From contig NZ_LAJB01000007.1 in assembly GCF_000970685.1 (NCBI RefSeq), positions 124,001 through 188,000 on the forward strand: DNA of 64,000 bases. The letters run 5' to 3'. Below are positions 1 through 64,000 of this stretch, piece after piece (the stretch's first letter is position 1; every line of letters begins with the position of its first letter). Both the position numbers and the translations under genes were made by a program. This DNA comes from Domibacillus indicus. GTDB lineage: Bacteria; Bacillota; Bacilli; Bacillales; Domibacillaceae. The notes beneath the pieces are model-generated. The model had not been told where the DNA came from. It worked only from the letters and a program-made list of their open reading frames with translations, and ran no database searches.

Positions 1-41
1 GATGAAGAAACAATCAATGAAATAATCGTTAACGCATCCAC
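1..41 (-). CDS. nupQ: Nucleoside ABC importer, second permease (5' end only)
   Basis: This is the start of the second membrane permease of the nucleoside importer; only 13 codons and part of another are inside the window. On the minus strand a GTG follows the nupP stop codon directly (TAA-GTG), and an AGGAGG about 8 nt upstream lies in the last codons of nupP. The readable residues MDALTIISLIVSS are hydrophobic and fit the beginning of a first membrane helix. The nupNOPQ gene order supports the call. The rest of the gene cannot be judged. Confidence 0.75.
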   Translation of the reverse strand, partial: MDALTIISLIVSS

Positions 42-1088
42 TTATTTCGCCTCCTTCTTTTTAAAGCGGCTTAACAGCCACGTAATCATATAGCTTGAGG
101 CAACAAAGAAAATAATAAGAGCAATAACAATTTCAACGAGCTCATTAGGCACCCCTGATTCAACAGGCATATTTAACGAGCCAACCTTCAGCGCTCCAAA
201 CAGCAACGCCGCAAGCACAACGCCGACCGCTGTGTTCCCGCCAAGAAGCGCAACAGCAATTCCGTCAAAACCAATGCCTGAAAAGCCCGAATTGATAAAC
301 ATGTTTCCAAATGTCCCAAGACCCTGCATGGAGCCGCCAATTCCTGCAAAAGCACCGGAAATAACCATAGACAAAATTATATTCCGATTAACATTCATTC
401 CTGCGTATTCCGAGGCATGCTGGTTGTATCCAACAGCCCGAAGCTCATAGCCAAGAGTTGTTTTTTCAAGCAGGAACCACATAATAATGGCGGCAATTAC
501 AGCTAAAAATATACCGTTATGAAGAGATGAAAAATCTGTTAAGTTTTCTAGAAAAGGCGACCGGAGGCTGGCTGATTCCTTTACCACATCTGTAGCATCA
601 GAACCGTCGCTGATCACATTCCGGATAAAATGGTTGGTCACGTGAAGAGCCGTATAGTTAAGCATAATGGTAACAATTACTTCATGAACGCGGAGACGGG
701 CTTTTAAAAAGCCCGGAATAAATCCCCAGACCGCCCCTGCCGCTGCCCCTGCTAAAACAGCGAGCGGCAAATGAATGACTTTCGGCAGTTCAAATGCAAC
801 GCCTACCCATACGGAAGCAAGCCAGCCGACTAAAAGCTGCCCTTCTACTCCAATGTTAAATAAGCCTGTTCGAAACGCAAATGCGACAGCAAGGCCGGCA
901 AAAATATACGGCGTCATTTGGCGCAGTGTTTCTCCGGCATAAAATGAATCGCCAAAGGCACCATTCCACAGCGCCATATACCCTGCAGCAGGATTGTTTC
1001 CACTCACAAGCATAATGACCGCTCCAGCCAGAAGGCCAAGCAAAACAGAAATGACAGGAACAGCTAGTACTGCCCATTTTTTAGACAC
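42..1088 (-). CDS. nupP: Nucleoside ABC importer, first permease
   Basis: This is an integral membrane subunit of a BmpA-type ABC importer (guanosine/nucleoside uptake in B. subtilis, formerly YufP). The 348-residue product matches the family length and consists of repeated hydrophobic segments typical of the BPD_transp_2 permease family, with a conserved Gly-rich loop (GLFNIGVEGQ, about residues 74-83). Two GTG codons are possible; I chose the one at 1088 because AGGAG lies 9 nt upstream, whereas the GTG at 1094 is only about 3 nt from it. The gene overlaps the end of nupO by 8 nt, so the two are probably translationally coupled. The exact substrate is inferred from the family and not visible in the sequence. 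Confidence 0.9.
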   Translation of the reverse strand: MSKKWAVLAVPVISVLLGLLAGAVIMLVSGNNPAAGYMALWNGAFGDSFYAGETLRQMTPYIFAGLAVAFAFRTGLFNIGVEGQLLVGWLASVWVGVAFELPKVIHLPLAVLAGAAAGAVWGFIPGFLKARLRVHEVIVTIMLNYTALHVTNHFIRNVISDGSDATDVVKESASLRSPFLENLTDFSSLHNGIFLAVIAAIIMWFLLEKTTLGYELRAVGYNQHASEYAGMNVNRNIILSMVISGAFAGIGGSMQGLGTFGNMFINSGFSGIGFDGIAVALLGGNTAVGVVLAALLFGALKVGSLNMPVESGVPNELVEIVIALIIFFVASSYMITWLLSRFKKKEAK

Positions 1089-2607
1089 GTTCACCCGCTC
1101 CTCTCTTTGAACCGGCCATCAACAGGCCAAGCTCCTGTTCCGTCGTTTCTTTCGGATCAACCACCGCCACAATTTGGCCTTCGTAAATAACAGCGATCCG
1201 GTCCGACACGTTCATGATTTCATCTAATTCAAACGAAAGAAGCAAAACAGCTTTTCCGTTATCACGCTGTTCGATAAGGCGGCGATGAATAAATTCAATG
1301 GCTCCCACGTCCAATCCGCGAGTCGGCTGGGCGGCAATCAATAAATCCGGATTCCGGTCCACTTCGCGTCCGATAATTGCTTTTTGCTGGTTTCCTCCTG
1401 ACAGCGCCCGCGCCAGTGTAGTTTCAGAAGGAGTCCTTACATCAAATTCCTCAATTAGTGTATTTGCTTTTTTATATACTTCTTTATAGTTCATAATGCC
1501 CGATTTAGAAAAAGGCTTTTGATAGTAAGTCTGAAGCACCATATTGGCACCAATCGGGTAATCTAAAACCAACCCATGCTTATGGCGGTCCTGAGGAATA
1601 TGAGCGACTCCGGATTCTGTGACTTTTCGCGGCTTAAAAGAGGTAATCTCTTTGCCATTTAGCTCAATGGTTCCAGCCGAAACCTTTCTAAGGCCGGTAA
1701 TCGCTTCGATAAGCTCTGACTGGCCGTTGCCGTCAACTCCGCAAATACCGACAATTTCTCCTGCCCGTACCTCCAGATCAAGGTCCCGGACGGCTTGAAC
1801 ACCGCGCGCATCATTTACAGAAAGACCACGAACTTCCAATACGGTTTGTTTTGGCTCAGCAGCCGTTTTTTCTGTTGTAAACGTAACATCCCGGCCAACC
1901 ATCAGGCTTGCCAAATGGTTCGGATTGGTTTCCGAAACATCCACCGTACCAATTCCTTTTCCTTTACGGATTACGGTGACCCGGTCACACACTTCCATAA
2001 TTTCTTTGAGCTTATGGGTAATTAAAATGATCGATTTTCCTTCTTTAATAAGAGCGCGCATAATTTGAATTAATTCTTTAATTTCCTGCGGAGTTAAAAC
2101 AGCTGTCGGTTCATCAAAAATAAGAATTTCCGCTCCGCGGTACAATGTTTTTAAAATCTCTACACGCTGCTGCATACCAACAGAAATATCGGCAATTTTC
2201 GCCGATGGGTCAACCGCAAGCCCATATTGCTCGGAAAGCTCCCGCACCTTTTGCTCGGCCTGTTTTAAATTAACTGTTCCAAGCTTTTTCGGCTCATTGC
2301 CGAGGATAATATTTTCCGTTACCGTAAAAGTATCAACGAGCATGAAATGCTGGTGAACCATACCGATTCCAAGATCATTTGCTATATTTGGGTTTGTAAT
2401 GTGCACGGGTTTTCCGTTAACTTTGATCTCACCCGCTTCCGGCTGGTAAAGACCGAATAAAACGTTCATTAAAGTGGACTTGCCGGCTCCATTTTCTCCA
2501 AGAAGAGCATGAATTTCACCCCTGGCGAGCTGAAGCGTAATATTATCATTCGCGACAAACCCATTAAACTCTTTTCGTATGCCCAGCATTTCGATCACAT
2601 AATCCAC
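1081..2607 (-). CDS. nupO: Nucleoside ABC importer, double ATPase subunit
   Basis: This is the cytoplasmic ATP-hydrolysing subunit with two fused nucleotide-binding domains. The first has an intact Walker A (GENGAGKS, about residues 37-44) and the signature SVGMQQR. The second has a degenerate Walker A (GVDGNGQSEL, without the usual GKS/T) but a clear signature LSGGNQQ; this asymmetry is normal for sugar/nucleoside importers of the RbsA/YufO type. I place the start at the GTG at 2607 (508 residues), because AAAGGAG lies 8 nt upstream; the in-frame GTG at 2616 lies within that SD. The gene is separated from nupN by a terminator and a possible promoter of its own, and it overlaps nupP. Confidence 0.92.
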   Translation of the reverse strand: MDYVIEMLGIRKEFNGFVANDNITLQLARGEIHALLGENGAGKSTLMNVLFGLYQPEAGEIKVNGKPVHITNPNIANDLGIGMVHQHFMLVDTFTVTENIILGNEPKKLGTVNLKQAEQKVRELSEQYGLAVDPSAKIADISVGMQQRVEILKTLYRGAEILIFDEPTAVLTPQEIKELIQIMRALIKEGKSIILITHKLKEIMEVCDRVTVIRKGKGIGTVDVSETNPNHLASLMVGRDVTFTTEKTAAEPKQTVLEVRGLSVNDARGVQAVRDLDLEVRAGEIVGICGVDGNGQSELIEAITGLRKVSAGTIELNGKEITSFKPRKVTESGVAHIPQDRHKHGLVLDYPIGANMVLQTYYQKPFSKSGIMNYKEVYKKANTLIEEFDVRTPSETTLARALSGGNQQKAIIGREVDRNPDLLIAAQPTRGLDVGAIEFIHRRLIEQRDNGKAVLLLSFELDEIMNVSDRIAVIYEGQIVAVVDPKETTEQELGLLMAGSKRGAGERV

Positions 2608-2655
2608 TTTTCTCACTCCTTTATCTGCATTTTGTATTCCTGTAGGATGTCTGAC

Positions 2656-2683
2656 CTTATAAACAAAAAATTTTAAAAATCAA
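2656..2683 (-). promoter_or_regulatory. Candidate SigA promoter for nupOPQ
   Basis: On the minus strand TTGATT and TATAAG are separated by 16 nt, about 50 nt before the nupO start and just after the nupN terminator. The TCAGAC hexamer found in the dyad before gntR recurs here, overlapping the -10 region. The match is moderate and chance remains possible in this AT-rich gap. Confidence 0.4.
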
Positions 2684-2717
2684 GGCAGCACAGCTGATCT
2701 GTACTCCCGTCATCTTT

Positions 2718-2745
2718 AAAAAAGTGCCGGTTTCAAAACCGGCAC
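2718..2745 (-). terminator. Intrinsic terminator/attenuator between nupN and nupO
   Basis: A 10-bp perfect stem (GTGCCGGTTT with AAACCGGCAC, 2724-2745) is followed on the minus strand by six T residues. It lies directly after the nupN stop. It would let the binding lipoprotein be made in excess over the ATPase and permeases, a common arrangement in ABC importer operons. Confidence 0.85.
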
Positions 2746-2758
2746 TCGGCTGTTTAAA

Positions 2759-3847
2759 TTATTTGCCGCTTGGAACAGTTGGTACTTCTACTTCACCATT
2801 TTTGATTTTTTCTGTCCATTCATCTACGGCCGCAATTGATTCTTCTGTTAAATTATCCTGTGTCGGTGCGATGCTGACGCCTTCTGCATCAAGGCCGTAT
2901 TCGATAACCTCACCGCCAGGGAATTCGCCATCCATCGCCTTTTTAGCAACGTCCTGTACAGCAAGATCAACACGTTTTACCATTGACGTTAACGTTACGT
3001 TCATTTCCTTGCCATCTACTGTTACTTTTCCTTCTTCAGACTGGTCACGGTCAACCCCGATAACCCAGACTTCTTTTTCCGGATCTGTTTCTTTTATGCT
3101 TTTCGCTTCCGCAAAAACACCGTTTCCTGTGCCGCCTGCTGCGTGGTAAATAATATCAATTCCGGAAGAGTACATTGCTGATGCCATTTGCTGGCCTTTA
3201 TCAGCTTTATCGAATGCACCCGCGAATTCAATTGTGACGTCTGCATCCGGGTTAACCGCTTTAACTCCTGCTTCAAACCCGCCTGCAAATTTATTGATCA
3301 AGTCACTTTCAATACCGCCGACAAATCCAATTTTATCAGATTTTGTCTGCAATCCTGCTACAACTCCAACAAGAAATGAGCCTTCATGCTCTTTAAACGT
3401 AATGCTTGTTACGTTATCAAGTCCTTCTACAACGTCATCCACAATCGCGAATTGACTTTCTGTACGCTGTTTTGCCACTTCTTCAATAGCTGGCTTCAGC
3501 TTATAGCCAATTCCGTATGTTAAATCAAATTCGTTACGTACCGCTGTATTCAAGTTTGTTTTATAGTCAGCATCGCTTTTTGATTGGATATAGTCGTAGC
3601 CGTCTGTTCCTTTTTCAAGACCGTTTTCTTCACCGAAAGCCTGCAATCCTTCCCAGGCAGATTGGTTAAATGACTTGTCATCAACACCACCGACATCTGT
3701 TACCATTGCAACGGTAAATTTATCCGTGTTTTCTCCGCTTCCGCCGCCGTTGTCAGTCGCTTCTTCCTCGCCACCGCCGCAAGCGCCTAAAATCGTGCCC
3801 GCTGCTAAAACCATGGACATTGCAAAACCAAATTTACGTTTTTCCAT
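2759..3847 (-). CDS. nupN: BmpA-family nucleoside-binding lipoprotein
   Basis: This is the extracytoplasmic substrate-binding lipoprotein of the nucleoside importer. The first 23 residues are a lipoprotein signal: basic MEKRK, a hydrophobic core, then lipobox LGAC with Cys23 as the lipid anchor, followed by a Gly/Glu-rich linker. The body shows the BMP/PnrA fold sequence, including [20 protein letters not shown] near the N-terminus. I chose the ATG at 3847 (362 residues), with GAGGGGG 9 nt upstream; an upstream in-frame TTG at 3865 overlaps that SD. The regulator gntR is just upstream, and a terminator follows the gene. Nucleoside specificity is inferred from BmpA/NupN relatives. Confidence 0.92.
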
Positions 3848-3874
3848 TTGTTTATGCCCCCTCAAAAAATTTAA

Positions 3875-4618
3875 TTAACGTGAATGCCCGGCCTGCATAC
3901 GTCTGCGCAATACGTGGAAGCTGAACTTGTCCGCGCGGAAGTAATTTACAGAGTATAAAACAGGAAGGTCCTTTTCTGTGTAATGAAGCTGTTTAAGTGC
4001 AAGCAGGGCCGTTTCGGGTTCACATTCAAGAATCGGCGATACTTTTTCATGCCACCCGTACGGCTTAATATCAGCCACAGCGTATGAAATAGGATGTGCC
4101 CCCTGCTCATCAAACAAAGTAAACAAGGACTCCTGCCCTGCATCAAACTGCCCAGGGAACAGCGATTTTGGTATTTTATCTACACAATACACTACCGGCG
4201 CCCCGCTGGCAGTCCGCACCCGTTCAATTACCATCAGTTCCGCGTCTGGCGCACACGCCAGCTGGCGTGCATCCTCCTCACTCGCCTGAATTACAGCGGA
4301 TGAAAGAAAAATGGTGCCCGGTTCCATACCCGCATTGATAATCATATCCGTGACACTGATCAATTGTTCAATTCCCGACATAAATAATGGTTTAGAATGA
4401 ACAAAAGTGCCTACACCGTGGCGCCTGATAATAACGTTTTCCTCTTCGAGTATGCGCAGAGCTTCACGAAGTGTTGCTCTGCTGACACCGAGCTGTTTCG
4501 CAAGTTCGAATTCGGAGGGAAGCTTCTCTTTTTCTTTATAAATTCCTTCTTCAATGTCTTTTTTCAGCCGGTCAATTACTTGCAGGTATAAATGCCGGTT
4601 GTCCTGTTTAATGGACAT
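3875..4618 (-). CDS. ymfC: GntR/HutC-family transcription regulator
   Basis: This is a 247-residue DNA-binding regulator. The N-terminal winged helix-turn-helix (about residues 8-75) contains the typical GntR sequence [16 protein letters not shown] and the wing RRHGVGTFV. The remainder (about 90-240) matches a UTRA ligand-binding domain. The ATG at 4618 has AGGTGG 7-8 nt upstream. The gene ends 27 nt before nupN and is transcribed in the same direction, so it probably senses a nucleoside-related ligand and controls the importer and itself; that role is inferred. It resembles B. subtilis YmfC, which also lies beside spoIIIE. Confidence 0.85.
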
Positions 4619-4654
4619 GGGGTCACCACCTTTTCATTTCATTCGCATGAGACA

Positions 4655-4666
4655 TCAGACCTCTGA
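4655..4666. promoter_or_regulatory. Inverted repeat, candidate GntR operator
   Basis: TCAGA-CC-TCTGA is a dyad with two perfect 5-nt arms. It lies 37-48 nt before the gntR start, downstream of the candidate -10 box. This is where an autorepressor would block transcription. The assignment to this GntR protein is inferred. Confidence 0.4.
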
Positions 4667-4693
4667 GGTTTAACATTTACGCTAATTTCATTT

Positions 4694-4722
4694 AACATAT
4701 CATTTTTTTCAATAATTGAAAA
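4694..4722 (-). promoter_or_regulatory. Candidate promoter with overlapping palindrome, gntR-nup genes
   Basis: On the minus strand TTTTCA and TATGTT (4 of 6 consensus matches each) are separated by 17 nt, about 75 nt before gntR. The -35 box lies inside a 17-nt perfect palindrome, TTTTCAAT-A-ATTGAAAA (4706-4722). A regulator bound there would compete with RNA polymerase. The region is very AT-rich, so the promoter call is tentative. Confidence 0.38.
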
Positions 4723-4791
4723 GATGTTATTTAATTGAATAAACAATCAACTTATCATTCTAATTCTTTCTAGGATTACTATATAAAGAAA

Positions 4792-4835
4792 GTAAATCGC
4801 TGTGGAAATCGCTTTCAAAAAGATTGGAAATCGCT
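4792..4835. repeat. Three helically spaced cre-like direct repeats
   Basis: GTAAATCGCT (4792), GGAAATCGCT (4804) and GGAAATCGCT (4826) are direct repeats whose starts are 12 and 22 nt apart, close to one and two helical turns. The middle copy extends to GGAAATCGCTTTCA (4804-4817), which fits the CcpA cre consensus TGWNANCGNTNWCA at every fixed position but the first. Binding by CcpA is inferred from this match. Confidence 0.45.
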
Positions 4836-4849
4836 TAAAAAATTTTTTC

Positions 4850-4878
4850 AAAAAAAGAACAGCGCAGGGCTGTTCTTT
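4850..4878 (-). terminator. Intrinsic terminator after spoIIIE
   Basis: A 10-bp perfect stem (AAAGAACAGC with GCTGTTCTTT, loop of 5) is followed on the minus strand by a run of seven T residues, three of them from the stem. It ends transcription of spoIIIE about 130 nt after its stop codon. The 4619-5010 gap has no credible gene; it holds this terminator, a second hairpin and the gntR control region. Confidence 0.88.
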
Positions 4879-4895
4879 AAAAGTGCCGATAGAGT

Positions 4896-4929
4896 GGAAA
4901 AGCAGGCTGATTAAAACACCTGCTTTTCC
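4896..4929 (-). other. Second hairpin in the spoIIIE 3' untranslated region
   Basis: GGAAAAGCAGG pairs perfectly with CCTGCTTTTCC (11 bp) around a 12-nt loop. It has no T run, so it is not a terminator by itself. It lies between the spoIIIE stop and the true terminator and could protect the 3' end of the mRNA. Confidence 0.5.
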
Positions 4930-5010
4930 GGGAACATGGCTAAACAGCACTTTGAGCATTTGCAACCGCAAGAGCGAATGTTTGCTGACAGCTAAAATAG
5001 GTGCTGCTTT

Positions 5011-7302
5011 TTATACGGACTCCTCAGACGGTTTGGGAACCAGAACCGTCCGTGGCTTGCTTCCTTCATAAGGGCCAATAACTCCCCTCATTTCCATTTC
5101 ATCAATCAGCCTCGCAGCTCTGCTGTAGCCAATGCGGAAGCGCCGCTGCAGCATTGATACGGAAGCGGTCTGCATTTCAGAAATAAGCTGCACCGCTTCA
5201 TCGTATAGTTCATCTTCAGACTGGCCGGTTGTTTCTGGAATATCATCTGGAATCATTTCCTCCTGATACTGCGCTTTTTGCTGTGAAATCACAAAGTCTA
5301 CAATGTCTTCTACTTCTTCGTCAGACAAAAAAGCTCCCTGTACACGCACCGGCTTAACAGCACCGGATGGATAAAACAGCATATCCCCGCGCCCAAGCAG
5401 TTTCTCTGCTCCACCCATATCCAGGATCGTTCGTGAATCGGTTGCCGATGACACCGAAAAAGCAATGCGAGATGGAATATTTGCTTTGATGACACCGGTA
5501 ATAACGTCAACGGATGGACGCTGGGTGGCAATGATTAAATGAATACCCGCTGCACGCGCCATCTGGGCAAGCCGGGTAATGGCGTCTTCTACATCATTTG
5601 ATGCTACCATCATTAAATCAGCAAGCTCGTCCACGATAACCACAATGTAAGGCAGGTGCGGCTGCTTTTCACCTGTTTCATTATTATGCCTGGTCACATG
5701 GCTGTTGTACCCTTCAATATTGCGTGTTCCCGTATGAGAAAATAAGTCATAGCGGCGCTCCATTTCGCCAACTACTTTTTTTAATGCCTGTGACGCTTTT
5801 TTCGCATCCGTTACAACAGGAGCCAGTAAGTGGGGAATGCCATTGTAAACATTTAATTCTACCATCTTCGGGTCAATCATCATCATTTTTACTTCGTGCG
5901 GCTTGGCCCGCATTAATATACTGGTAATAATGCCATTGATGCATACGCTTTTTCCGCTTCCCGTAGCACCGGCTACGAGCAGATGCGGCATTTTATTCAG
6001 CTCTGCTGCAATTGCTTCTCCAGTAATATCCCGTCCCAGCGCCGCCAGCAGTTTTGATTCTTTCTTTTCATTCTGCTTTGCTTCAATCACTTCCCGGAAG
6101 CTGACCATTGCCACTTCCGCATTTGGCACTTCGATGCCGATTGCAGACTTTCCTGGTATTGGAGCTTCCATGCGAATGTCTTTTGCTGCCAGTGCCAGTG
6201 CCAGGTCATCGGTCAGCCCGACAATTTTGCTTACCTTTACACCAGTATCAGGCTGAACTTCATATTTTGTTACTGCCGGTCCCAGATGAATCTGCGTCAC
6301 TCTTGCTTTTACACCAAAGCTTTGAAATGTTTTTTCGAGTTTTTGGGCATTTTTCTGAATATGCTTTTTTTCATTGCTCTGGTCTGCCTGCTGCGGCTTT
6401 TGTAAAATGGTTGAAGGCGGAAGCTGGTAGTCTGTGTTTTCTTCCTCTGTAAACGATAAAACTGCAGGCTCTGTTTCTTTTGTTTCAGGCGGTTCAACCT
6501 TTGACGGCTCAGCAGCTGGCTCGTCTGTATAAGCTTTTTCAACAAAGCTTGAAATAACTGGAGCAGGATCAGAAGAAGCCGCTTCTACTTGAAAATCCTG
6601 CGTGGATTCTGCCGCCGGCTCCACTTTTTTCGGTTTTTCTTTTTCAAGCTTTTCCTGTTTCCTTTCTTCACTTCGCTCAGACCAGCGTTCTTTTACTTGA
6701 TACCATGACTCGTTCAGCTTTTCTGCTGACAGCACAGCCGCGCGGGAAACCTTTTCCACAAGCGGCTTGCCGCCGATGAGGACAATGCCCGCAGCAAACA
6801 GGGCGATCATGAATATCCATGTTCCCGGCTGGCCGAATAGAAAGAAAAATAAGTGAAACAAAGCTCCGCCAATCATCCCGCCTCCGACATTTGCGTCCTG
6901 AATACCGGAAATGCTCTGTTTGTATAACAGCCAGGTTTCGGCAGTATAATTAACACCTTCTGCCGAACCAGCGAACAGGCGAATATGCAGGAACACGAGC
7001 AAACTGGCGATAATCAGCATCACGCCAATAATTCTACGCTCCCAAATAGGCGGCTGGCTGCGTTTGATAATCATATAAAGTGCCATGCCGGCAAGCCCAA
7101 TCAGTCCAATTACATAAAGCGTCCCAAAGAAAAAGGAAGCTGCCCCTTTGACAATTTCGCCCGCTGCTCCTGTACCGAGCAGGCCGATTGCACAAAGAAT
7201 CAGCACTAATGCTCCGGCTCCTTGAATTTTCAATGCATCCATCCGCTTTTTCTCTTTATTTGTCCGGCGCCGGGCCGGCTTTTTTCGTTTTTTTTGTGCC
7301 AC
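5011..7302 (-). CDS. spoIIIE: DNA translocase SpoIIIE (FtsK family)
   Basis: This is the septal DNA pump that moves the chromosome into the forespore during sporulation. The basic N-terminus is followed by four hydrophobic segments (roughly residues 27-175), an acidic Pro/Glu-rich linker (about 210-310), and an FtsK motor with Walker A GATGSGKS (about 445-452) and Walker B-like [13 protein letters not shown]. The C-terminal gamma winged helix ([19 protein letters not shown]) reads polar DNA signals. I chose the GTG at 7302 (763 residues; AGGGTG upstream); the GTG at 7335 has no clear SD. It follows rnjB and its terminator and ends in a long 3' region with two hairpins. Confidence 0.95.
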
Positions 7303-7338
7303 ATCGTTCACCCTAACTTTATGATCTTTAAACACTTA

Positions 7339-7360
7339 AAAGCAGCCAGTCGGCTGCTTT
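7339..7360 (-). terminator. Terminator after rnjB
   Basis: A 9-bp perfect stem (AAAGCAGCC with GGCTGCTTT) with a 4-nt loop lies 43 nt after the rnjB stop. The minus-strand tail TTTTAAGTGTTT is only moderately T-rich, so some read-through into spoIIIE is likely. Confidence 0.7.
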
Positions 7361-7402
7361 CACATTATATCATATTATCGACAAAAGGGAACATATGAGC
7401 GG

Positions 7403-9070
7403 TTACACTTCCATTATGATCGGAAGGATCATCGGGCGGCGCTTTGTTTTTTCATGCAGAAATGAATTAAGCTGGTCCCGTATATCCTGTTTAATACCTG
7501 ACCATTCGAACGTTTCACCTGCAAGATTTTTCTCTACAATACCTGTCACAAGCTTAACAGAGTCATCAATCAGCTTTTCTGATTCCCGTACGTATACAAA
7601 GCCGCGTGAAATAATTTCCGGCCCCGCAACAATTTTCTTTTGTTTTTTGCTTAACGTAATAACGACAGTAAAAATCCCATCCTGGGACAGCAGCTTGCGG
7701 TCACGAAGAACAATATTACCAACATCGCCTACACCAATTCCATCTATAAGCACATTCCCCGCTGTTACACGGCCGGCCGGACGCATCTGGCCGTTTTTAA
7801 ACTCAATTACATCGCCTTTTTCCGGAATATAAATATTTTCTTCTGGAACACCAGTCGTTTGGGCTAGTTTTTTATGGACTTTCAGCATCCGGTATTCCCC
7901 TTGAACCGGAATAAAAAACGCTGGCTTCATCAGGTTCAGCATAAATTTCAAATCTTCCTGTGATCCATGCCCGGAAACATGAACCCGTCGGCTTCCTGTC
8001 AGCACGTTCGCACCGGCGCGGTAAAGCAAATTAACCGTTTTAGCCATTAATAGTTCTAAACCGGCTGAAGGAGTGGCAGTAATGAGCACTGTATCTCCTT
8101 CTTTGATTTTCACATGGCGGTTTGTTCCTTTTGCCATTTTCTGAAGCGCTTCAATTGGCTCTCCCTGCACGCCAGTCGCCAAAATAACAACTTCATGATC
8201 CGCATGCTTGCTTATTTCATTTAAATTAATTAAGATGTCTTCTTCAACATGCAGATAGCCAAGCCGGATAGCGATATCGTTAACACGCTGAATACTTTTT
8301 CCGCTGACAGCTACTTTCCGTCCGGCTTCAGAAGCAGCGTCAAATACTTGCTGCATCCGGATTAAATTCGACGCAAACAGCGATACAATAATGCGCCCGT
8401 TCGCGGAATGAAAAGCATCTGACAATTGAGAAGCAATGACTGCTTCCGATGTTGTATGGCCAGGCCGTTCTGCTTCAGTAGAATCTGACAGCAAAACAAA
8501 CACTCCATTTTTGCCAAGCGACGCCATTTTACCGATGTCCGGTGCGTAAGGACCTTTTGCGCTTTGATCAAATTTAAACTCACCTGTGTGCACAATAGCT
8601 CCTTCAGATGTGTGAATAGCAACCCCAACTGAATCAGGAATACTGTGGGTGGTCCGGAAAAAGGTTACATCCGCGTGATCAAACCGCAGCTTTGATTCCG
8701 AATGCACCGTGTAAAATTTCACGTCTTCTTTTACGTTTTCTTCACGCAGGCGCATTTTGGCAAGTGCCAGTGTTAATTTCGTTCCATATACAGGCGCCTG
8801 CACTTTTTTCAGTACATATCCGAGTGATCCCAGTGCGTCTTCATGGCCGTGTGTAAGAAATATACCTTTTACCCGCTCTTTGTTTTCCTCTAGATATGTA
8901 ATATCTGGAATGACAATATCGATGCCCAGCATTTCATTTTCGGGAAACATGAGACCGGAATCGATCACAAAAATGTCTTGATCCACTTCCACGACTGTCA
9001 TGTTTTTTCCGATTTCTCCGACTCCGCCGAGCGGAATGATTTTAATTAACTCGTTTATTCTCTTGCTCAC
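7403..9070 (-). CDS. rnjB: Ribonuclease J2
   Basis: This is the second RNase J paralogue, part of the J1/J2 complex in mRNA turnover and rRNA maturation. It has the metallo-beta-lactamase/beta-CASP architecture: LGGVGEIGKN near residues 14-23, HGHED at 74-78, SIPDSVGV, and the beta-CASP/C-terminal motif HVSGHGSQEDL. The ending MILPIIMEV is typical of J2. With the GTG at 9070 (AGGAGG 7 nt upstream) the protein has 555 residues, the same as I recall for the B. subtilis enzyme; the longer frame to 9106 has no SD. Ala79 occupies the place of the catalytic His in HxHxDH, so nuclease activity is probably weak. Confidence 0.94.
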   Translation of the reverse strand: MSKRINELIKIIPLGGVGEIGKNMTVVEVDQDIFVIDSGLMFPENEMLGIDIVIPDITYLEENKERVKGIFLTHGHEDALGSLGYVLKKVQAPVYGTKLTLALAKMRLREENVKEDVKFYTVHSESKLRFDHADVTFFRTTHSIPDSVGVAIHTSEGAIVHTGEFKFDQSAKGPYAPDIGKMASLGKNGVFVLLSDSTEAERPGHTTSEAVIASQLSDAFHSANGRIIVSLFASNLIRMQQVFDAASEAGRKVAVSGKSIQRVNDIAIRLGYLHVEEDILINLNEISKHADHEVVILATGVQGEPIEALQKMAKGTNRHVKIKEGDTVLITATPSAGLELLMAKTVNLLYRAGANVLTGSRRVHVSGHGSQEDLKFMLNLMKPAFFIPVQGEYRMLKVHKKLAQTTGVPEENIYIPEKGDVIEFKNGQMRPAGRVTAGNVLIDGIGVGDVGNIVLRDRKLLSQDGIFTVVITLSKKQKKIVAGPEIISRGFVYVRESEKLIDDSVKLVTGIVEKNLAGETFEWSGIKQDIRDQLNSFLHEKTKRRPMILPIIMEV

Positions 9071-9117
9071 ATTATTTCCTCCTAAACATTTAAAAACCCG
9101 ATCCATACATTACGTCT

Positions 9118-9147
9118 ATTATAAGCGATGAAGAAAATGAAAGCCAA
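9118..9147 (-). promoter_or_regulatory. SigA-type promoter of rnjB
   Basis: On the minus strand TTGGCT and a perfect TATAAT are separated by 18 nt, about 50 nt before the rnjB GTG start. The rest of the 9071-9299 gap holds only the dapA terminator. Confidence 0.65.
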
Positions 9148-9254
9148 TACTATCTGCATCGAATTTAGAAAAGCACAGAGCTGCCTCCGGCCGGGTTAAA
9201 GAATAAAAGCACCACTATGGGTGTAATTATGTAAAAAGAAGCTTATTTCTAAAT

Positions 9255-9298
9255 AAAAAAACCAGTTTTTACAGTTTGCCTGTAAAAACCGGTTTTTT
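9255..9298 (-). terminator. Intrinsic terminator after dapA
   Basis: A 19-bp stem with one G-U wobble (arms 9255-9273 and 9281-9298, approximately) surrounds a loop of about 5-6 nt. It starts right after the dapA stop. T-rich sequence flanks both sides, so it could work in both directions. It isolates rnjB from the dap operon. Confidence 0.85.
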
Positions 9299-9299
9299 A

Positions 9300-10166
9300 T
9301 TAAAGCAGAGTGGAAAGAACCGTCCGCTCTTCTTCTGTTAGTGGAAGGAGCGGCAGGCGGACACTGCCTACATCCATCCCTTTCATTTGAAGCGCCGTTT
9401 TCACTGGTACCGGGTTTGGTGCTGCAAATAACCCACGGAACAGCGGAAGAAGCTGCTGATGAATGGCTGCGGCTTCCTGTACGTCTCCGTTCAAAAAGGC
9501 CTCCACCATTTTTTTCATTTCCTTTCCTGCTACATGGGAAGCTACTGAAACAATGCCAGTACCTCCCACAGAGAGAATCGGCAATGTCAGCCCGTCGTCT
9601 CCGCTGTATACAAGAAAGTCTTTATCTGTATTGGCCACAATTTCAGTCACAATGTCGATACTGCCGCTTGCTTCCTTCGTCGCCTTAATGTTAGGAACTT
9701 CGTTCGCGAGACGGATTGTCGTTTTTGGTTCAACCAAAATAGATGTACGACCCGGAATGTTATAAATCATCACCGGAAGCGCTGTAGATTCCGCAATGGT
9801 TTTAAAATGCTGGAATAATCCTTCCTGGCTCGGTTTGTTGTAATACGGCGCAACGAGCATAATGGCGTCTACACCTTCTGCTTCTGCTTTTTTTGTCAGT
9901 TCAATAGATGCTCTGGTATTATTGCTTCCTGTTCCAGCAATTACTGGGATGCGCCCGTTCACTGCTTTCACTGTATGGCGGAACAGAGCGATTTTTTCTT
10001 CTGAAGTAAGGGTTGGTGATTCACCCGTTGTTCCAGCTACAACAAGAGAATCTGTTCCAGTTTGAATTAAATGTTCAATCAGCTGCGTGGTTTTTTCGAA
10101 ATCAATATTTCCTTTTGAGTCAAACGGCGTTACCATTGCCGTTGACAACCGGCCGAAAGAAATCAT
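9300..10166 (-). CDS. dapA: 4-Hydroxy-tetrahydrodipicolinate synthase
   Basis: This enzyme condenses pyruvate with aspartate semialdehyde, the first committed step to diaminopimelate, lysine and dipicolinate. It is a (beta/alpha)8 aldolase of the DHDPS/NAL family: GTTGESPTL (about residues 46-54), Tyr135 in MIYNIPGR, and the Schiff-base lysine in ATKEASG (about Lys164). I chose the ATG at 10166 (288 residues) with AGGAGG 9 nt upstream; the TTG at 10172 is too close to that SD. It is the last gene of the spoVFA-spoVFB-asd-dapG-dapA series and ends at a strong terminator. The product feeds SpoVFAB during spore formation. Confidence 0.96.
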   Translation of the reverse strand: MISFGRLSTAMVTPFDSKGNIDFEKTTQLIEHLIQTGTDSLVVAGTTGESPTLTSEEKIALFRHTVKAVNGRIPVIAGTGSNNTRASIELTKKAEAEGVDAIMLVAPYYNKPSQEGLFQHFKTIAESTALPVMIYNIPGRTSILVEPKTTIRLANEVPNIKATKEASGSIDIVTEIVANTDKDFLVYSGDDGLTLPILSVGGTGIVSVASHVAGKEMKKMVEAFLNGDVQEAAAIHQQLLPLFRGLFAAPNPVPVKTALQMKGMDVGSVRLPLLPLTEEERTVLSTLL

Positions 10167-10209
10167 ACGCAATTGCCTCCTAATCCCGGCTTCCTAAATC
10201 TAATTCAGC

Positions 10210-11418
10210 CTATTCATTTATTTGTTGAAGTAAAAATGTATCGTGCAGTGCATTGACAGCATCCGGCATCTGTTCTTCTTTCACCAGAACCCAGATTGTC
10301 GTATGGCTGTCCGCTGACTGCATAATAGTAATTCCACGGGCAGCCAGCGCCGAAACGATTTTGGATGTTACGCCTGGAACGCCCGTCATGCCGGCTCCAA
10401 CAACCGATACTTTTGCGCAGTCCGCTTCCATAACCGGTTTGTACCCGTGTTCTTCCAATTGCTGTTTGGCTTTTGAGGCATCGGAATCAGCGACCGTAAA
10501 GGTGACACGGTCTTCCGAAATATTAATAAAGTCGACACTGATTCCTTCCTCCGCCATCAGCTGAAAAATGTGCGCCTGCTCCCCTGTGTGAACTCTGATC
10601 CGGGTAATGCCGGTCACATGGGCAATACCCGTTATGAGGCGGTCCCGCGCGTCAGATCCACGATTTTCATCTGACGCAGATGTTACGAGCGTGCCGGCTT
10701 CTTCTGAGTACGTAGACCGAATACGCAGCGGCACTTTTGCCTGCATGGCAATTTCTACAGCGCGCGGATGAATTACTTTCGCTCCCTGATACGCCATATT
10801 ACATACTTCTGTGTACGTTACAACAGACAGCGGCCGTGCATTTGAGGCAATTCTAGGATCTGCTGTCATAATACCATTTACATCAGTAAAGATATCGATG
10901 AAATCGGCTTTCAGCGCCGCCCCGAGAGCAGCAGCCGATGTATCACTTCCACCTCGCCCAAGTGTTGTTACCTCACCTGATGTAGATATGCCCTGGAACC
11001 CTGCAACCACAACTACGTCACAGTCTTCAAATTCCTTAAGCAATCTGGCAGGCTTCATTTCAATAATCTTTGCATTCGTATGATTATGGTCTGTAATAAA
11101 GCCGGCCTGGCCGCCTGTCAAAGCGATAGAAGACAAGCCGTTTTCTCTTAGCATGGCTGAAAAAACCAGACTGGAGATCAGCTCCCCGGTTGACATAAGC
11201 AAATCCGTTTCTCGCTTCGTCAGCGTGCTTTCTCCGTTTCCAGCAAGCGAAAGAAGCGTATCCGTCGCGTACGGATCGCCTTTTCGCCCCATTGCGGAAA
11301 CGACCACAACCACTTTATATCCTTCACGTACTGCACGCTGCACATGAACAAGGGCGCTCAGCCGGGATTGCTCATCCCGAACAGAGGTGCCACCAAATTT
11401 TTGAATGATAATGTTCAC
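10210..11418 (-). CDS. dapG: Aspartate kinase I (diaminopimelate-sensitive type)
   Basis: This enzyme phosphorylates aspartate, entering the lysine/DAP pathway. The N-terminal kinase domain begins IIIQKFGGTSV and contains the sugar/amino acid kinase segment TTLGRGGSDTSAAALGAAL. Two ACT domains fill the C-terminal third, the second with VVGAGMTGVPGV. The GTG at 11418 (402 residues) has AGGTG 6 nt upstream, while the GTG at 11427 overlaps the SD. The place beside asd and dapA and the similarity to B. subtilis DapG identify the isozyme; the effector (meso-DAP) is family knowledge. Confidence 0.94.
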   Translation of the reverse strand: MNIIIQKFGGTSVRDEQSRLSALVHVQRAVREGYKVVVVVSAMGRKGDPYATDTLLSLAGNGESTLTKRETDLLMSTGELISSLVFSAMLRENGLSSIALTGGQAGFITDHNHTNAKIIEMKPARLLKEFEDCDVVVVAGFQGISTSGEVTTLGRGGSDTSAAALGAALKADFIDIFTDVNGIMTADPRIASNARPLSVVTYTEVCNMAYQGAKVIHPRAVEIAMQAKVPLRIRSTYSEEAGTLVTSASDENRGSDARDRLITGIAHVTGITRIRVHTGEQAHIFQLMAEEGISVDFINISEDRVTFTVADSDASKAKQQLEEHGYKPVMEADCAKVSVVGAGMTGVPGVTSKIVSALAARGITIMQSADSHTTIWVLVKEEQMPDAVNALHDTFLLQQINE

Positions 11419-11458
11419 TCTATACACCTGGCTTTCTCGATTAAGAGTGGCAGCCGGT

Positions 11459-12511
11459 TTATTTTTCTGTCACAATCCCCATATCAATCAATGTTTCAGC
11501 GATCTGCACAGAATTCCAGGCTGCTCCCTTTAACAGATTATCAGAAACAACCCACATATGAAAACCGTTATCTGTATCAAGGTCTTTACGGATACGTCCG
11601 ACAAATGTATCATTTTTGCCAACACAATCAGCCGGCATTGGATAAATTTGTTCAGATGGATTATCCTGCAGTACAACTCCCGGAGCGTCTTTTAGCACAT
11701 TTTGAATATCGGCTGCGCTCAAGCCGCCTTTTTCTGTTTCAAAATACAGAGACTCGGAATGTCCTGTTGCCACTGGAAGACGGACACAGGTTGCTGCTAC
11801 TGGCAGATCCTCCATATGCATAATTTTTTTTGTTTCGTTAATCATTTTCATTTCTTCGTAAGTGAAGCCGTTATCCTGGAATTTATCAATTTGCGGAATG
11901 GCATTAAAAGCGATTTGATAATGTTTCTTATCACTGCCAACCGGCAGAATCTGCGGTTCAAACGGCTCATTGTTTATAATCGCTTTTGTCTGGCTGTAAA
12001 GCTCCTCTACTGCTTTTGCGCCAGCACCGGATACTGCCTGGTACGTAGAAACGATTACTTTTTTTAGTCCGTACGCCTGGCGGATCGGTTCAAGAGCGAC
12101 AAGCATTTGAATCGTTGAGCAGTTTGGATTGGCAATAATTCCGTTATGGCCGCGCAAATCTTCTTTATTGACTTCCGGTACAACAAGCGGCACATCCGGG
12201 TGCATCCGGAAGGCACTTGTATTGTCGATTACAATCGCACCGCGCTTGGCGGCTTCGGGAGCAAGCATTTCAGATACACTGCCTCCTGCTGAAAACAGGG
12301 CAATATCTATTTCTTCAAAGCTTTCCGGCTTTGCTTCTTGAATTGTTACGTCCTCGCCTCTAAAAGAAACGGTTTTTCCCGCTGAACGGGCGGATGAAAG
12401 CAGCGTTAATGTTTTAATTGGGAAATTACGCTCTTCCAATGTTTTCAGCATTTGCTGGCCGACCGCTCCCGTCGCACCAACGACGGCTACGTGAAAACCT
12501 TTGTTACTCAT
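11459..12511 (-). CDS. asd: Aspartate-semialdehyde dehydrogenase
   Basis: This NADPH-dependent enzyme reduces aspartyl phosphate to aspartate semialdehyde, a precursor of cell wall DAP, lysine, methionine, threonine and dipicolinate. The Rossmann motif [12 protein letters not shown] lies at residues 11-22 and the catalytic Cys131 is in NPNCSTIQM. The length of 350 is normal. The ATG at 12511 has GGAAGGGG upstream. About 170 nt separate it from spoVFB, so it may have a vegetative promoter besides read-through from the sporulation promoter. Confidence 0.96.
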
Positions 12512-12569
12512 TCAAATCTTCCCCTTCCAGAATAAAAAGTTCATCTTTGCGTATAAAGATATATTGTCG

Positions 12570-12645
12570 AATAAAGCTGAGTGTTGAAAATGATATCTTG
12601 ATACTGATAATAGCATTATTTTAACACAATAAAGTGTGTTGAAAA
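12570..12645. repeat. Imperfect direct repeat upstream of asd
   Basis: AATAAAGCTGAGTGTTGAAAA is present at 12570-12590 in near-identical form at 12628-12645, where AATAAAG and GTGTTGAAAA are closer together by three bases. The repeats occupy the region where an asd promoter is expected. No regulator is recognisable from the sequence. Confidence 0.4.
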
Positions 12646-12680
12646 GAAGAAAATCAGCTGCAGACAAAAAAAGCTTTCAT

Positions 12681-13286
12681 TTAACCTGTTATTTGTGGAT
12701 ATTCTTTTAATAGTGGCTGGATTTGTTTATGCAAAAGTGCCTGTAAAACCGTTTCCGGAATCATGTCCATAAAGGCGACGAGAGAATTCGGTTTTTTATA
12801 AGGATCATCCTGTCCAAATGGAGCAAAATAAATATTTTTCATATTTAGCAGCTTTGCAATATTCTGGCTGTTCAGCCCGAGGGCATCATTCGTGGAAATC
12901 GCTACAACAACCGGGCTCCCATTACGAAGTGTTGCTTTGGCAGCCATTAAAACCGGTGAGTCTGTAGCTGCATTTGCGAATTTGCTGATCGAATTTCCAG
13001 TCATCGGGGCAATGACCATGCAATCAACTGGAATCTTTGGCCCAAGCGGCTCTGCATCCTGAATAGTAGTGATCGCTTTGCGTCCCGCTATATCCTCTAC
13101 TTTTTTCAGCCATTCTCCTGCTTCTCCAAATCGGCTCGCTTCTTTTTGCACCGTATTTGTTGCCACTGGGACTACATCCGCACCCAGCTTCTTTAATTTC
13201 ATAACGACTGGTACAATTTCTTCAAAAGTGCAGTGTGAACCTGTTAAACCAAAGCCAATCCGCCGTCCTTTTAAAGATTGATCCAC
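12681..13286 (-). CDS. spoVFB: Dipicolinate synthase subunit B
   Basis: This is the flavoprotein-like subunit (SpoVFB/DpaB) of dipicolinate synthase, which oxidises the DapA product to dipicolinic acid in the mother cell. The 201-residue protein shows the flavodoxin/Dfp-like pattern GFGLTGSHCTFEE near the N-terminus and APMTGNSISKFANA in the middle. It starts at the GTG at 13286 with AAAGGGGA upstream, only 3 nt after the spoVFA stop, so the two are a coupled pair. Dipicolinate is the major small molecule of the spore core. Confidence 0.93.
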   Translation of the reverse strand: MDQSLKGRRIGFGLTGSHCTFEEIVPVVMKLKKLGADVVPVATNTVQKEASRFGEAGEWLKKVEDIAGRKAITTIQDAEPLGPKIPVDCMVIAPMTGNSISKFANAATDSPVLMAAKATLRNGSPVVVAISTNDALGLNSQNIAKLLNMKNIYFAPFGQDDPYKKPNSLVAFMDMIPETVLQALLHKQIQPLLKEYPQITG

Positions 13287-13289
13287 GTC

Positions 13290-14162
13290 TTACAATCCCC
13301 TTTCAGTTTTCCATTCTTTCACAGCGTCTATTAGCACATGGCCAAGTATTTCTCCGGCTGTTTTCGGTGCTATTTTGCCTGGCAGGCTGAGTGCGTGAAT
13401 CGCCTGAATGCCGAATTGTTCAGCTGCTTCAAAATCAGTTCCTCCCGGCTCAGAAGCAAGGTCGATAATAATAGAATCCGGATTCATTTGAGCTAAAATC
13501 TCTTTAGTGAGAACCAATGCCGGCACGGTATTGATCACAATATCTGCCCGTTCAATTTCCTGCATCAAGCTTTCCATATAAAATGGGTGGAAATTCATCT
13601 CTTTTGCCCGTGCGAATTTACCCGTCTCCCTTACCGCTGTAGTGACATGAGCGCCGACTTGATAAAACAAACGTGCTGTTGTTGTCCCAACCCGTCCGAA
13701 ACCAATAACCATAACATTCGAGCCATGAATAACATGGTCCGTTTTTTGCATGGCAATCATAAGCGCTCCCTCGGCGGTTGGAATCGAATTCAAGATGGCA
13801 GCATCTTCCCTGTCAAAAATATAAAGAACTTCACGCTGCACAATTTCCTGTAAAGCAGGCGTAGAGATTCCGCTGATGATAATGCAGTTTTCTGAAAGCG
13901 ATTGAGCTATTTCATTTGTCATAAAAAGCGGCTTGGAAGAAAAAGGCGCATGCACAACTCCTCCTTTTTTCACACCAGATACCGGCAAAATAAAAAGGTC
14001 CATTAAATCAAAGGCCAAGTCCTCATTTTTAATGACTTCAGCGCCCTTTAATTCATTTCTCGCCTGGTCAAACCCTGCCATATACACGTGGATGCCGCGT
14101 TCCATTAATAGGCGGCCCACTTCAATTTGTCTAGCATCTCCGCCAAAAATTAATGCGTTCAC
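13290..14162 (-). CDS. spoVFA: Dipicolinate synthase subunit A
   Basis: This is the NAD(P)-binding subunit (SpoVFA/DpaA) of dipicolinate synthase. It begins FGGDARQIEVGRLL and has a dinucleotide-binding motif VMVIGFGRVGTTTARLF in the middle, followed by the family signatures DLASEPGGTDF and LPGKIAPKTAGEILG. I chose the GTG at 14162 (290 residues), with GGAGGAG about 6-7 nt upstream; B. subtilis SpoVFA has about 297. The upstream in-frame extension to 14255 covers a promoter and terminator and is not coding. A SigK-type promoter lies 33 nt before this start. Confidence 0.93.
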   Translation of the reverse strand: MNALIFGGDARQIEVGRLLMERGIHVYMAGFDQARNELKGAEVIKNEDLAFDLMDLFILPVSGVKKGGVVHAPFSSKPLFMTNEIAQSLSENCIIISGISTPALQEIVQREVLYIFDREDAAILNSIPTAEGALMIAMQKTDHVIHGSNVMVIGFGRVGTTTARLFYQVGAHVTTAVRETGKFARAKEMNFHPFYMESLMQEIERADIVINTVPALVLTKEILAQMNPDSIIIDLASEPGGTDFEAAEQFGIQAIHALSLPGKIAPKTAGEILGHVLIDAVKEWKTERGL

Positions 14163-14194
14163 ATTCATCTCCTCCATTTGCGGCGTGTTCTTTT

Positions 14195-14221
14195 TATTGT
14201 ATGAATCCCTCCACCGCCTGT
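14195..14221 (-). promoter_or_regulatory. SigK-type promoter of the spoVF operon
   Basis: On the minus strand AC and CATACAATA are separated by 16 nt. This fits the SigK consensus (AC, then CATAnnnTA) at every fixed position. The spoVF operon of B. subtilis is known to be SigK dependent, so the promoter agrees with function and position. Confidence 0.78.
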
Positions 14222-14237
14222 GCGTTCTGATTTTGCT

Positions 14238-14267
14238 AAAAAAAAGAATCCGCAAAAAAGCGGATTC
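14238..14267 (-). terminator. Intrinsic terminator after mlpA, overlapping its stop codon
   Basis: An 8-bp perfect stem (GAATCCGC with GCGGATTC, 6-nt loop) is followed on the minus strand by eight T residues. The mlpA stop codon (14266-14268) forms part of the hairpin base, which makes an unusually compact gene end. It separates mlpA from the spoVF operon. Confidence 0.92.
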
Positions 14268-15507
14268 AGATTACAGCGGTTTTAGGCCATTTGCCATCCG
14301 GGCTGATAAGCGAGGCAGAAAATGGCTTATCAAATAATTTCTTTGCCAGTTCATCTACACGTTCTTTTGTCACATCATCAATAAGTGAGATTACTTCATC
14401 CAGTGTACGATGGCGCTTTAAAAGCAATTCATTTTTCCCGTTTCGGCTCATTCGGCTGTTTGTGCTCTCCAGGCTGAGCATTAAACTGCCCTTTAACTGC
14501 TCTTTGCTGTTGTGAAGTTCTTTTTCTGTTATACCTTCTGCTTTCACAAGATCAATCGATTCAATAATGGTTTCATATAATTCGCCAAGCTGATCAGCAC
14601 CTGTTCCGCCATAAAAGGTAATAAGGCCTGTATCTTTGTAAGAAGAATGATATGAGTAAACCGAATACGCAAGCCCCCGCTCTTCACGAACTTCCTGGAA
14701 GAGACGGCTTGACATGCTTCCGCCGATAATATTATTCATGACAATTAAATTGTAAATATCTTTGTCTCCGATAGAAACTCCTTCATAACCAAGGCATAGA
14801 TGCGCTTGCTCGGTTTCTTTGGAACGGGACTTTTTCTCATAATAAAACTCTGAAACAGATTCCATGACTGGCGCTTTACCGCCCTCATATTTCCCAAAAA
14901 GAGCTTCTGCTTTTTTAATAAGCTCTTCTGTAATATTTCCCGCGATTGAGATAACGACCCGATCCGGCGTATACATGTTGTACATATATTCCTTTAATGT
15001 ATCACGCGTAAATGAAGACAGTGTTTCTTCCGTGCCCAGAATCGGCAGTCCAAGCGGATGGCGCCCGTAAGCGGCGCTGCTCAGCAGGTCATGGACAATG
15101 TCATCCGGCGCGTCCTCGTACATTTTAATTTCTTCTAAAATGACATTTCGCTCTTTTTCAAGCTCGTCACTGTCGAACTTTGAATGAAAAAACATATCTG
15201 CAAGCACATTCAGCGCGTGATCCGCATGATTATCAAGCACTTTCGCGTAGTAACATGTGTATTCTTTTGATGTAAATGCATTTACCTGGCCGCCGATACT
15301 GTCAAAGCTTTCGGCAATTTCTTTTGCGCTTAATGTGTCTGTTCCTTTAAAAAACATATGCTCAAGAAAATGGGATACACCATTTAATTCAGGAGTCTCA
15401 TCGCGCGAACCTGTTGCAATCCAGATTCCAATTGCAGCGGAGCGGACAGTTGACATTTCCTCCGTTACAATGGTCACACCATTCTCACATACAAATCGTT
15501 TTATCAA
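14266..15507 (-). CDS. mlpA: M16 family zinc peptidase
   Basis: This is a mitochondrial-processing-peptidase-like metallopeptidase of family M16 (YmxG/MlpA). The inverted zinc motif HFLEH is at residues 46-50, followed by the downstream metal-binding glutamate region and the M16 C-terminal segment RLFQEVREERGLAYSVYSY. The ORF could start with ATG at 15516, but AGGAGG is only 2 nt from it; the TTG at 15507 is about 11 nt away and gives 413 residues beginning like B. subtilis MlpA (IKR..C.NGV). The substrate is not clear. Unlike B. subtilis, no ylxY lies before it and no ymxH after it. Confidence 0.92.
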   Translation of the reverse strand: MIKRFVCENGVTIVTEEMSTVRSAAIGIWIATGSRDETPELNGVSHFLEHMFFKGTDTLSAKEIAESFDSIGGQVNAFTSKEYTCYYAKVLDNHADHALNVLADMFFHSKFDSDELEKERNVILEEIKMYEDAPDDIVHDLLSSAAYGRHPLGLPILGTEETLSSFTRDTLKEYMYNMYTPDRVVISIAGNITEELIKKAEALFGKYEGGKAPVMESVSEFYYEKKSRSKETEQAHLCLGYEGVSIGDKDIYNLIVMNNIIGGSMSSRLFQEVREERGLAYSVYSYHSSYKDTGLITFYGGTGADQLGELYETIIESIDLVKAEGITEKELHNSKEQLKGSLMLSLESTNSRMSRNGKNELLLKRHRTLDEVISLIDDVTKERVDELAKKLFDKPFSASLISPDGKWPKTAVI

Positions 15508-15598
15508 CGTAATCATATCCTCCTAATTTCTGTTCATCCTGGTGACAGCTTTATAATATCAATGAATAACAATATCACATATTGCTTTCAATTACTAT

Positions 15599-15634
15599 AA
15601 AAAAAGCAGAGACTCCTATAGAGCCTCCACTTTT
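15599..15634 (-). terminator. Intrinsic terminator after pnpA
   Basis: GAGGCTC and GAGTCTC pair with one G-U wobble around a 5-nt loop, extended by further imperfect pairs, and are followed by seven T residues on the minus strand. It begins immediately after the pnpA stop. Confidence 0.8.
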
Positions 15635-15637
15635 GCT

Positions 15638-17761
15638 TTATTGCTGCTGTTTAGCCGCTTCTTCTTTTTCACGCTGCTCTTTTAACACAGCTTTTCTTGA
15701 TACATTTACGCGGCCCTGATTGTCTATAGCAATTACTTTTACAAGGAATTCGTCTCCAAGTTTTAATACATCTTCTACTTTTCCAACCCGCTCTTCAGCC
15801 AGTTCGGAAATGTGAACAAGTCCGTCTTTTCCTTTAAACAGTTCAACAAATGCACCGAACTTTTCAATTCGTTTCACTTTCCCCATATAAAGTTCGCCAA
15901 CCTGCACTTCACGAACAATGTCTTCGATAATTTTCTTTGCACGCTCGTTATCTTCCTGGTTAATGGAAGAAATAAACACTGTGCCATCTTGTTCAATATC
16001 AATTTTAACGCCTGTTTGCTCAATAATTTTGTTAATTTGTTTACCGCTTGGACCAATTACATCACGAATTTTGTCTGGATTAATCGTCATTGTAATGATT
16101 TTCGGCGCATAGGCAGATAATTCGCCGCGCGGTTTGTCAATAACAGAAAGCATATGCTCTAAAATGTGCATTCTTCCTTCTTTTGCCTGCTGTAGCGCTT
16201 CTTCTAAAATTTCGCGGCTCAAGCCATCAATTTTAATGTCCATCTGAAGCGCGGTAACCCCTTTTGAGGTACCCGCCACTTTAAAGTCCATGTCACCAAG
16301 ATGGTCTTCCATTCCTTGAATGTCAGACAGGATTGTATAATGTTCGCCTGATTTAACAAGACCCATTGCAATACCGGCAACCGGTGCTTTAATCGGCACA
16401 CCGGCATCCATCATTGCCATAGTGCTTGCACAAATGCTCGCCTGCGACGACGAACCATTTGACTCAAGCACTTCTGATACAAGGCGGATTGTATATGGAA
16501 AATCTTTTTCATCTGGAATAATTGGATAAAGAGCCCGTTCTCCGAGTGCTCCGTGCCCGATTTCGCGGCGTCCCGGTGCCCGAAGCGGACGGGTTTCCCC
16601 TACGCTGAATGACGGAAAATTGTAATGGTGCATAAACCGCTTCGATTCTTCTGTACCGAGACCATCCAAAATCTGGACGTCTCCCAGGGCACCAAGTGTC
16701 GCAATGCTGAGAACCTGCGTCTGGCCGCGTGTAAACATTGCTGAACCATGAGTACGCGGAAGCAGTGTTGTTTCTGAGGCCAGCGGACGGATTTCATCAA
16801 TTTTCCGGCCATCCGGACGGATTTTCTCTACAGTGATTAACCTGCGCACTTCTTCTTTGACAATTTTTTCAAGAATAACCGATGCTTCACCAAGCAATTC
16901 TTCTTCATCTTCAGACAAAAGTGCTTCTTTTACAGCATTTTTCACTTCTGTGATCGCTTCTTCACGCGCATGCTTTTCAGGAGTTTGAATCGCCTGCTTC
17001 ATGTCCGCTTCACACATAGCCCGAATTTTCGCTTCCAGTACCCTGTCATTTTCATAAAGAACAACTTCACGTTTTTCTTTTCCACAGGCTTTGGCAATCT
17101 CTTCCTGGAAGGCAATTAAGCGCTTGATTTCTTCATGTCCAAACATGATTGCTTCAAGCATCACTTCTTCCGGCACCTCGTCCGCACCCGCTTCAACCAT
17201 GTTGATAGCTTCTTTTGTTCCTGCAACCGATAAATCAATATCGCTTTGTTCCTGCTGCTCCACAGTCGGATTGATAATAAATTCATCATTAATGCGCCCG
17301 ACATTTACTCCAGCAATCGGACCATCAAAAGGAATGTCTGAAACAGACAAAGCCAGTGAAGAACCAAACATAGCGGCCATTTCCGGAGAACAATTCTGGT
17401 CAACACTCATAACCATGCTGATTACTTGAATTTCATTTCGGAATCCGTCTGGAAAAAGAGGACGGATTGGCCGGTCAATCAGCCGGCTCGCCAGTGTTGC
17501 TTTTTCACTTGGGCGGCCTTCCCGTTTAATAAATCCTCCTGGAATTTTACCAGCTGCATAAAGACGCTCTTCATAATTTACAGTTAACGGGAAGAAATCT
17601 ACAGCTTTTGCTTCTTTAGAAGCCGTAGCAGTGCTCAGTACAACCGTATCGCCGTAGCGGATAAGCGCTGAACCATTGGCCTGCTTCGCGATTTGTCCAA
17701 CTTCAACAGTCAATTCGCGGCCTGCCCAGTCGATGGAAAATGTTCTTTTTCCCTGCTCCAT
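15638..17761 (-). CDS. pnpA: Polynucleotide phosphorylase
   Basis: This 3'-5' phosphorolytic exoribonuclease is a main mRNA-decay enzyme. It shows two RNase PH domains ([19 protein letters not shown] in the first; [17 protein letters not shown] in the second, about residues 335-352), then a KH domain ([25 protein letters not shown]) and a C-terminal S1 domain ([28 protein letters not shown]). Its 707 residues are normal for Bacilli. The ATG at 17761 has GAGAGGTG upstream. It follows the rpsO terminator with a gap of 75 nt, in which only a weak promoter-like pair can be seen. Confidence 0.97.
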
Positions 17762-17803
17762 TAGGTAGCACCTCTCTTTATTTAAAAACCATTTTTTCCT
17801 AAC

Positions 17804-17827
17804 AAAAAAGCGGGAAATATCCCGCTT
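17804..17827 (-). terminator. Intrinsic terminator after rpsO
   Basis: A hairpin of AAGCGGG with CCCGCTT around an AT loop is followed by six T residues on the minus strand, 10 nt after the rpsO stop. Read-through would reach pnpA. Confidence 0.88.
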
Positions 17828-17836
17828 GATAGTGAA

Positions 17837-18106
17837 TTATCGGCGTAAACCGAGTTTTTGGATCAACTCGCGGTAACGGGCTACATCCTTATTGCGAAGG
17901 TATGAAAGCAGGTTACGGCGGCGGCCGACCATTTTCAATAGACCGCGACGTGAATGGTGGTCTTTTTTATGAGTGCGTAAATGTTCATTCAACGTGTTGA
18001 TTTGTTCAGTCAGCACAGCGATTTGCACTTCTGGAGAGCCAGTGTCGCTTTCGTGTGTTCTGTACTCCTGAATTAGTTCGTTCTTGCGTTCTTGTGATAA
18101 TGCCAT
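17837..18106 (-). CDS. rpsO: 30S ribosomal protein S15
   Basis: This primary 16S rRNA-binding protein helps form the platform of the small subunit. The 89-residue product beginning [12 protein letters not shown] is full length and shows the S15 core motifs [13 protein letters not shown] and [16 protein letters not shown]. The ATG at 18106 has AAAGGAGG 9 nt upstream, so longer in-frame starts are rejected. It has its own promoter inside the 3' end of ribC and a structured leader that is probably bound by S15 itself. Confidence 0.98.
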
Positions 18107-18199
18107 TTTGTATTTCCTCCTTTTAATATGTTTCATCCCCGTCAGCCGAGCACACGTTGGAGAGTCGCAATGCCAAGCAGCGGTTCAAAATGTCAAGCA
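18107..18199 (-). promoter_or_regulatory. rpsO mRNA leader, candidate S15 autoregulatory element
   Basis: The leader between the predicted transcription start and rpsO contains nested short stems: CCG with CGG (18181-18183 and 18146-18148) enclosing TTGG with CCAA (18073 is not involved; arms at 18073+100 and 18057+100, that is 18173-18176... on the minus strand pairing with 18157-18160). The apical loop carries GCATTGCGACTCT. Firmicute S15 leaders that bind the protein have similar small junctions, but the fold is judged by eye only. Confidence 0.5.
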
Positions 18200-18205
18200 C
18201 TGTAT

Positions 18206-18234
18206 ATTATACGAAACTTATGCTTTTCCGTCAA
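18206..18234 (-). promoter_or_regulatory. SigA promoter of rpsO, inside the end of ribC
   Basis: On the minus strand TTGACG and TATAAT are separated by exactly 17 nt. The -35 box lies within the last codons of ribC. The match is strong and explains separate control of rpsO. Confidence 0.8.
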
Positions 18235-19180
18235 GGCGTATGCTGTCGAAGAAATGAACAGCTTTCTGTTTGTCTCTTTCAATCTGGACTGTCAGCTCTT
18301 CGATGCCGTTAAATTTTTGCTCTCCGCGCAGCCGGATAAACCAGTCCACTTCTACTTCTTCTCCATAAATATCTCCGCTATAGTGAAAAATATGCACTTC
18401 AATAGACAGCACCGGCTTGTCCGGACTTTTAAAGGTGGGCCGGTACCCGACATTGCAGACTCCTTCATGCCATTGATTCTGCACATGGATTTTTACCGCG
18501 TACACACCGGTCATCGGTAAAAAGAAATCATCATCCGGTTCAATGTTAGCTGTCGGGAAGCCAATTTTCCGCCCGCGTTTATCCCCGTGGATAACTGTTC
18601 CATGTAGCCGGTAAGGCCGCCCAAGCAAATCGGACGCATCACGCACAAGTCCAGCTGAAAGGAGCTCTCTTATTTTCGTGGAGCTTACTTTTTCTTTTTC
18701 AAACTCAAGCTTTTCAACTGCTGTAAATGTAAATTCTCCGCGCGAGTGAAACATTAAGGTTTCCATCGTTCCTTTGCCCAGCCGCCCGTATGTATAGTCA
18801 AAGCCGGCTGCCACATGTTTCACGTTCAGGCCAATAATATACTCATCGACGAACTGCTGTGGTTCAAGAGCCGCAAAATCAGATGTAAACCGAACGATAA
18901 ACAGGTAATCAATGCCAAGTTCTTCAATAAGGCGTTTTTTTTCTTCAAGCGGCGTAATGTGACGGATATGCCTGTGTTTTCTGCCAAGAACAACAGATGG
19001 ATGCGGATCGAATGTCATGACAGCACTTTTCCAGCCCTGTTGATCCGCTCTTTTTTTTGCTTCCGCAATTACTTTTTGATGGCCTTTGTGCACACCATCA
19101 AAAAATCCAAGCGCAAGCGCCATCGGTTTAAATTCTTTTTTTTCACGCCCGTGCGGATGGCGCAGCATAATAACATCCAT
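18218..19180 (-). CDS. ribC: Bifunctional riboflavin kinase/FAD synthetase
   Basis: This RibF-type enzyme makes FMN from riboflavin and then FAD. The N-terminal FAD synthetase domain has the nucleotidyltransferase signature GFFDGVHKGHQ (about residues 25-35), and the C-terminal riboflavin kinase domain has GRKIGFPTANIE and GVYAVKIHV. Its 320 residues are normal for the family. The ATG at 19180 has AGGTG 8 nt upstream. It lies directly after truB, as in B. subtilis, in the nusA-infB cluster. Confidence 0.95.
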   Translation of the reverse strand: MDVIMLRHPHGREKKEFKPMALALGFFDGVHKGHQKVIAEAKKRADQQGWKSAVMTFDPHPSVVLGRKHRHIRHITPLEEKKRLIEELGIDYLFIVRFTSDFAALEPQQFVDEYIIGLNVKHVAAGFDYTYGRLGKGTMETLMFHSRGEFTFTAVEKLEFEKEKVSSTKIRELLSAGLVRDASDLLGRPYRLHGTVIHGDKRGRKIGFPTANIEPDDDFFLPMTGVYAVKIHVQNQWHEGVCNVGYRPTFKSPDKPVLSIEVHIFHYSGDIYGEEVEVDWFIRLRGEQKFNGIEELTVQIERDKQKAVHFFDSIRLDGKA

Positions 19181-19198
19181 ATCTTTACACCTGTCTCT

Positions 19199-20095
19199 CT
19201 ATCGTTGTGGCATTACTTTAACCGGCTTGACTTTCCCTGTTTTTTCAGGATGATGCTGGTAAATAGCTAAAAGCTCCCCGTTTAAATAAACGGCTGCTTC
19301 TGCTTCTCCAGACGGCCATTCAGCCGGCTTTGGCAGTACTGCCCCATTTTTTATCTTTATTGCTACTGTATCATTTACATGCCACTTCGGCAAATGAGAA
19401 ACCGCAATCTCCACAGGCTGTAAAACTGCTTCAGGAGAAGCTTCTGCCAGCTCGGCTAATGTCACACAATCTTTCTCCTGAAATCCGCCGGACTCAGTGC
19501 GGACCAGGCGGGACATATGAGCCGGATAGCCCAGCTTTTCCCCGATCATTACAGCAAGCGTCCGGATATAGGTTCCTTTTCCACAGGCAATGCGAATTGA
19601 AAAACGGGCACATACACCATCCTGCTCTACCGGACTGATTTGCTCGAGTCTGTATATAGAAACCGTACGAGATGGCCGTTCAATGGTTTTTCCAGCCCTC
19701 GCATACTCATAAAGCCGTTTTCCATTTACTTTTACAGCTGAATACATGGGCGGTGTTTGTTTAATATCCCCCGTCAGTTCCTCAAGCACACGTTTAATAT
19801 CCTGCTGATTAATCGGGGCTTCTATCATTTTTGTTTGTATAACGGCGCCGGAAGCATCTTCTGTTTCCGTTGCAGCTCCAATTGTCACTTCTGCTTCATA
19901 CGTTTTCCCGCTGTCTGTTATGTATTCAGCCAGACGGGTTGCTGTTCCAATACAAAGCGGCAATACGCCTTCCACGTCCGGATCAAGCGTGCCAGTATGA
20001 CCGACTTTTTTTGTTTTAAGAATTTTGCGCGCCTTAAAAACACAGTCGTGCGATGTCATTCCTTTTTCTTTCCAAAGCGGTAAAATACCATTCAT
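19199..20095 (-). CDS. truB: tRNA pseudouridine-55 synthase
   Basis: This enzyme converts U55 of the tRNA T-loop to pseudouridine. The N-terminal region has GILPLWKEKGMTSHDCV and the catalytic motif HTGTLDPDVEGVLPLC with the nucleophile Asp near residue 38; KTPPMYSAVK-like and ACGKGTYIRTL motifs follow. The C-terminal portion is a PUA-like extension, total 298 residues. The ATG at 20095 has AAGGAGG upstream. It follows the rbfA terminator, so its expression depends partly on read-through. Confidence 0.96.
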   Translation of the reverse strand: MNGILPLWKEKGMTSHDCVFKARKILKTKKVGHTGTLDPDVEGVLPLCIGTATRLAEYITDSGKTYEAEVTIGAATETEDASGAVIQTKMIEAPINQQDIKRVLEELTGDIKQTPPMYSAVKVNGKRLYEYARAGKTIERPSRTVSIYRLEQISPVEQDGVCARFSIRIACGKGTYIRTLAVMIGEKLGYPAHMSRLVRTESGGFQEKDCVTLAELAEASPEAVLQPVEIAVSHLPKWHVNDTVAIKIKNGAVLPKPAEWPSGEAEAAVYLNGELLAIYQHHPEKTGKVKPVKVMPQR

Positions 20096-20118
20096 GGCGG
20101 ATTCCTCCTTTTTTCGCC

Positions 20119-20168
20119 AAAAAACGCCTGTCGAATCAGCAAAATCACTCCGCTGCTTCTCCAGGCGT
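20119..20168 (-). terminator. Terminator after rbfA
   Basis: ACGCCTG (20124-20130) pairs with CAGGCGT (20162-20168) and is followed by T-rich sequence on the minus strand. The long loop holds a possible inner CAGC/GCTG pairing. It begins 9 nt after the rbfA stop and just before the truB SD, so it may modulate the second half of the operon. Confidence 0.7.
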
Positions 20169-20177
20169 CTCCCTTTA

Positions 20178-20528
20178 TTACGAAGGATCTGAATCTCTAA
20201 GTTCTCTTAGAAGCGTATCGATTTTATTTCCATACGCCACCGATTCATCAAATTCAAACATCAATTCAGGTGTTTTGCGAAGGCGGATTCGGGTTCCAAG
20301 CTCTGAGCGTATAAACCCTTTTGCTTTCGCCAGGGCTTTCAATGTTCCTTCCCTCTCTTCTTCGCCTCCAAGCACCGTTATATATACGGTTGCCTGCTGC
20401 AGATCACCTGTTACTTCAACATCTGTTACTGTCAGAAAGCCGATCCGTGGATCTTTCACCTTCCGGCTTAGAATTTCTGTTAATTCTTTTTTCATTTGTT
20501 CTGCAACACGATTTGAACGCATAGACAT
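20178..20528 (-). CDS. rbfA: 30S ribosome-binding factor A
   Basis: This cold-shock-related factor assists late 16S rRNA maturation of the small subunit. The 116-residue single KH-like domain begins [18 protein letters not shown] and contains [19 protein letters not shown] and the C-terminal signature [18 protein letters not shown] chose the ATG at 20528 with AAGGAG 8 nt upstream; the GTG at 20537 has no suitable spacing. It follows infB after only 24 nt; ylxP, which lies between them in B. subtilis, is absent. Confidence 0.95.
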
Positions 20529-20552
20529 ACATTTCACTCCTTCAGGCGAAGG

Positions 20553-22544
20553 TTATTTGCGCTCGATTTCCTGCTCGATGAACGCTTCAATAATATCGCC
20601 TTCTTTAACGTCATTGAAGCCACGAATGGTAATTCCGCACTCATAGCCCTGTGCTACTTCTTTCGCATCGTCTTTAAAGCGTTTCAGCGCATCAATTTCC
20701 CCTTCGAAAATAACGATGCCGTCACGGATCAAGCGGACGCCGGAATCACGTGTGATTTTCCCATCTGTTACATAGCTTCCCGCAATTGTTCCGATTTTAG
20801 ACACTTTGAATGTCTGGCGCACTTCCGCCTGTCCAATAATTTTTTCTTCAAATTCGGGATCAAGCATCCCTTTCATTGCCGCTTCAATCTCTTCGATAAC
20901 TTTGTAAATAATACGGTGAAGACGGACTTCGACTTCTTCTGCTTCTGCTGTACGTTTTGCATTTACATCCGGACGCACATTAAACCCAATTACGATTGCA
21001 TTTGAGGCAGACGCTAAGATAATGTCGGATTCTGTAATAGCACCGGCTCCAGTGTGAATAATTTTCACGTTTACGCCTTCTACTTCGATTTTTTGAAGGG
21101 CGGCCGCTACTGCTTCTACCGAGCCCTGCACATCCGCTTTCAAGACGATATTAAGGTCTTTCATTTCACCCTGCTTCATATGTTCAAATAAATTATCGAG
21201 GCTGACTTTGGTTTTCTCGCTCCGTTGCGCCTGAAGAGCATCCTGCGCACGGGATTCACCGATCTGGCGCGCTGTTTTTTCATCTTCAAACACAACAAAA
21301 CGGTCACCAGCGAGCGGCACTTCATTTAGCCCCGTAATTTCAACCGGTGTAGAAGGACCAGCTGTTTTTACACGCCGTCCTATATCATTTACCATTGCGC
21401 GGACACGACCAAACGTATTTCCGACTACAATTGGGTCACCAACATTCAGAGTACCGTTTTGAACGAGCAGTGTGGCTACAGAACCGCGGCCTTTATCAAG
21501 CTCAGCTTCAATTACTGTACCCATTGCTTTCCGAGTTGGATCAGCTTTTAGTTCTTCCACTTCCGCTACAAGAAGAATCATCTCTAGAAGAGTATCAATA
21601 CCTTCACCGTTTTTTGCTGAAAGAGGAACAAAAATCGTCTCACCGCCCCATGCTTCAGGAACAAGTCCATGCTCAGTTAATTCCTGCATGACCCGGTCCG
21701 GATTCGCTGCCGGCTTATCAATTTTATTGACAGCTACGATAATCGGAACTTCTGCTGCTTTTGCATGGTTGATCGCTTCAACAGTTTGCGGCATAACACC
21801 GTCGTCTGCTGCAACAACGAGAATTGTAATATCAGTTACTTTCGCACCGCGTGCACGCATTGTTGTAAACGCCGCATGTCCCGGTGTGTCAAGGAATGTG
21901 ATTTTTTTGCTGTTTGTTTCAGCCTGGTAGGCACCAATATGCTGCGTGATACCTCCAGCTTCGCCTTCTGTTACTTTTGTGTTACGGATGGAATCTAAAA
22001 GAGTGGTTTTCCCATGATCAACATGACCCATAATCGTTACTACAGCCGGACGTTCAACAGCGGTTTCTTCCGTGTCTTCCTCTTCAAAATACGTTTCAAG
22101 ATCCGCTTTGTCGATTAAAATTTCTTCTTCTACTTCTACGTTAAACTCGCCTGCCACAAGTTCAATTGCATCTTTATCGAGCTCCTGGTTTATTGTTGCC
22201 ATTACACCAAGCATAAATAGCTTTTTAATAACGTCAGATGGCTCAACGTTCATTTTCTTGGCAAGCTCACCCACTGTTAAAGAACCAGAGAAAACAATTT
22301 TTTCCGGAATCTCTTTCTTTTTCACTGGCATTGGCTGTTTTGGCGCGCCTTTACGCTGTCCACCCGAACGGCCTTTTCCGCGCGGTCCGCCGTTAATACC
22401 GCGGGATCCTGGTTTCGAACCGCCACGTGCACCGCCGCCCTGTTTTTGCTGACCCGGTTTTGAGCCCGTTGGTTTCGGCTTTGCCGGCCCACGGTTTCCT
22501 GATGGTTTATTTGTTGATTGTTGATTATTTGGTTTATTATTCAA
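20553..22544 (-). CDS. infB: Translation initiation factor IF-2, short N-terminus
   Basis: This GTPase places initiator tRNA on the ribosome. A low-complexity Asn/Pro/Gly/Lys-rich segment (residues 1-75) leads to one IF2_N module (about 85-140, [16 protein letters not shown]), the G domain with GHVDHGKT (173-180), [10 protein letters not shown] and NKID, and then domains II-IV. It starts at the TTG at 22544 with GAGGAGG 10 nt upstream, giving 663 residues, about 50 fewer than B. subtilis IF-2. The first N-terminal module (MRVYEYAK-type) is missing, and the 31-nt gap to ylxQ leaves no room for it. Confidence 0.95.
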
Positions 22545-22575
22545 ATTTGAACAGCCTCCTCGTCATAACAGCTTA

Positions 22576-22890
22576 TTAACTGTCATTCCCATCGATAAGC
22601 ATTTTTAGCTTTTTAGCAAAGCCGGCATCTGTCACGGTAACTACTACACGTGCTTCTTTGCCAATAGCCTGTCCAAGCACTTCACGGTTTTCGACGCGAC
22701 GAACCGGAACTTTGTAAAAAGCCGCTTTATCCGTTATTTTCTTTTCTGTATTGCGCGATGCATCCTCTGACAGCAAAATCAGCTTTGCATTGCCGCGCTG
22801 TATTTCTTTTACAGTCAATTCTTCGCCGGTAATCAGCTTCCCGGCCCGGTTTGCGAGACCAAGAAAAGACGTCCATGGATTTAATGCCAT
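22576..22890 (-). CDS. ylxQ: L7Ae-family RNA-binding protein YlxQ
   Basis: This is a small protein of the ribosomal L7Ae/L30e family, which binds kink-turn RNA. The 104-residue sequence has [15 protein letters not shown] near the N-terminus and [18 protein letters not shown], the typical L7Ae RNA-contact region. The ATG at 22890 overlaps the ylxR stop region (TAACATG), so translation is probably coupled. It lies between rnpM and infB as in other Bacilli. Its cellular target is not known from the sequence. Confidence 0.92.
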
Positions 22891-22891
22891 G

Positions 22892-23167
22892 TTAACGACT
22901 GCCTTTCGTTACAAGATCAAGCAGATCATCATAAACAGATGGCGGGATTTCCGCGTTAAGCTGCCGCGCAAGAACATTTTTCTTTTTTGCTGCTTCAACC
23001 GCTTCTTTCGTTTTTGAAACATATGTACCGCGCCCCGATTTTTTTCCCGTCGGATCCACAGATACATCTCCTTCTTTTGAACGCACGATGCGGATCATTT
23101 CTTTTTTCGGCTTCATTTCACCGGTTGCCGCGCATTTTCTAAGCGGCACCTTTTTAGGCACTGGCAT
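22892..23167 (-). CDS. rnpM: YlxR-family RNA-binding protein (RnpM)
   Basis: This small basic protein of the YlxR family (DUF448) has been described in B. subtilis as an RNase P modulator. The 91-residue product shows the family motif [21 protein letters not shown] and then [13 protein letters not shown]. The ATG at 23167 has AAGGAGG 9 nt upstream. It lies between nusA and ylxQ, the normal location in the transcription/translation operon. Confidence 0.92.
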
Positions 23168-23181
23168 CCTGAAACGCCTCC

Positions 23182-24318
23182 TTATTCAATTTCTTCTGAA
23201 AAGAAATCTTCAAGGTTATTATCTGCAGGCTCGAAATCGTCCTCTTTTTGCTCAGCACTGTTTCCAGTTGGATAAATTCCTGCTGCGCGGGCATCTGTCT
23301 CACTCTTGATGTCAATTTTCCAGCCCGTTAATTTTGCAGCAAGCCGAGCATTTTGACCGCGCTTGCCGATTGCAAGCGATAATTGATAGTCCGGAACAAT
23401 AACAGTTGTTGCTTTGTTTTCTTCGTCAACCATTACTTCGACTACTTTTGCCGGGCTTAACGCATTCGCTACAAAAACAACAGGGTCCTCTGACCACTGT
23501 ACGATATCAATTTTTTCGCCTTTTAATTCATTGACGATTGCCTGAACCCGGTTTCCTTTCGGCCCGACACATGCCCCGATCGGATCAACTTCAGGGTTCT
23601 CTGCATGAACAGAAATTTTAGAACGGTCGCCCGCTTCACGGGATACAGAACGAATTTCCACTGTGCCGTCAAAAATTTCCGGAACCTCAATTTCAAATAA
23701 ACGCTTTAAAAGTCCAGGATGTGTGCGGGACACATAAATTTGGGGCCCTTTTGTGGTACGTTCTACTTTTGTGATATAAACTTTAATCCGATCATGCGGC
23801 TTGTATGTTTCATTCGCCATTTGCTCTGCCTGCGGCAAAAGCGCTTCAATTTTGCCAAGACTTACATAAATAAAGCGGGCATCCTGACGCTGGACAATCC
23901 CGGTCATGATATCCTCTTCGCGGTCAATAAATTCCGAATAAATGATGCCTCTTTCCGCTTCACGTACCCGCTGTGTTACAACCTGCTTTGCAGCCTGCGC
24001 TGCGATGCGGCCAAAGTCTTTTGGTGTTACTTCCATTTCCACAATATCGCCGATTTCATAAGCCGGGTTGATTGCTACAGCATCTGCGAGTGCAATTTCC
24101 AGACGGGAATCGAATACTTCATCGACCACTTCCTTACGGGCGAAAACCCGCATAGAACCGCCTTCTAAATTCAAGTCAACGCGCACATTTTGCGCCTGGT
24201 TAAAGTTTCGTTTATAAGCAGAAACAAGTGCCGCTTCAATTGCTTCAATTAATAAATTGCGCTCAATGCCTTTTTCCTTTTCCAGATAAAGAAGCGCATC
24301 ATACAGTTCTGAACTCAT
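23182..24318 (-). CDS. nusA: Transcription termination/antitermination factor NusA
   Basis: NusA binds RNA polymerase and affects pausing and termination. The N-terminal polymerase-binding domain (about residues 1-125) is followed by an S1 domain (about 135-200, GIVQRQDARFIYVSLGKIEALLP) and two KH domains (VGPKGNRVQAIVNEL; AIGKRGQNARLAAKLTGW). A short acidic tail follows. Its 378 residues are normal for Bacilli, which lack the long C-terminal repeats of Proteobacteria. The ATG at 24318 has AAGGAGG about 11 nt upstream. The operon leader has a hairpin that NusA may act on. Confidence 0.96.
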   Translation of the reverse strand: MSSELYDALLYLEKEKGIERNLLIEAIEAALVSAYKRNFNQAQNVRVDLNLEGGSMRVFARKEVVDEVFDSRLEIALADAVAINPAYEIGDIVEMEVTPKDFGRIAAQAAKQVVTQRVREAERGIIYSEFIDREEDIMTGIVQRQDARFIYVSLGKIEALLPQAEQMANETYKPHDRIKVYITKVERTTKGPQIYVSRTHPGLLKRLFEIEVPEIFDGTVEIRSVSREAGDRSKISVHAENPEVDPIGACVGPKGNRVQAIVNELKGEKIDIVQWSEDPVVFVANALSPAKVVEVMVDEENKATTVIVPDYQLSLAIGKRGQNARLAAKLTGWKIDIKSETDARAAGIYPTGNSAEQKEDDFEPADNNLEDFFSEEIE

Positions 24319-24360
24319 TGGCTGAAAAGCCTCCTTACATTCTTATCTTATTAAATTTTC

Positions 24361-24834
24361 TTAAAAAGTGACAGCAAGACGCGCTTTTGCCACTTTTGAC
24401 ATTGGAATAGTGATTTGTTTTTTACGTGTTTTCACCATATATTCCACTGTCAACTCATCGTCTGCAAATGAAGTGAGAGTTCCTTCATACACTTTTTCCC
24501 CATCAAGCGGTTCATAAAGCTTAATATTGACGTACTTGCCAACTGCGCGTTCAAAATCCTGCTGTGTTTTTAGCGGCCGTTCCGCACCTGGTGAAGACAC
24601 CTCAAGAAAATAGTTATGCGGAATCGGATCAGGTTCAAGCGCATCAAGCTGCTCGCTTAGCCGCTCACTAACTACTGCACATTCCTCAATATCCACACCG
24701 TTTTCTTTGTCAATATACAAACGAAGGAACCAGTTTTTTCCCTCTTTTACATATTCGACTTCCACGAGTTCAAGATTTAATTCTTCAACAATTGGTACAG
24801 CAATTTGTTCCACTGTTTCGATGATTTTACTCAT
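24361..24834 (-). CDS. rimP: Ribosome maturation factor RimP
   Basis: RimP helps assemble the 30S subunit. The 157-residue product begins [19 protein letters not shown] and carries the family signatures [14 protein letters not shown] in the middle and [20 protein letters not shown] at the end. I chose the ATG at 24834 because GGGAGGA lies just upstream and the length fits; a longer in-frame stretch to 24975 covers the promoter and leader hairpin. It is the first gene of the nusA-infB operon. Confidence 0.95.
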
Positions 24835-24887
24835 TTTTTGTCCTCCCGCATGAAAAAATTTGTTTCGGAACATCCCCGCAACAAACA

Positions 24888-24916
24888 CGAAAGAGTGGGG
24901 GTGGCCCACTCTTTCG
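24888..24916 (-). terminator. Leader hairpin, candidate NusA-dependent attenuator
   Basis: A 12-bp perfect stem (CGAAAGAGTGGG with CCCACTCTTTCG, 5-nt loop) lies between the operon promoter and rimP. Its tail on the minus strand, TGTTTGTTG, is only weakly T-rich. Weak-tailed hairpins of this kind often need NusA, and B. subtilis nusA is reported to be autoregulated in its leader. It may also end read-through from polC. Confidence 0.65.
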
Positions 24917-24946
24917 AAGAGAGTTATCATGCAATTTCCATTTTCA

Positions 24947-24975
24947 AGAATAGCATAAACGGCCCTTTTTTGCAA
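24947..24975 (-). promoter_or_regulatory. Candidate SigA promoter of the rimP-nusA operon
   Basis: On the minus strand TTGCAA and TATTCT are separated by 17 nt, 8 nt after the polC stop. Both boxes match the consensus at four of six positions. The position before the leader hairpin supports it. Confidence 0.5.
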
Positions 24976-24982
24976 ACACGCA

Positions 24983-27900
24983 TCAAAACAACGACAGCTG
25001 GTTTTGATCAGGCAGTGCGTCCAGGCAGCCCATTTTTTCTAAGTACTCCATAATGGTTTTGGATACTTTCCCGCGCTGCTGTAAATCTTCTTTTGATAGG
25101 AATTCACCATCCGCCCGTGATGCAACAATGTTTTTTGCGGCATTTGTTCCAAGCCCAGGCAGTGCATTGAACGGGGGAATAAGCGAGTTCCCGTCAATGA
25201 CAAATTCATCTGCACTCGAACGGTATAAGTCGACTTTTTTAAAGGTAAAGCCCCGTTCCACCATTTCAAGAGCGAGTTCAAGCACTGTCATCAGGTTTTT
25301 TTCTTTTGGCGACGCGTCCAGCCCTTTTGCATTGATTTCCTGCAGAAGAGCTTTTATTGCCGAAGAGCCCTTTGACATTACATCAATATCGAAGTCTTCC
25401 GCCCGGACGGTAAAATAAGCAGCATAATAAAGGAGTGGCAGATGCACTTTAAAATAAGCAATGCGGACGGCCATTAGCACATAAGCAGCTGCGTGTGCTT
25501 TCGGGAACATATACTTGATCTTTTTACAGGAATCAATATACCACTCCGGTACTTCATTTTTGCGCATTTCCTCTTCCATTTCTTCTGATAAGCCTTTTCC
25601 TTTACGGACCGACTCCATAATTTTAAAAGCAAAGGCGGGATCCAGCCCCTGATAAATCAAGTAAACCATAATATCGTCCCGGCAGCCAATTACATCGGAC
25701 AGCTGGCAGATCCCTTTTTGAATCAGCTCCTGTGCATTGCCAAGCCACACATCCGTTCCATGTGAAAGACCTGAAATTTGAACAAGCTCTGAGAAAGTGG
25801 TCGGCTTTGTTTCCTCAAGCATCTGCCGTACAAATCGCGTACCAAATTCCGGGATACCAAGCGTACCAGTCTTGCACATAATTTGTTCCTCAGTCACACC
25901 AAGCGATTCAGTACCGCTGAAAATTTTCATTACTTCCGGATCGTCCGTTGGGATCGTTTTTGGATCGATTCCTGATAAATCCTGCAGCATCCGGATCACG
26001 GTCGGATCATCGTGCCCAAGAATATCAAGCTTAAGCAAATTATCGTGAATGGAATGAAAGTCAAAGTGAGTCGTTTTCCATTCGGATTTATCGGAATCTG
26101 CTGGATACTGAATCGGCGAAAAATCGTAAATATCCATGTAATCCGGCACAACAATAATACCGCCCGGGTGCTGGCCCGTCGTTCTCTTGACACCTGTACA
26201 GCCCGATACAAGCCGGTCTACTTCCGCACTGCGGTACTGCTTCGTATATTCCTCTGCATATTTTTTCACGTAGCCATAAGCCGTTTTTTCGGCTACTGTG
26301 CCAATCGTTCCCGCCCGGAATACATAATCTTCTCCAAACAGTTCTTTTGTATAGTTATGGGCACGCGGCTGATACTCACCAGAAAAGTTCAAGTCAATAT
26401 CCGGTACTTTATCTCCTTTAAAGCCAAGGAATGTTTCAAACGGAATATCGTGACCGTCTTTTTTATAAGGAATATCGCAATCCGGGCAGTCTTTATCCGG
26501 CAGGTCAAATCCCGAGCCTACTGAACCGTCATCAAAAAACTCCGATTTTTTGCAGGACGGACAGACGTAATGCGGAGGCAGCGGATTTACCTCGGTAATT
26601 TCTGTCATGGTTGCCACAAAAGAAGAACCGACAGATCCACGCGAGCCGACAAGATAGCCATCATCAAGCGACTTTTTCACGAGTTTATGTGAAATCAAAT
26701 AAATAACCGCAAACCCGTGGCCGATAATGCTTTTTAATTCTTTTTCAAGACGGGCTTCTACAATCTCCGGAAGTTCTTCCCCGTATATACTGCGGGCCAT
26801 GCCGTAACTCATCTCCCGCATTTCCTCATCGGCGCCTTCAATCTTCGGCGTATAAAGGTCGTCTTTAATCGGCTTTACTTCTTCAATCATGCCGGCGATT
26901 TTATTTGTATTTTCCACGACAATTTCGTGTGCTTTTTCTTTTCCTAAAAATGAAAACGCCTCAAGCATTTCATTGGTTGTACGGAAATGAACATCCGGAA
27001 GCGTCTGCCGGTTCAACGGATTGGCTCCGCCCATTGAAGAAATTAAAATATGGCGGTATACTTTATCCTCTTTGTTTAAATAGTGAACATTTCCTGTTGC
27101 AGCAACTAATTTGTCCTGCTCCTCTCCAAGCGCAACTATATTTTGAACGATGTCATGGAGCCCTGCTTCATCGCGCACAAGTTCCATTTCAATGAGCGGC
27201 GCGTAGACAGCGTTTGGCTGTACTTCCAGATAATCATAAAACTCGGCCGCTTTTCGCGCTTCATCCATTCCTTTTTGCATCATCGCTTCAAATACTTCCC
27301 CTTTATTGCACCCTGAGCCAATCAACAGGCCTTTCCGGTGCTTTTGCAAAACAGACCGGGGAATGCGCGGCACCCGGTAAAAGTAATTAATATGCGAAAG
27401 GGAAACGAGTTTAAATAAATTTTTCAGCCCTTCTGCATTTTGGGCGAGAAGAGTGCAATGATAAGGGCGGGCCCGTTTATAAGCTCCTCCTTCTCCCATA
27501 TAATTATTAAACTCGTTGTGCTTTTTAATTCCTTTTGCCTCGGCCTCTTTTAACAGCTTCAGCAATATATATCCGGTTGCTTCCGTATCATAAATCGCAC
27601 GGTGATGCTGCGTTAATTCTACGTCGAATTTTTTCGCCAACGTATTCAGCCGGTGGTTTTTCATATCCGGATACAGCAGGCGGGCCAGCTCAAGAGTATC
27701 GATAACAGGGTTGCCTGCACGGCCGATATTGTATTTCTCATAGCCAGTTTGAATAAATCCCATATCGAACGATGCATTGTGGGCAACCAGTATTGCCTCC
27801 CCTGACCATTCTTTAAAGTCTTTTAGTACTTCCTCTGCCTCTGGCGCATCGACCAGCATATCGTCTGTTATTCCTGTCAATTCAATAATTGTAGCGGAAA

Positions 27901-29296
27901 GCGGCTGGTGAGGATTAGCAAACCGTTCAAAGCGGTCAATGATTTCGCCATCTTTAATTTTTACTGCGGCCAATTCAATAATTGTATCATAAACAGCGGA
28001 AAGCCCGGTTGTCTCAACGTCAAATACAACATACGTATCCGTTGCCAGTTCCCGGTCTGCATCCTCGTAGGCAATCGGAACACCGTCATCAACAAGATTT
28101 GCTTCCACTCCGTATAAAATTTTTACGCCATTTTTTTTACCGGCACTGTATGCTTCAGGGAATGATTGTGCGACCGCATGATCCGTAATTGCCATAGCGG
28201 AATGTCCCCACTTTTTCGCCTGGGCAATCAAAGCACTGACAGAGGACACGGCGTCCATTTGGCTCATCGGGGAATGAAGATGCAGTTCCACCCGTTTTTC
28301 CTCCGCTGTATCTTCTCTCATCGGCGGCCGAATTTCATTAATATCATTGGCAATCATGACAAGATCGCGGACAAATGTATCGTTTTGAACGGAACCGCGC
28401 ACGCGAACCCACATACCTTTTTTCACCCGGTTAAACATGGCTGCATCCTCTTTATCCCGGGAAAACATCTTGACCATGAGGGAATCAGTATAATCGGTGA
28501 TTTTAAATGTAAGCAATGTCCGGCCGCTGCGCAGCTCTTTTGTTTCCGCGTCAAAAATATATCCTTCTGATGCAATTCGGCGTTCTTCATCAATAATTTC
28601 TTCCAGCTTTTTAAACTCGGCATCCTCTTTAATTGTATAACCAATCGTAACAGGTCCTGAATCTTCGGGAGCGCCTTCCTGTTCTTTCGCCCGGTTCTGC
28701 ATGTCAATAACAGCCTGTCTTGCGCGCTCTGTATCTTCTTTTCGTTTTTCTTCCAAAAACTTTTCGTATTCTTCAGACTGCCTGTTTTCAGACACCTGAA
28801 TATCAAACGTTAATGGCGGAAAGCCAAGACTTTCGTAAATGTCGCAAATCCGGCGTCCGTATTTATTTTTCAGCGCCATGCCTTCCATTTCATTATTGGA
28901 TTTAATGATAAGCTTTGTGCCAGAAACATCAGGCTTTTGTCCATTTAAGGCAGCCAGGATTGGAGGCGCAATTCCATCAAGCTGGCGGATACAGTAAGGC
29001 CAGTAGTCTGTTACATGCTCAGGTGTACAAGTCCGATCCTCTGTTTCGATTGAAAATGTTACGAATGCAAAAGAAGAAAACGTTCCAGTCAGCGCATCCG
29101 CAAATCTCATCAATACACTTGCCGGGATCAGTGACGGTGCTGAAAAAACAAAATGCCACTTTTTCTCCTGCTTTAATACGGTTAATTTTTTTATTTCTGT
29201 TCGGTCAAAATGGCGCACAACGGCATCTTCTGTCAGACGCAGCTGATCAAGTAAAATTAAAAACCGGCTGCGTCCGCTTGATGCATCTCCATTCAT
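24983..29296 (-). CDS. polC: DNA polymerase III alpha subunit, PolC type
   Basis: This is the replicative DNA polymerase of low-GC Gram-positive bacteria. N-terminal and OB domains (about residues 240-330) precede a PHP domain ([13 protein letters not shown]) that is interrupted by a DnaQ-like proofreading exonuclease (FDVETTGL with catalytic Asp/Glu). A Cys4-type zinc site (CPSC...CPDC) and the polymerase active site [16 protein letters not shown] follow. The ATG at 29296 (SD GGGGAGG) gives 1437 residues, equal to the length I recall for B. subtilis PolC. It is separated by hairpins from proS and rimP. Confidence 0.97.
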
Positions 29297-29318
29297 TTCC
29301 TTTCCTCCCCTTACACAG

Positions 29319-29352
29319 AAAAGGATGAACGGCACAGGCCGGTCATCCTTTT
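29319..29352 (-). terminator. Terminator after proS
   Basis: A long stem (AAAAGGATGAACGGC with GCCGGTCATCCTTTT, one mismatch) surrounds a short loop. It follows the proS stop within a few bases and precedes the polC SD. T residues are present on both sides. Some read-through must reach polC unless a promoter lies inside proS. Confidence 0.75.
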
Positions 29353-29358
29353 TTCTTT

Positions 29359-31065
<1,707 letters not shown>

Positions 31066-31101
31066 TCAATCGCACCTCGACTAAAATTGGAATAAAAATA
31101 A

Positions 31102-32358
31102 TTATAAAAAGAAACGCTGAATGTCGTTCCATGTTACTACGATCATTAACAGCATAAGTAACGCAAAGCCGACAAAATGCACCATGCCTTCCATCTGGCG
31201 GTCTACCGGTTTTCCCCGCACCGCTTCATACAGGAAGAACATAAGGCGTCCGCCATCAAGAGCCGGAAGCGGCAGCAGGTTCATAATTCCCAGATTAATA
31301 CTTAACACACCTGCCCATTTTGCCAGATTAAAAATACCGGACTGGGCGACTGTGTCCGTTGATACGTAGATACCAACAGGACCCGACAGCATATCAAGGG
31401 AAAACTGGCCGGTTACAATTGTGCCAAGAAGCTCAAAAATAAGCTTGGTCCAATTGTATACGTCTTTGGCTCCATACGTAAATGACCCAATAATTGAATG
31501 TTCAAATGGACTGTATACGCCAATCCGGCCAAATGTTTTTCCTTCGGCTTCTTCTGCGGAAGGCGTGACCGGAACTGTTAATTGCTCTCCCTCACGGTCA
31601 ACGATAAAAGTAAGTTCTTCTCCGGGATTTTCCTGGATCACTTTCACAATTTCATCCCAGGAAGCCATGTTTTCACCGTCAATTGAAACAACACGGTCCC
31701 CTTCTTTTAAGCCGGCTTCAACCGCTGCCCCTTCATCAATCACTTCTCCAAGCTCCGGCTCATTTGTTGGAATCCCTTGAATCATCGCCAGCACTACAAA
31801 AACGATAAATGCCAGAATAAAGTTAAACAACGGTCCCGCAAAAATAGCCATTGCCCGCTGGAGAAGGGTTTTAGAATTAAATTGGCGGTCATATGGCGCT
31901 ATCTGTATACTTAATTGGTCTTCGGTTATAAGGGCCTCACGATGGACAGGGTATGTTTTTAATTCTTCTTCTCCTTCTTCATAGCCGCTTATAGTCAGGC
32001 CATGCTCAAGGTCGGCCCGTTCAATCTCGATGACTCTGGCATCTTTAAACCGGTCTCTCCCATTTATAATAAGATTGACCGCTTCTTCGTTTTCATTAAA
32101 TACAACTCCAATTCGCTGTCCCGCTTTTAATTCGGTTGTTTCTGGATCTTCACCTGCCATCCGGACATAACCGCCAAGCGGCAGCAGCCGAATTGTCCAT
32201 ACAGTTTCTCCTTTTTTGTGGGAAAACACTTTCGGCCCGAAACCGATCGCAAATTCACGGCACAAAATGCCTGCTCGTCTGGCAAATATAAAATGGCCCA
32301 GCTCATGGAAAAAGACCAGCGATCCAAATATAACGATAAACGCTATGACGGTATTCAA
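31102..32358 (-). CDS. rasP: Site-2 intramembrane metalloprotease RasP
   Basis: This M50 protease cleaves membrane anti-sigma factors such as RsiW, and remnant signal peptides. The zinc motif HELGH is at residues 18-22 in the first membrane helix, a PDZ domain lies near residues 200-275 (AAVEAGLKEGDRVVSIDGE), and the third metal ligand is in PALDGGR near residue 360. Four membrane segments are visible. It starts at the TTG at 32358 with AAGGTGG 10 nt upstream; the length of 418 is normal. It lies between dxr and proS as in B. subtilis. Confidence 0.95.
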   Translation of the reverse strand: MNTVIAFIVIFGSLVFFHELGHFIFARRAGILCREFAIGFGPKVFSHKKGETVWTIRLLPLGGYVRMAGEDPETTELKAGQRIGVVFNENEEAVNLIINGRDRFKDARVIEIERADLEHGLTISGYEEGEEELKTYPVHREALITEDQLSIQIAPYDRQFNSKTLLQRAMAIFAGPLFNFILAFIVFVVLAMIQGIPTNEPELGEVIDEGAAVEAGLKEGDRVVSIDGENMASWDEIVKVIQENPGEELTFIVDREGEQLTVPVTPSAEEAEGKTFGRIGVYSPFEHSIIGSFTYGAKDVYNWTKLIFELLGTIVTGQFSLDMLSGPVGIYVSTDTVAQSGIFNLAKWAGVLSINLGIMNLLPLPALDGGRLMFFLYEAVRGKPVDRQMEGMVHFVGFALLMLLMIVVTWNDIQRFFL

Positions 32359-32401
32359 ATGTTTCTAACCACCTTTTTATAATAAAGTGATCTTTTACCC
32401 G

Positions 32402-33553
32402 CTAAATACGAGATAAAAGTGAGCTTACGGTTTCTCTAGCCTGCGTATCTGCTTCTAAAATGGCCTCTAATCCCGGGGATTGAATTGGCATATGACGCTC
32501 CATGGCTCGTTCGACTGCTTCCTCAATTCCAAGAAAAGAAAGCTTTCGGTCTAGAAAAGCAGCAACAGCTGCTTCATTTGCCGCATTCATTACTGCTGGC
32601 ATTGTTCCGCCTATTTTTCCTGCCTCATAAGCAAGATAGAGCATACGGTATCGTTTAAAATCCATTTCCTCAAAATGAAGGCGTCCTATTTCCGCCAGAT
32701 TCAGCACTTTTGTATCAGGCAGCGGCAGCCGGTCTGGCCAGGTTAATGCATATTGAATCGGTACACGCATATCAGGAGAACCAAGCTGCGCGATTACCGA
32801 GCGGTCTTGAAATTCTACCATTGAATGAATAATGCTTTCCCGATGCTGGATTACGTCGATCTGGTCATACGGCAAATGAAACAGCCAGTGTGCTTCGATT
32901 ACTTCAAGTCCCTTATTCATCATTGTAGCAGAATCCACTGTAATTTTCGCGCCCATTGACCAATTTGGATGGTTCAATGTTTCTTCTACTGTCACCCGCT
33001 TTAATTCTTCCCGCTTTTTATCACGAAAGCTTCCGCCTGAGGCAGTTAATATAAGGCGGCTTATGTTTTTTTCTTTCTCTCCCTGTAAGCTTTGAAAAAT
33101 AGCTGAATGCTCGCTGTCTACCGGCAGCAGGTGCACACCGGCTTTTTTAGCCGCCGTCGTCACAATATGGCCGGCGGTCACCAGTGTTTCTTTGTTGGCA
33201 ATGGCAATGTTTTTCCCTGCATCAATTGCTTCTAGTGTCGGCTTCAGGCCGACACTGCCAATTACCGCATTGACAAGTGTATCTGCCAGTTCATGAACAG
33301 CTACTGCCTTGAGTCCTTCTTCTCCGAAAAAAACCCGGGTATTTGGAAAATTTGACTGCAGGCGTTCTGCCGCGTCTTTTTCTATGACCGAGACGACCTC
33401 GGGCTCGAACTCGCGGATCATCGCTTCAGCTGCTCCTTCATTTCGACCGGCAGAAAAAGCGGCTAATCGGAAAGACTCCGGATGCTTGCGGATAATATCG
33501 AGCGTCTGCACTCCAATAGAACCAGTCGCTCCTAACAAACTAATCGTTTTCAA
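32402..33553 (-). CDS. dxr: 1-Deoxy-D-xylulose-5-phosphate reductoisomerase
   Basis: Dxr converts DXP to MEP with NADPH, the second step of the methylerythritol phosphate isoprenoid pathway. The NADPH motif [13 protein letters not shown] is at the N-terminus and the metal-binding signature [11 protein letters not shown] lies near residues 145-155; [12 protein letters not shown] follows. The TTG at 33553 has AAGGGG 9 nt upstream and gives 383 residues, the usual length; the ATG at 33562 is too close to the SD. It supplies isoprenoids to the neighbouring uppS product. Confidence 0.96.
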
Positions 33554-33566
33554 TACGTTCATCCCC

Positions 33567-34355
33567 TTACAATAATTGAAGCATATGCAGCAGTGGAAAA
33601 ACAAACAGCCAGCTGTCTGTACGGTCTAGAATGCCTCCGTGGCCCGGCAGCAGGGTGCCGGAATCTTTAACATTGTAGTGGCGTTTTAAAGCCGATTCAG
33701 CCAGATCACCAATTTGCCCGGCAATAGAAAGGACAGTTGCAGCAGCCAGGACCCATACAGCAGGTGCAGGAAAGTCTATGACAAACAGAAAAGCGCCGGC
33801 CACAAGGGTCGCCGAAGCAATACCTCCGTAAAAACCGGCCACAGTTTTATTTGGGCTGATTTCAGGCCACAGTTTTCTTTTACCAAACGAGCGCCCGACA
33901 AAATACGCGCCTGAGTCCGAAGCCCATGTTATAAACAAAGCAAAAAAGACAAAGGCAATTCCTGCTTCTCTTGTTTCAATTAAATAAGAAAAGCCAAAGC
34001 CAATATATAAAGGCAGCAATACACAATAGGCCGCGTCTTCAAATGTAAAACGGTTTTTGGTAATAACCGTATTTACTAAAAAGAGCAAAACAAATAAAAG
34101 CAGAAGCTCCAGCTTTCCAAACCCGAGCAGCTGCCACTCGCCTGCTCTCTCTTCCGGAATAAGCATAACGAAAGAAAGAAGAATAGACAAAAAGCCCGCC
34201 GTTGAAAAAACAGCAATTTTTTTCATTTTTAATGCTTCTGCAACAGCAGCTGCGCTCATGATATAAACAAGAAGGATAAACGGCAGGCCGCCAATCAGCA
34301 CGATTGGCAGAAACGCAGCTGCCGCGATAATCCCTGTAACGAGTCGTTGTTTCAT
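33567..34355 (-). CDS. cdsA: Phosphatidate cytidylyltransferase
   Basis: CdsA makes CDP-diacylglycerol from phosphatidate and CTP at the membrane, the branch point of phospholipid synthesis. The 262-residue protein is almost wholly hydrophobic, with about seven or eight membrane segments. The C-terminal family signature [21 protein letters not shown] is clear. The ATG at 34355, beginning [10 protein letters not shown], was chosen by alignment to the family; an in-frame extension to 34436 runs back into uppS. It follows uppS after 25 nt. Confidence 0.95.
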
Positions 34356-34380
34356 CTCAGTTAATCTCCCACCCATTCCA

Positions 34381-35142
34381 TTACGACAAACCGCCAAACC
34401 GCCTGGATCTCTTCTGATAGGAAGCAATTGCTTCAATCAAATGCTTCTCTGAAAAATCAGGCCATAAAACGTCCGTAAAGAAAAATTCTGTATAAGCCAG
34501 CTGCCAGAGCATAAAATTGCTCAGCCGGTGCTCGCCGCTTGTTCGAATAAGTAAATCCGGTTCCGGCAAATGGCTTGTCATTAAATAGCGGGAGATTGTG
34601 GCATCCGTTATCTCCTGCTCTGACAATGCCCCGTCTTTTACATCTTTTACAACCGCTCGTATTGCTTGAACAAGTTCTGTGCGGCTGCCATAATTCAATG
34701 CAAAATTAAGAATAAGCCCATCGTTGTCGGCAGTCTGCTCCATTGCATTTTGAACAGCTCTTTGTGTATGTTTTGGCAGTTGTTCTATATCGCCAATCAT
34801 TTCCACACGAACATTTTCTTCTATTAATTCAGGCAAGAACGTTGAAAGAAATTCCTCTGGCAGCTTCATTAAAAAGTCAACCTCCAGCTTTGGACGCTTC
34901 CAATTTTCCGTTGAAAACGCATAAAGAGTCAATACTTTGACTCCAAGCTGGCTTGCAGAACGAGTAATTTCTCGAACGGTTTTCATTCCTTCATTATGGC
35001 CGGCAATACGGGGCAGTGCTCTTTTTTTTGCCCAGCGGCCGTTTCCATCCATAATAATGGCAATGTGTACGGGAATGCCTTCTTTTGAAATTGTAACATC
35101 CCCTGTATTTTTTGTTTGCCAGAACCACTGTTTATGCGCCAT
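34381..35142 (-). CDS. uppS: Undecaprenyl pyrophosphate synthase
   Basis: This cis-prenyltransferase makes the C55 lipid carrier for cell wall synthesis. The catalytic Asp is in HIAIIMDGNGRWAKKR (about residues 25-40), followed by TLYAFSTENWKRP and the C-terminal LLIRTSGEHRLSNFMLWQ and YTEFFFTDVLWPDF. I chose the ATG at 35142 (253 residues, SD GGGGGA); the in-frame extension upstream has no SD. It starts the lipid-gene part of the cluster, after a terminator and a possible promoter. Confidence 0.96.
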   Translation of the reverse strand: MAHKQWFWQTKNTGDVTISKEGIPVHIAIIMDGNGRWAKKRALPRIAGHNEGMKTVREITRSASQLGVKVLTLYAFSTENWKRPKLEVDFLMKLPEEFLSTFLPELIEENVRVEMIGDIEQLPKHTQRAVQNAMEQTADNDGLILNFALNYGSRTELVQAIRAVVKDVKDGALSEQEITDATISRYLMTSHLPEPDLLIRTSGEHRLSNFMLWQLAYTEFFFTDVLWPDFSEKHLIEAIASYQKRSRRFGGLS

Positions 35143-35173
35143 AAAAAATCCCCCATATCGCTTCTTCCAACCT

Positions 35174-35203
35174 ATTTTACCACACATGCTGAATTCGTAG
35201 TAA
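35174..35203 (-). promoter_or_regulatory. Possible extended -10 promoter for uppS
   Basis: On the minus strand TGGTAAAAT forms an extended -10 box, with a weak TTACTA 18 nt before it. It lies about 35 nt before uppS and after the frr terminator. The -35 match is poor. Confidence 0.38.
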
Positions 35204-35220
35204 TGAGAGCGATAAAATCC

Positions 35221-35254
35221 AAAAAAAGAAACCCTCCTGCCAGCAAGAGGGTTT
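35221..35254 (-). terminator. Intrinsic terminator after frr
   Basis: AAACCCTC pairs perfectly with GAGGGTTT around a 10-nt loop and is followed on the minus strand by C and seven T residues. It divides the ribosome-related genes from the lipid genes. Confidence 0.88.
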
Positions 35255-35259
35255 GCTTT

Positions 35260-35817
35260 TTACACTTCCAAGATCTCTTGTTCTTTTTCTTTGGCAATCT
35301 CGTCTACCTTTCGGATATAGGCATCCGTTTGTTTTTGTACGTCTTCTGTGTAACCTCGAAGATCATCTTCAGTCAAGTCGCCGTTTTTCTCGCTTTTCTT
35401 TAAATCATCGTTTGTGTCGCGGCGAATGTTGCGGATCGCTACTTTTGCGTCTTCTGCTTCTTTTTTGACAAGCTTCGCCAGCTCTTTACGCCGCTCTTCT
35501 GTTAAAGCAGGGAAATTTAAGCGGATCACAGAGCCATCATTTGAAGGCGTCAACCCAAGATCCGACTTTAAAATCGCTTTCTCGATATCCCCCATAGACG
35601 ATTTATCATAAGGAGTAATGACAAGCAAACGTGCTTCTGGAATATTAATAGAAGCAAGCTGATTAATCGGCGTAGGTGCTCCATAGTAATCAATGGTAAT
35701 CCGATCCAGCACGTTCGCACTCGCCCGTCCGGCACGGATGGAAGCAAGCTCCCGGTTAAATGCTCCAATTGCTTTTTCCATTCTTTCTTTAGACTGACTG
35801 ATAATTTCTTGAGACAC
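35260..35817 (-). CDS. frr: Ribosome recycling factor
   Basis: With EF-G, this protein splits post-termination ribosomes. The 185-residue sequence has the full family pattern: [26 protein letters not shown]-type N-terminal helix (split here by its usual loop), [15 protein letters not shown], and the C-terminal helices [10 protein letters not shown]. It starts at the GTG at 35817 with GAGGGGGAAA upstream, one base after the pyrH stop. It is the last gene before a strong terminator. Confidence 0.97.
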
Positions 35818-35818
35818 C

Positions 35819-36541
35819 TTATTTCCCCCTCACCGTTGTTCCAATATTTTCACCAAGTACTACACGTTTTATATTGCCTTTTTCCATTATAGAAAAAACG
35901 ACCAGCGGAATATCATTATCCATGCATAATGAAGAAGCTGTTGAATCCATTACAGCAAGACCTTCCTTAATAACGTCAAGGTAAGACAATTCTGCATATT
36001 TCACAGCATCTTTATCCACTTTTGGATCTGCGCTGTAAACGCCATCGACATTATTTTTCGCCATCAGGATTACTTCTGCTTCGATTTCAGCAGCGCGCAA
36101 TGCCGCTGTAGTATCTGTTGAGAAATAAGGGTTTCCTGTGCCTGCCGCAAAAATAACTACACGGCCTTTTTCTAAATGACGAATCGCACGCCGGCGAATG
36201 TATGGCTCAGCAATCTGGCGCATTTCAATGGAAGTCTGGACCCGGGTTTCAATGCCAAGCTGTTCCAGGCTGTCCTGTAAGGCCATTGAATTCATTACGG
36301 TTGCCAGCATTCCCATATAGTCTGCTGTCGCGCGGTCCATCCCCATTTCACTGCCGATTTTACCGCGCCAGATGTTGCCGCCGCCAACAACGACTGCTAC
36401 TTCAACATCCAGTTCACTTACTTCTTTTACTTGTTCAGCTACAGATTGAATCACAGTTGGGTTAATCCCAAACCCTGCTTCTCCTGCTAAAGCTTCACCA
36501 CTTAATTTTAATACGACACGTTTATACTTTGGCTGGCTCAT
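35819..36541 (-). CDS. pyrH: Uridylate kinase
   Basis: PyrH phosphorylates UMP to UDP for nucleotide supply. The 240-residue protein of the amino acid kinase fold begins [16 protein letters not shown] and contains [11 protein letters not shown] (about residues 48-58) and the nucleotide-binding [20 protein letters not shown] chose the ATG at 36541, which follows GGAGG by about 6 nt and gives the usual length; an ATG four codons upstream overlaps the SD. The tsf-pyrH-frr order is standard. Confidence 0.97.
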
Positions 36542-36565
36542 GTAAACCTCCATCTGTAATGTACA

Positions 36566-36599
36566 TGAAATCCCTCACCAAAAGCGGTAAGGGATTTCA
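36566..36599 (-). other. Stable hairpin between tsf and pyrH
   Basis: TGAAATCCCTCACC pairs with GGTAAGGGATTTCA over 14 positions with one wobble, around a 6-nt loop. No T run follows on the minus strand, so a role in RNA processing or stability is more likely than termination. Confidence 0.6.
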
Positions 36600-36632
36600 C
36601 TTATTCCTTTCCGGCCGGCGGATACGGAATTA

Positions 36633-37514
36633 TTATTTTTTCACCTGGCTCATAACTTCTTCTGCAAAGTTATCCTGGCGTTTTTCAAGTCCTTCGCCTA
36701 CTTCATAGCGAACAAATTCCGTTAATGTTGCTCCTTTAGACTCAAGGAATTGGCGAACTTTCTGATCAGGATCTTTAACAAAGCTCTGGTCCAAAATGCA
36801 TACTTCTTCAAAGAACTTGCCAAGACGGCCTTCAACCATTTTTGCCACAATATTTTCAGGTTTGCCTTCGTTTAACGCTTGCTCTGTTAAAACTTTACGC
36901 TCGCGTTCTACTTCTTCTTCTGATACCTGATCACGTGAAACATATTTAGGATTTAATGCAGCTGCATGCATCGCAACGTCTTTTGCAGCCGATGCGTCTG
37001 TTGTGCCTTCAACCATTGCTAATACACCAATGCGCCCGCCCATGTGGAGGTACTCACCAAATGCTGCATTATCACCTTTTGTACGCACTTCAAAACGGCG
37101 AAGCGTGATTTTTTCCCCGATTTTTGAAATAGCCTCACTGATGTATGTGTCAACCGTTTTGCCATTTTCCATTGTTTGAGCCAGCGCTTCTTCAACTGAA
37201 GCAGGCTTTTTAGCCAATAAATGAGCAGCGATTTCTTTTACAAGTGTTTGGAAGTTTTCATTTTTTGCTACGAAATCTGTTTCGGCATTTACTTCAAGGA
37301 TTACAGCTGTGTTGCCTTCGCTGGCGATAAATGTTGTACCTTCTGCAGCGATACGGTCCGATTTTTTCGCAGCTTTTGCGATTCCTTTTTCACGAAGGTA
37401 ATCGATCGCCTGATCTAAATTACCATCTGTTTCAACAAGGGCTTTTTTGCAGTCCATCATGCCTGCGCCTGTTTTTTCACGAAGTTCTTTTACCATTTGT
37501 GCAGTAATAGCCAT
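36633..37514 (-). CDS. tsf: Elongation factor Ts
   Basis: EF-Ts exchanges GDP for GTP on EF-Tu. The 293-residue product begins with the UBA-like domain [20 protein letters not shown] and has the core signature [13 protein letters not shown], followed by two dimer/core subdomains. The ATG at 37514 has AAAGGAGG upstream. It follows rpsB after a strong terminator, so its level is set by read-through, as in many bacteria. Confidence 0.98.
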
Positions 37515-37576
37515 TATGGGTTCCTCCTTTAAATATGTAAGGCCGCTTTTTGCGGTTTTATATCTTTCATGTCTTT

Positions 37577-37614
37577 AAAAAAAGGTGATAAGAATTATCC
37601 CTCTTATCACCTTT
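37577..37614 (-). terminator. Terminator/attenuator between rpsB and tsf
   Basis: A 12-bp perfect stem (AAAGGTGATAAG with CTTATCACCTTT) with a 10-nt loop is followed on the minus strand by a T run. It starts 11 nt after the rpsB stop and would lower tsf expression relative to rpsB. Confidence 0.88.
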
Positions 37615-37624
37615 ATCTGTTTGA

Positions 37625-38377
37625 TTACTCTGCTGCAGCTTCTGCTGTTTCAGCTTGCTGTACTTCTTCTTGAACTTCCTCTTCAGCGATTTCTTCGCCT
37701 TGTTTTGCTTCAAGGACCGCGTCAGCCATTTTACCTGTTAAAAGTTTAACAGCGCGAATCGCGTCATCGTTTGCCGGGATTACATAATCGATTTCATCCG
37801 GATCGCAGTTTGTATCAACGATACCAACGATTGGGATGTTCAATTTACGTGCTTCTGCAACAGCAATGCGCTCTTTACGCGGATCGATAATGAATAGCGC
37901 ATCAGGAAGGCCTTTCATATCACGGATACCGCCAAGGAATTTCACAAGACGTTCATGCTCTTTTTTAAGCTGAACAACTTCTTTCTTTGGAAGCACTTCA
38001 AATGTACCGTCTTCCTGCATTTTTTCAATGTTTTTCAAACGTTGTACACGCTTTTGAATTGTTGAGAAGTTAGTAAGCGTACCACCCAGCCAGCGCTGGT
38101 TTACATAGTACATACCTGAACGTTCTGCTTCTTCTTTCACAGAATCCTGTGCTTGTTTTTTTGTACCAACAAACAATACTTTCCCGCCGTCACCGGCAAC
38201 TTCTCTTACAAATTTATACGCTTCTTCCACTTTGCGAACCGTTTTTTGAAGATCGATAATGTAGATCCCGTTACGCTCCTGGAAGATGTATTTTTTCATT
38301 TTCGGGTTCCAGCGGCGAGTTTGGTGGCCGAAGTGAACGCCTGCTTCAAGCAATTGCTTCATTGAAATTACTGACAT
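37625..38377 (-). CDS. rpsB: 30S ribosomal protein S2
   Basis: S2 joins the small subunit late in assembly. The 250-residue product begins [27 protein letters not shown]-like (written here in short form) and contains [24 protein letters not shown] and the C-terminal family motif [21 protein letters not shown] Glu/Ala-rich tail follows. The ATG at 38377 has AGGAGG 8 nt upstream. It has its own strong promoter and a structured leader, suggesting autoregulation by S2. Confidence 0.98.
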
Positions 38378-38485
38378 TACTATTTCCTCCTGTTTGGTTA
38401 GATTTCCTCCGCCTTTCTCGTTTTCACCAGCCTCCATCGAAGACGGCACCAGCTGGCGAATCAAAAGGCGTGTGTATTAACACCG
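38378..38485 (-). promoter_or_regulatory. rpsB mRNA leader with stem-loop
   Basis: The roughly 108-nt leader contains a stem of CCAGC with GCTGG (38452-38456 and 38427-38431) enclosing CCGT with ATGG around CTTCG, with an asymmetric internal loop TGGTG/AG. A purine-rich GAAAACGAGAAAGGCGGAGG region and then the true SD follow. Autoregulation by S2 is known in other bacteria; here it is inferred. Confidence 0.45.
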
Positions 38486-38491
38486 TTAGTT

Positions 38492-38520
38492 ACTATACCA
38501 TACTCATTATTGGTTCGCAA
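38492..38520 (-). promoter_or_regulatory. SigA promoter of rpsB
   Basis: On the minus strand TTGCGA and TATAGT are separated by 17 nt, with TGG directly before the -10 box. It starts 6 nt after the swrB stop. The match and spacing are good. Confidence 0.75.
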
Positions 38521-38525
38521 CTATT

Positions 38526-39011
38526 TTATTCGTCTTTATTAAATTTAAACGCAAGCTTCACTTCTGTTATACCGATACGAAGTGCTTTAGCTATTTCTTC
38601 ATCCGTCATTCCCTGCTTTTTCATATCAGCCATTCGCACTGCAGGCGGCATATCTTCCGGCTTTTTCACTTTTGTGCCGGCATGCTTTGTACCGGCATAT
38701 GCCTGCACGGCAGCTTTACGTGCTGGATACTGTGGCAATGGCAGCGGCATCTCCTTTTCCTCATATTCTGCCGCTAAAGGAGACGGCGCTTTTTTAGCAG
38801 GAGCCGTTTTTGATAAATCAGCAATAAGCTGTTCATTTTCCTCTTTTATTTCCATTAAAAATGCGGACATCATCTCTTCCATTTCTTCGGCGGTCCGCTT
38901 CATTTCTTTTTCCAAATGATTCGTCTTATTCTGCCGCTGAAAAAGAAGAATCAAGGCAAATAAACTTATAGCATGAATTAAAAAAGAAATAGTAATTAAA
39001 AATGTTGTCAT
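38526..39011 (-). CDS. swrB: Swarming motility protein SwrB-like
   Basis: This is a single-pass membrane protein of the YlxL/SwrB family. In B. subtilis SwrB promotes assembly and activation of the flagellar export apparatus. The 161-residue product has one N-terminal membrane segment (residues 3-25), a Glu/Lys-rich coiled coil (about 30-70), a variable Pro/Ala linker, and a C-terminal helix-turn-helix-like segment (MTDEEIAKALRIGITEVKLAF). The ATG at 39011 has GAGAGGG close upstream. It lies after sigD as in B. subtilis and is followed directly by the rpsB promoter. Confidence 0.82.
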   Translation of the reverse strand: MTTFLITISFLIHAISLFALILLFQRQNKTNHLEKEMKRTAEEMEEMMSAFLMEIKEENEQLIADLSKTAPAKKAPSPLAAEYEEKEMPLPLPQYPARKAAVQAYAGTKHAGTKVKKPEDMPPAVRMADMKKQGMTDEEIAKALRIGITEVKLAFKFNKDE

Positions 39012-39020
39012 ACGTCCCTC

Positions 39021-39317
39021 TCATCCGCTAAAGTCAATTTGCTGCCCTTTATAAGGGTGAGCAGCATATGTCTTCTCTTGCTGTTTCTTTTTTTGCTGCT
39101 GGTGTTTACTCTGCTGTTGTTCATGCCCTCTCTCGCCTGTTTTAGCAAGGTCGCCGCTTTCTTCAACCGCTTTTTGCCGCCATTCGGCTTTTTTTTCCGT
39201 TTCTGCTTGTGCATGATACTGAGTGGCCTGGGCGGTTTGCTGATGATCGTGAAAGCTTTTAGCTGCATCGAAAGTTCTTGGAAGGGCGACCTGCATTTCA
39301 ACCGATTTAAAGTCCAT
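39021..39317 (-). CDS. Small hydrophilic protein between sigD and swrB
   Basis: I do not know a function for this 98-residue protein. It begins MDFKSVEMQVALPRTFDAAK, has a Gln/Lys/Glu/His-rich middle (about residues 30-85, likely helical or disordered), and ends with HPYKGQQIDFSG. No membrane segment or enzyme motif is visible. The ATG at 39317 has GAGGTG 6 nt upstream and the gene lies 27 nt after sigD and 9 nt before swrB, so it is probably real and co-expressed with motility genes. I recall similar small proteins with a VEMQVALPRT start and HPYKG end at this place in other Bacilli, but cannot confirm it here. Confidence 0.72.
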   Translation of the reverse strand: MDFKSVEMQVALPRTFDAAKSFHDHQQTAQATQYHAQAETEKKAEWRQKAVEESGDLAKTGERGHEQQQSKHQQQKKKQQEKTYAAHPYKGQQIDFSG

Positions 39318-39344
39318 ATTCAGCACCTCAATCTGAATGTCCGT

Positions 39345-40106
39345 TTATTTTTTTAGCAGCTGCTGCTTTAATTTAAACAGCGCTTTGGAATGAATTTGTG
39401 AGATACGTGATGTGGAAAGATCCAGAACTTCGCCAATCTCTGTTAATGTAAGTTCTTCTTTATAAAAAAGATCAATAACAAGCTGCTCTTTCTCCGTGAG
39501 CTTTTTGATTTGAGCAGACAGCTCTTCAATTTGCTCCTGCTTTACCACTTCTTCCTCGGGTGTTCTCATTTGCTGGTCTTTTAGTACAAAACCGGTTCCT
39601 TCAGGCTGATCCTGATCCTGCATTTGCTCATCCACCGATAAAACATGAGCAAAAAAATGTTCAGCCATCGTGTCCTGGACATCCTCAACAGTAAGCCCCA
39701 GCTCTTCCGCCACTTCCTCCGGTGTTACAGCCCGTAAATACTTTTGTTCCAGCTTCGAGGAAGCAGCTTCAATTTTCTTTGATTTTTCCCTTGCGGCTCT
39801 TGGGAGCCAGTCCTCTTTTCGAAGACCGTCCAAAATAGCGCCGCGAATACGGAAAGAAGCGTATGTATCAAATTTCAAGTCGCGCGACGGCTCAAATTTA
39901 AGAAGGGCATCATAAAGGCCGCTCATTCCATAGCTGGCCACTTCTTCTCTGCTCACTGTTTTGGGAAGGGCTGCACTGATACGGCGGCAATGGAACGTAA
40001 CAAGCGGCATATAACGGGCAACCAGTGCATCTCCGTCTTCTGGATTTTGCTCTTCTTTCCACCTTTCCCATAGTTTCTGCTCATCCTGGGGCATTTGTTT
40101 TGCCAT
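39345..40106 (-). CDS. sigD: Sigma factor SigD for motility genes
   Basis: This FliA/WhiG-type alternative sigma factor directs late flagellar, chemotaxis and autolysin genes. The 253-residue protein shows region 2 (SYGMSGLYDALLKFEPSRDLKFDTYASFRIRG, here split by function into core-binding and -10 recognition), region 3 (TPEEVAEELGLTVEDVQ) and region 4 (LTEKEQLVIDLFYKEELTLTEIGEVL). The ATG at 40106 has GGGAGGAG upstream. Unlike the B. subtilis arrangement, a strong terminator separates it from cheD, and a good SigA promoter lies in between. Confidence 0.96.
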   Translation of the reverse strand: MAKQMPQDEQKLWERWKEEQNPEDGDALVARYMPLVTFHCRRISAALPKTVSREEVASYGMSGLYDALLKFEPSRDLKFDTYASFRIRGAILDGLRKEDWLPRAAREKSKKIEAASSKLEQKYLRAVTPEEVAEELGLTVEDVQDTMAEHFFAHVLSVDEQMQDQDQPEGTGFVLKDQQMRTPEEEVVKQEQIEELSAQIKKLTEKEQLVIDLFYKEELTLTEIGEVLDLSTSRISQIHSKALFKLKQQLLKK

Positions 40107-40149
40107 CTAATCTCTCCTCCCGGCGTAGCACGTTGCAAGTCTTTCCTTT

Positions 40150-40178
40150 ATTCTAAAGAAAAGTACCCTTTTTGCCAA
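40150..40178 (-). promoter_or_regulatory. SigA promoter directly before sigD
   Basis: On the minus strand TTGGCA and TAGAAT are separated by exactly 17 nt; each box matches the consensus at five of six positions. It lies 10 nt after the T run of the cheD terminator and about 44 nt before sigD. Confidence 0.75.
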
Positions 40179-40187
40179 CAGTCTACA

Positions 40188-40217
40188 CAAAAAAGCAGCG
40201 GGACGCAGCCGCTGCTT
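40188..40217 (-). terminator. Terminator at the end of the fla/che operon (after cheD)
   Basis: AAGCAGCGG pairs perfectly with CCGCTGCTT (9 bp, 7-nt loop) and is followed by six T residues on the minus strand. It starts 3 nt after the cheD stop. It should strongly reduce transcription from the fla/che operon into sigD. Confidence 0.9.
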
Positions 40218-40219
40218 AA

Positions 40220-40717
40220 TTAAATCGTTTGCTCACCTTTATTAACTGTTCGAATATGAAGCAGAAAAGTGGACGGATCAAACTCAATCGTCCGGCCGCT
40301 GCTGCCGCCCGTATCTTCTGACAAAATAGGAATGCGAGCAGCCTGCAGCTGTTCTTTCACAGCTTCTACATTTCTGGGCCCGATTTTCATTAAATCAGAA
40401 CCGGATTTAAATTGAAACATTTGAGCTCCGCCCGCAATTTTCGCTTTTAACCGAATGGTCCGTGCGCCGCGCTTTTCAAGTTCGCTGACAAGTGCCCGGA
40501 TGCCAGTATCCGCAAATTTCGCTTTGTTTTTTATGTTCTCTCTGGCAAGACCTGAATTCGGAAGCATCACATGAACCATTCCGGCAATCCGGGTTGACTC
40601 ATCATAAAGAACAACACCCACACATGAACCAAGACCAGAAGTTCTAATTACATCAGGCGGTTTTACAATATTCATATCCGCAATACCGACTTTAACAATT
40701 TCTCCTGTCTTATTCAT
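40220..40717 (-). CDS. cheD: Chemoreceptor glutamine deamidase CheD
   Basis: CheD deamidates receptor glutamines and binds CheC in the adaptation system of Bacilli. The 165-residue product has the catalytic Cys32 in GLGSCVGVVLYD and His49 in AGMVHVMLP, the Cys-His pair of the family. I chose the ATG at 40717, which overlaps the cheC end by 8 nt and has GGAG about 9 nt upstream; the longer frame to 40741 lies within cheC. It is the last gene before the operon terminator. Confidence 0.95.
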   Translation of the reverse strand: MNKTGEIVKVGIADMNIVKPPDVIRTSGLGSCVGVVLYDESTRIAGMVHVMLPNSGLARENIKNKAKFADTGIRALVSELEKRGARTIRLKAKIAGGAQMFQFKSGSDLMKIGPRNVEAVKEQLQAARIPILSEDTGGSSGRTIEFDPSTFLLHIRTVNKGEQTI

Positions 40718-41351
40718 TATAGCCCGCTCCAAGTGCCTCAAATAAAACCGGAAAAGAATCCGGGGACAAAAGCAGAAAAAAGTGGCCTTTTACTACTTCC
40801 CCGTCTCCTTCATCCATTTCAGTTAAGAGCGTATCGATCACAATGGTATAATCACTGTATTGTGAAATCTCAAGCAGCCCGTAGCTGATAATAGCGCCAA
40901 ACATATCAACAGCAAGCTCCGGTACGGATGGCTGCAGCTTTAGCTGTGTGAAATCACCCAGCGCCGATAAATAAGAGCCAGACAAAATGTTTCCCATTTC
41001 CTGCATGGCAGAGAAGCCGATGCTGTGGCTATGACGGTCGTAAAAAGTAAAGGACTCATCGCTCATTAACTTTTGAATGAACCGGTCAGCTTCTTCAACA
41101 GCCAGCATAAAAAACATATTGCCGCCTGCTTCTCCTTCAATGGAAAGACTGACACTGACGACTTCTTTTTCTGATCCGCCTGTTAATTCCATCATCTCCG
41201 CAAAAGGAACAATCCGCACGCTCGGCACTTTCATGTCAATTTTTCGGTTTAAAAGTGTCGAGAGCGAAGTGGCTGCATGACCGGCTCCTATATTGCCGAC
41301 TTCTTTTAGAATATCAAGGTGAATGGGCTGGATTTTATCGATATAGTTCAT
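40710..41351 (-). CDS. cheC: CheY-P phosphatase CheC
   Basis: CheC removes phosphate from CheY-P and is stimulated by CheD. The 213-residue CheC/CheX/FliY fold has two phosphatase helices with the Glu/Asn motif: EVGNIGAGHAATSLS (about residues 16-30) and SAMQEMGNILSGSYLSAL (about 112-129). The ATG at 41351 has AAGGCGG upstream. It sits between cheW and cheD and overlaps the latter. No CheZ is expected in this lineage. Confidence 0.95.
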   Translation of the reverse strand: MNYIDKIQPIHLDILKEVGNIGAGHAATSLSTLLNRKIDMKVPSVRIVPFAEMMELTGGSEKEVVSVSLSIEGEAGGNMFFMLAVEEADRFIQKLMSDESFTFYDRHSHSIGFSAMQEMGNILSGSYLSALGDFTQLKLQPSVPELAVDMFGAIISYGLLEISQYSDYTIVIDTLLTEMDEGDGEVVKGHFFLLLSPDSFPVLFEALGAGYNE

Positions 41352-41363
41352 ATTCCGCCGCCT

Positions 41364-41801
41364 TTATTTAAAGATCTTCTGCAGGCTCAGCATAATAAGA
41401 AGCCTTCTGTCCAGCTTGGCTACTCCGGTTATATATTCATCTCCAAGTGAGCCTACCACCTCGGGCTGAGGCTCAATAGCCTCCAGTGGAATATCCAGCA
41501 CATCATTTGCCCCGTCAACAATCAGCCCGACCTCAATATCATCAAGAGCGGCGATGATAATACGAGTTGAATCGTCGTATTGTTCATCTGACAGGCCAAA
41601 TCGGCTGCGCAGATCAATAATTGGTGTTACTACGCCGCGCAAATTAATAACTCCTTTAACAAACGGAACTGTGCCGGGCACACGGGTAATATGCATTAGT
41701 TTTTCAATCGAGTAAACCTGATGAACCGGAAGTGCATACTCCTTGTCGATCAGTTGAAAAGCAATCACTTTTACTGTTTCGGATGCATGTATTTCACTCA
41801 C
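41364..41801 (-). CDS. cheW: Chemotaxis coupling protein CheW
   Basis: CheW couples receptors to the kinase CheA. The 145-residue protein is one CheW/SH3-like domain: VIAFQLIDKEYALPVHQVYSI near the N-terminus, then TRVPGTVPFVKGVINLRG VVTPIIDLR. I chose the GTG at 41801 with AAGGAGG 8 nt upstream; the GTG at 41810 lies inside the SD region. It starts 13 nt after cheA in the cheB-cheA-cheW-cheC-cheD series. Confidence 0.95.
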   Translation of the reverse strand: MSEIHASETVKVIAFQLIDKEYALPVHQVYSIEKLMHITRVPGTVPFVKGVINLRGVVTPIIDLRSRFGLSDEQYDDSTRIIIAALDDIEVGLIVDGANDVLDIPLEAIEPQPEVVGSLGDEYITGVAKLDRRLLIMLSLQKIFK

Positions 41802-41814
41802 TTTGTGCACCTCC

Positions 41815-43869
41815 TTATTTGATCAGCGCATTGCAATCTACAATCAGCGCTACTTGTCCGTCTCCGAGTATAGTCGCACCGGAGATCGCAAAAACATTTG
41901 ATAAATAGTTTCCGAGCGATTTAAGCACTACTTCCTGCTGTCCGATAAAGGAATCTACCACTAATCCAGCCATCTTTTCGCCTTTGCGGACAAGAACAAC
42001 AGAGTAAAAGCGGTCATCCTCTTCTTCATGCGGCACTGAGAAAATATCCTCTAAAAATAAAAGCGGAACTACCTTTCCACGGAAATCAATGACCTGCTGG
42101 TTATGCGCATTCATAATATCTTCTTTTTTAACGATCGCCGTTTCAATAATAGACGACAAAGGAATAGCGTATTTTTCTTTCTCCACTTCAACAAGCATAA
42201 CAGAAATAATTGACAATGTTAGCGGAAGCTGGATAGAGAAAATCGAGCCTGCTCCTTCTTGAGAATCGATCGTAATAGAGCCGCCCAGCGATTCAATAGT
42301 TGTTTTCACAACATCCAGCCCTACACCGCGGCCGGATAAATCAGAAATCACTTCAGCTGTTGAGAAACCAGACGCCATAATCAGTTCAAAGATTTGGCGG
42401 TCTGTCATTCCTAACGCCTGCTCTTCTGTTACAATCCCTTTATCAAGCGCTTTTTGAAGAACACGGTCTTTATTGATTCCCGCGCCGTCGTCTTCGATTT
42501 CGATAAATACGTGGTTGCCGCTATGGTACGCTTTCAGCTTAATGGTCCCTTCAGCCGGCTTGCCTTTTGAAAGACGAACTTCCGGCATCTCGATTCCATG
42601 ATCCCCTGCATTCCGGATCAAATGAACGAGCGGGTCGCCAATTTCATCAATAACTGTGCGATCCAGCTCCGTCTCTGCCCCGATAATTTCCAGGTTGATT
42701 TGTTTATTTAAATCTCTTGACAATTGGCGGACCAATTTTGGAAAACGGTTAAAAACAGTTTCTACCGGAACCATTCGCATATTTAAAATAATATTTTGCA
42801 GATCTCCTGAAATACGCGACATGCGTTCAACGGTTTCGTTTAACTCGCTGTGATTTAATTCAGTAGAGATAGATTCAAGGCGTCCGCGGTCAATAACGAG
42901 CTCTTCAAATAAATTCATTAGAATATCGAGCCGCTCAATATTTACGCGGATTGTTTTATTGGATGCTGACGGCTTGGCTGCTTTTTTTTCATTTTGCTCT
43001 GCTTTAACCGGCTGGATGGCTTTGCCCTCTTCTTTTGAATCAGCTGGCTGGATGGCAGAAACAGCCGGCACTGGAGCCGGGGCAGATTTTTCACCTGTCT
43101 CCCCTTTTGCTGCAACAATTTCTTTAGCGTGAACCTGTTCTACTTCGGAAACTTTTTTCACTTTTTCTTGAACGTCTTCTATCGGTTCTTTTGTAATTAA
43201 CGTCACTGTGAAGATTTCATCGAATTTTTCTTCCTCCAGCTGCTCTGAGGATGGAATAGATTTAATGACTTCCCCGCATTTTTCAAGCACTTCAAATACC
43301 ATAAACACGCGGGCTGCTTTTAATACACAGTCTGCTCTAAGCGAAACAGCCAGCTCCCAGCAAGTAAACCCCTGCTCTTTCGACTGCTCAATAACCGTCC
43401 ATTCAAATTCATCATATTGAAAGTTATTTTCCGGAAAGTCTGCCGGCGGAGCTTTTGGTGCTTCCGGCGCCTCCACTGCTGCGGCGGCTTCTCCCTGTTC
43501 AATGAGCAGAAGCTGCTCTACAATAGCAGATACATCACGCTTCCCATCACCACCAGACGAAATATCCTCTACCATCGCTTCAAGATCATCAACGGAAGAA
43601 AAAACGATATCCATAATCGCGACTGTAACAGAGATTTGTTGATTTCGAATGGCATCGAGTACGTTTTCAAGTTTGTGCGTTAAATTAGCCAGATCTTCAT
43701 AGCCCATTGTGGCGGACATGCCTTTTAATGTATGGGCTGAACGAAAAATTTCATTTACAATAGCTGTATTGCCCGGGTCTTTCTCAAGTTCAAGTAAATG
43801 TTCGCTCATTGCTTGAAGGTGTTCTTTGCTTTCGTCAATAAAAATTTCTAAATATTGATTTGTATCCAT
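41815..43869 (-). CDS. cheA: Chemotaxis histidine kinase CheA
   Basis: CheA autophosphorylates and passes phosphate to CheY and CheB. The 684 residues comprise the HPt domain with phospho-accepting His46 (FRSAHTLKGMSATMG), a P2 response-regulator docking domain (about 150-235), a linker rich in Lys/Ala/Glu (about 240-310), a dimerisation domain, the ATPase with LIRNAGDHGIE, DDGAGIN and SDLSGRGVGLDVVK, and a C-terminal CheW-like domain. The ATG at 43869 has GAGGTG 7 nt upstream. The last codons are 14 nt from cheW. Confidence 0.96.
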   Translation of the reverse strand: MDTNQYLEIFIDESKEHLQAMSEHLLELEKDPGNTAIVNEIFRSAHTLKGMSATMGYEDLANLTHKLENVLDAIRNQQISVTVAIMDIVFSSVDDLEAMVEDISSGGDGKRDVSAIVEQLLLIEQGEAAAAVEAPEAPKAPPADFPENNFQYDEFEWTVIEQSKEQGFTCWELAVSLRADCVLKAARVFMVFEVLEKCGEVIKSIPSSEQLEEEKFDEIFTVTLITKEPIEDVQEKVKKVSEVEQVHAKEIVAAKGETGEKSAPAPVPAVSAIQPADSKEEGKAIQPVKAEQNEKKAAKPSASNKTIRVNIERLDILMNLFEELVIDRGRLESISTELNHSELNETVERMSRISGDLQNIILNMRMVPVETVFNRFPKLVRQLSRDLNKQINLEIIGAETELDRTVIDEIGDPLVHLIRNAGDHGIEMPEVRLSKGKPAEGTIKLKAYHSGNHVFIEIEDDGAGINKDRVLQKALDKGIVTEEQALGMTDRQIFELIMASGFSTAEVISDLSGRGVGLDVVKTTIESLGGSITIDSQEGAGSIFSIQLPLTLSIISVMLVEVEKEKYAIPLSSIIETAIVKKEDIMNAHNQQVIDFRGKVVPLLFLEDIFSVPHEEEDDRFYSVVLVRKGEKMAGLVVDSFIGQQEVVLKSLGNYLSNVFAISGATILGDGQVALIVDCNALIK

Positions 43870-43875
43870 CCATGT

Positions 43876-44967
43876 TCACCTCTTATTGTATACGTGCTTA
43901 ACAATAGCTGAAGCAATTTCGTCGACCGGTACTACATCATCGACAAGATGAGTCGCAACGGCCGCTTTTGGCATCCCGTATACAACACATGTTTCTTTCG
44001 CTTCGGCAATCGCCTTTACAGAGCCCGTTTCCTTTAGCTTAACAAGCCCTTCTGCTCCATCTGATCCCATGCCTGTCATAACAACAGCTACTTTTTCAAG
44101 ACCTTGAATTTCCGCTGCTGAACGGAAAGTGGTGTTAGCAGCAGGCCGATGCCCTCCTTCAGGAGCCGATTCGTCAAGCGCTATCACAGTCGATGTCCCG
44201 GCTTTTTTTAAACGCAGGTGTTTTCCGCCAGGAGCAATATAAACAGTGCCTTTCTGCAAAATTTCTCCGTCTTCTCCTTCTTTCACGTGAATTTCAGACA
44301 GTGTGTTTAGTCGTTCGGAGAGAGACTTTGTAAACCCCGGCGGCATGTGCTGCACAACTACAACGGGTGCCGGAAGTGCCCGTGGCAGCTTTGTTACCAC
44401 ATGCTGCAGCGCACGAGGACCGCCTGTTGAAGTAGCAATTAAAACGAGCTTGTCCATCTTTTTGCCATGCCCCTGGGAAAATATCGGGCTGCCTGCCGGG
44501 TGATGGCTGTCAGCAGGCGGCTGAACGGGCACAGGCTTTTCTGACAAAACCGGTCTCATGCTGATATTTGCTTTCGATGCAGCCAGAACCTTTTCAATAA
44601 GTACATCTTTGATTTTATGGAGATCTAATGAAATGGTTCCAGATGGTTTAGCGATAAAATCCACAGCCCCAAGTTCAATCGCTTTTAATGTTGTTTCGGA
44701 ACCTTCTTTTGTTAAGCTTGACAGCATTATGACTGCACAGGGCTGCTTCCCCATAATTTCTTTTAGCGCCTCCAGGCCATCCATTTCCGGCATTTCAATA
44801 TCCAAGGTAATGATATCAGGCTGCAATTCCAGCGCTTTTTTTACAGCATCCCGGCCGTTCCGTCCAAAGCCTATGACTTCCAGCTGAGGATGCTCTGATA
44901 AAAATTCGGAGATAAGCTTTCTCATAAAAGCAGAATCGTCCACGACAAGAATTTTTTTTGAATTCAC
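43876..44967 (-). CDS. cheB: Chemotaxis methylesterase CheB
   Basis: CheB removes methyl groups from chemoreceptors in response to CheA. The receiver domain has phospho-acceptor Asp56 in TLDIEMPEMDG; a linker follows (about 125-170), then the esterase with the Ser-His-Asp triad in ATSTGGPRAL, VVVQHMPPGFT and VMTGMGSDGAEG. Its 363 residues are normal. It starts at the GTG at 44967, overlapping the flhG stop in GTGA, so it is translationally coupled. Confidence 0.96.
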   Translation of the reverse strand: MNSKKILVVDDSAFMRKLISEFLSEHPQLEVIGFGRNGRDAVKKALELQPDIITLDIEMPEMDGLEALKEIMGKQPCAVIMLSSLTKEGSETTLKAIELGAVDFIAKPSGTISLDLHKIKDVLIEKVLAASKANISMRPVLSEKPVPVQPPADSHHPAGSPIFSQGHGKKMDKLVLIATSTGGPRALQHVVTKLPRALPAPVVVVQHMPPGFTKSLSERLNTLSEIHVKEGEDGEILQKGTVYIAPGGKHLRLKKAGTSTVIALDESAPEGGHRPAANTTFRSAAEIQGLEKVAVVMTGMGSDGAEGLVKLKETGSVKAIAEAKETCVVYGMPKAAVATHLVDDVVPVDEIASAIVKHVYNKR

Positions 44968-45854
44968 TCTGCGTCCCCTCTTTCTGTGAAAAAGCGGCGA
45001 AGCTTGTCCATAAACCGCGGGCCATGTTCCGTCTTTTTTTCCGGCACGCCGGCATACGCTTGAACAATCTGCTCAAAAGACAGAGATACTTTTGTTTTCG
45101 GAAAAGAGAGAGTAAACGGGCTTCCCATCTTTACCGCTTTTCTGACGCAGGCATCTTCCGGCAGAGATCCGAGAAAAACAGGTGTTACATTTAAAAAAGT
45201 TTCCATGGTTCTTTTTAGGCGATTGGCCGTTTCCCGGCCTTCTTTTGCACTCTCAGCCCGATTGCAGATCAAATAAAAAGATTTTTCGTGATCACGCATA
45301 TAAATAAATTTAAGCATCGAATAGGCATCCGTCATCGCTGTCGGTTCAGGGGTAGTGACTGCCAGCACTTCATCTGCCGCTTCAAGAATATTTAAACTTG
45401 CTGCGTTTGCCCCGGCACCCATATCAAAAAGCAGGAAATCATATTCTGTAGAAAGAGTTTCAAGAGCTGCCATCCATTTTTCTTTATACTCCTGCTTCCA
45501 CTCAAACAGTTCAGAAAAAGCAGAACCGCCATGTATATAGGAAATTCCGCCAGGACCGGTTTGTACCAATTGATCTATTGACCGATTTCTTTCAAAAAAA
45601 TCAACAATCGACAAAGAAGCATCGCCATTAATTAAATGATAAATATTACCCATCCCAATGTCCATATCAAACAGCAAAACTTTTTTATTTAATTTAGCAA
45701 GCCCAATTGCCAAATTAACTGAAATATTTGTTTTGCCAACGCCGCCTTTCCCGCTTACAACCGCTAATGTTTTAGCCTGTTCAAAGGCTTGAACCGTTTG
45801 TTTCAATGACTTCTGCATCATTTTTTGACGTAGTAATGCTGCTTGATCATTCAT
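44964..45854 (-). CDS. flhG: Flagellar number regulator FlhG (MinD-like ATPase)
   Basis: FlhG (YlxH) is a deviant-Walker ATPase that controls the number and placement of flagella with FlhF. The 296-residue protein has VVSGKGGVGKTN (about residues 32-43), the MinD-type switch FDMDIGMGN, and DFLLFDMGAGAN. The N-terminal stretch MNDQAALLRQ resembles the FlhF-activating (DQAxxLR) motif. The ATG at 45854 has AAGGACT upstream; its stop overlaps the cheB start. Confidence 0.95.
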   Translation of the reverse strand: MNDQAALLRQKMMQKSLKQTVQAFEQAKTLAVVSGKGGVGKTNISVNLAIGLAKLNKKVLLFDMDIGMGNIYHLINGDASLSIVDFFERNRSIDQLVQTGPGGISYIHGGSAFSELFEWKQEYKEKWMAALETLSTEYDFLLFDMGAGANAASLNILEAADEVLAVTTPEPTAMTDAYSMLKFIYMRDHEKSFYLICNRAESAKEGRETANRLKRTMETFLNVTPVFLGSLPEDACVRKAVKMGSPFTLSFPKTKVSLSFEQIVQAYAGVPEKKTEHGPRFMDKLRRFFTERGDAE

Positions 45855-45859
45855 ATTTT

Positions 45860-46966
45860 TCAGTCCTTAAATAAGCTTTCTACTAAAATTTTATTCGATG
45901 ATTCAATTAAATCGTCTGGTACATTTTGACCATTAGTGATGTAAGATGTACCAACTTTATAAGTATACATCAAATTAATAATCAAGCCTTTTGTTTTAGT
46001 CTCATCTACTTTCGTAAAAATGAAACCATCTAACTTGACAGATAAAAAGTTCTGGATAATTTCATGTAAATCTTCTTCTTTAGCTGCTGCACTTAAAACG
46101 AGAAAATAACCTGACTCTTTCGGGCGGTGCATAATCAGGGGCTTTAAATCAGATACATATTGATCCTGTAGATAATTACGGCCCGCCGTGTCGATAAAAA
46201 CGGCATCAAACGATTGAAGTTCCTCGACAGCTTGTTTCATATCATCTTCAGAATACGCTACATTTATCGGAGCATTTAAAAGCCCTGCATATGTTTTTAA
46301 CTGTTCAATTGCTGCAATCCGATATGTGTCAGTCGTGATAAAGGCAACATTTTTATTATCTTCTAATACCTGCTTAGAGGCCAGTTTGGCGATGGTCGTT
46401 GTTTTTCCTACTCCCGTCGGTCCAAGAAGGTAAAAATACTTCGCTGTTTTTTTTCCGTTCAATGGCAAAGCCGGCAGACAGTTTTCTAAATACCCGGCTG
46501 CCCACTCTTGGAACTGCTCCTCTGTTGCTGCAGCTTTTTCTGTATTCCATTTACCAAGCAGATAAGAGGCTGTCTGGTCCCGGAGTTCCTTTGCTACATG
46601 ATGCTTTTCCAGCTGGTCCATAACAGGCTTCATTACCTCTGGATATACGGAAGGAGAAGCCGATTTTTGCAGATCCCGGAGCATTTTTTTCATCTCATTC
46701 ATTTCATCTGTTAATTCGGACGGCACTGTTAATGCCGTTTTTTGAAGAACAGGAGGCGGCGGAGCACTTTCCTGCGCCTCCGGAGTATTTCGTGCGTTAG
46801 GGTCTGCCGCTGCTACAACTTCAATATTCTTTTTCTTAAATAAACCTAAAAAGCCGCCTGTATATACCGTTTTTGACTGTAAAATAACGGCCTGGGCTCC
46901 CAGTTCAGCCCTTACTTTTTTCATAACCTCCGGCATAGAAGAAGCCCGATATTTTTTCACCTTCAT
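45860..46966 (-). CDS. flhF: Flagellar placement GTPase FlhF (SRP type)
   Basis: FlhF is the third SRP-type GTPase and guides where flagella are built. The 368-residue protein has a basic N-terminal part (about 1-100), an N domain, and a G domain with GPTGVGKTTTIAKLA (182-196), FITTDTYRIAAIEQLKTY, DTAGRNYLQD and TKVDETKTKG. The ATG at 46966 overlaps the flhA stop in ATGA. It sits between flhA and flhG as usual. Confidence 0.96.
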   Translation of the reverse strand: MKVKKYRASSMPEVMKKVRAELGAQAVILQSKTVYTGGFLGLFKKKNIEVVAAADPNARNTPEAQESAPPPPVLQKTALTVPSELTDEMNEMKKMLRDLQKSASPSVYPEVMKPVMDQLEKHHVAKELRDQTASYLLGKWNTEKAAATEEQFQEWAAGYLENCLPALPLNGKKTAKYFYLLGPTGVGKTTTIAKLASKQVLEDNKNVAFITTDTYRIAAIEQLKTYAGLLNAPINVAYSEDDMKQAVEELQSFDAVFIDTAGRNYLQDQYVSDLKPLIMHRPKESGYFLVLSAAAKEEDLHEIIQNFLSVKLDGFIFTKVDETKTKGLIINLMYTYKVGTSYITNGQNVPDDLIESSNKILVESLFKD

Positions 46967-48999
46967 TCGATTGTCACCACCCCTGTACTCTGTACTTCTA
47001 TACTTGGTTCAAGTTCGTTATAAGAAAGCACCGGAATTTGCGGGAAATAACGCTCTAAGAGCTGCCGCACATACATGCGGATTGCAGGAGAGCAAAGAAT
47101 AACAGGTGATTGCTGCATAAATGAAGCCTGCTCAACCTGCTGGGCTGTCGCCTCTAAAATCCGCTGCGAATCATTCGGATCAATTGATAAATAATTTCCA
47201 TGTTCTGTTTGCTGGATTCCATCTGCAATCAGCTTTTCAATTCTTCCTGAAAGAGTAATAACATTCAAGGAGCCGCCTTCATCGGCAAACTGCATTGTAA
47301 TTTGACGGGCAAGTGCCTGCCGGACATATTCTGTCAGCAAATCGGTATCCGATGTCATTTTGCCATAGTCCGCAAGAGTTTCGAATATAATTGGCAAATT
47401 TCGGATGGATAAATTCTCTTTTAAAAGTTTGGCCAGCACTTTTTGTACTTCGCCAACCGATAAAGGATTTGGCGTAACCTCGTCTACTAAAATAGGATAT
47501 GATTCTTTTAAATGATCAATCAGCTGCTGTGTTTCCTGGCGGCCCAGAAGTTCATTCGCATGCTTTTTAATTGTTTCTGTTAAATGAGTTGAAACAACAC
47601 TTGGCGGGTCAACAACCGTATATCCAAAAATTTCCGCCTGTTCTTTTACATCTTCTGTAATCCATTTAGCCGGAAGCCCAAAAGAAGGTTCAATTGTATC
47701 AATTCCTTCCACCATATCATCTTCCTCGCCCGGGCTCATCGCCAAATAATGATCTAAAAGCAATTCTCCTCCGGCTACTTCACTGCCTTTAATTTTCATG
47801 CGGTATTCATTCGGCTGAAGCTGAATATTATCCCGAATGCGGACGACTGGAATAACCAGTCCCATCTCAAGTGCAAGCTGGCGCCTTATCATGACGATAC
47901 GGTCAAGGAGATCCCCTCCCTGGTTCGTGTCCGCAAGGGGAATTAAGCCATAGCCGAATTCGAATTCAATCGGATCCACTGTTAATAAGTTGACGACGGA
48001 TTCAGGGCTTTTTAACTCTTCCGCTTCTGTTTCGTCTTCAGACGGCGGAAGTTCCTCCGTATCCTCTTTCGGAGACCGGGTAATCATATAACCGCCGAAA
48101 GCCAGGCCTGCTGCAATCGGAATGGTTAAAATGTCATTAATCGGGGTGGCAAGACCTAATAGAAAAATAGTTCCCGCCGCGATATAAAGCATCGATGGGT
48201 AACGCAGCAGCTGCCCTGTGATCTCTTCTCCCAAATTACCGTTTGAAGCAGCCCGGGTAACAACAATACCAGTTGCAGTGGTGATGAGCAGAGCAGGTAT
48301 TTGCGAGACAATACCGTCCCCTACTGTTAAAAGAGAATAGCGTGATGCCGCTTCATTAAAAGCTAGTTCCTGCTGCATCATCCCAATTACAATACCGACA
48401 ATAAGGTTAATAATAACCATGATAATCCCGGCAATGGCATCTCCTTTTACAAACTTTGTGGCACCATCCATTGCTCCATAAAAATCAGCTTCTCGGCTGA
48501 CCTTCTCCCGGCGCTCACGGGCCTGCACCTCGGAAATCATACCGGCGTTTAAGTCTGCATCAATACTCATTTGCTTTCCGGGCATCGCATCAAGCGTGAA
48601 TCGGGCCGCCACTTCGGAAACACGCTCCGCCCCTTTGGTAATAACAACAAACTGGATAATAACAAGAATGATAAATACAACGATCCCAACAATAACATTT
48701 CCGCCAACTACAAACGTCCCGAACGTCTCGACAACGCCCCCAGCTTCTCCATGACTTAATATGGACCGCGTTGTCGACACATTCAGGCCAAGCCGGAACA
48801 GGGTCAACAATAAAAGGAGCGATGGAAACACGGAAAACTCCAGCGCTTCTTTCATGTTCATGGAGATAAGCAAAACGAGAAGCGCAAGAGAAATATTCAT
48901 GATGATCAGCACACTCAACAGCCATGTTGGCAGCGGAACAATCAGCATGGCCACTATTAAGATAACGCTAAGTAAAACCGTGAGGTCTCTTGCTTTCAT
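46963..48999 (-). CDS. flhA: Flagellar export gate protein FlhA
   Basis: FlhA forms the nonameric export gate of the flagellar type III apparatus. The N-terminal half has about eight membrane segments, including the signature RFTLDAMPGKQMSIDADLNAG with the FHIPEP-family core, and the C-terminal half (from about residue 330) is the cytosolic substrate-docking domain. I chose the ATG at 48999 (678 residues) with GGGAGAG 6 nt upstream; the TTG at 49014 overlaps that SD. It lies between flhB and flhF. Confidence 0.96.
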   Translation of the reverse strand: MKARDLTVLLSVILIVAMLIVPLPTWLLSVLIIMNISLALLVLLISMNMKEALEFSVFPSLLLLLTLFRLGLNVSTTRSILSHGEAGGVVETFGTFVVGGNVIVGIVVFIILVIIQFVVITKGAERVSEVAARFTLDAMPGKQMSIDADLNAGMISEVQARERREKVSREADFYGAMDGATKFVKGDAIAGIIMVIINLIVGIVIGMMQQELAFNEAASRYSLLTVGDGIVSQIPALLITTATGIVVTRAASNGNLGEEITGQLLRYPSMLYIAAGTIFLLGLATPINDILTIPIAAGLAFGGYMITRSPKEDTEELPPSEDETEAEELKSPESVVNLLTVDPIEFEFGYGLIPLADTNQGGDLLDRIVMIRRQLALEMGLVIPVVRIRDNIQLQPNEYRMKIKGSEVAGGELLLDHYLAMSPGEEDDMVEGIDTIEPSFGLPAKWITEDVKEQAEIFGYTVVDPPSVVSTHLTETIKKHANELLGRQETQQLIDHLKESYPILVDEVTPNPLSVGEVQKVLAKLLKENLSIRNLPIIFETLADYGKMTSDTDLLTEYVRQALARQITMQFADEGGSLNVITLSGRIEKLIADGIQQTEHGNYLSIDPNDSQRILEATAQQVEQASFMQQSPVILCSPAIRMYVRQLLERYFPQIPVLSYNELEPSIEVQSTGVVTIE

Positions 49000-49020
49000 T
49001 TTTTTCTCTCCCAACCAACA

Positions 49021-50100
49021 CTACAATTTATTTTTTATTCGATATACATAAGCTAAAATTTCAGCGATTGCTTTGAAAAACTCTTCCGGCACCGAATCGC
49101 CAATTTCTGTTTGATCGTGAAGCGCCCGGGCAAGCGGACGGTTCTCAACCGTCATTACATTGTTTTCTTTTGCAATCAGCTTAATTTTTTGGGCAATATA
49201 GTCTGTGCCTTTCGCTACTACATACGGAGCATCTCTCTTTGATTCATCATACTTGAGCGCGATCGCATAGTGGGTAGGATTCGTAATAACCACGTCTGCA
49301 TTCGGCACTTCCTGCATCATACGCCGCATCGCCATTTCCCTTTGCGTCTGCCGGATTCTTGATTTAATAAGAGGATCTCCTTCTGAGTTTTTATGCTCAT
49401 CTTTAATATCCTGCTTGGACATACGAAGGCTTTTTTCAAAATCAAACTTCTGGTAAAAATAATCCAGGACTCCTAAAACAAGCAAAGCGGCCGCAGCTGC
49501 CAGTCCCATTTGAACAGTTAAAGAACCAACAAGCGGCAGTGTATCTTCGATCGGTCTTAAAGCCATTTTTAATACTTCTTCAATATTTATCCACAAAGTG
49601 ACAAAAGCTGCTGTACCAACAAAGCCAATTTTCAAAATAGATTTTAAAAGCTCGACAATGGAGCGCATCGAAAAAATCCGTTTAAATCCTTTGATCGGAT
49701 CTAACTTCTCAAGCTTTGGCTTAATTGGCTCTCCTGTTACAAGCCATCCGACCTGCGCGTAGTTGGCAGCAACACCTGCGGCTACTGCAGCCAGCATAAA
49801 GGGAGCCAGAATCACGGCACATTGCTCCATCACCTCAAACACAATCGTTTTTAAATTCGCCTCGGTTACATCCATTAACATATAATATTGAATAGAATGC
49901 TGAAACATATGGAAAATATTTTTCCCCATAGAAACTGCAAAAGCGGATAAAAAACCAAATAGCACTAATAAACTCACTGCTGTATTTAAATCCTGGCTTT
50001 TGGCGACCTGCCCTTTCTTACGGGAATCCTGCTTTTTCTTCGGCGTGGCTTTTTCTGTTTTTTCACCAGCAAAAAACTGTAAATTCAGCTTTAGCAGCAT
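49021..50100 (-). CDS. flhB: Flagellar export switch protein FlhB
   Basis: FlhB switches export specificity from hook to filament proteins. Four membrane segments (about residues 35-210) are followed by a cytosolic domain with the autocleavage site NPTH (274-277) and the downstream motif VVAKGTDYIAQKI. I chose the ATG at 50100 (359 residues), which has GGAGGCGGG upstream; the longer frame to 50118 overlaps fliR. The gene follows fliR after 4 nt. Confidence 0.96.
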   Translation of the reverse strand: MLLKLNLQFFAGEKTEKATPKKKQDSRKKGQVAKSQDLNTAVSLLVLFGFLSAFAVSMGKNIFHMFQHSIQYYMLMDVTEANLKTIVFEVMEQCAVILAPFMLAAVAAGVAANYAQVGWLVTGEPIKPKLEKLDPIKGFKRIFSMRSIVELLKSILKIGFVGTAAFVTLWINIEEVLKMALRPIEDTLPLVGSLTVQMGLAAAAALLVLGVLDYFYQKFDFEKSLRMSKQDIKDEHKNSEGDPLIKSRIRQTQREMAMRRMMQEVPNADVVITNPTHYAIALKYDESKRDAPYVVAKGTDYIAQKIKLIAKENNVMTVENRPLARALHDQTEIGDSVPEEFFKAIAEILAYVYRIKNKL

Positions 50101-50104
50101 GTTC

Positions 50105-50881
50105 TTACCCGCCTCCAAAAATAGTCATTAAATCCCGCATTGTATATAGCATCATCCCGAACAAATCGCGCACTAAAGTAAAAATAACACCAATCACAAT
50201 AAAAACAACGATAAACGCAACACCAATTTTCAGCGGAAAGCCTACGACAAAAATGTTGAGCTGGGGCACTGTACGAGCTACCACCCCGAGCATGACATCT
50301 GTTAAAAAAAGAACGGCTACAACCGGCATTGCCATCTGAAAAGCAATTAAAAAAACACTGCTGAGTGTTCTGGCCATGTAATAAGCTGCTTCTCCGCTGC
50401 CAAAAGACAAGTAAAGCTGGTCAATAGGGATAAATTCATAGCTGTAGAAGATACCGTCCAATATTAAATGGTGTCCGTTTAGAGCCAAAAGCATTAAAAG
50501 GGAAAACATATATAAATACTGGCCCATCAGCGGACTCTGGACCCCTGTCTGCGGATCAATGACATTCGCAATGGCAAAGCCCATTTGAAAGTCAATAAAA
50601 CCGCCGGCAATCTGGACAGCAGACAGCACAATAAACGCTGCCAGGCCAATTAAAAGGCCTGTCACCGCTTCTTTTAAAACAAGCAGAACATACTCACCAT
50701 TTATTTCAAAGGGCGCTGCATCAATCGAATAGTACATTGTCCAGGCCAGCACTATCGAAAAAGCAATTCTATGCTGTGCAGGAATCGTCCGGTACGAAAA
50801 CAAAGGCATTGTCACAAAAAAAGCCGATACACGGACAAGGATAAGCAGGAAAACCGATACGTCCGGAATAAGCTCTGTCAT
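50105..50881 (-). CDS. fliR: Flagellar export protein FliR
   Basis: FliR is part of the FliPQR export pore. The 258-residue protein has about six hydrophobic segments and the family segment GGFIDFQMGFAIANVIDPQTG near residue 95. The ATG at 50881 has AGGCGGG upstream, 6 nt after the fliQ stop. It lies in the standard fliP-fliQ-fliR-flhB order. Confidence 0.95.
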   Translation of the reverse strand: MTELIPDVSVFLLILVRVSAFFVTMPLFSYRTIPAQHRIAFSIVLAWTMYYSIDAAPFEINGEYVLLVLKEAVTGLLIGLAAFIVLSAVQIAGGFIDFQMGFAIANVIDPQTGVQSPLMGQYLYMFSLLMLLALNGHHLILDGIFYSYEFIPIDQLYLSFGSGEAAYYMARTLSSVFLIAFQMAMPVVAVLFLTDVMLGVVARTVPQLNIFVVGFPLKIGVAFIVVFIVIGVIFTLVRDLFGMMLYTMRDLMTIFGGG

Positions 50882-50887
50882 GCCCGC

Positions 50888-51157
50888 CTACCCGACGAAT
50901 CTCGTTAAATTAGTAAAAATATCTGTGGTATACGTAATAATCCGCTCAAGCATCCAGGGCCCGAAAAAAATCATGCCGATCATCACGCCGGCAATTTTAG
51001 GCACAAACGCCAGCGTTTGTTCCTGAATTTGAGTGGTTGCCTGGAAAATACTGACCGCCAGGCCTATGCCAAGGGCAAGAATCAAAAGCGGCGCACACAC
51101 AATAAGTGTGGTATACACACCTTTTTCAGCAAGAGAAATTACCATTTCCGTATTCAT
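50888..51157 (-). CDS. fliQ: Flagellar export protein FliQ
   Basis: FliQ is the small two-helix subunit of the export pore. The 89-residue protein has two long hydrophobic helices (about 14-40 and 50-75) separated by the polar loop QATTQIQEQTLAFVPK, typical of FliQ/SctS. The ATG at 51157 has AGGAAGG upstream. It lies between fliP and fliR. Confidence 0.95.
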   Translation of the reverse strand: MNTEMVISLAEKGVYTTLIVCAPLLILALGIGLAVSIFQATTQIQEQTLAFVPKIAGVMIGMIFFGPWMLERIITYTTDIFTNLTRFVG

Positions 51158-51169
51158 TTTGTCACCTTC

Positions 51170-51835
51170 CTAGAAGCTTTGAAGCAATGATTCAATAACC
51201 AAATACCAGCCATCAATGAGAACAAAAAGCAAAATTTTAAACGGCAGAGAAATCATTACCGGCGGAAGCATCATCATCCCCATTGACATGAGAACACTTG
51301 CGACAATCATATCAATAACAAGAAAAGGGATGAAAATCATAAAGCCAATTTGAAAAGCCGTTTTTATCTCGCTTAACGCAAAGGCAGGTACAAGCGTAGT
51401 CAGCGGAATATCGTCAATGGATTCCGGCTGTTCAGCCTGTGTATAGTTTAAGAACAGCTGTAAATCTTTCTGGCGTGTCTGTTCACTCATAAACTCTTTA
51501 AAGGGGCCGCTTGCACGTGTATACGCTTCTTCAAGATTGATTTCTTCGTTAAAAAGCGGTGTCAGCGCCTCATCGTTTACTTCCTGCAGAACCGGAGACA
51601 TAATGAAAAAAGTTAAAAAAAGCGACAGGCCCAGCAGTACCTGTGTAGGCGGCATCTGCTGCGTGGCAAGAGCTGTCCGGACAAATGACAGGACAATAAT
51701 AATCCGCGTAAAGCATGTCATTAAAATTAAAATGCTTGGGGCAATCGAGAGCACGGTCAGCATCAGCAGAAGCTTTACTGAGGTAGAGACATTTTCAGGG
51801 TCGCTTGAATTAAAAAGTTCCATAAATTCATTCAT
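51170..51835 (-). CDS. fliP: Flagellar export protein FliP
   Basis: FliP forms the core of the export pore. The 221-residue protein carries the family signatures TCFTRIIIVLSFVRTALATQ and GFMIFIPFLVIDMIVASVLMSMGM (quoted in part), with about four membrane segments. The ATG at 51835 overlaps the fliZ end by 8 nt; AGGGAG lies about 11 nt upstream. An N-terminal cleaved signal, as in E. coli FliP, is not obvious. Confidence 0.95.
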   Translation of the reverse strand: MNEFMELFNSSDPENVSTSVKLLLMLTVLSIAPSILILMTCFTRIIIVLSFVRTALATQQMPPTQVLLGLSLFLTFFIMSPVLQEVNDEALTPLFNEEINLEEAYTRASGPFKEFMSEQTRQKDLQLFLNYTQAEQPESIDDIPLTTLVPAFALSEIKTAFQIGFMIFIPFLVIDMIVASVLMSMGMMMLPPVMISLPFKILLFVLIDGWYLVIESLLQSF

Positions 51836-52499
51836 TCTGATTCCGCTCCCTATCTGCTAAGTCCCGCATTGCCCGCTCTCGGCTTTTTTTCAGCTCATCC
51901 ATCTTCTGCTCAAATTCATGTTTAAATGAAACTGATTCTTTTGCTTTCGGCTCTTTTGAGAAACGGTTTTTCAGCTTGCTGACAATGTGGGCCGGCTGCA
52001 TCAGCATATCAGACTGGTCTTCATAACGGCTGATTAAATCGTCGCGTTCTGCTGGATCTTCAATTTCCTTCAGCAGTGAAACATCTTCTCCGACACCAAG
52101 AACAAATACACGGTTCCCTATTTTTACAACCTGGACCGAGCGGCTGCCGCCAAGCGGTGTCCCTCCCAGATGGCGGACAATATGGGTCTCCTGGTAAGAA
52201 CGGCTTTTTTTGTTAATAAACCGCAGTAAAAAATAAAGAAGCGCCACTACAAAAGCCAGTGCCGCAATCATTCGGACAATATCAAAAAAGCCTATGCCAA
52301 CGGGAGCTGCCTCATCTTTTGTGTTTAATTCCTGATTGTCATTTTCAGCTGGCTGTTCCTGGCTGCACAACTCTGGATTGTCCAGGCAGTCCTGTACACT
52401 GCTTTTATCTGATAACGCTGCTCCGGCAATGATTTCATTGCCGGAAAACAATATGACCATTAACAGAAGCATAAAGCTGCATTTGCTTAATAATTTCAT
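51828..52499 (-). CDS. fliZ: Flagellar export assembly protein FliZ (FliO family)
   Basis: FliZ of Bacilli is the FliO-type protein that helps FliP assembly. The 223-residue product has an N-terminal hydrophobic signal-like segment (about residues 8-28), an external acidic region with two Cys, a second membrane segment (about 75-95), and a cytosolic FliO-like core (HLGGTPLGGSRSVQVVKIGNRVFVLGVG, shown in part). I chose the ATG at 52499 with AAGGTG upstream; the longer frame starts inside cheY. It overlaps fliP by 8 nt. Confidence 0.9.
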   Translation of the reverse strand: MKLLSKCSFMLLLMVILFSGNEIIAGAALSDKSSVQDCLDNPELCSQEQPAENDNQELNTKDEAAPVGIGFFDIVRMIAALAFVVALLYFLLRFINKKSRSYQETHIVRHLGGTPLGGSRSVQVVKIGNRVFVLGVGEDVSLLKEIEDPAERDDLISRYEDQSDMLMQPAHIVSKLKNRFSKEPKAKESVSFKHEFEQKMDELKKSRERAMRDLADRERNQNE

Positions 52500-52512
52500 G
52501 AACAGCCGCACC

Positions 52513-52875
52513 TTAAGAAAGCACTTTGGAAATTGCTTCAATAACACGGTCGGCCTGGAATGGTTTTACAATAAAGTCCTTGGCGCCTGCTTGAATGGCG
52601 TCAATAACCATTGCCTGCTGGCCCATCGCGGAGCACATAATAATTTTGGCGCCCGGATCTGCGGCTTTAATTTCCTTCAAGGCAACAATCCCGTCTTTTT
52701 CAGGCATGGTAATATCCATGGTCACTAAGTCCGGCTTTAATTCTGCATATTTTTCAACAGCCTGGGCACCATTCTCTGCTTCGCCCACTACCTCGAACCC
52801 ATTTTTAGATAAAATGTCTTTAATCATCATCCGCATAAATGCTGCATCGTCTACTACTAAAATTCGATTGCTCAT
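52513..52875 (-). CDS. cheY: Chemotaxis response regulator CheY
   Basis: CheY-P binds the flagellar switch and, in Bacilli, favours counterclockwise smooth swimming. The 120-residue single receiver domain has the acidic pocket VVDD (7-10), phospho-acceptor Asp54 in TMDITMPEKDG, Ser/Thr in CSAMGQ and Lys in FIVKPF. The ATG at 52875 has AGGGGG upstream. Its position between fliY and fliZ is typical of Bacilli. Confidence 0.97.
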   Translation of the reverse strand: MSNRILVVDDAAFMRMMIKDILSKNGFEVVGEAENGAQAVEKYAELKPDLVTMDITMPEKDGIVALKEIKAADPGAKIIMCSAMGQQAMVIDAIQAGAKDFIVKPFQADRVIEAISKVLS

Positions 52876-52897
52876 TTTTTTGACCCCCTGTGATTAT

Positions 52898-54100
52898 CTA
52901 GTTTAAATTTTTTAATCGGTCAGCCGGACTCGCAATATTCGTGATCCGGACACCGAAATTTTCTTCAATAACAACAACTTCTCCCTTTGCAACAAGGCGG
53001 TTGTTAACGAGGACATCAACAGGCTCCCCTGCCAGCTTGTCAAGCTCAATAATAGAACCGGATGTTAACTCCAGTATATCTTTTACATTCCGGTTCGTAC
53101 GGCCAAGTTCCACCGTTACCTGAAGCGGAATATCAAACAGCATATTCAAATTGCGCGCTTCCTGCTCGCCAAGCTGTGGTGATTGGAACGATGAAAACAC
53201 TGCCGTTTCTACATTTGGCTGGGCACCCTGGCCCTGTCCAAATGAATTACCCCCCATAAATGCCGGCTCATTTGATGGCCGCGAAGGCATCGGCGGCGGT
53301 GCGGGATTCATCTGTCCATTAACCGGCGGCGTCTCCGGATTATGCTTTGGCTCTTCTACGGGAGCCTGCTGAATCGGCTGCACCGGCGGCTCATTTTCCG
53401 GCGGTGCGGGATTCATTAATTCATGTACCAGCTGTTTCCCAAATGGAAGCGGAATAAGCTGCATAATATTAGAATCAATTAACTCCCCTACTGTCAGCCG
53501 GAACGAAATTTTAATTAAAAGCTCCTGCTCCGGAATTTGGTCTGTTCCTGTTCCATCATTTAAATCTAAAAGAGAAATAGACGGAGGAGAAATATCTACT
53601 TTTTTATTGAAAATCGTCGACATCGAGGTAGCCGCTGAGCCCATCATCTGGTTCATCGCTTCCTGGACGGCACTTAACTGCAATTCGCCAAGTTCCTGAG
53701 CTACTTCTATCCCGCTGCCTCCAAGCATTAAATCGGCAATAATCGCCGCGTCATTTTGATGAATGACAAGCAAATTAGCACCGGAAAAGCCTTCTGTGTA
53801 ATGAACCTCAATTGCTGCATAAGGATGAGGGAACTCCTCTTTTAACCGGCTTTTTTCCACTACCGAAACGCCCGGCGTGGTAATTTCAACTTTTTGGTTA
53901 AGCAGGCTGGAAAGCGCAGTAGCAGAGCTTCCAAATGAAATGTTGCCAATTTCGCCAAGCGTATCCTGTTCAAAGCTGTCCAAGTATTCTTCCACGCCGC
54001 CCAGTGCACCAGTCGCTGAAGCGTCTTCCAAATCGTCGCTTTCTCCGCCTTTTAGCAAAGCATCAATTTCTTCTTGTGATAACATATCATCACTCATCAT
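52898..54100 (-). CDS. fliY: Flagellar switch protein/CheY-P phosphatase FliY
   Basis: FliY is the Bacillus switch protein combining CheY-P phosphatase and FliN domains. It starts with the CheY-binding motif MLSQEEIDALL, has two CheC-type phosphatase helices (DTLGEIGNISFGSSATALSS; SAVQEAMNQMMGSAATSMS), a Pro/Gln/Asn-rich linker (about 225-300), and a C-terminal FliN domain (VTVELGRTNRNVKDILELTSGSIIELDK in part). Its 400 residues start at the ATG at 54100, 8 nt after AGGAGG; ATGs 3 nt on either side are alternatives. It follows fliM. Confidence 0.95.
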   Translation of the reverse strand: MMSDDMLSQEEIDALLKGGESDDLEDASATGALGGVEEYLDSFEQDTLGEIGNISFGSSATALSSLLNQKVEITTPGVSVVEKSRLKEEFPHPYAAIEVHYTEGFSGANLLVIHQNDAAIIADLMLGGSGIEVAQELGELQLSAVQEAMNQMMGSAATSMSTIFNKKVDISPPSISLLDLNDGTGTDQIPEQELLIKISFRLTVGELIDSNIMQLIPLPFGKQLVHELMNPAPPENEPPVQPIQQAPVEEPKHNPETPPVNGQMNPAPPPMPSRPSNEPAFMGGNSFGQGQGAQPNVETAVFSSFQSPQLGEQEARNLNMLFDIPLQVTVELGRTNRNVKDILELTSGSIIELDKLAGEPVDVLVNNRLVAKGEVVVIEENFGVRITNIASPADRLKNLN

Positions 54101-54131
54101 CTTCATCCCCTCCTTCCGCATAATCAAGCAC

Positions 54132-55091
54132 TTAAACGGCTAATTTGCGGTTAACTCGGCCAGGCTGCGCCAAAAATTTTGGTACATTCCCGACTTTTAT
54201 GGTCAATGCATCTCCAACCACTGTATTCAAGCTGATAATATCACCTTCTGACATAGTTAAAAACTCTTCAATGGTAATGCCCGTCTGTCCAAGTTCAGCG
54301 ATAACAGGCAGCGTTGCTTTTTTAATCCGCCGGTCCAGGTTTTCCAGCTCACCAGGGCTGCGCTCTTTTTTGTCCGGATTTTGCATCCAGTAATGAACGG
54401 ACAGCTTCGGAATAATCGGTTCTAATACAACGTGGGGAATACAAATATTAATCATGCCAGCTGTTTCGCCAATTGTGGTATTTAACGAAATAACGACGAC
54501 CGTTTCATTCGGGGAAACCATCTGCAAAAATTGTGGATTCACTTCAAAATCAGTCGCGACTGGATCAATATCGACTATATTTGACCAGGCTTCCCGGTAA
54601 TTTTCAAAAGCGTGGTCGAACAGGTTCGACATGATCCGGGTTTCAATTTCCGTTAAATTTTCCACTTTATTGACACTGACACCACGGCCGCCAAGAAGCC
54701 GGTCCAGTATGGCGTAGGCGATATTCGGGTTTACTTCCATCAAAATCCGCCCTTCGAGAGGCGGAACTTCAAATACATTCAAAATCGTCCGGTTTGGAAT
54801 CGAACGAATAAATTCTTCGTATGGAATCTGGTCTGCTGAGACGACTTCCAGATGAACATACGTCCGAAGCTGGGCTGCGAAAAACGTGGTTAAAATTCGC
54901 GCAAAGTTATCATGCATTCGTGTTAAACTTCGAATCTGGTCTTTTGAAAAGCGCAATGCCCGTTTAAAATCGTAAACTTTAACTTTCTTTTCCTGCTCTT
55001 CTTTTTTTAATTCTTCTGCATCCATTTCTCCGGTTGATAAAGCGGATAGCAATGCATCAATTTCATTTTGGGATAAAATTTCTCCGGCCAA
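54132..55091 (-). CDS. fliM: Flagellar motor switch protein FliM
   Basis: FliM is the C-ring protein that binds CheY-P and reverses the motor. It begins MAGEILSQNEIDALLSAL, the CheY-binding motif, followed by the middle CheC-like domain (FARILTTFFAAQLRTYVHLEV) and a C-terminal FliN-like domain. I chose the TTG at 55091 (319 residues) because GGAGG is 8 nt upstream; the GTG at 55100 immediately follows that SD and is unlikely. It lies between fliL and fliY. Confidence 0.95.
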   Translation of the reverse strand: MAGEILSQNEIDALLSALSTGEMDAEELKKEEQEKKVKVYDFKRALRFSKDQIRSLTRMHDNFARILTTFFAAQLRTYVHLEVVSADQIPYEEFIRSIPNRTILNVFEVPPLEGRILMEVNPNIAYAILDRLLGGRGVSVNKVENLTEIETRIMSNLFDHAFENYREAWSNIVDIDPVATDFEVNPQFLQMVSPNETVVVISLNTTIGETAGMINICIPHVVLEPIIPKLSVHYWMQNPDKKERSPGELENLDRRIKKATLPVIAELGQTGITIEEFLTMSEGDIISLNTVVGDALTIKVGNVPKFLAQPGRVNRKLAV

Positions 55092-55122
55092 CTGGCTCAC
55101 CTCCGATCAATGACAGGCCTCT

Positions 55123-55572
55123 TTATTGAATAATGTACGAGGTGATATATACAGCCTCTACTTTACCATCCTGCATAATGCTGTTTAAATCTGTTTTTAG
55201 CGTTTCTGTTAATTTTTGCTTGCCCGCTTCCCCTTTTAAATCGTCCGCGGTCATTTCGGAAAGCTTCTGGATAATCATGTCCTTCGCCTGGAAATCACGC
55301 TTCGTCATTTCATCCATCGCTTCCGGGCTGTCAGTTTGAATTTTAAATGAAATGCGAATAAAATCATCCGATGCGAGATTCGTTGTCATTTCCGGAATAT
55401 CAACCGACGATTCAATCACTTCATCAATGGACGGCTCTTTATCCGCCGCTTCGCCGCCAGCTGACTTTAATATAATCACAACGGCGACAGCTCCGGCAAG
55501 CAGAATAACAGCCATTAATACGACCATGATCGTTAGTAATTTATTTTTTGGTGCTTTTTGTTCATTCTCCAT
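55123..55572 (-). CDS. fliL: Flagellar basal body protein FliL
   Basis: FliL is a single-pass membrane protein around the stator and supports torque. The 149-residue product has a short cytosolic N-terminus, one membrane helix (about residues 11-34), and an external FliL domain (residues 50-149, with DDFIRISFKIQTDSPEAMDEM in the middle). The ATG at 55572 overlaps the swrD end by 11 nt and has GAGGAGG upstream within swrD. Confidence 0.93.
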   Translation of the reverse strand: MENEQKAPKNKLLTIMVVLMAVILLAGAVAVVIILKSAGGEAADKEPSIDEVIESSVDIPEMTTNLASDDFIRISFKIQTDSPEAMDEMTKRDFQAKDMIIQKLSEMTADDLKGEAGKQKLTETLKTDLNSIMQDGKVEAVYITSYIIQ

Positions 55573-55783
55573 CCTGATCCTCCTCCGCTTTCACTTTCCC
55601 TAAAAGTGAAATGCGTGTGTAAAACATTTCAATATCCGCTGTTACCTTATCATGCGGTTCGCGGACCACATACTTTTTTCCATTCGTCAGCGTGATGGTT
55701 GTGTCCGGAAAGCTTTCTACCGTTTCTATGTAAATAGCATTTAACGAGAATGGCTTGCCGTTCAGCCTGGTCACCGTAATCAT
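55562..55783 (-). CDS. swrD: SwrD/FlbD-family flagellar protein
   Basis: This small cytosolic protein of the FlbD/SwrD family (YlzI) increases motor torque in B. subtilis. The 73-residue product begins MITVTRLNGKPFSLNAIYIE and has the family motif FPDTTITLTNGKKYVVRE; it ends in an acidic tail. The ATG at 55783 fits the family start. The usual SD (seven G residues) is about 30 nt upstream, but a 9-bp hairpin between them could bring it to a normal distance. The ATG at 55825 is in frame but has no SD. The gene follows flgE and overlaps fliL. Confidence 0.88.
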   Translation of the reverse strand: MITVTRLNGKPFSLNAIYIETVESFPDTTITLTNGKKYVVREPHDKVTADIEMFYTRISLLGKVKAEEDQDGE

Positions 55784-55789
55784 AATTGC

Positions 55790-55821
55790 CAGGACCGGAT
55801 AACCCGGCCCTGTCCCCCCCT
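55790..55821 (-). promoter_or_regulatory. Hairpin between SD and start codon of swrD
   Basis: On the minus strand GGGGGGG (55814-55820) is followed by CAGGGCCGG-GTTAT-CCGGTCCTG (55790-55812), which folds into a 9-bp stem with one G-U pair, and then GCAATT-ATG. When folded, the SD lies about 7 nt plus one helix width from the ATG; unfolded it is about 30 nt away. Structure-dependent initiation is an inference. Confidence 0.5.
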
Positions 55822-55850
55822 GCATTCAAGAATAAGAAAGAATTTATCTT

Positions 55851-56771
55851 TTAACGTTTCATGCTCATCAATTCTTGTAAAATTTCATCCGATGTTGTGA
55901 TAATGCGAGTATTGGCCTGGAAACCACGCTGTGCGACGATCATTTCGGTGAATTCTTCGGATAAGTCGACGTTAGACATTTCGAGTGAGCCAGCTATGAC
56001 GTCACCATTTCCACCTGACCCAGCAACATTTAAAGCCGGTGTCCCTGACGCGGGTGTTTCTGAAAAATAGTTACTACCTGATTTACTCATTCCTTCAGGA
56101 TTAGAAAACTTTGCTATTATCAATTGTCCAGCCCATCTCAATTCACCGTTAGCGTCAGTAAATGTCACTGTTCCATCTTGTCCAATGCTCACACTTGTTG
56201 CATCATTCGGAATTTTAATTGGTTTATATGCGGCGTCCGTCAAAGTTGGGTTTCCAGTTGCTGGAAAATTCGGAGTACCGGTTATTGTATCGGGATCTGC
56301 ATACGATGTAGAATCATTAGGAGTAGTCGTATTATCAGCAAAACCGACCAAATAAAAACCGTCACTATTTACAAGCATCCCATTTGAATCCATATAAAAA
56401 TTCCCAGCACGTGTATATTGAATACTGTCAAAAGCACTTGTTCCACTTGCTGACTGGCCAACTTGGAAAAAGCCATCTCCTGAAATTGCGAGATCTAGTG
56501 TGCGGCCTGTTGTCTGTAATGATCCTGTAGTATGCAATGTGTCAATAGCAGCAATTTGTGAACCTAGCCCTACTTGCTTGGGATTTGTTCCCCCACGAGT
56601 ATTTGTAGGTGCGCTTGCTCCTGCTACAGATTGAGAAACCATATCTTTAAATGTAGTACGCCCTTTTTTAAATCCGTACGTGTTTACATTCGAAATATTA
56701 TTCCCTACTACATCCATCTTTGTCTGGAAGTTTTTCATGCCGCTGATTCCTGAGTACATTGAACGTAACAT
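55851..56771 (-). CDS. flgE: Flagellar hook protein FlgE
   Basis: This is the hook subunit (called FlgG/FlgE in older Bacillus annotation). The N-terminal rod/hook signature MLRSMYSGISGMKNFQTKMDVVGNNISNVNTYGFKKG (shown in family form) and the C-terminal heptad motif NVDLSEEFTEMIVAQRGFQANTRIITTSDE-like helix are both present in full. The middle (about residues 135-235) is a variable, Thr/Asn/Pro-rich surface domain. At 306 residues it is about 40 longer than B. subtilis FlgE. The variable part is visibly more AT-rich than its surroundings. The ATG at 56771 has AAAGGGG at a long spacing. Confidence 0.94.
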   Translation of the reverse strand: MLRSMYSGISGMKNFQTKMDVVGNNISNVNTYGFKKGRTTFKDMVSQSVAGASAPTNTRGGTNPKQVGLGSQIAAIDTLHTTGSLQTTGRTLDLAISGDGFFQVGQSASGTSAFDSIQYTRAGNFYMDSNGMLVNSDGFYLVGFADNTTTPNDSTSYADPDTITGTPNFPATGNPTLTDAAYKPIKIPNDATSVSIGQDGTVTFTDANGELRWAGQLIIAKFSNPEGMSKSGSNYFSETPASGTPALNVAGSGGNGDVIAGSLEMSNVDLSEEFTEMIVAQRGFQANTRIITTSDEILQELMSMKR

Positions 56772-56856
56772 AAGTTCTTTTTTCCCCTTTCAAATTCGCC
56801 TGCGTCAGTCGGTCGGCAGGCAGCAGGCTTCCGTTTCGGTCCAGCCTGTTTCAAGT

Positions 56857-57243
56857 TTAATTGTCCATAAGAATAGTGCCATTAATATTCGTAAAAATAT
56901 GTGTACTTGCTTCTTCTCGGTTCATTGCGGTAATGATCGTATTGTTTTTGGCGCTTGCCACAAGTGCCGCATCCTTCAGCACAACAAGCGAGTCGGTGAC
57001 GCCTTTTGATTTTGCTTCCGACAGCTTCTGGCCAATTAAATTCCATTCACTTTCCTGAATTTGGATGCCGCGCTCATTTAACCGCTGCGCCGCATGCTTC
57101 GAGATGGTCAGCGACTGGGCTTCAGATGAGACGTTTTTCAGCGTTTCGCTAAATAAAGCAGAAGCACTTTGCTTGATCTCTTTTTTCGCCGGCGGAATAA
57201 TCGGCTGGCGCGTTCCGTGAACAATCGGGTTAATGGATTTCAT
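56857..57243 (-). CDS. Flagellar operon protein of TIGR02530 type
   Basis: This 128-residue protein matches, by its sequence pattern, the small conserved flagellar-operon family TIGR02530 found between flgD and flgE in Firmicutes. It has a Pro-rich N-terminus, the family core TISKHAAQRLNERGIQ, then LSEAKSKGVTDSLVVLKDAALVASAKNNTIITAM (in part), and a C-terminal ILMDN. No membrane segment is seen. The ATG at 57243 lies after AGGCGGG; 15 nt separate it from flgD. Its role in hook assembly is inferred from location. Confidence 0.82.
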   Translation of the reverse strand: MKSINPIVHGTRQPIIPPAKKEIKQSASALFSETLKNVSSEAQSLTISKHAAQRLNERGIQIQESEWNLIGQKLSEAKSKGVTDSLVVLKDAALVASAKNNTIITAMNREEASTHIFTNINGTILMDN

Positions 57244-57257
57244 TTTTCATCACCCGC

Positions 57258-57914
57258 CTATTCTATTTTCGTAAGAGTAGAAGAAGCGATTTTTTCCCCA
57301 TTGACAAGCTGCAGCCAGACCTGCCCGTCTTTCATTGACACAGATTGAACTGCTGCGCTTTGCTCGGAGCCATCTGTTCCCCATGTGACCGTGCGGCCGA
57401 TTAAATAGCTCGCTTCCACTAACGGATTTGAACTGGTCACACTTCCCGCAGAACTTCCGCTGCCACTGCCTGTTAATTCGGAAATATTGGCCGGCTCCAG
57501 TTCTGTTCCATCCGTCAGCGTAAATTTCACGCTTTCCCCCGAAAATTTAATAGAGTCGACTGTGCCGTTTCCTGTTTCCACAACCGGCTGCCCATTTTCA
57601 TCCGTTTGGTCAGTCAGCTTATGCCAGACGACATTTTTTCCGACAAAGGATTGATAATTAATCATCTGTGAAGCGGTCTGCGCCTGTACCATCTGTTCGA
57701 TCATGGATGTCATGTTCACCATTTGCTCCAGCGATGTAAACTGGGCCATCTGCGCGATAAAATCCTTGTCTTCCATCGGGCTGAGCGGGTCCTGGTTTTG
57801 CAGCTGAGTCATTAAAATTTTGAGAAACTCATCTTTACCGAGAGCGCTGTTACCGGTTTGCTTTGTTTGAGCCGGGTTATTGGCTAAATAAAGCGAAGGA
57901 TCAATTTTTGACAT
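57258..57914 (-). CDS. flgD: Hook capping protein FlgD
   Basis: FlgD caps the growing hook and guides FlgE assembly. The 218-residue protein has the N-terminal export and capping region LGKDEFLKILMTQLQNQDPLSPMEDKDFIAQMAQFTSLEQM (in part), the most conserved stretch of the family, and two small beta domains after it. The ATG at 57914 has GGAGG 8 nt upstream and overlaps the region of the fliK stop. It lies between fliK and the TIGR02530-type gene. Confidence 0.95.
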   Translation of the reverse strand: MSKIDPSLYLANNPAQTKQTGNSALGKDEFLKILMTQLQNQDPLSPMEDKDFIAQMAQFTSLEQMVNMTSMIEQMVQAQTASQMINYQSFVGKNVVWHKLTDQTDENGQPVVETGNGTVDSIKFSGESVKFTLTDGTELEPANISELTGSGSGSSAGSVTSSNPLVEASYLIGRTVTWGTDGSEQSAAVQSVSMKDGQVWLQLVNGEKIASSTLTKIE

Positions 57915-57917
57915 CGC

Positions 57918-59273
57918 TTATTCCTCCATTTCTGCATTGAGTAGGGCTTCTTCAAACGAAGAAAGCACTTCGCTGTCCTTTTGTTCTGCTGGCTGATCAT
58001 TTGACTGCTTCTGCTCCTGCTGGGTGCCGCGGTCAAACAGCTGCTGTCTTGTTTCCGGGCTGGTAATATCGATTTTGTCGACCGTCACATTTTGCTGGCT
58101 GAATGCATGCTTTAGCTGGTGGGCGTTTTGCTCAAGCAGCTCTTTTACCGACTGGGTAGACGATAGAATTTTCGCCGTCATTACGCCATTTTGCTGCAGC
58201 AGTTCAATGCGGAGCGAGCCAAGCTGCTCTGGATACAATTTAATCAGCATTTTTGTTCCGTTTGGCATTTTCACCATGTTTGAATTCCCGAGAATTTGGG
58301 TAAATTTTTCAATGAATTGTTCCATATTCATCGGCCGCGGATTGGTTTTTACGCTAAAAGCAAATTGTTCCGCTTTTGAAAGCTGATTTAAAAACGGGTG
58401 TACGGATTCAACGGACTGGGCGGCAGATTTTAGTGAAGCTGCTTTGCCGTTTGCAGCTTCAGATGGCTCCTGGCTGCTGCCGTAATTGGCAAACGCTGTT
58501 TGTAAACTAGCTTGATTTATGCTTGCTTGAGAAGTTTGCGAACCTGGCTGGGAAAGCTGAATAACCGGCAAACCAGCTTGTTTTCCAACTAACGGTGATG
58601 ACCCCTGATTCTGCCCTTCCAATAAGGCTGCCCCATTTTTCAAAGCGTCCTGCAACGGCTGAAAACGTGCTTTCTGGCCTGGAAGGTTTTCCGCAAAGTA
58701 GTTAATCAGCTGCGCTGCCCTGACTACCGTGCTTATAAGCTGCTTATCTGAGCCGCTAAAAGGAATCGCTGTGTTTTCTGCTATCAGCTTTACAAGACCT
58801 TCCAGTTCCTTGAGCGGCAGCTTTTCGAAGGGCTGGCCTGTACTTGTTTCCTGCAGCATCGAATCAATCATTTCTTTTACTGTGCCTTCCCCATTATCCT
58901 GTGAGCTAAAAAGCTGTGCCAGCTTTTGCAGTGCATTTTGCAGTGCTTCTACATCAACCTGCAGCAAAACCGCCAGATCCTGAATCGATGGCATTTCTTC
59001 TTTATCTAAAAGCTCCTGTGCGTGTGCAGCCAATTCCGGCTTTTCTTCTATTAATCCATCCAGTGATTCAACAGGCTTAAATAGTGAAGCAAGCATCGCT
59101 GAAAAATCCGCTGGAAGTACTTGTTCCATATTTGGCAGTTCACTTGTATTTTGAACTGTTTGCTGAATGGAGCCCAGCAGGCTGCCAAATCCTCCGGCTG
59201 CCGGTAAAACCGCTTGATTGGAAGATGTGCCGCCGGTTAAAGGCGAAGAGATAGCTCCTAAGAATACCTGCAT
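57918..59273 (-). CDS. fliK: Hook-length control protein FliK
   Basis: FliK measures hook length and triggers the FlhB specificity switch. The 451-residue protein is largely Gln/Ser/Leu-rich and poorly conserved in the first 300 residues, as normal. The C-terminal domain (about 335-420, PEQLGSLRIELLQQNGVMTAKI and QLKHAFSQQNVTVDKIDI) is the conserved switch module. The ATG at 59273 has AAAGGAGG upstream. It sits between ylxF and flgD. Confidence 0.93.
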   Translation of the reverse strand: MQVFLGAISSPLTGGTSSNQAVLPAAGGFGSLLGSIQQTVQNTSELPNMEQVLPADFSAMLASLFKPVESLDGLIEEKPELAAHAQELLDKEEMPSIQDLAVLLQVDVEALQNALQKLAQLFSSQDNGEGTVKEMIDSMLQETSTGQPFEKLPLKELEGLVKLIAENTAIPFSGSDKQLISTVVRAAQLINYFAENLPGQKARFQPLQDALKNGAALLEGQNQGSSPLVGKQAGLPVIQLSQPGSQTSQASINQASLQTAFANYGSSQEPSEAANGKAASLKSAAQSVESVHPFLNQLSKAEQFAFSVKTNPRPMNMEQFIEKFTQILGNSNMVKMPNGTKMLIKLYPEQLGSLRIELLQQNGVMTAKILSSTQSVKELLEQNAHQLKHAFSQQNVTVDKIDITSPETRQQLFDRGTQQEQKQSNDQPAEQKDSEVLSSFEEALLNAEMEE

Positions 59274-59324
59274 TATTTCACCTCCTTTTCTTCAACATTA
59301 TCTCACATTTTTCTCTGTTATTCT

Positions 59325-59942
59325 TTATTCATTCGATAATATTTTTGTATATTCAGCGGCTTTTTTCGCTTCTAGATTCTCGAGTACCGCTCCTTGCTTT
59401 TCAACGCTCAGCTCTTGTAGAATAGCTGCCGCTTCTGTGTTAGTTAAATTAATAATAATGCCTGCGATACTTTCCTCATCCATCGATTCATATGTTTTCG
59501 CTACATTGTTTGCTGTTTTTGTTTCTTTTGAGTCGGCCGCTTCTTTTTGCTGCTGCTGAAGCTGCTTGATCTCGGCGTTCAGCCGGTCCTGTTCGGTCAA
59601 AAGCTCTTCTATTTCTTTTTCCGAATTGTCAAGTTCCTCCGACAGCTGCCCAATTTTTGCTTCTTTGTCTTTTACCTCCGCCTGCAGCTCGGCAACTTTT
59701 TCGCTGTCCAATTTTCCATCCTGCTCTGCCGTCTCCACCCATTCCGATACAAACGGAACATTTTCTGCCAGCTCTTTTGTTTTTTCAAATACATTGACGC
59801 CCGCGATGGTCATGACCACCAGCGCAATCGTCAGGGCGAATAAGAGAGGAATGACAGCCACAAATATTACCCATTGAAACGCGTTGTATTTTTTCTTTTC
59901 TTCTATTTCAGCCGGCTCTATTTTTTTCTTTTTTGCTGCCAT
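59325..59942 (-). CDS. ylxF: YlxF, MotE-like flagellar membrane protein
   Basis: This 205-residue single-pass membrane protein has a basic N-terminus (MAAKKKKIEPAE), one membrane helix (about residues 23-48), a long coiled coil (about 75-135, Glu/Lys/Gln-rich), and a C-terminal MgtE_N/MotE-like helical domain (SMDEESIAGIIINLTNTEAAAIL). Its place between fliJ and fliK is conserved in Bacilli. MotE in Proteobacteria chaperones stator parts; a similar role here is not proven. The ATG at 59942 has AGGTGAT upstream. Confidence 0.88.
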   Translation of the reverse strand: MAAKKKKIEPAEIEEKKKYNAFQWVIFVAVIPLLFALTIALVVMTIAGVNVFEKTKELAENVPFVSEWVETAEQDGKLDSEKVAELQAEVKDKEAKIGQLSEELDNSEKEIEELLTEQDRLNAEIKQLQQQQKEAADSKETKTANNVAKTYESMDEESIAGIIINLTNTEAAAILQELSVEKQGAVLENLEAKKAAEYTKILSNE

Positions 59943-59949
59943 TTGTCTA

Positions 59950-60396
59950 TCACCTGATCTTTCGGTTCATAAACTGGATAGAAGAAAGCTCATCCATTTG
60001 CTTTGCTTCTTCTAAAGCCATCCACCTGCGGTAATGCACCAAATCATTCGCGCGGATTTTGCTGTATTTTTTCACTTCAATATTTTTTTCTTTTAACTGC
60101 TGCTCACACCACTGCATTCGGCCGCGTGTTGTCATGACAACACGCTGCTGCTGGTCAATCAGCTTTTCAAGATTAGAAATAAACTGCTGGTAGTGCTGAA
60201 TGTCAAGAACGGAAAAGCCAGATTTCATTTTTTGCTCCTGAACAGCGATCAAATCTTCTTTTTTCTTTAACAGTTCATAAAGCTTATTTGCTTCTGTTTC
60301 AAAAAGAGTCTGCGCCTCTTTAAAAACAGTTTCTGATTCTTCTTTTTCCCGCTCGCGCAGCTGCATGATTTTTTCGAATTTATAATTGAATGCCAT
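59950..60396 (-). CDS. fliJ: Flagellar export chaperone FliJ
   Basis: FliJ is the central stalk-like coiled coil of the export ATPase complex. The 148-residue product is almost entirely alpha-helical and charged, with the family pattern FNYKFEKIMQLREREKEESE at the start. The ATG at 60396 has AAGGATGG upstream, 3 nt after the fliI stop. It lies in the fliH-fliI-fliJ series. Confidence 0.92.
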   Translation of the reverse strand: MAFNYKFEKIMQLREREKEESETVFKEAQTLFETEANKLYELLKKKEDLIAVQEQKMKSGFSVLDIQHYQQFISNLEKLIDQQQRVVMTTRGRMQWCEQQLKEKNIEVKKYSKIRANDLVHYRRWMALEEAKQMDELSSIQFMNRKIR

Positions 60397-60399
60397 GTT

Positions 60400-61716
60400 T
60401 TATCCATCCTTTCGATCTGCAAGACGAACTAATCCAAAAGCTGTTTCATCCAATGTCGCTTGTTCATCTGTACGCTGCTTTAAAAAAGAGAGAATTGGCT
60501 GATAGTTTTGTATCGCCCGGTCGATCTCAGCAGACGAACCTTTTTTATAGGCACCAATATTAATTAAATCCTCTGAGTTTAAATAGGTATTTAACGAGTC
60601 TCTTACCGCAACCGCAGCATCGTAGTGATCACGGCTGACAATGTGCGGCATAAGCCGGCTGACGCTTTTTAGAACATTAATGGCTGGATACTGGCCTTTA
60701 TTGGCGAGCTCGCGGTCAAGAACAATATGGCCGTCTAAAATACCACGTACTGCATCGGCGATCGGCTCGTTCATATCATCACCATCTACAAGAACCGTAT
60801 AGAATGCTGTGATGGTTCCATGTTCGTTTGTGCCGGTTCTTTCCAGCAGTTTCGGCATAATCGCAAAAACGGAAGGCGTATAGCCTTTTGTAGCAGGCGG
60901 CTCTCCAACTGCAAGCCCGATTTCCCGCTGGGCCATTGCCACCCGGGTAACAGAATCCATCATCAGCATGACATTAAGCCCTTTATCACGGAAATATTCA
61001 GCAATCGCTGTTGCAGTAAAAGCCCCTTTTATCCGCATAAGTGCCGGCTGATCTGACGTCGCAGCCACAACAATCGACTTCTTCATTCCTTCCGGACCAA
61101 GGTCACGCTCTATAAACTCACGCACTTCACGCCCGCGCTCCCCGATTAAAGCAATAACATTTAAATCAGCTTTTGTGTTTCGGGCAATCATGCCGAGCAA
61201 GGTGCTTTTCCCCACACCGCTTCCCGCAAATATACCAACACGCTGTCCTTTTCCGACGGTCAGCATGCCGTCAATTGCCCGGACACCTACTTCGAGCTTT
61301 TCACGAATAGGCGGCCTCGTCATCGGATTGGGAGGCTCTGCTTCTGTTTCAATCGCTGTTAAGGTACGCGGCAGCACGGAATCATCAAACGGCTCACCGA
61401 GCGGATCAATAATTTTTCCGATCAAAGCCGGACCCGCCTTTACCTGCAGCGGGTGGCCGAGCGATTCCACCAGGCTGCCCGGCGAAATCTCATTGATATT
61501 TCGATAGGGCATTAAAATAATCATTTCATCGCGAAACCCGGTTACTTCCGCCATAATGGTCCGTTTCCTGTCTTTCGAATGAATGAGACAAATGTCGCCA
61601 ATGGAGCTCTCAGGCCCCTGTGATTCAATCATCAGCCCTACTACCCGCTTTACGCGGCCATATCGTTTAAAAGAATCAAGTGATGGAATGGTATATTTTA
61701 AATCCGATGCTTTCAT
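60400..61716 (-). CDS. fliI: Flagellum-specific ATPase FliI
   Basis: FliI is the F1-beta-like ATPase that energises flagellar export. The 438-residue protein has Walker A GSGVGKST (about 165-172), the family signature IALIGERGREVREFIE, Walker B VMLMMDSVTR and PPATKGYTPSVFA. The ATG at 61716 has GGAGAG upstream inside the end of fliH. It lies between fliH and fliJ. Confidence 0.97.
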   Translation of the reverse strand: MKASDLKYTIPSLDSFKRYGRVKRVVGLMIESQGPESSIGDICLIHSKDRKRTIMAEVTGFRDEMIILMPYRNINEISPGSLVESLGHPLQVKAGPALIGKIIDPLGEPFDDSVLPRTLTAIETEAEPPNPMTRPPIREKLEVGVRAIDGMLTVGKGQRVGIFAGSGVGKSTLLGMIARNTKADLNVIALIGERGREVREFIERDLGPEGMKKSIVVAATSDQPALMRIKGAFTATAIAEYFRDKGLNVMLMMDSVTRVAMAQREIGLAVGEPPATKGYTPSVFAIMPKLLERTGTNEHGTITAFYTVLVDGDDMNEPIADAVRGILDGHIVLDRELANKGQYPAINVLKSVSRLMPHIVSRDHYDAAVAVRDSLNTYLNSEDLINIGAYKKGSSAEIDRAIQNYQPILSFLKQRTDEQATLDETAFGLVRLADRKDG

Positions 61717-61719
61717 TGT

Positions 61720-62478
61720 CTACTCACTCTCCAATAATTGAAGGAGTGTTTTACGAAGCTGTTGAAGCTGCGTATCAATTCCCGCGTCAATCCGGCCATT
61801 CGCTGTTTCAATAAAGCATGTATTTTCACCAGCTTCTTCACTTGGATATATATAACAATTAATATCGGCTGGAAAAAGAGCTTCAATTTCGTCTTTTTGA
61901 GAAATAACCAATTCATACTTTTCAGGATGAACATGGATCTGCACTTCTTTTTGATTTTTCACTTCTTTTAAAGCCGATCGGACAATTCCCATAAACAGCT
62001 CATTGTCATTTTCTAGTTCACGCTGCAGAATTTTTTCTGCACAGGTTACAGCAAGTTCGACAATCGTCCGTTCCGACCTCTCTACGTTTTTTTCGTATTC
62101 TGTTTTCGAAGAGTGGACGATTGACCGTGCTTCGTCAATCAGCGTGCTTACTTCCTGATAACCGGCATTTCGTCCTTCTTCCGAGCCTTGCTGAAAAGCC
62201 TGTTCATATGCTTCCTGCTGCAGGCTTGCTTTTTCCTGCTCCCATTGCTGCTGCCAATTTGACGCTTCTGACATGATCCGCTGTTTTTCGGCCTCAGCTT
62301 GTTCAATAATCGCTTTTGCCTGACGGTTTGCTTCTTCTAGCACGATTGACCGCTCTGATGAAAAATCGGGAATATCTGCTTCTTCCTGCTCCTTATTCGC
62401 ATAAAAAGGCTTGATGCCGATCACCCGCTTCGGGCTTTCAATTACTTTCGGAAACTCGTCTCGAACAAAATTAGACAA
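61720..62478 (-). CDS. fliH: Flagellar assembly protein FliH
   Basis: FliH binds FliI and regulates the export ATPase. The 252-residue product has a long Gln/Glu/Ala-rich coiled coil (about residues 45-115) and a conserved C-terminal domain (VELAVTCAEKILQRELENDNELFM and HVHPEKYELVISQKDEI in part). I chose the TTG at 62478 because GGAGGAG is about 9 nt upstream; an ATG at 62487 directly follows that SD. Either way the gene overlaps or abuts the fliG end. Confidence 0.88.
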   Translation of the reverse strand: MSNFVRDEFPKVIESPKRVIGIKPFYANKEQEEADIPDFSSERSIVLEEANRQAKAIIEQAEAEKQRIMSEASNWQQQWEQEKASLQQEAYEQAFQQGSEEGRNAGYQEVSTLIDEARSIVHSSKTEYEKNVERSERTIVELAVTCAEKILQRELENDNELFMGIVRSALKEVKNQKEVQIHVHPEKYELVISQKDEIEALFPADINCYIYPSEEAGENTCFIETANGRIDAGIDTQLQQLRKTLLQLLESE

Positions 62479-63484
62479 TGATATCATCTCCTCCACCGCG
62501 GGCAATAATGATTTCACCAGTTTCCTCTAAGCGGCGGATGGTTCCCACAATTCGCGATTGTGCTTCCTCAACATCACGAAGCCGGACAGGACCCATGTAC
62601 TCCATTTCCTCTTTAAATGTTTCAACCATACGCTGTGACATATTCCGGAAAACAACTTCTCTTACTTCCTCGCTCGATACTTTCAGCGACAGCAGGAGGT
62701 CTTCATTTTCACAATCGCGGATAACACGCTGAATCGACCGGTTGTCGAGCGTGACAATATCTTCAAATACAAACATTCGTTTCTTAATTTCTTCAGCCAG
62801 CTCGGGATCCTGTATTTCCAGAGCATCGAGAATGGTTTTTTCTGTCGACCGGTCTACACCATTTAAAACTTCTACCACTGCTTCGACGCCGCCTGTTTGT
62901 GTGTAATCCTGGGTAACAGTCGAACTTAATTTCCGTTCTAATATTGCTTCAACCTCATTAATAATTTCAGGCGAGGTGCTGTCCATAATGGCAATCCTTT
63001 TTGCAATATCAGCCTGAACCTCCTGTGGAAGCTCTGACAGGATTTGTCCGGCCTGCTGCGGGTCCAGATAAGAAAGAATCAGGGCAATTGTCTGCGGATG
63101 CTCGTTTTGAATAAAGTTTAAGATTTGCCCGGCATCCGCCCGGCGCGCAAAATCAAATGGCCGAACCTGCAAAGAGGATGTTAAACGGTTAATAATGTTT
63201 TGCGCCTGATCCTGGCCCAGTGCTTTTTCAAGTACAGTTTTGGCATATCCAATTCCGCCCTGGGAAATGTAATCCTGTGCCAGCGCAATATTATGAAACT
63301 CTTCAAATACTTCTTCTTTTATATCTGTATCTACTTTTTTTACCCCGGAAATTTCCAGTGTTAACCTCTCAATTTCTTCTTCCGATAAATGTTTATATAC
63401 AGAAGCCGAAGAATCCGGTCCGAGGGAAATAAGCAGAATCGCGGCTTTTTGTTTTCCAGTTAATTTCTTCTCGCGTGCAGCCAT
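62471..63484 (-). CDS. fliG: Flagellar motor switch protein FliG
   Basis: FliG is the C-ring protein that contacts the stator and sets rotation direction. The 337-residue protein shows the N domain (LTGKQKAAILLISLGPDSSA), the middle domain with the EHPQ motif (NEHPQTIALILSYL), and the C-terminal domain with the charged torque helix (MFVFEDIVTLDNRSIQRVIRD). The ATG at 63484 has AGGAGAG 7 nt upstream. It lies between fliF and fliH. Confidence 0.97.
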   Translation of the reverse strand: MAAREKKLTGKQKAAILLISLGPDSSASVYKHLSEEEIERLTLEISGVKKVDTDIKEEVFEEFHNIALAQDYISQGGIGYAKTVLEKALGQDQAQNIINRLTSSLQVRPFDFARRADAGQILNFIQNEHPQTIALILSYLDPQQAGQILSELPQEVQADIAKRIAIMDSTSPEIINEVEAILERKLSSTVTQDYTQTGGVEAVVEVLNGVDRSTEKTILDALEIQDPELAEEIKKRMFVFEDIVTLDNRSIQRVIRDCENEDLLLSLKVSSEEVREVVFRNMSQRMVETFKEEMEYMGPVRLRDVEEAQSRIVGTIRRLEETGEIIIARGGGDDIIV

Positions 63485-63496
63485 AATAGATCTCTC

Positions 63497-64000
63497 CTAT
63501 TCCTCAGACAGCCATGTGCGCAAAAGCTTCGCAAACTCTTCCGGCTTGTCTTTCGCCATCGTTTCCAATTGCCTGCGCCGTGTGCTGCTCTCTGTTTCAG
63601 TCAGCAGTTCTTCTATATTTTCCTCTGTTACGTCATCTTCAAACTCTTCTTCCTCTTCCTCCCGGCGTCTTCTAACCATCATAAAGATTAATACACCGAT
63701 GATAACAACGAGAATGCCGCCGATGAGATATACCCACCAGGGAATAGTGGAAGCTGGCTCTTCTTCAAACGAAACTTTTCCGTTCAGCTGCTGTACTGAA
63801 ACGGTGATTTTTTCTTCAAGAGCTTGATCCGTTAACTCTGTATTATAGCTTTCGTCAATAGACGTTCTCACGATATTTCCAAGAAGCTGCTGAATATCCT
63901 CTACACTTTGATCCGGCATTGTATTCGGATCATCCGGTGTCGGCGGTTCAACCATGACTTGAATGCCTAAATCCCGGATTTTATATGGACTTTCCGTAAT
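63497..64000 (-). CDS. fliF: Flagellar MS-ring protein FliF (C-terminal part)
   Basis: Only the last 167 codons lie in the window; the frame continues through base 64000 without a stop (ITESPYKIRDLGIQVMVEPP at the cut edge). The visible part contains the end of the periplasmic ring region, the second membrane segment (IPWWVYLIGGILVVIIGVL), an Arg/Glu-rich stretch, and the C-terminal FliG-binding tail ending AKLLRTWLSEE. It is the gene before fliG in the fla/che operon. Confidence 0.95.
   Translation of the reverse strand: MTESPYKIRDLGIQVMVEPPTPDDPNTMPDQSVEDIQQLLGNIVRTSIDESYNTELTDQALEEKITVSVQQLNGKVSFEEEPASTIPWWVYLIGGILVVIIGVLIFMMVRRRREEEEEEFEDDVTEENIEELLTETESSTRRRQLETMAKDKPEEFAKLLRTWLSEE

Follow-up and report, generated by a model that had tools for sequence, protein, structure and literature searches.

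A conserved terminator-like hairpin and a candidate sigma-A promoter precede sigD in Domibacillus, and comparable junctions recur in other Bacillales

Introduction

The split between swimming and sitting cells is a model problem, and the answer given for Bacillus subtilis relies on the distal position of sigD in one long transcript. Two papers state that transcript abundance drops along the fla/che operon of this organism and that the drop is held important for SigD bistability (PMC9250202; PMC4482365). The former also notes an annotated but minor promoter immediately 5' of sigD (PMC9250202, citing Allmansberger 1997 and West, Estacio, Marquez-Magana 2000). How such positional control would fare if sigD were set apart from the operon by a terminator and had a promoter next to it is the question raised by a locus of Domibacillus indicus, in which a first-pass annotation had picked out these two elements from the DNA letters. 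We analysed them in the window (the whole stretch of 64,000 nucleotides, positions 124,001 to 188,000 of contig NZ_LAJB01000007.1), in the genus Domibacillus and in a survey of Bacillales.

Results

Gene order at the locus

The source genome amounts to 3.6 Mb in 32 contigs. On the minus strand of the window, genes resembling flhF and flhG lie upstream of cheA-cheW-cheC-cheD-sigD, and sigD is followed by two small ORFs and then by rpsB and tsf; for the remaining flagellar genes we assume their usual names and a likeness to the B. subtilis gene order. The sigma factor was 94 percent identical to SigD of Domibacillus tundrae (among the matches listed) and scored 398.7 bits against the NCBIfam FliA/WhiG model NF005809 (cut-off 326). 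The features around the junction, all on the minus strand, are as follows.

40220 to 40741, minus strand: cheD, last gene of the upstream block (Pfam CheD, E 1.9e-36)
40193 to 40217, minus strand: predicted intrinsic terminator stem-loop, 9 bp with a loop of 7 nt (direct reading and fold)
40189 to 40194, minus strand: T-tract of the predicted terminator, comprising six T of which two also belong to the 9-bp stem (direct reading)
40173 to 40178, minus strand: -35 hexamer TTGGCA, identical in 13/13 genus genomes
40150 to 40155, minus strand: -10 hexamer TAGAAT (genus form TA[GA]A[AC]T, spacer 17 nt in 13 rows)
40143, minus strand: predicted start of transcription, some 7 nt past the -10
40113 to 40120, minus strand: ribosome binding site of sigD (GGAGGAGA region; direct reading)
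39345 to 40106, minus strand: sigD, flagellar sigma factor of the sigma-D/FliA type (Pfam sigma70 r2, r3, r4; NCBIfam NF005809)
39021 to 39326, minus strand: 101-aa Gln-rich ORF, 18 nt after sigD, between sigD and the DUF6115 gene
38526 to 39011, minus strand: gene of a DUF6115 protein (Pfam DUF6115, 28 bits, cut-off 27)

The cheD frame was read from a TTG codon, with the start MNKTGE 8 codons further in. At 113 nt, the gap between cheD and sigD is the widest among the 30 junctions examined; the next measure 85 and 51 nt, and the remaining ones are at most 25 nt long or overlap. Downstream of sigD, the Gln-rich ORF gave no Pfam or NCBIfam family above cut-off, and the DUF6115 gene occupies what is presumably the position of swrB in B. 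subtilis; both are probably co-transcribed with sigD. Further on, a 14-bp uninterrupted hairpin lies between rpsB and tsf (37581 to 37614); read on the minus strand it ends in a T-run, and read on the plus strand in a weaker T-rich tail. Known riboswitches and leader RNAs gave no Rfam match at gathering score in the window.

A terminator-like hairpin directly behind cheD

The hairpin AAGCAGCGG-CTGCGTC-CCGCTGCTT (40217 to 40193) starts 2 nt past the cheD stop codon and combines the features by which an intrinsic terminator is recognised, namely a GC-rich stem, a short loop and an immediate T-run. The 9-bp hairpin and the six T residues of the first-pass annotation are both present, with the correction that two T had been counted in both; the stem can be read as 9 bp followed by four T, or as 7 bp followed by six T. 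The isolated fold reached -15.6 kcal/mol (z -3.5; none of 200 shuffles was as low) and the stem alone -13.9 kcal/mol. The two strands of 18 kb together contain 34 terminator-like sites, where 20.3 are expected; of these, the present one has the most G-C pairs, and its core pattern, which was taken from the match itself, occurred once in the window and in none of 100 shuffles. Because six minus-strand hairpins with T-rich tails have a lower dG, four of them interrupted stems inside operon genes and two lying outside the fla/che genes (37614 to 37581, uninterrupted, and 35259 to 35225, with one bulge), the terminator is not singled out by dG alone; it stands out through its position, its uninterrupted stem and its conservation.

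The stem core with its T-run was found at six places in the genome, the cheD-sigD gap included, and the reversed pattern at none. Three of the five other copies read as such on both strands. With frames taken mechanically from stop to stop, four of the five lie where an open frame ends or follow its end by no more than about 30 nt. One of the four has a convergent frame 2-3 nt off on either side; two of the four are in addition spanned by a shorter frame, and the fifth copy lies inside an open frame of 489 codons. This placement would support a role as terminator.

A sigma-A-like promoter in front of sigD

Exactly 10 nt separate the T-run from TTGGCA, which bears out the earlier statement that TTGGCA-N17-TAGAAT follows close behind it. 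With 10 of 12 consensus letters in the two hexamers and a spacer of 17 nt (16-18 nt being the range applied), the site qualifies as a candidate sigma-A promoter. TTGGCA-N17-TANAAT occurred once in the window, with 0.07 expected and 7 of 100 shuffles having one. By consensus promoter score, 2 of the 12 Domibacillus rows (L010 and L095) fell short of p 0.05, and this level was reached in 17 of the 40 junctions with a terminator in the survey described below, 10 of the 17 being from Domibacillus.

Autoregulation by sigma-D, for which the promoter consensus is TAAA-N15-GCCGATAT, was tried as another candidate and found no support: the 12 sigD gaps of the genomes other than G011 scored 7-8 of 12 letters and shuffles mostly 8-9, and the positive control, the region before flgM, gave sigma-D-like sites of 11-12/12 letters in 12/12 genomes. 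Before flgB the scan returned 8-9/12 in 11 Domibacillus sequences and 8-10 in 21 other relatives, which is null level and gives no firm indication either way on a second operon promoter, and TAAA-N14-16-CCGATA matched 48 times genome-wide, compared with 51 for the reversed control. Because the sigma-D scores in the sigD gaps are at shuffle level, sigD looks as if it were driven by sigma-A without direct autoregulation.

Conservation in Domibacillus

The genus group comprised 13 genomes, 12 of them with a readable cheD-sigD junction; the thirteenth (G011) is a 77 percent complete assembly in which sigD is split over two contigs. Loss of the terminator in close relatives had been named in the first-pass annotation as evidence that would speak against it, and no such loss was encountered, the hairpin with its T-run and the promoter TTGGCA-N17-TA[GA]A[AC]T being present in 13/13 genomes. 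In the 12 rows with cheD, mean column identity was 0.98 and 1.00 for the stem arms, 0.52 for the loop, 1.00 for the -35, 0.90 for the -10 and 0.75 for the leader, and the stem starts 0-7 nt past the cheD stop. Over all 13 rows, 98.1 percent of stem cells are paired. A two-sided stem change is seen at one pair in one row (C-G to A-U in G011), a result reached by 64 of 500 shuffles; the same pair is broken in G002, and the loop-side pair in G011. An antiterminator structure was considered and rejected, since with 90 nt of cheD included in the fold, mean stem probability was at least 0.94 in 11 of the 12 rows, the exception being G006, where the fold including the cheD end prefers another structure (stem probability about 0.14-0.16).

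In G011, contig C93 (L335) carries flhA-flhF-flhG and then directly the terminator, the promoter and sigD, and none of cheB, A, W, C and D was matched on this contig (E 1e-4); its che genes may lie elsewhere in the genome. The promoter there is TTGGCA-N17-TAAAAT and the hairpin folds at -17.2 kcal/mol (z -5.2). Since both elements are kept with no che genes before sigD, they follow sigD and not cheD.

Comparable junctions in other Bacillales

The survey drew on 215 readable cheD-sigD junctions (186 once identical ones were removed), with nine SigD loci lacking a cheD match, including the two of G011, set aside. The sample was non-random: it took in the best 80 named loci listed, those of the genus and family, the first 30 loci of an order search in which 382 of 397 genomes matched, 60 chosen entries (G046 twice) and 46 chosen regions. 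A strict terminator scan superseded a looser one that had been positive in 53 of 558 shuffles and 13 of 181 coding controls; over all junctions the strict scan was positive in 4 of 930 shuffles and 0 of 168 coding controls. As the full set includes junctions too short for a terminator, the controls were redone on the 92 wide junctions (non-coding tails of at least 60 nt), with 11 positives in 920 shuffles, 0 in 92 coding (cheD) stretches and 7 in 92 on the opposite strand.

Of the 186 junctions, 40 had a strict terminator in their non-coding tail, with 12/12 in Domibacillus and 28/174 in the others. All 40 are within the 92 wide tails; the 94 shorter tails had none, 58 of these being under 30 nt with hardly room for one. 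On a quick FastTree of SigD and CheD the terminator state changes at least 17 times, and the tree being unrooted, gains and losses are inseparable. An extended -10, defined as TGN followed by TATAAT with five or more of its six letters matching, was present within 130 nt before sigD in 14 of the 28 junctions that have a terminator and lie outside Domibacillus (shuffles predict 2.4; the opposite strand gave 3 and cheD none), in 7 of the 52 wide junctions without a terminator (3.8 expected), in 0 of the 94 short ones (4.5 expected) and in 0 of the 12 of Domibacillus. With relatedness ignored, Fisher tests for the extended -10 gave 5e-11 for terminator versus short junctions and 1e-3 for terminator versus wide junctions without one. 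Terminator and promoter thus tend to co-occur, as far as the predicted sites go, with sequences differing between lineages. Examples of sigD set off in this manner are found in Sporosarcina sp. NCCP-2716, Solibacillus, Lysinibacillus odysseyi, Niallia and Bacillus aerolatus; as in Domibacillus, a terminator follows the upstream gene, and half of the 28 junctions have a sigma-A-like extended -10 before sigD, but the stem and promoter sequences are other than those of Domibacillus.

A small ORF of about 90-137 aa, which by its look may encode a membrane protein, was found between cheD and sigD in 50 junctions and counted in 48 of the 186 (two were dropped by hand). It usually overlaps the cheD stop codon (e.g. 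L016, L022, L058, L228), precedes the terminator in 11 of the 40 terminator junctions, and is absent from the 12 Domibacillus and the 18 named B. subtilis-like junctions; two members that were scanned gave no Pfam or NCBIfam family above cut-off. In the sister genera, a common sigD leader was noticed in the last 80 nt before sigD (L013, L015, L017, L117, L022, L036, L039, L122), consisting of ACTTCTC...GAG (a putative hairpin) and CCGAGGAGGAGA before the start codon; translational control of sigD by this leader is possible.

Motility regulators and the operon promoter region

SwrA was matched in 0 of the 13 genus genomes and, among 14 control genomes, in B. subtilis only. FlgM and flagellin were detected in 12 of the 13, the exception being the incomplete G011. 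In most Domibacillus, codY is followed by a hairpin in the gap towards flgB, and this gap also holds a conserved block with TATGTTATATT. A conserved block near TGTCGAAAAATGACTTTTATGTTATATT before flgB was noted at L244 (3767-3993, minus strand), with equivalents in L245-L254; TGTCGAA there resembles a Spo0A box. ACTTTT, or a sequence near it, occurs in the spacers of both the operon and the sigD promoter in most Domibacillus, and is missing before flgB in G008; the sequence is AT-rich, and an operator shared by the two promoters is put forward as a lead.

Discussion

A promoter in front of sigD is already known; what is different here is the terminator, together with room for both elements in one intergenic gap. 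Like the minor PsigD promoter of B. subtilis, the Domibacillus promoter lies directly 5' of sigD within the fla/che cluster, and as in the positional control of that organism, sigD stands behind che genes near the cluster end. Unlike there, Domibacillus has a terminator between operon and sigD, and terminator and promoter both fit in the 113-nt gap. In 18 named B. subtilis-like loci (among the matches listed) the gaps measure 21-26 nt, which leaves too little room for a terminator plus a whole promoter. Of the earlier description of sigD as cut off from the operon and given its own promoter, the presence of both elements holds in 13/13 genomes and the description is, on the strength of the sequences, well supported; the promoter by itself makes no contrast, since B. 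subtilis has one too. Full-text searches of open-licence PMC papers listed no account of a terminator shutting sigD off from the operon in other Bacillales.

We propose, with a probability of roughly 0.77, that sigD of Domibacillus begins a separate transcription unit where the fla/che cluster ends, with a supply set mainly by its own promoter. A polymerase coming down the operon would meet the intrinsic terminator right after the cheD stop and mostly leave; the sigma-A promoter 10 nt on would start a short sigD mRNA running into the two small genes behind, and the terminator would in addition keep operon traffic off this promoter. SigD supply would then be set mainly by this promoter, and not by the count of polymerases that finish the operon, and distance from the operon promoter should matter less in Domibacillus. 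The sequences show directly how the elements are built, that the genus conserves them, that G011 retains them and that the arrangement recurs in other lineages. It is likely that in the cell they work as a terminator and a promoter; that the promoter is shielded, and that motility is affected, is what we infer from this arrangement. A changed control of sigD would be a prediction that depends on termination efficiency.

If termination were inefficient, the terminator would be leaky and the promoter a booster, so that sigD would be fed by read-through as well as by its own promoter and the operon would still count. This is unlikely in our estimation, if worth serious attention. With -13.9 kcal/mol by itself the stem is of moderate strength, read-through could supply much of the sigD mRNA, and in B. 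subtilis both the operon and the minor sigD promoter are annotated (PMC9250202). In that organism sigD is also reported to fall more than flgC when NusG is lost, whether or not NusA is lost too (PMC8060035). However, a near-invariant stem that is kept even where cheD is missing fits a real boundary better than a slow-down.

It is improbable that the hairpin serves as a regulated attenuator, in which a ribosome finishing cheD would cover the 5' arm and let the polymerase pass, read-through then reporting cheD translation. The 0-7 nt between stop codon and stem in the 12 rows with cheD are within the ribosome footprint, but such closeness is ordinary, 32 of the 40 Bacillales terminators starting at most 20 nt after the upstream stop, and G011 has no cheD before its hairpin. 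Moreover, polymerases are reported to outrun ribosomes in B. subtilis (PMC13323073). We consider it a shade less probable again that the promoter is real and the hairpin a stabiliser or processing site at the 3' end of the cheD mRNA: the stem does start 2 nt past the cheD stop, but conservation extends to the T-run, and in G011 both hairpin and promoter are retained with no cheD found before them. That the elements are a functionless remnant of a gene lost between cheD and sigD, by chance or decay, is very improbable, for although 48 of 186 junctions have a small ORF at that place (0/12 in Domibacillus), the -35 is invariant and the stem nearly so, as against a variable loop and leader.

Returning to sigD as its own transcription unit, we suggest, tentatively and with less than even confidence, that a sigD module insulated in this way has been repeatedly gained or lost in the Bacillales, and that in the lineages possessing it motility is not decided by the polymerases that reach the operon end. 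The recurrence of an insulated sigD layout across the order is the more useful result. A lineage in which sigD is preceded by both elements offers a natural test of the gene-position idea; candidates from the survey are Domibacillus, Sporosarcina, Solibacillus, Lysinibacillus and Niallia, with G011, which keeps the module with the che genes missing at this place, as the telling case. If the proposal is true, the swimming population of Domibacillus would be more uniform, the gate on SigD activity would be FlgM instead of the amount of SigD supplied, and the position-based switch of B. subtilis would be lineage-specific wiring; the textbook model of which cells swim may fail for some of its relatives in the Bacillales.
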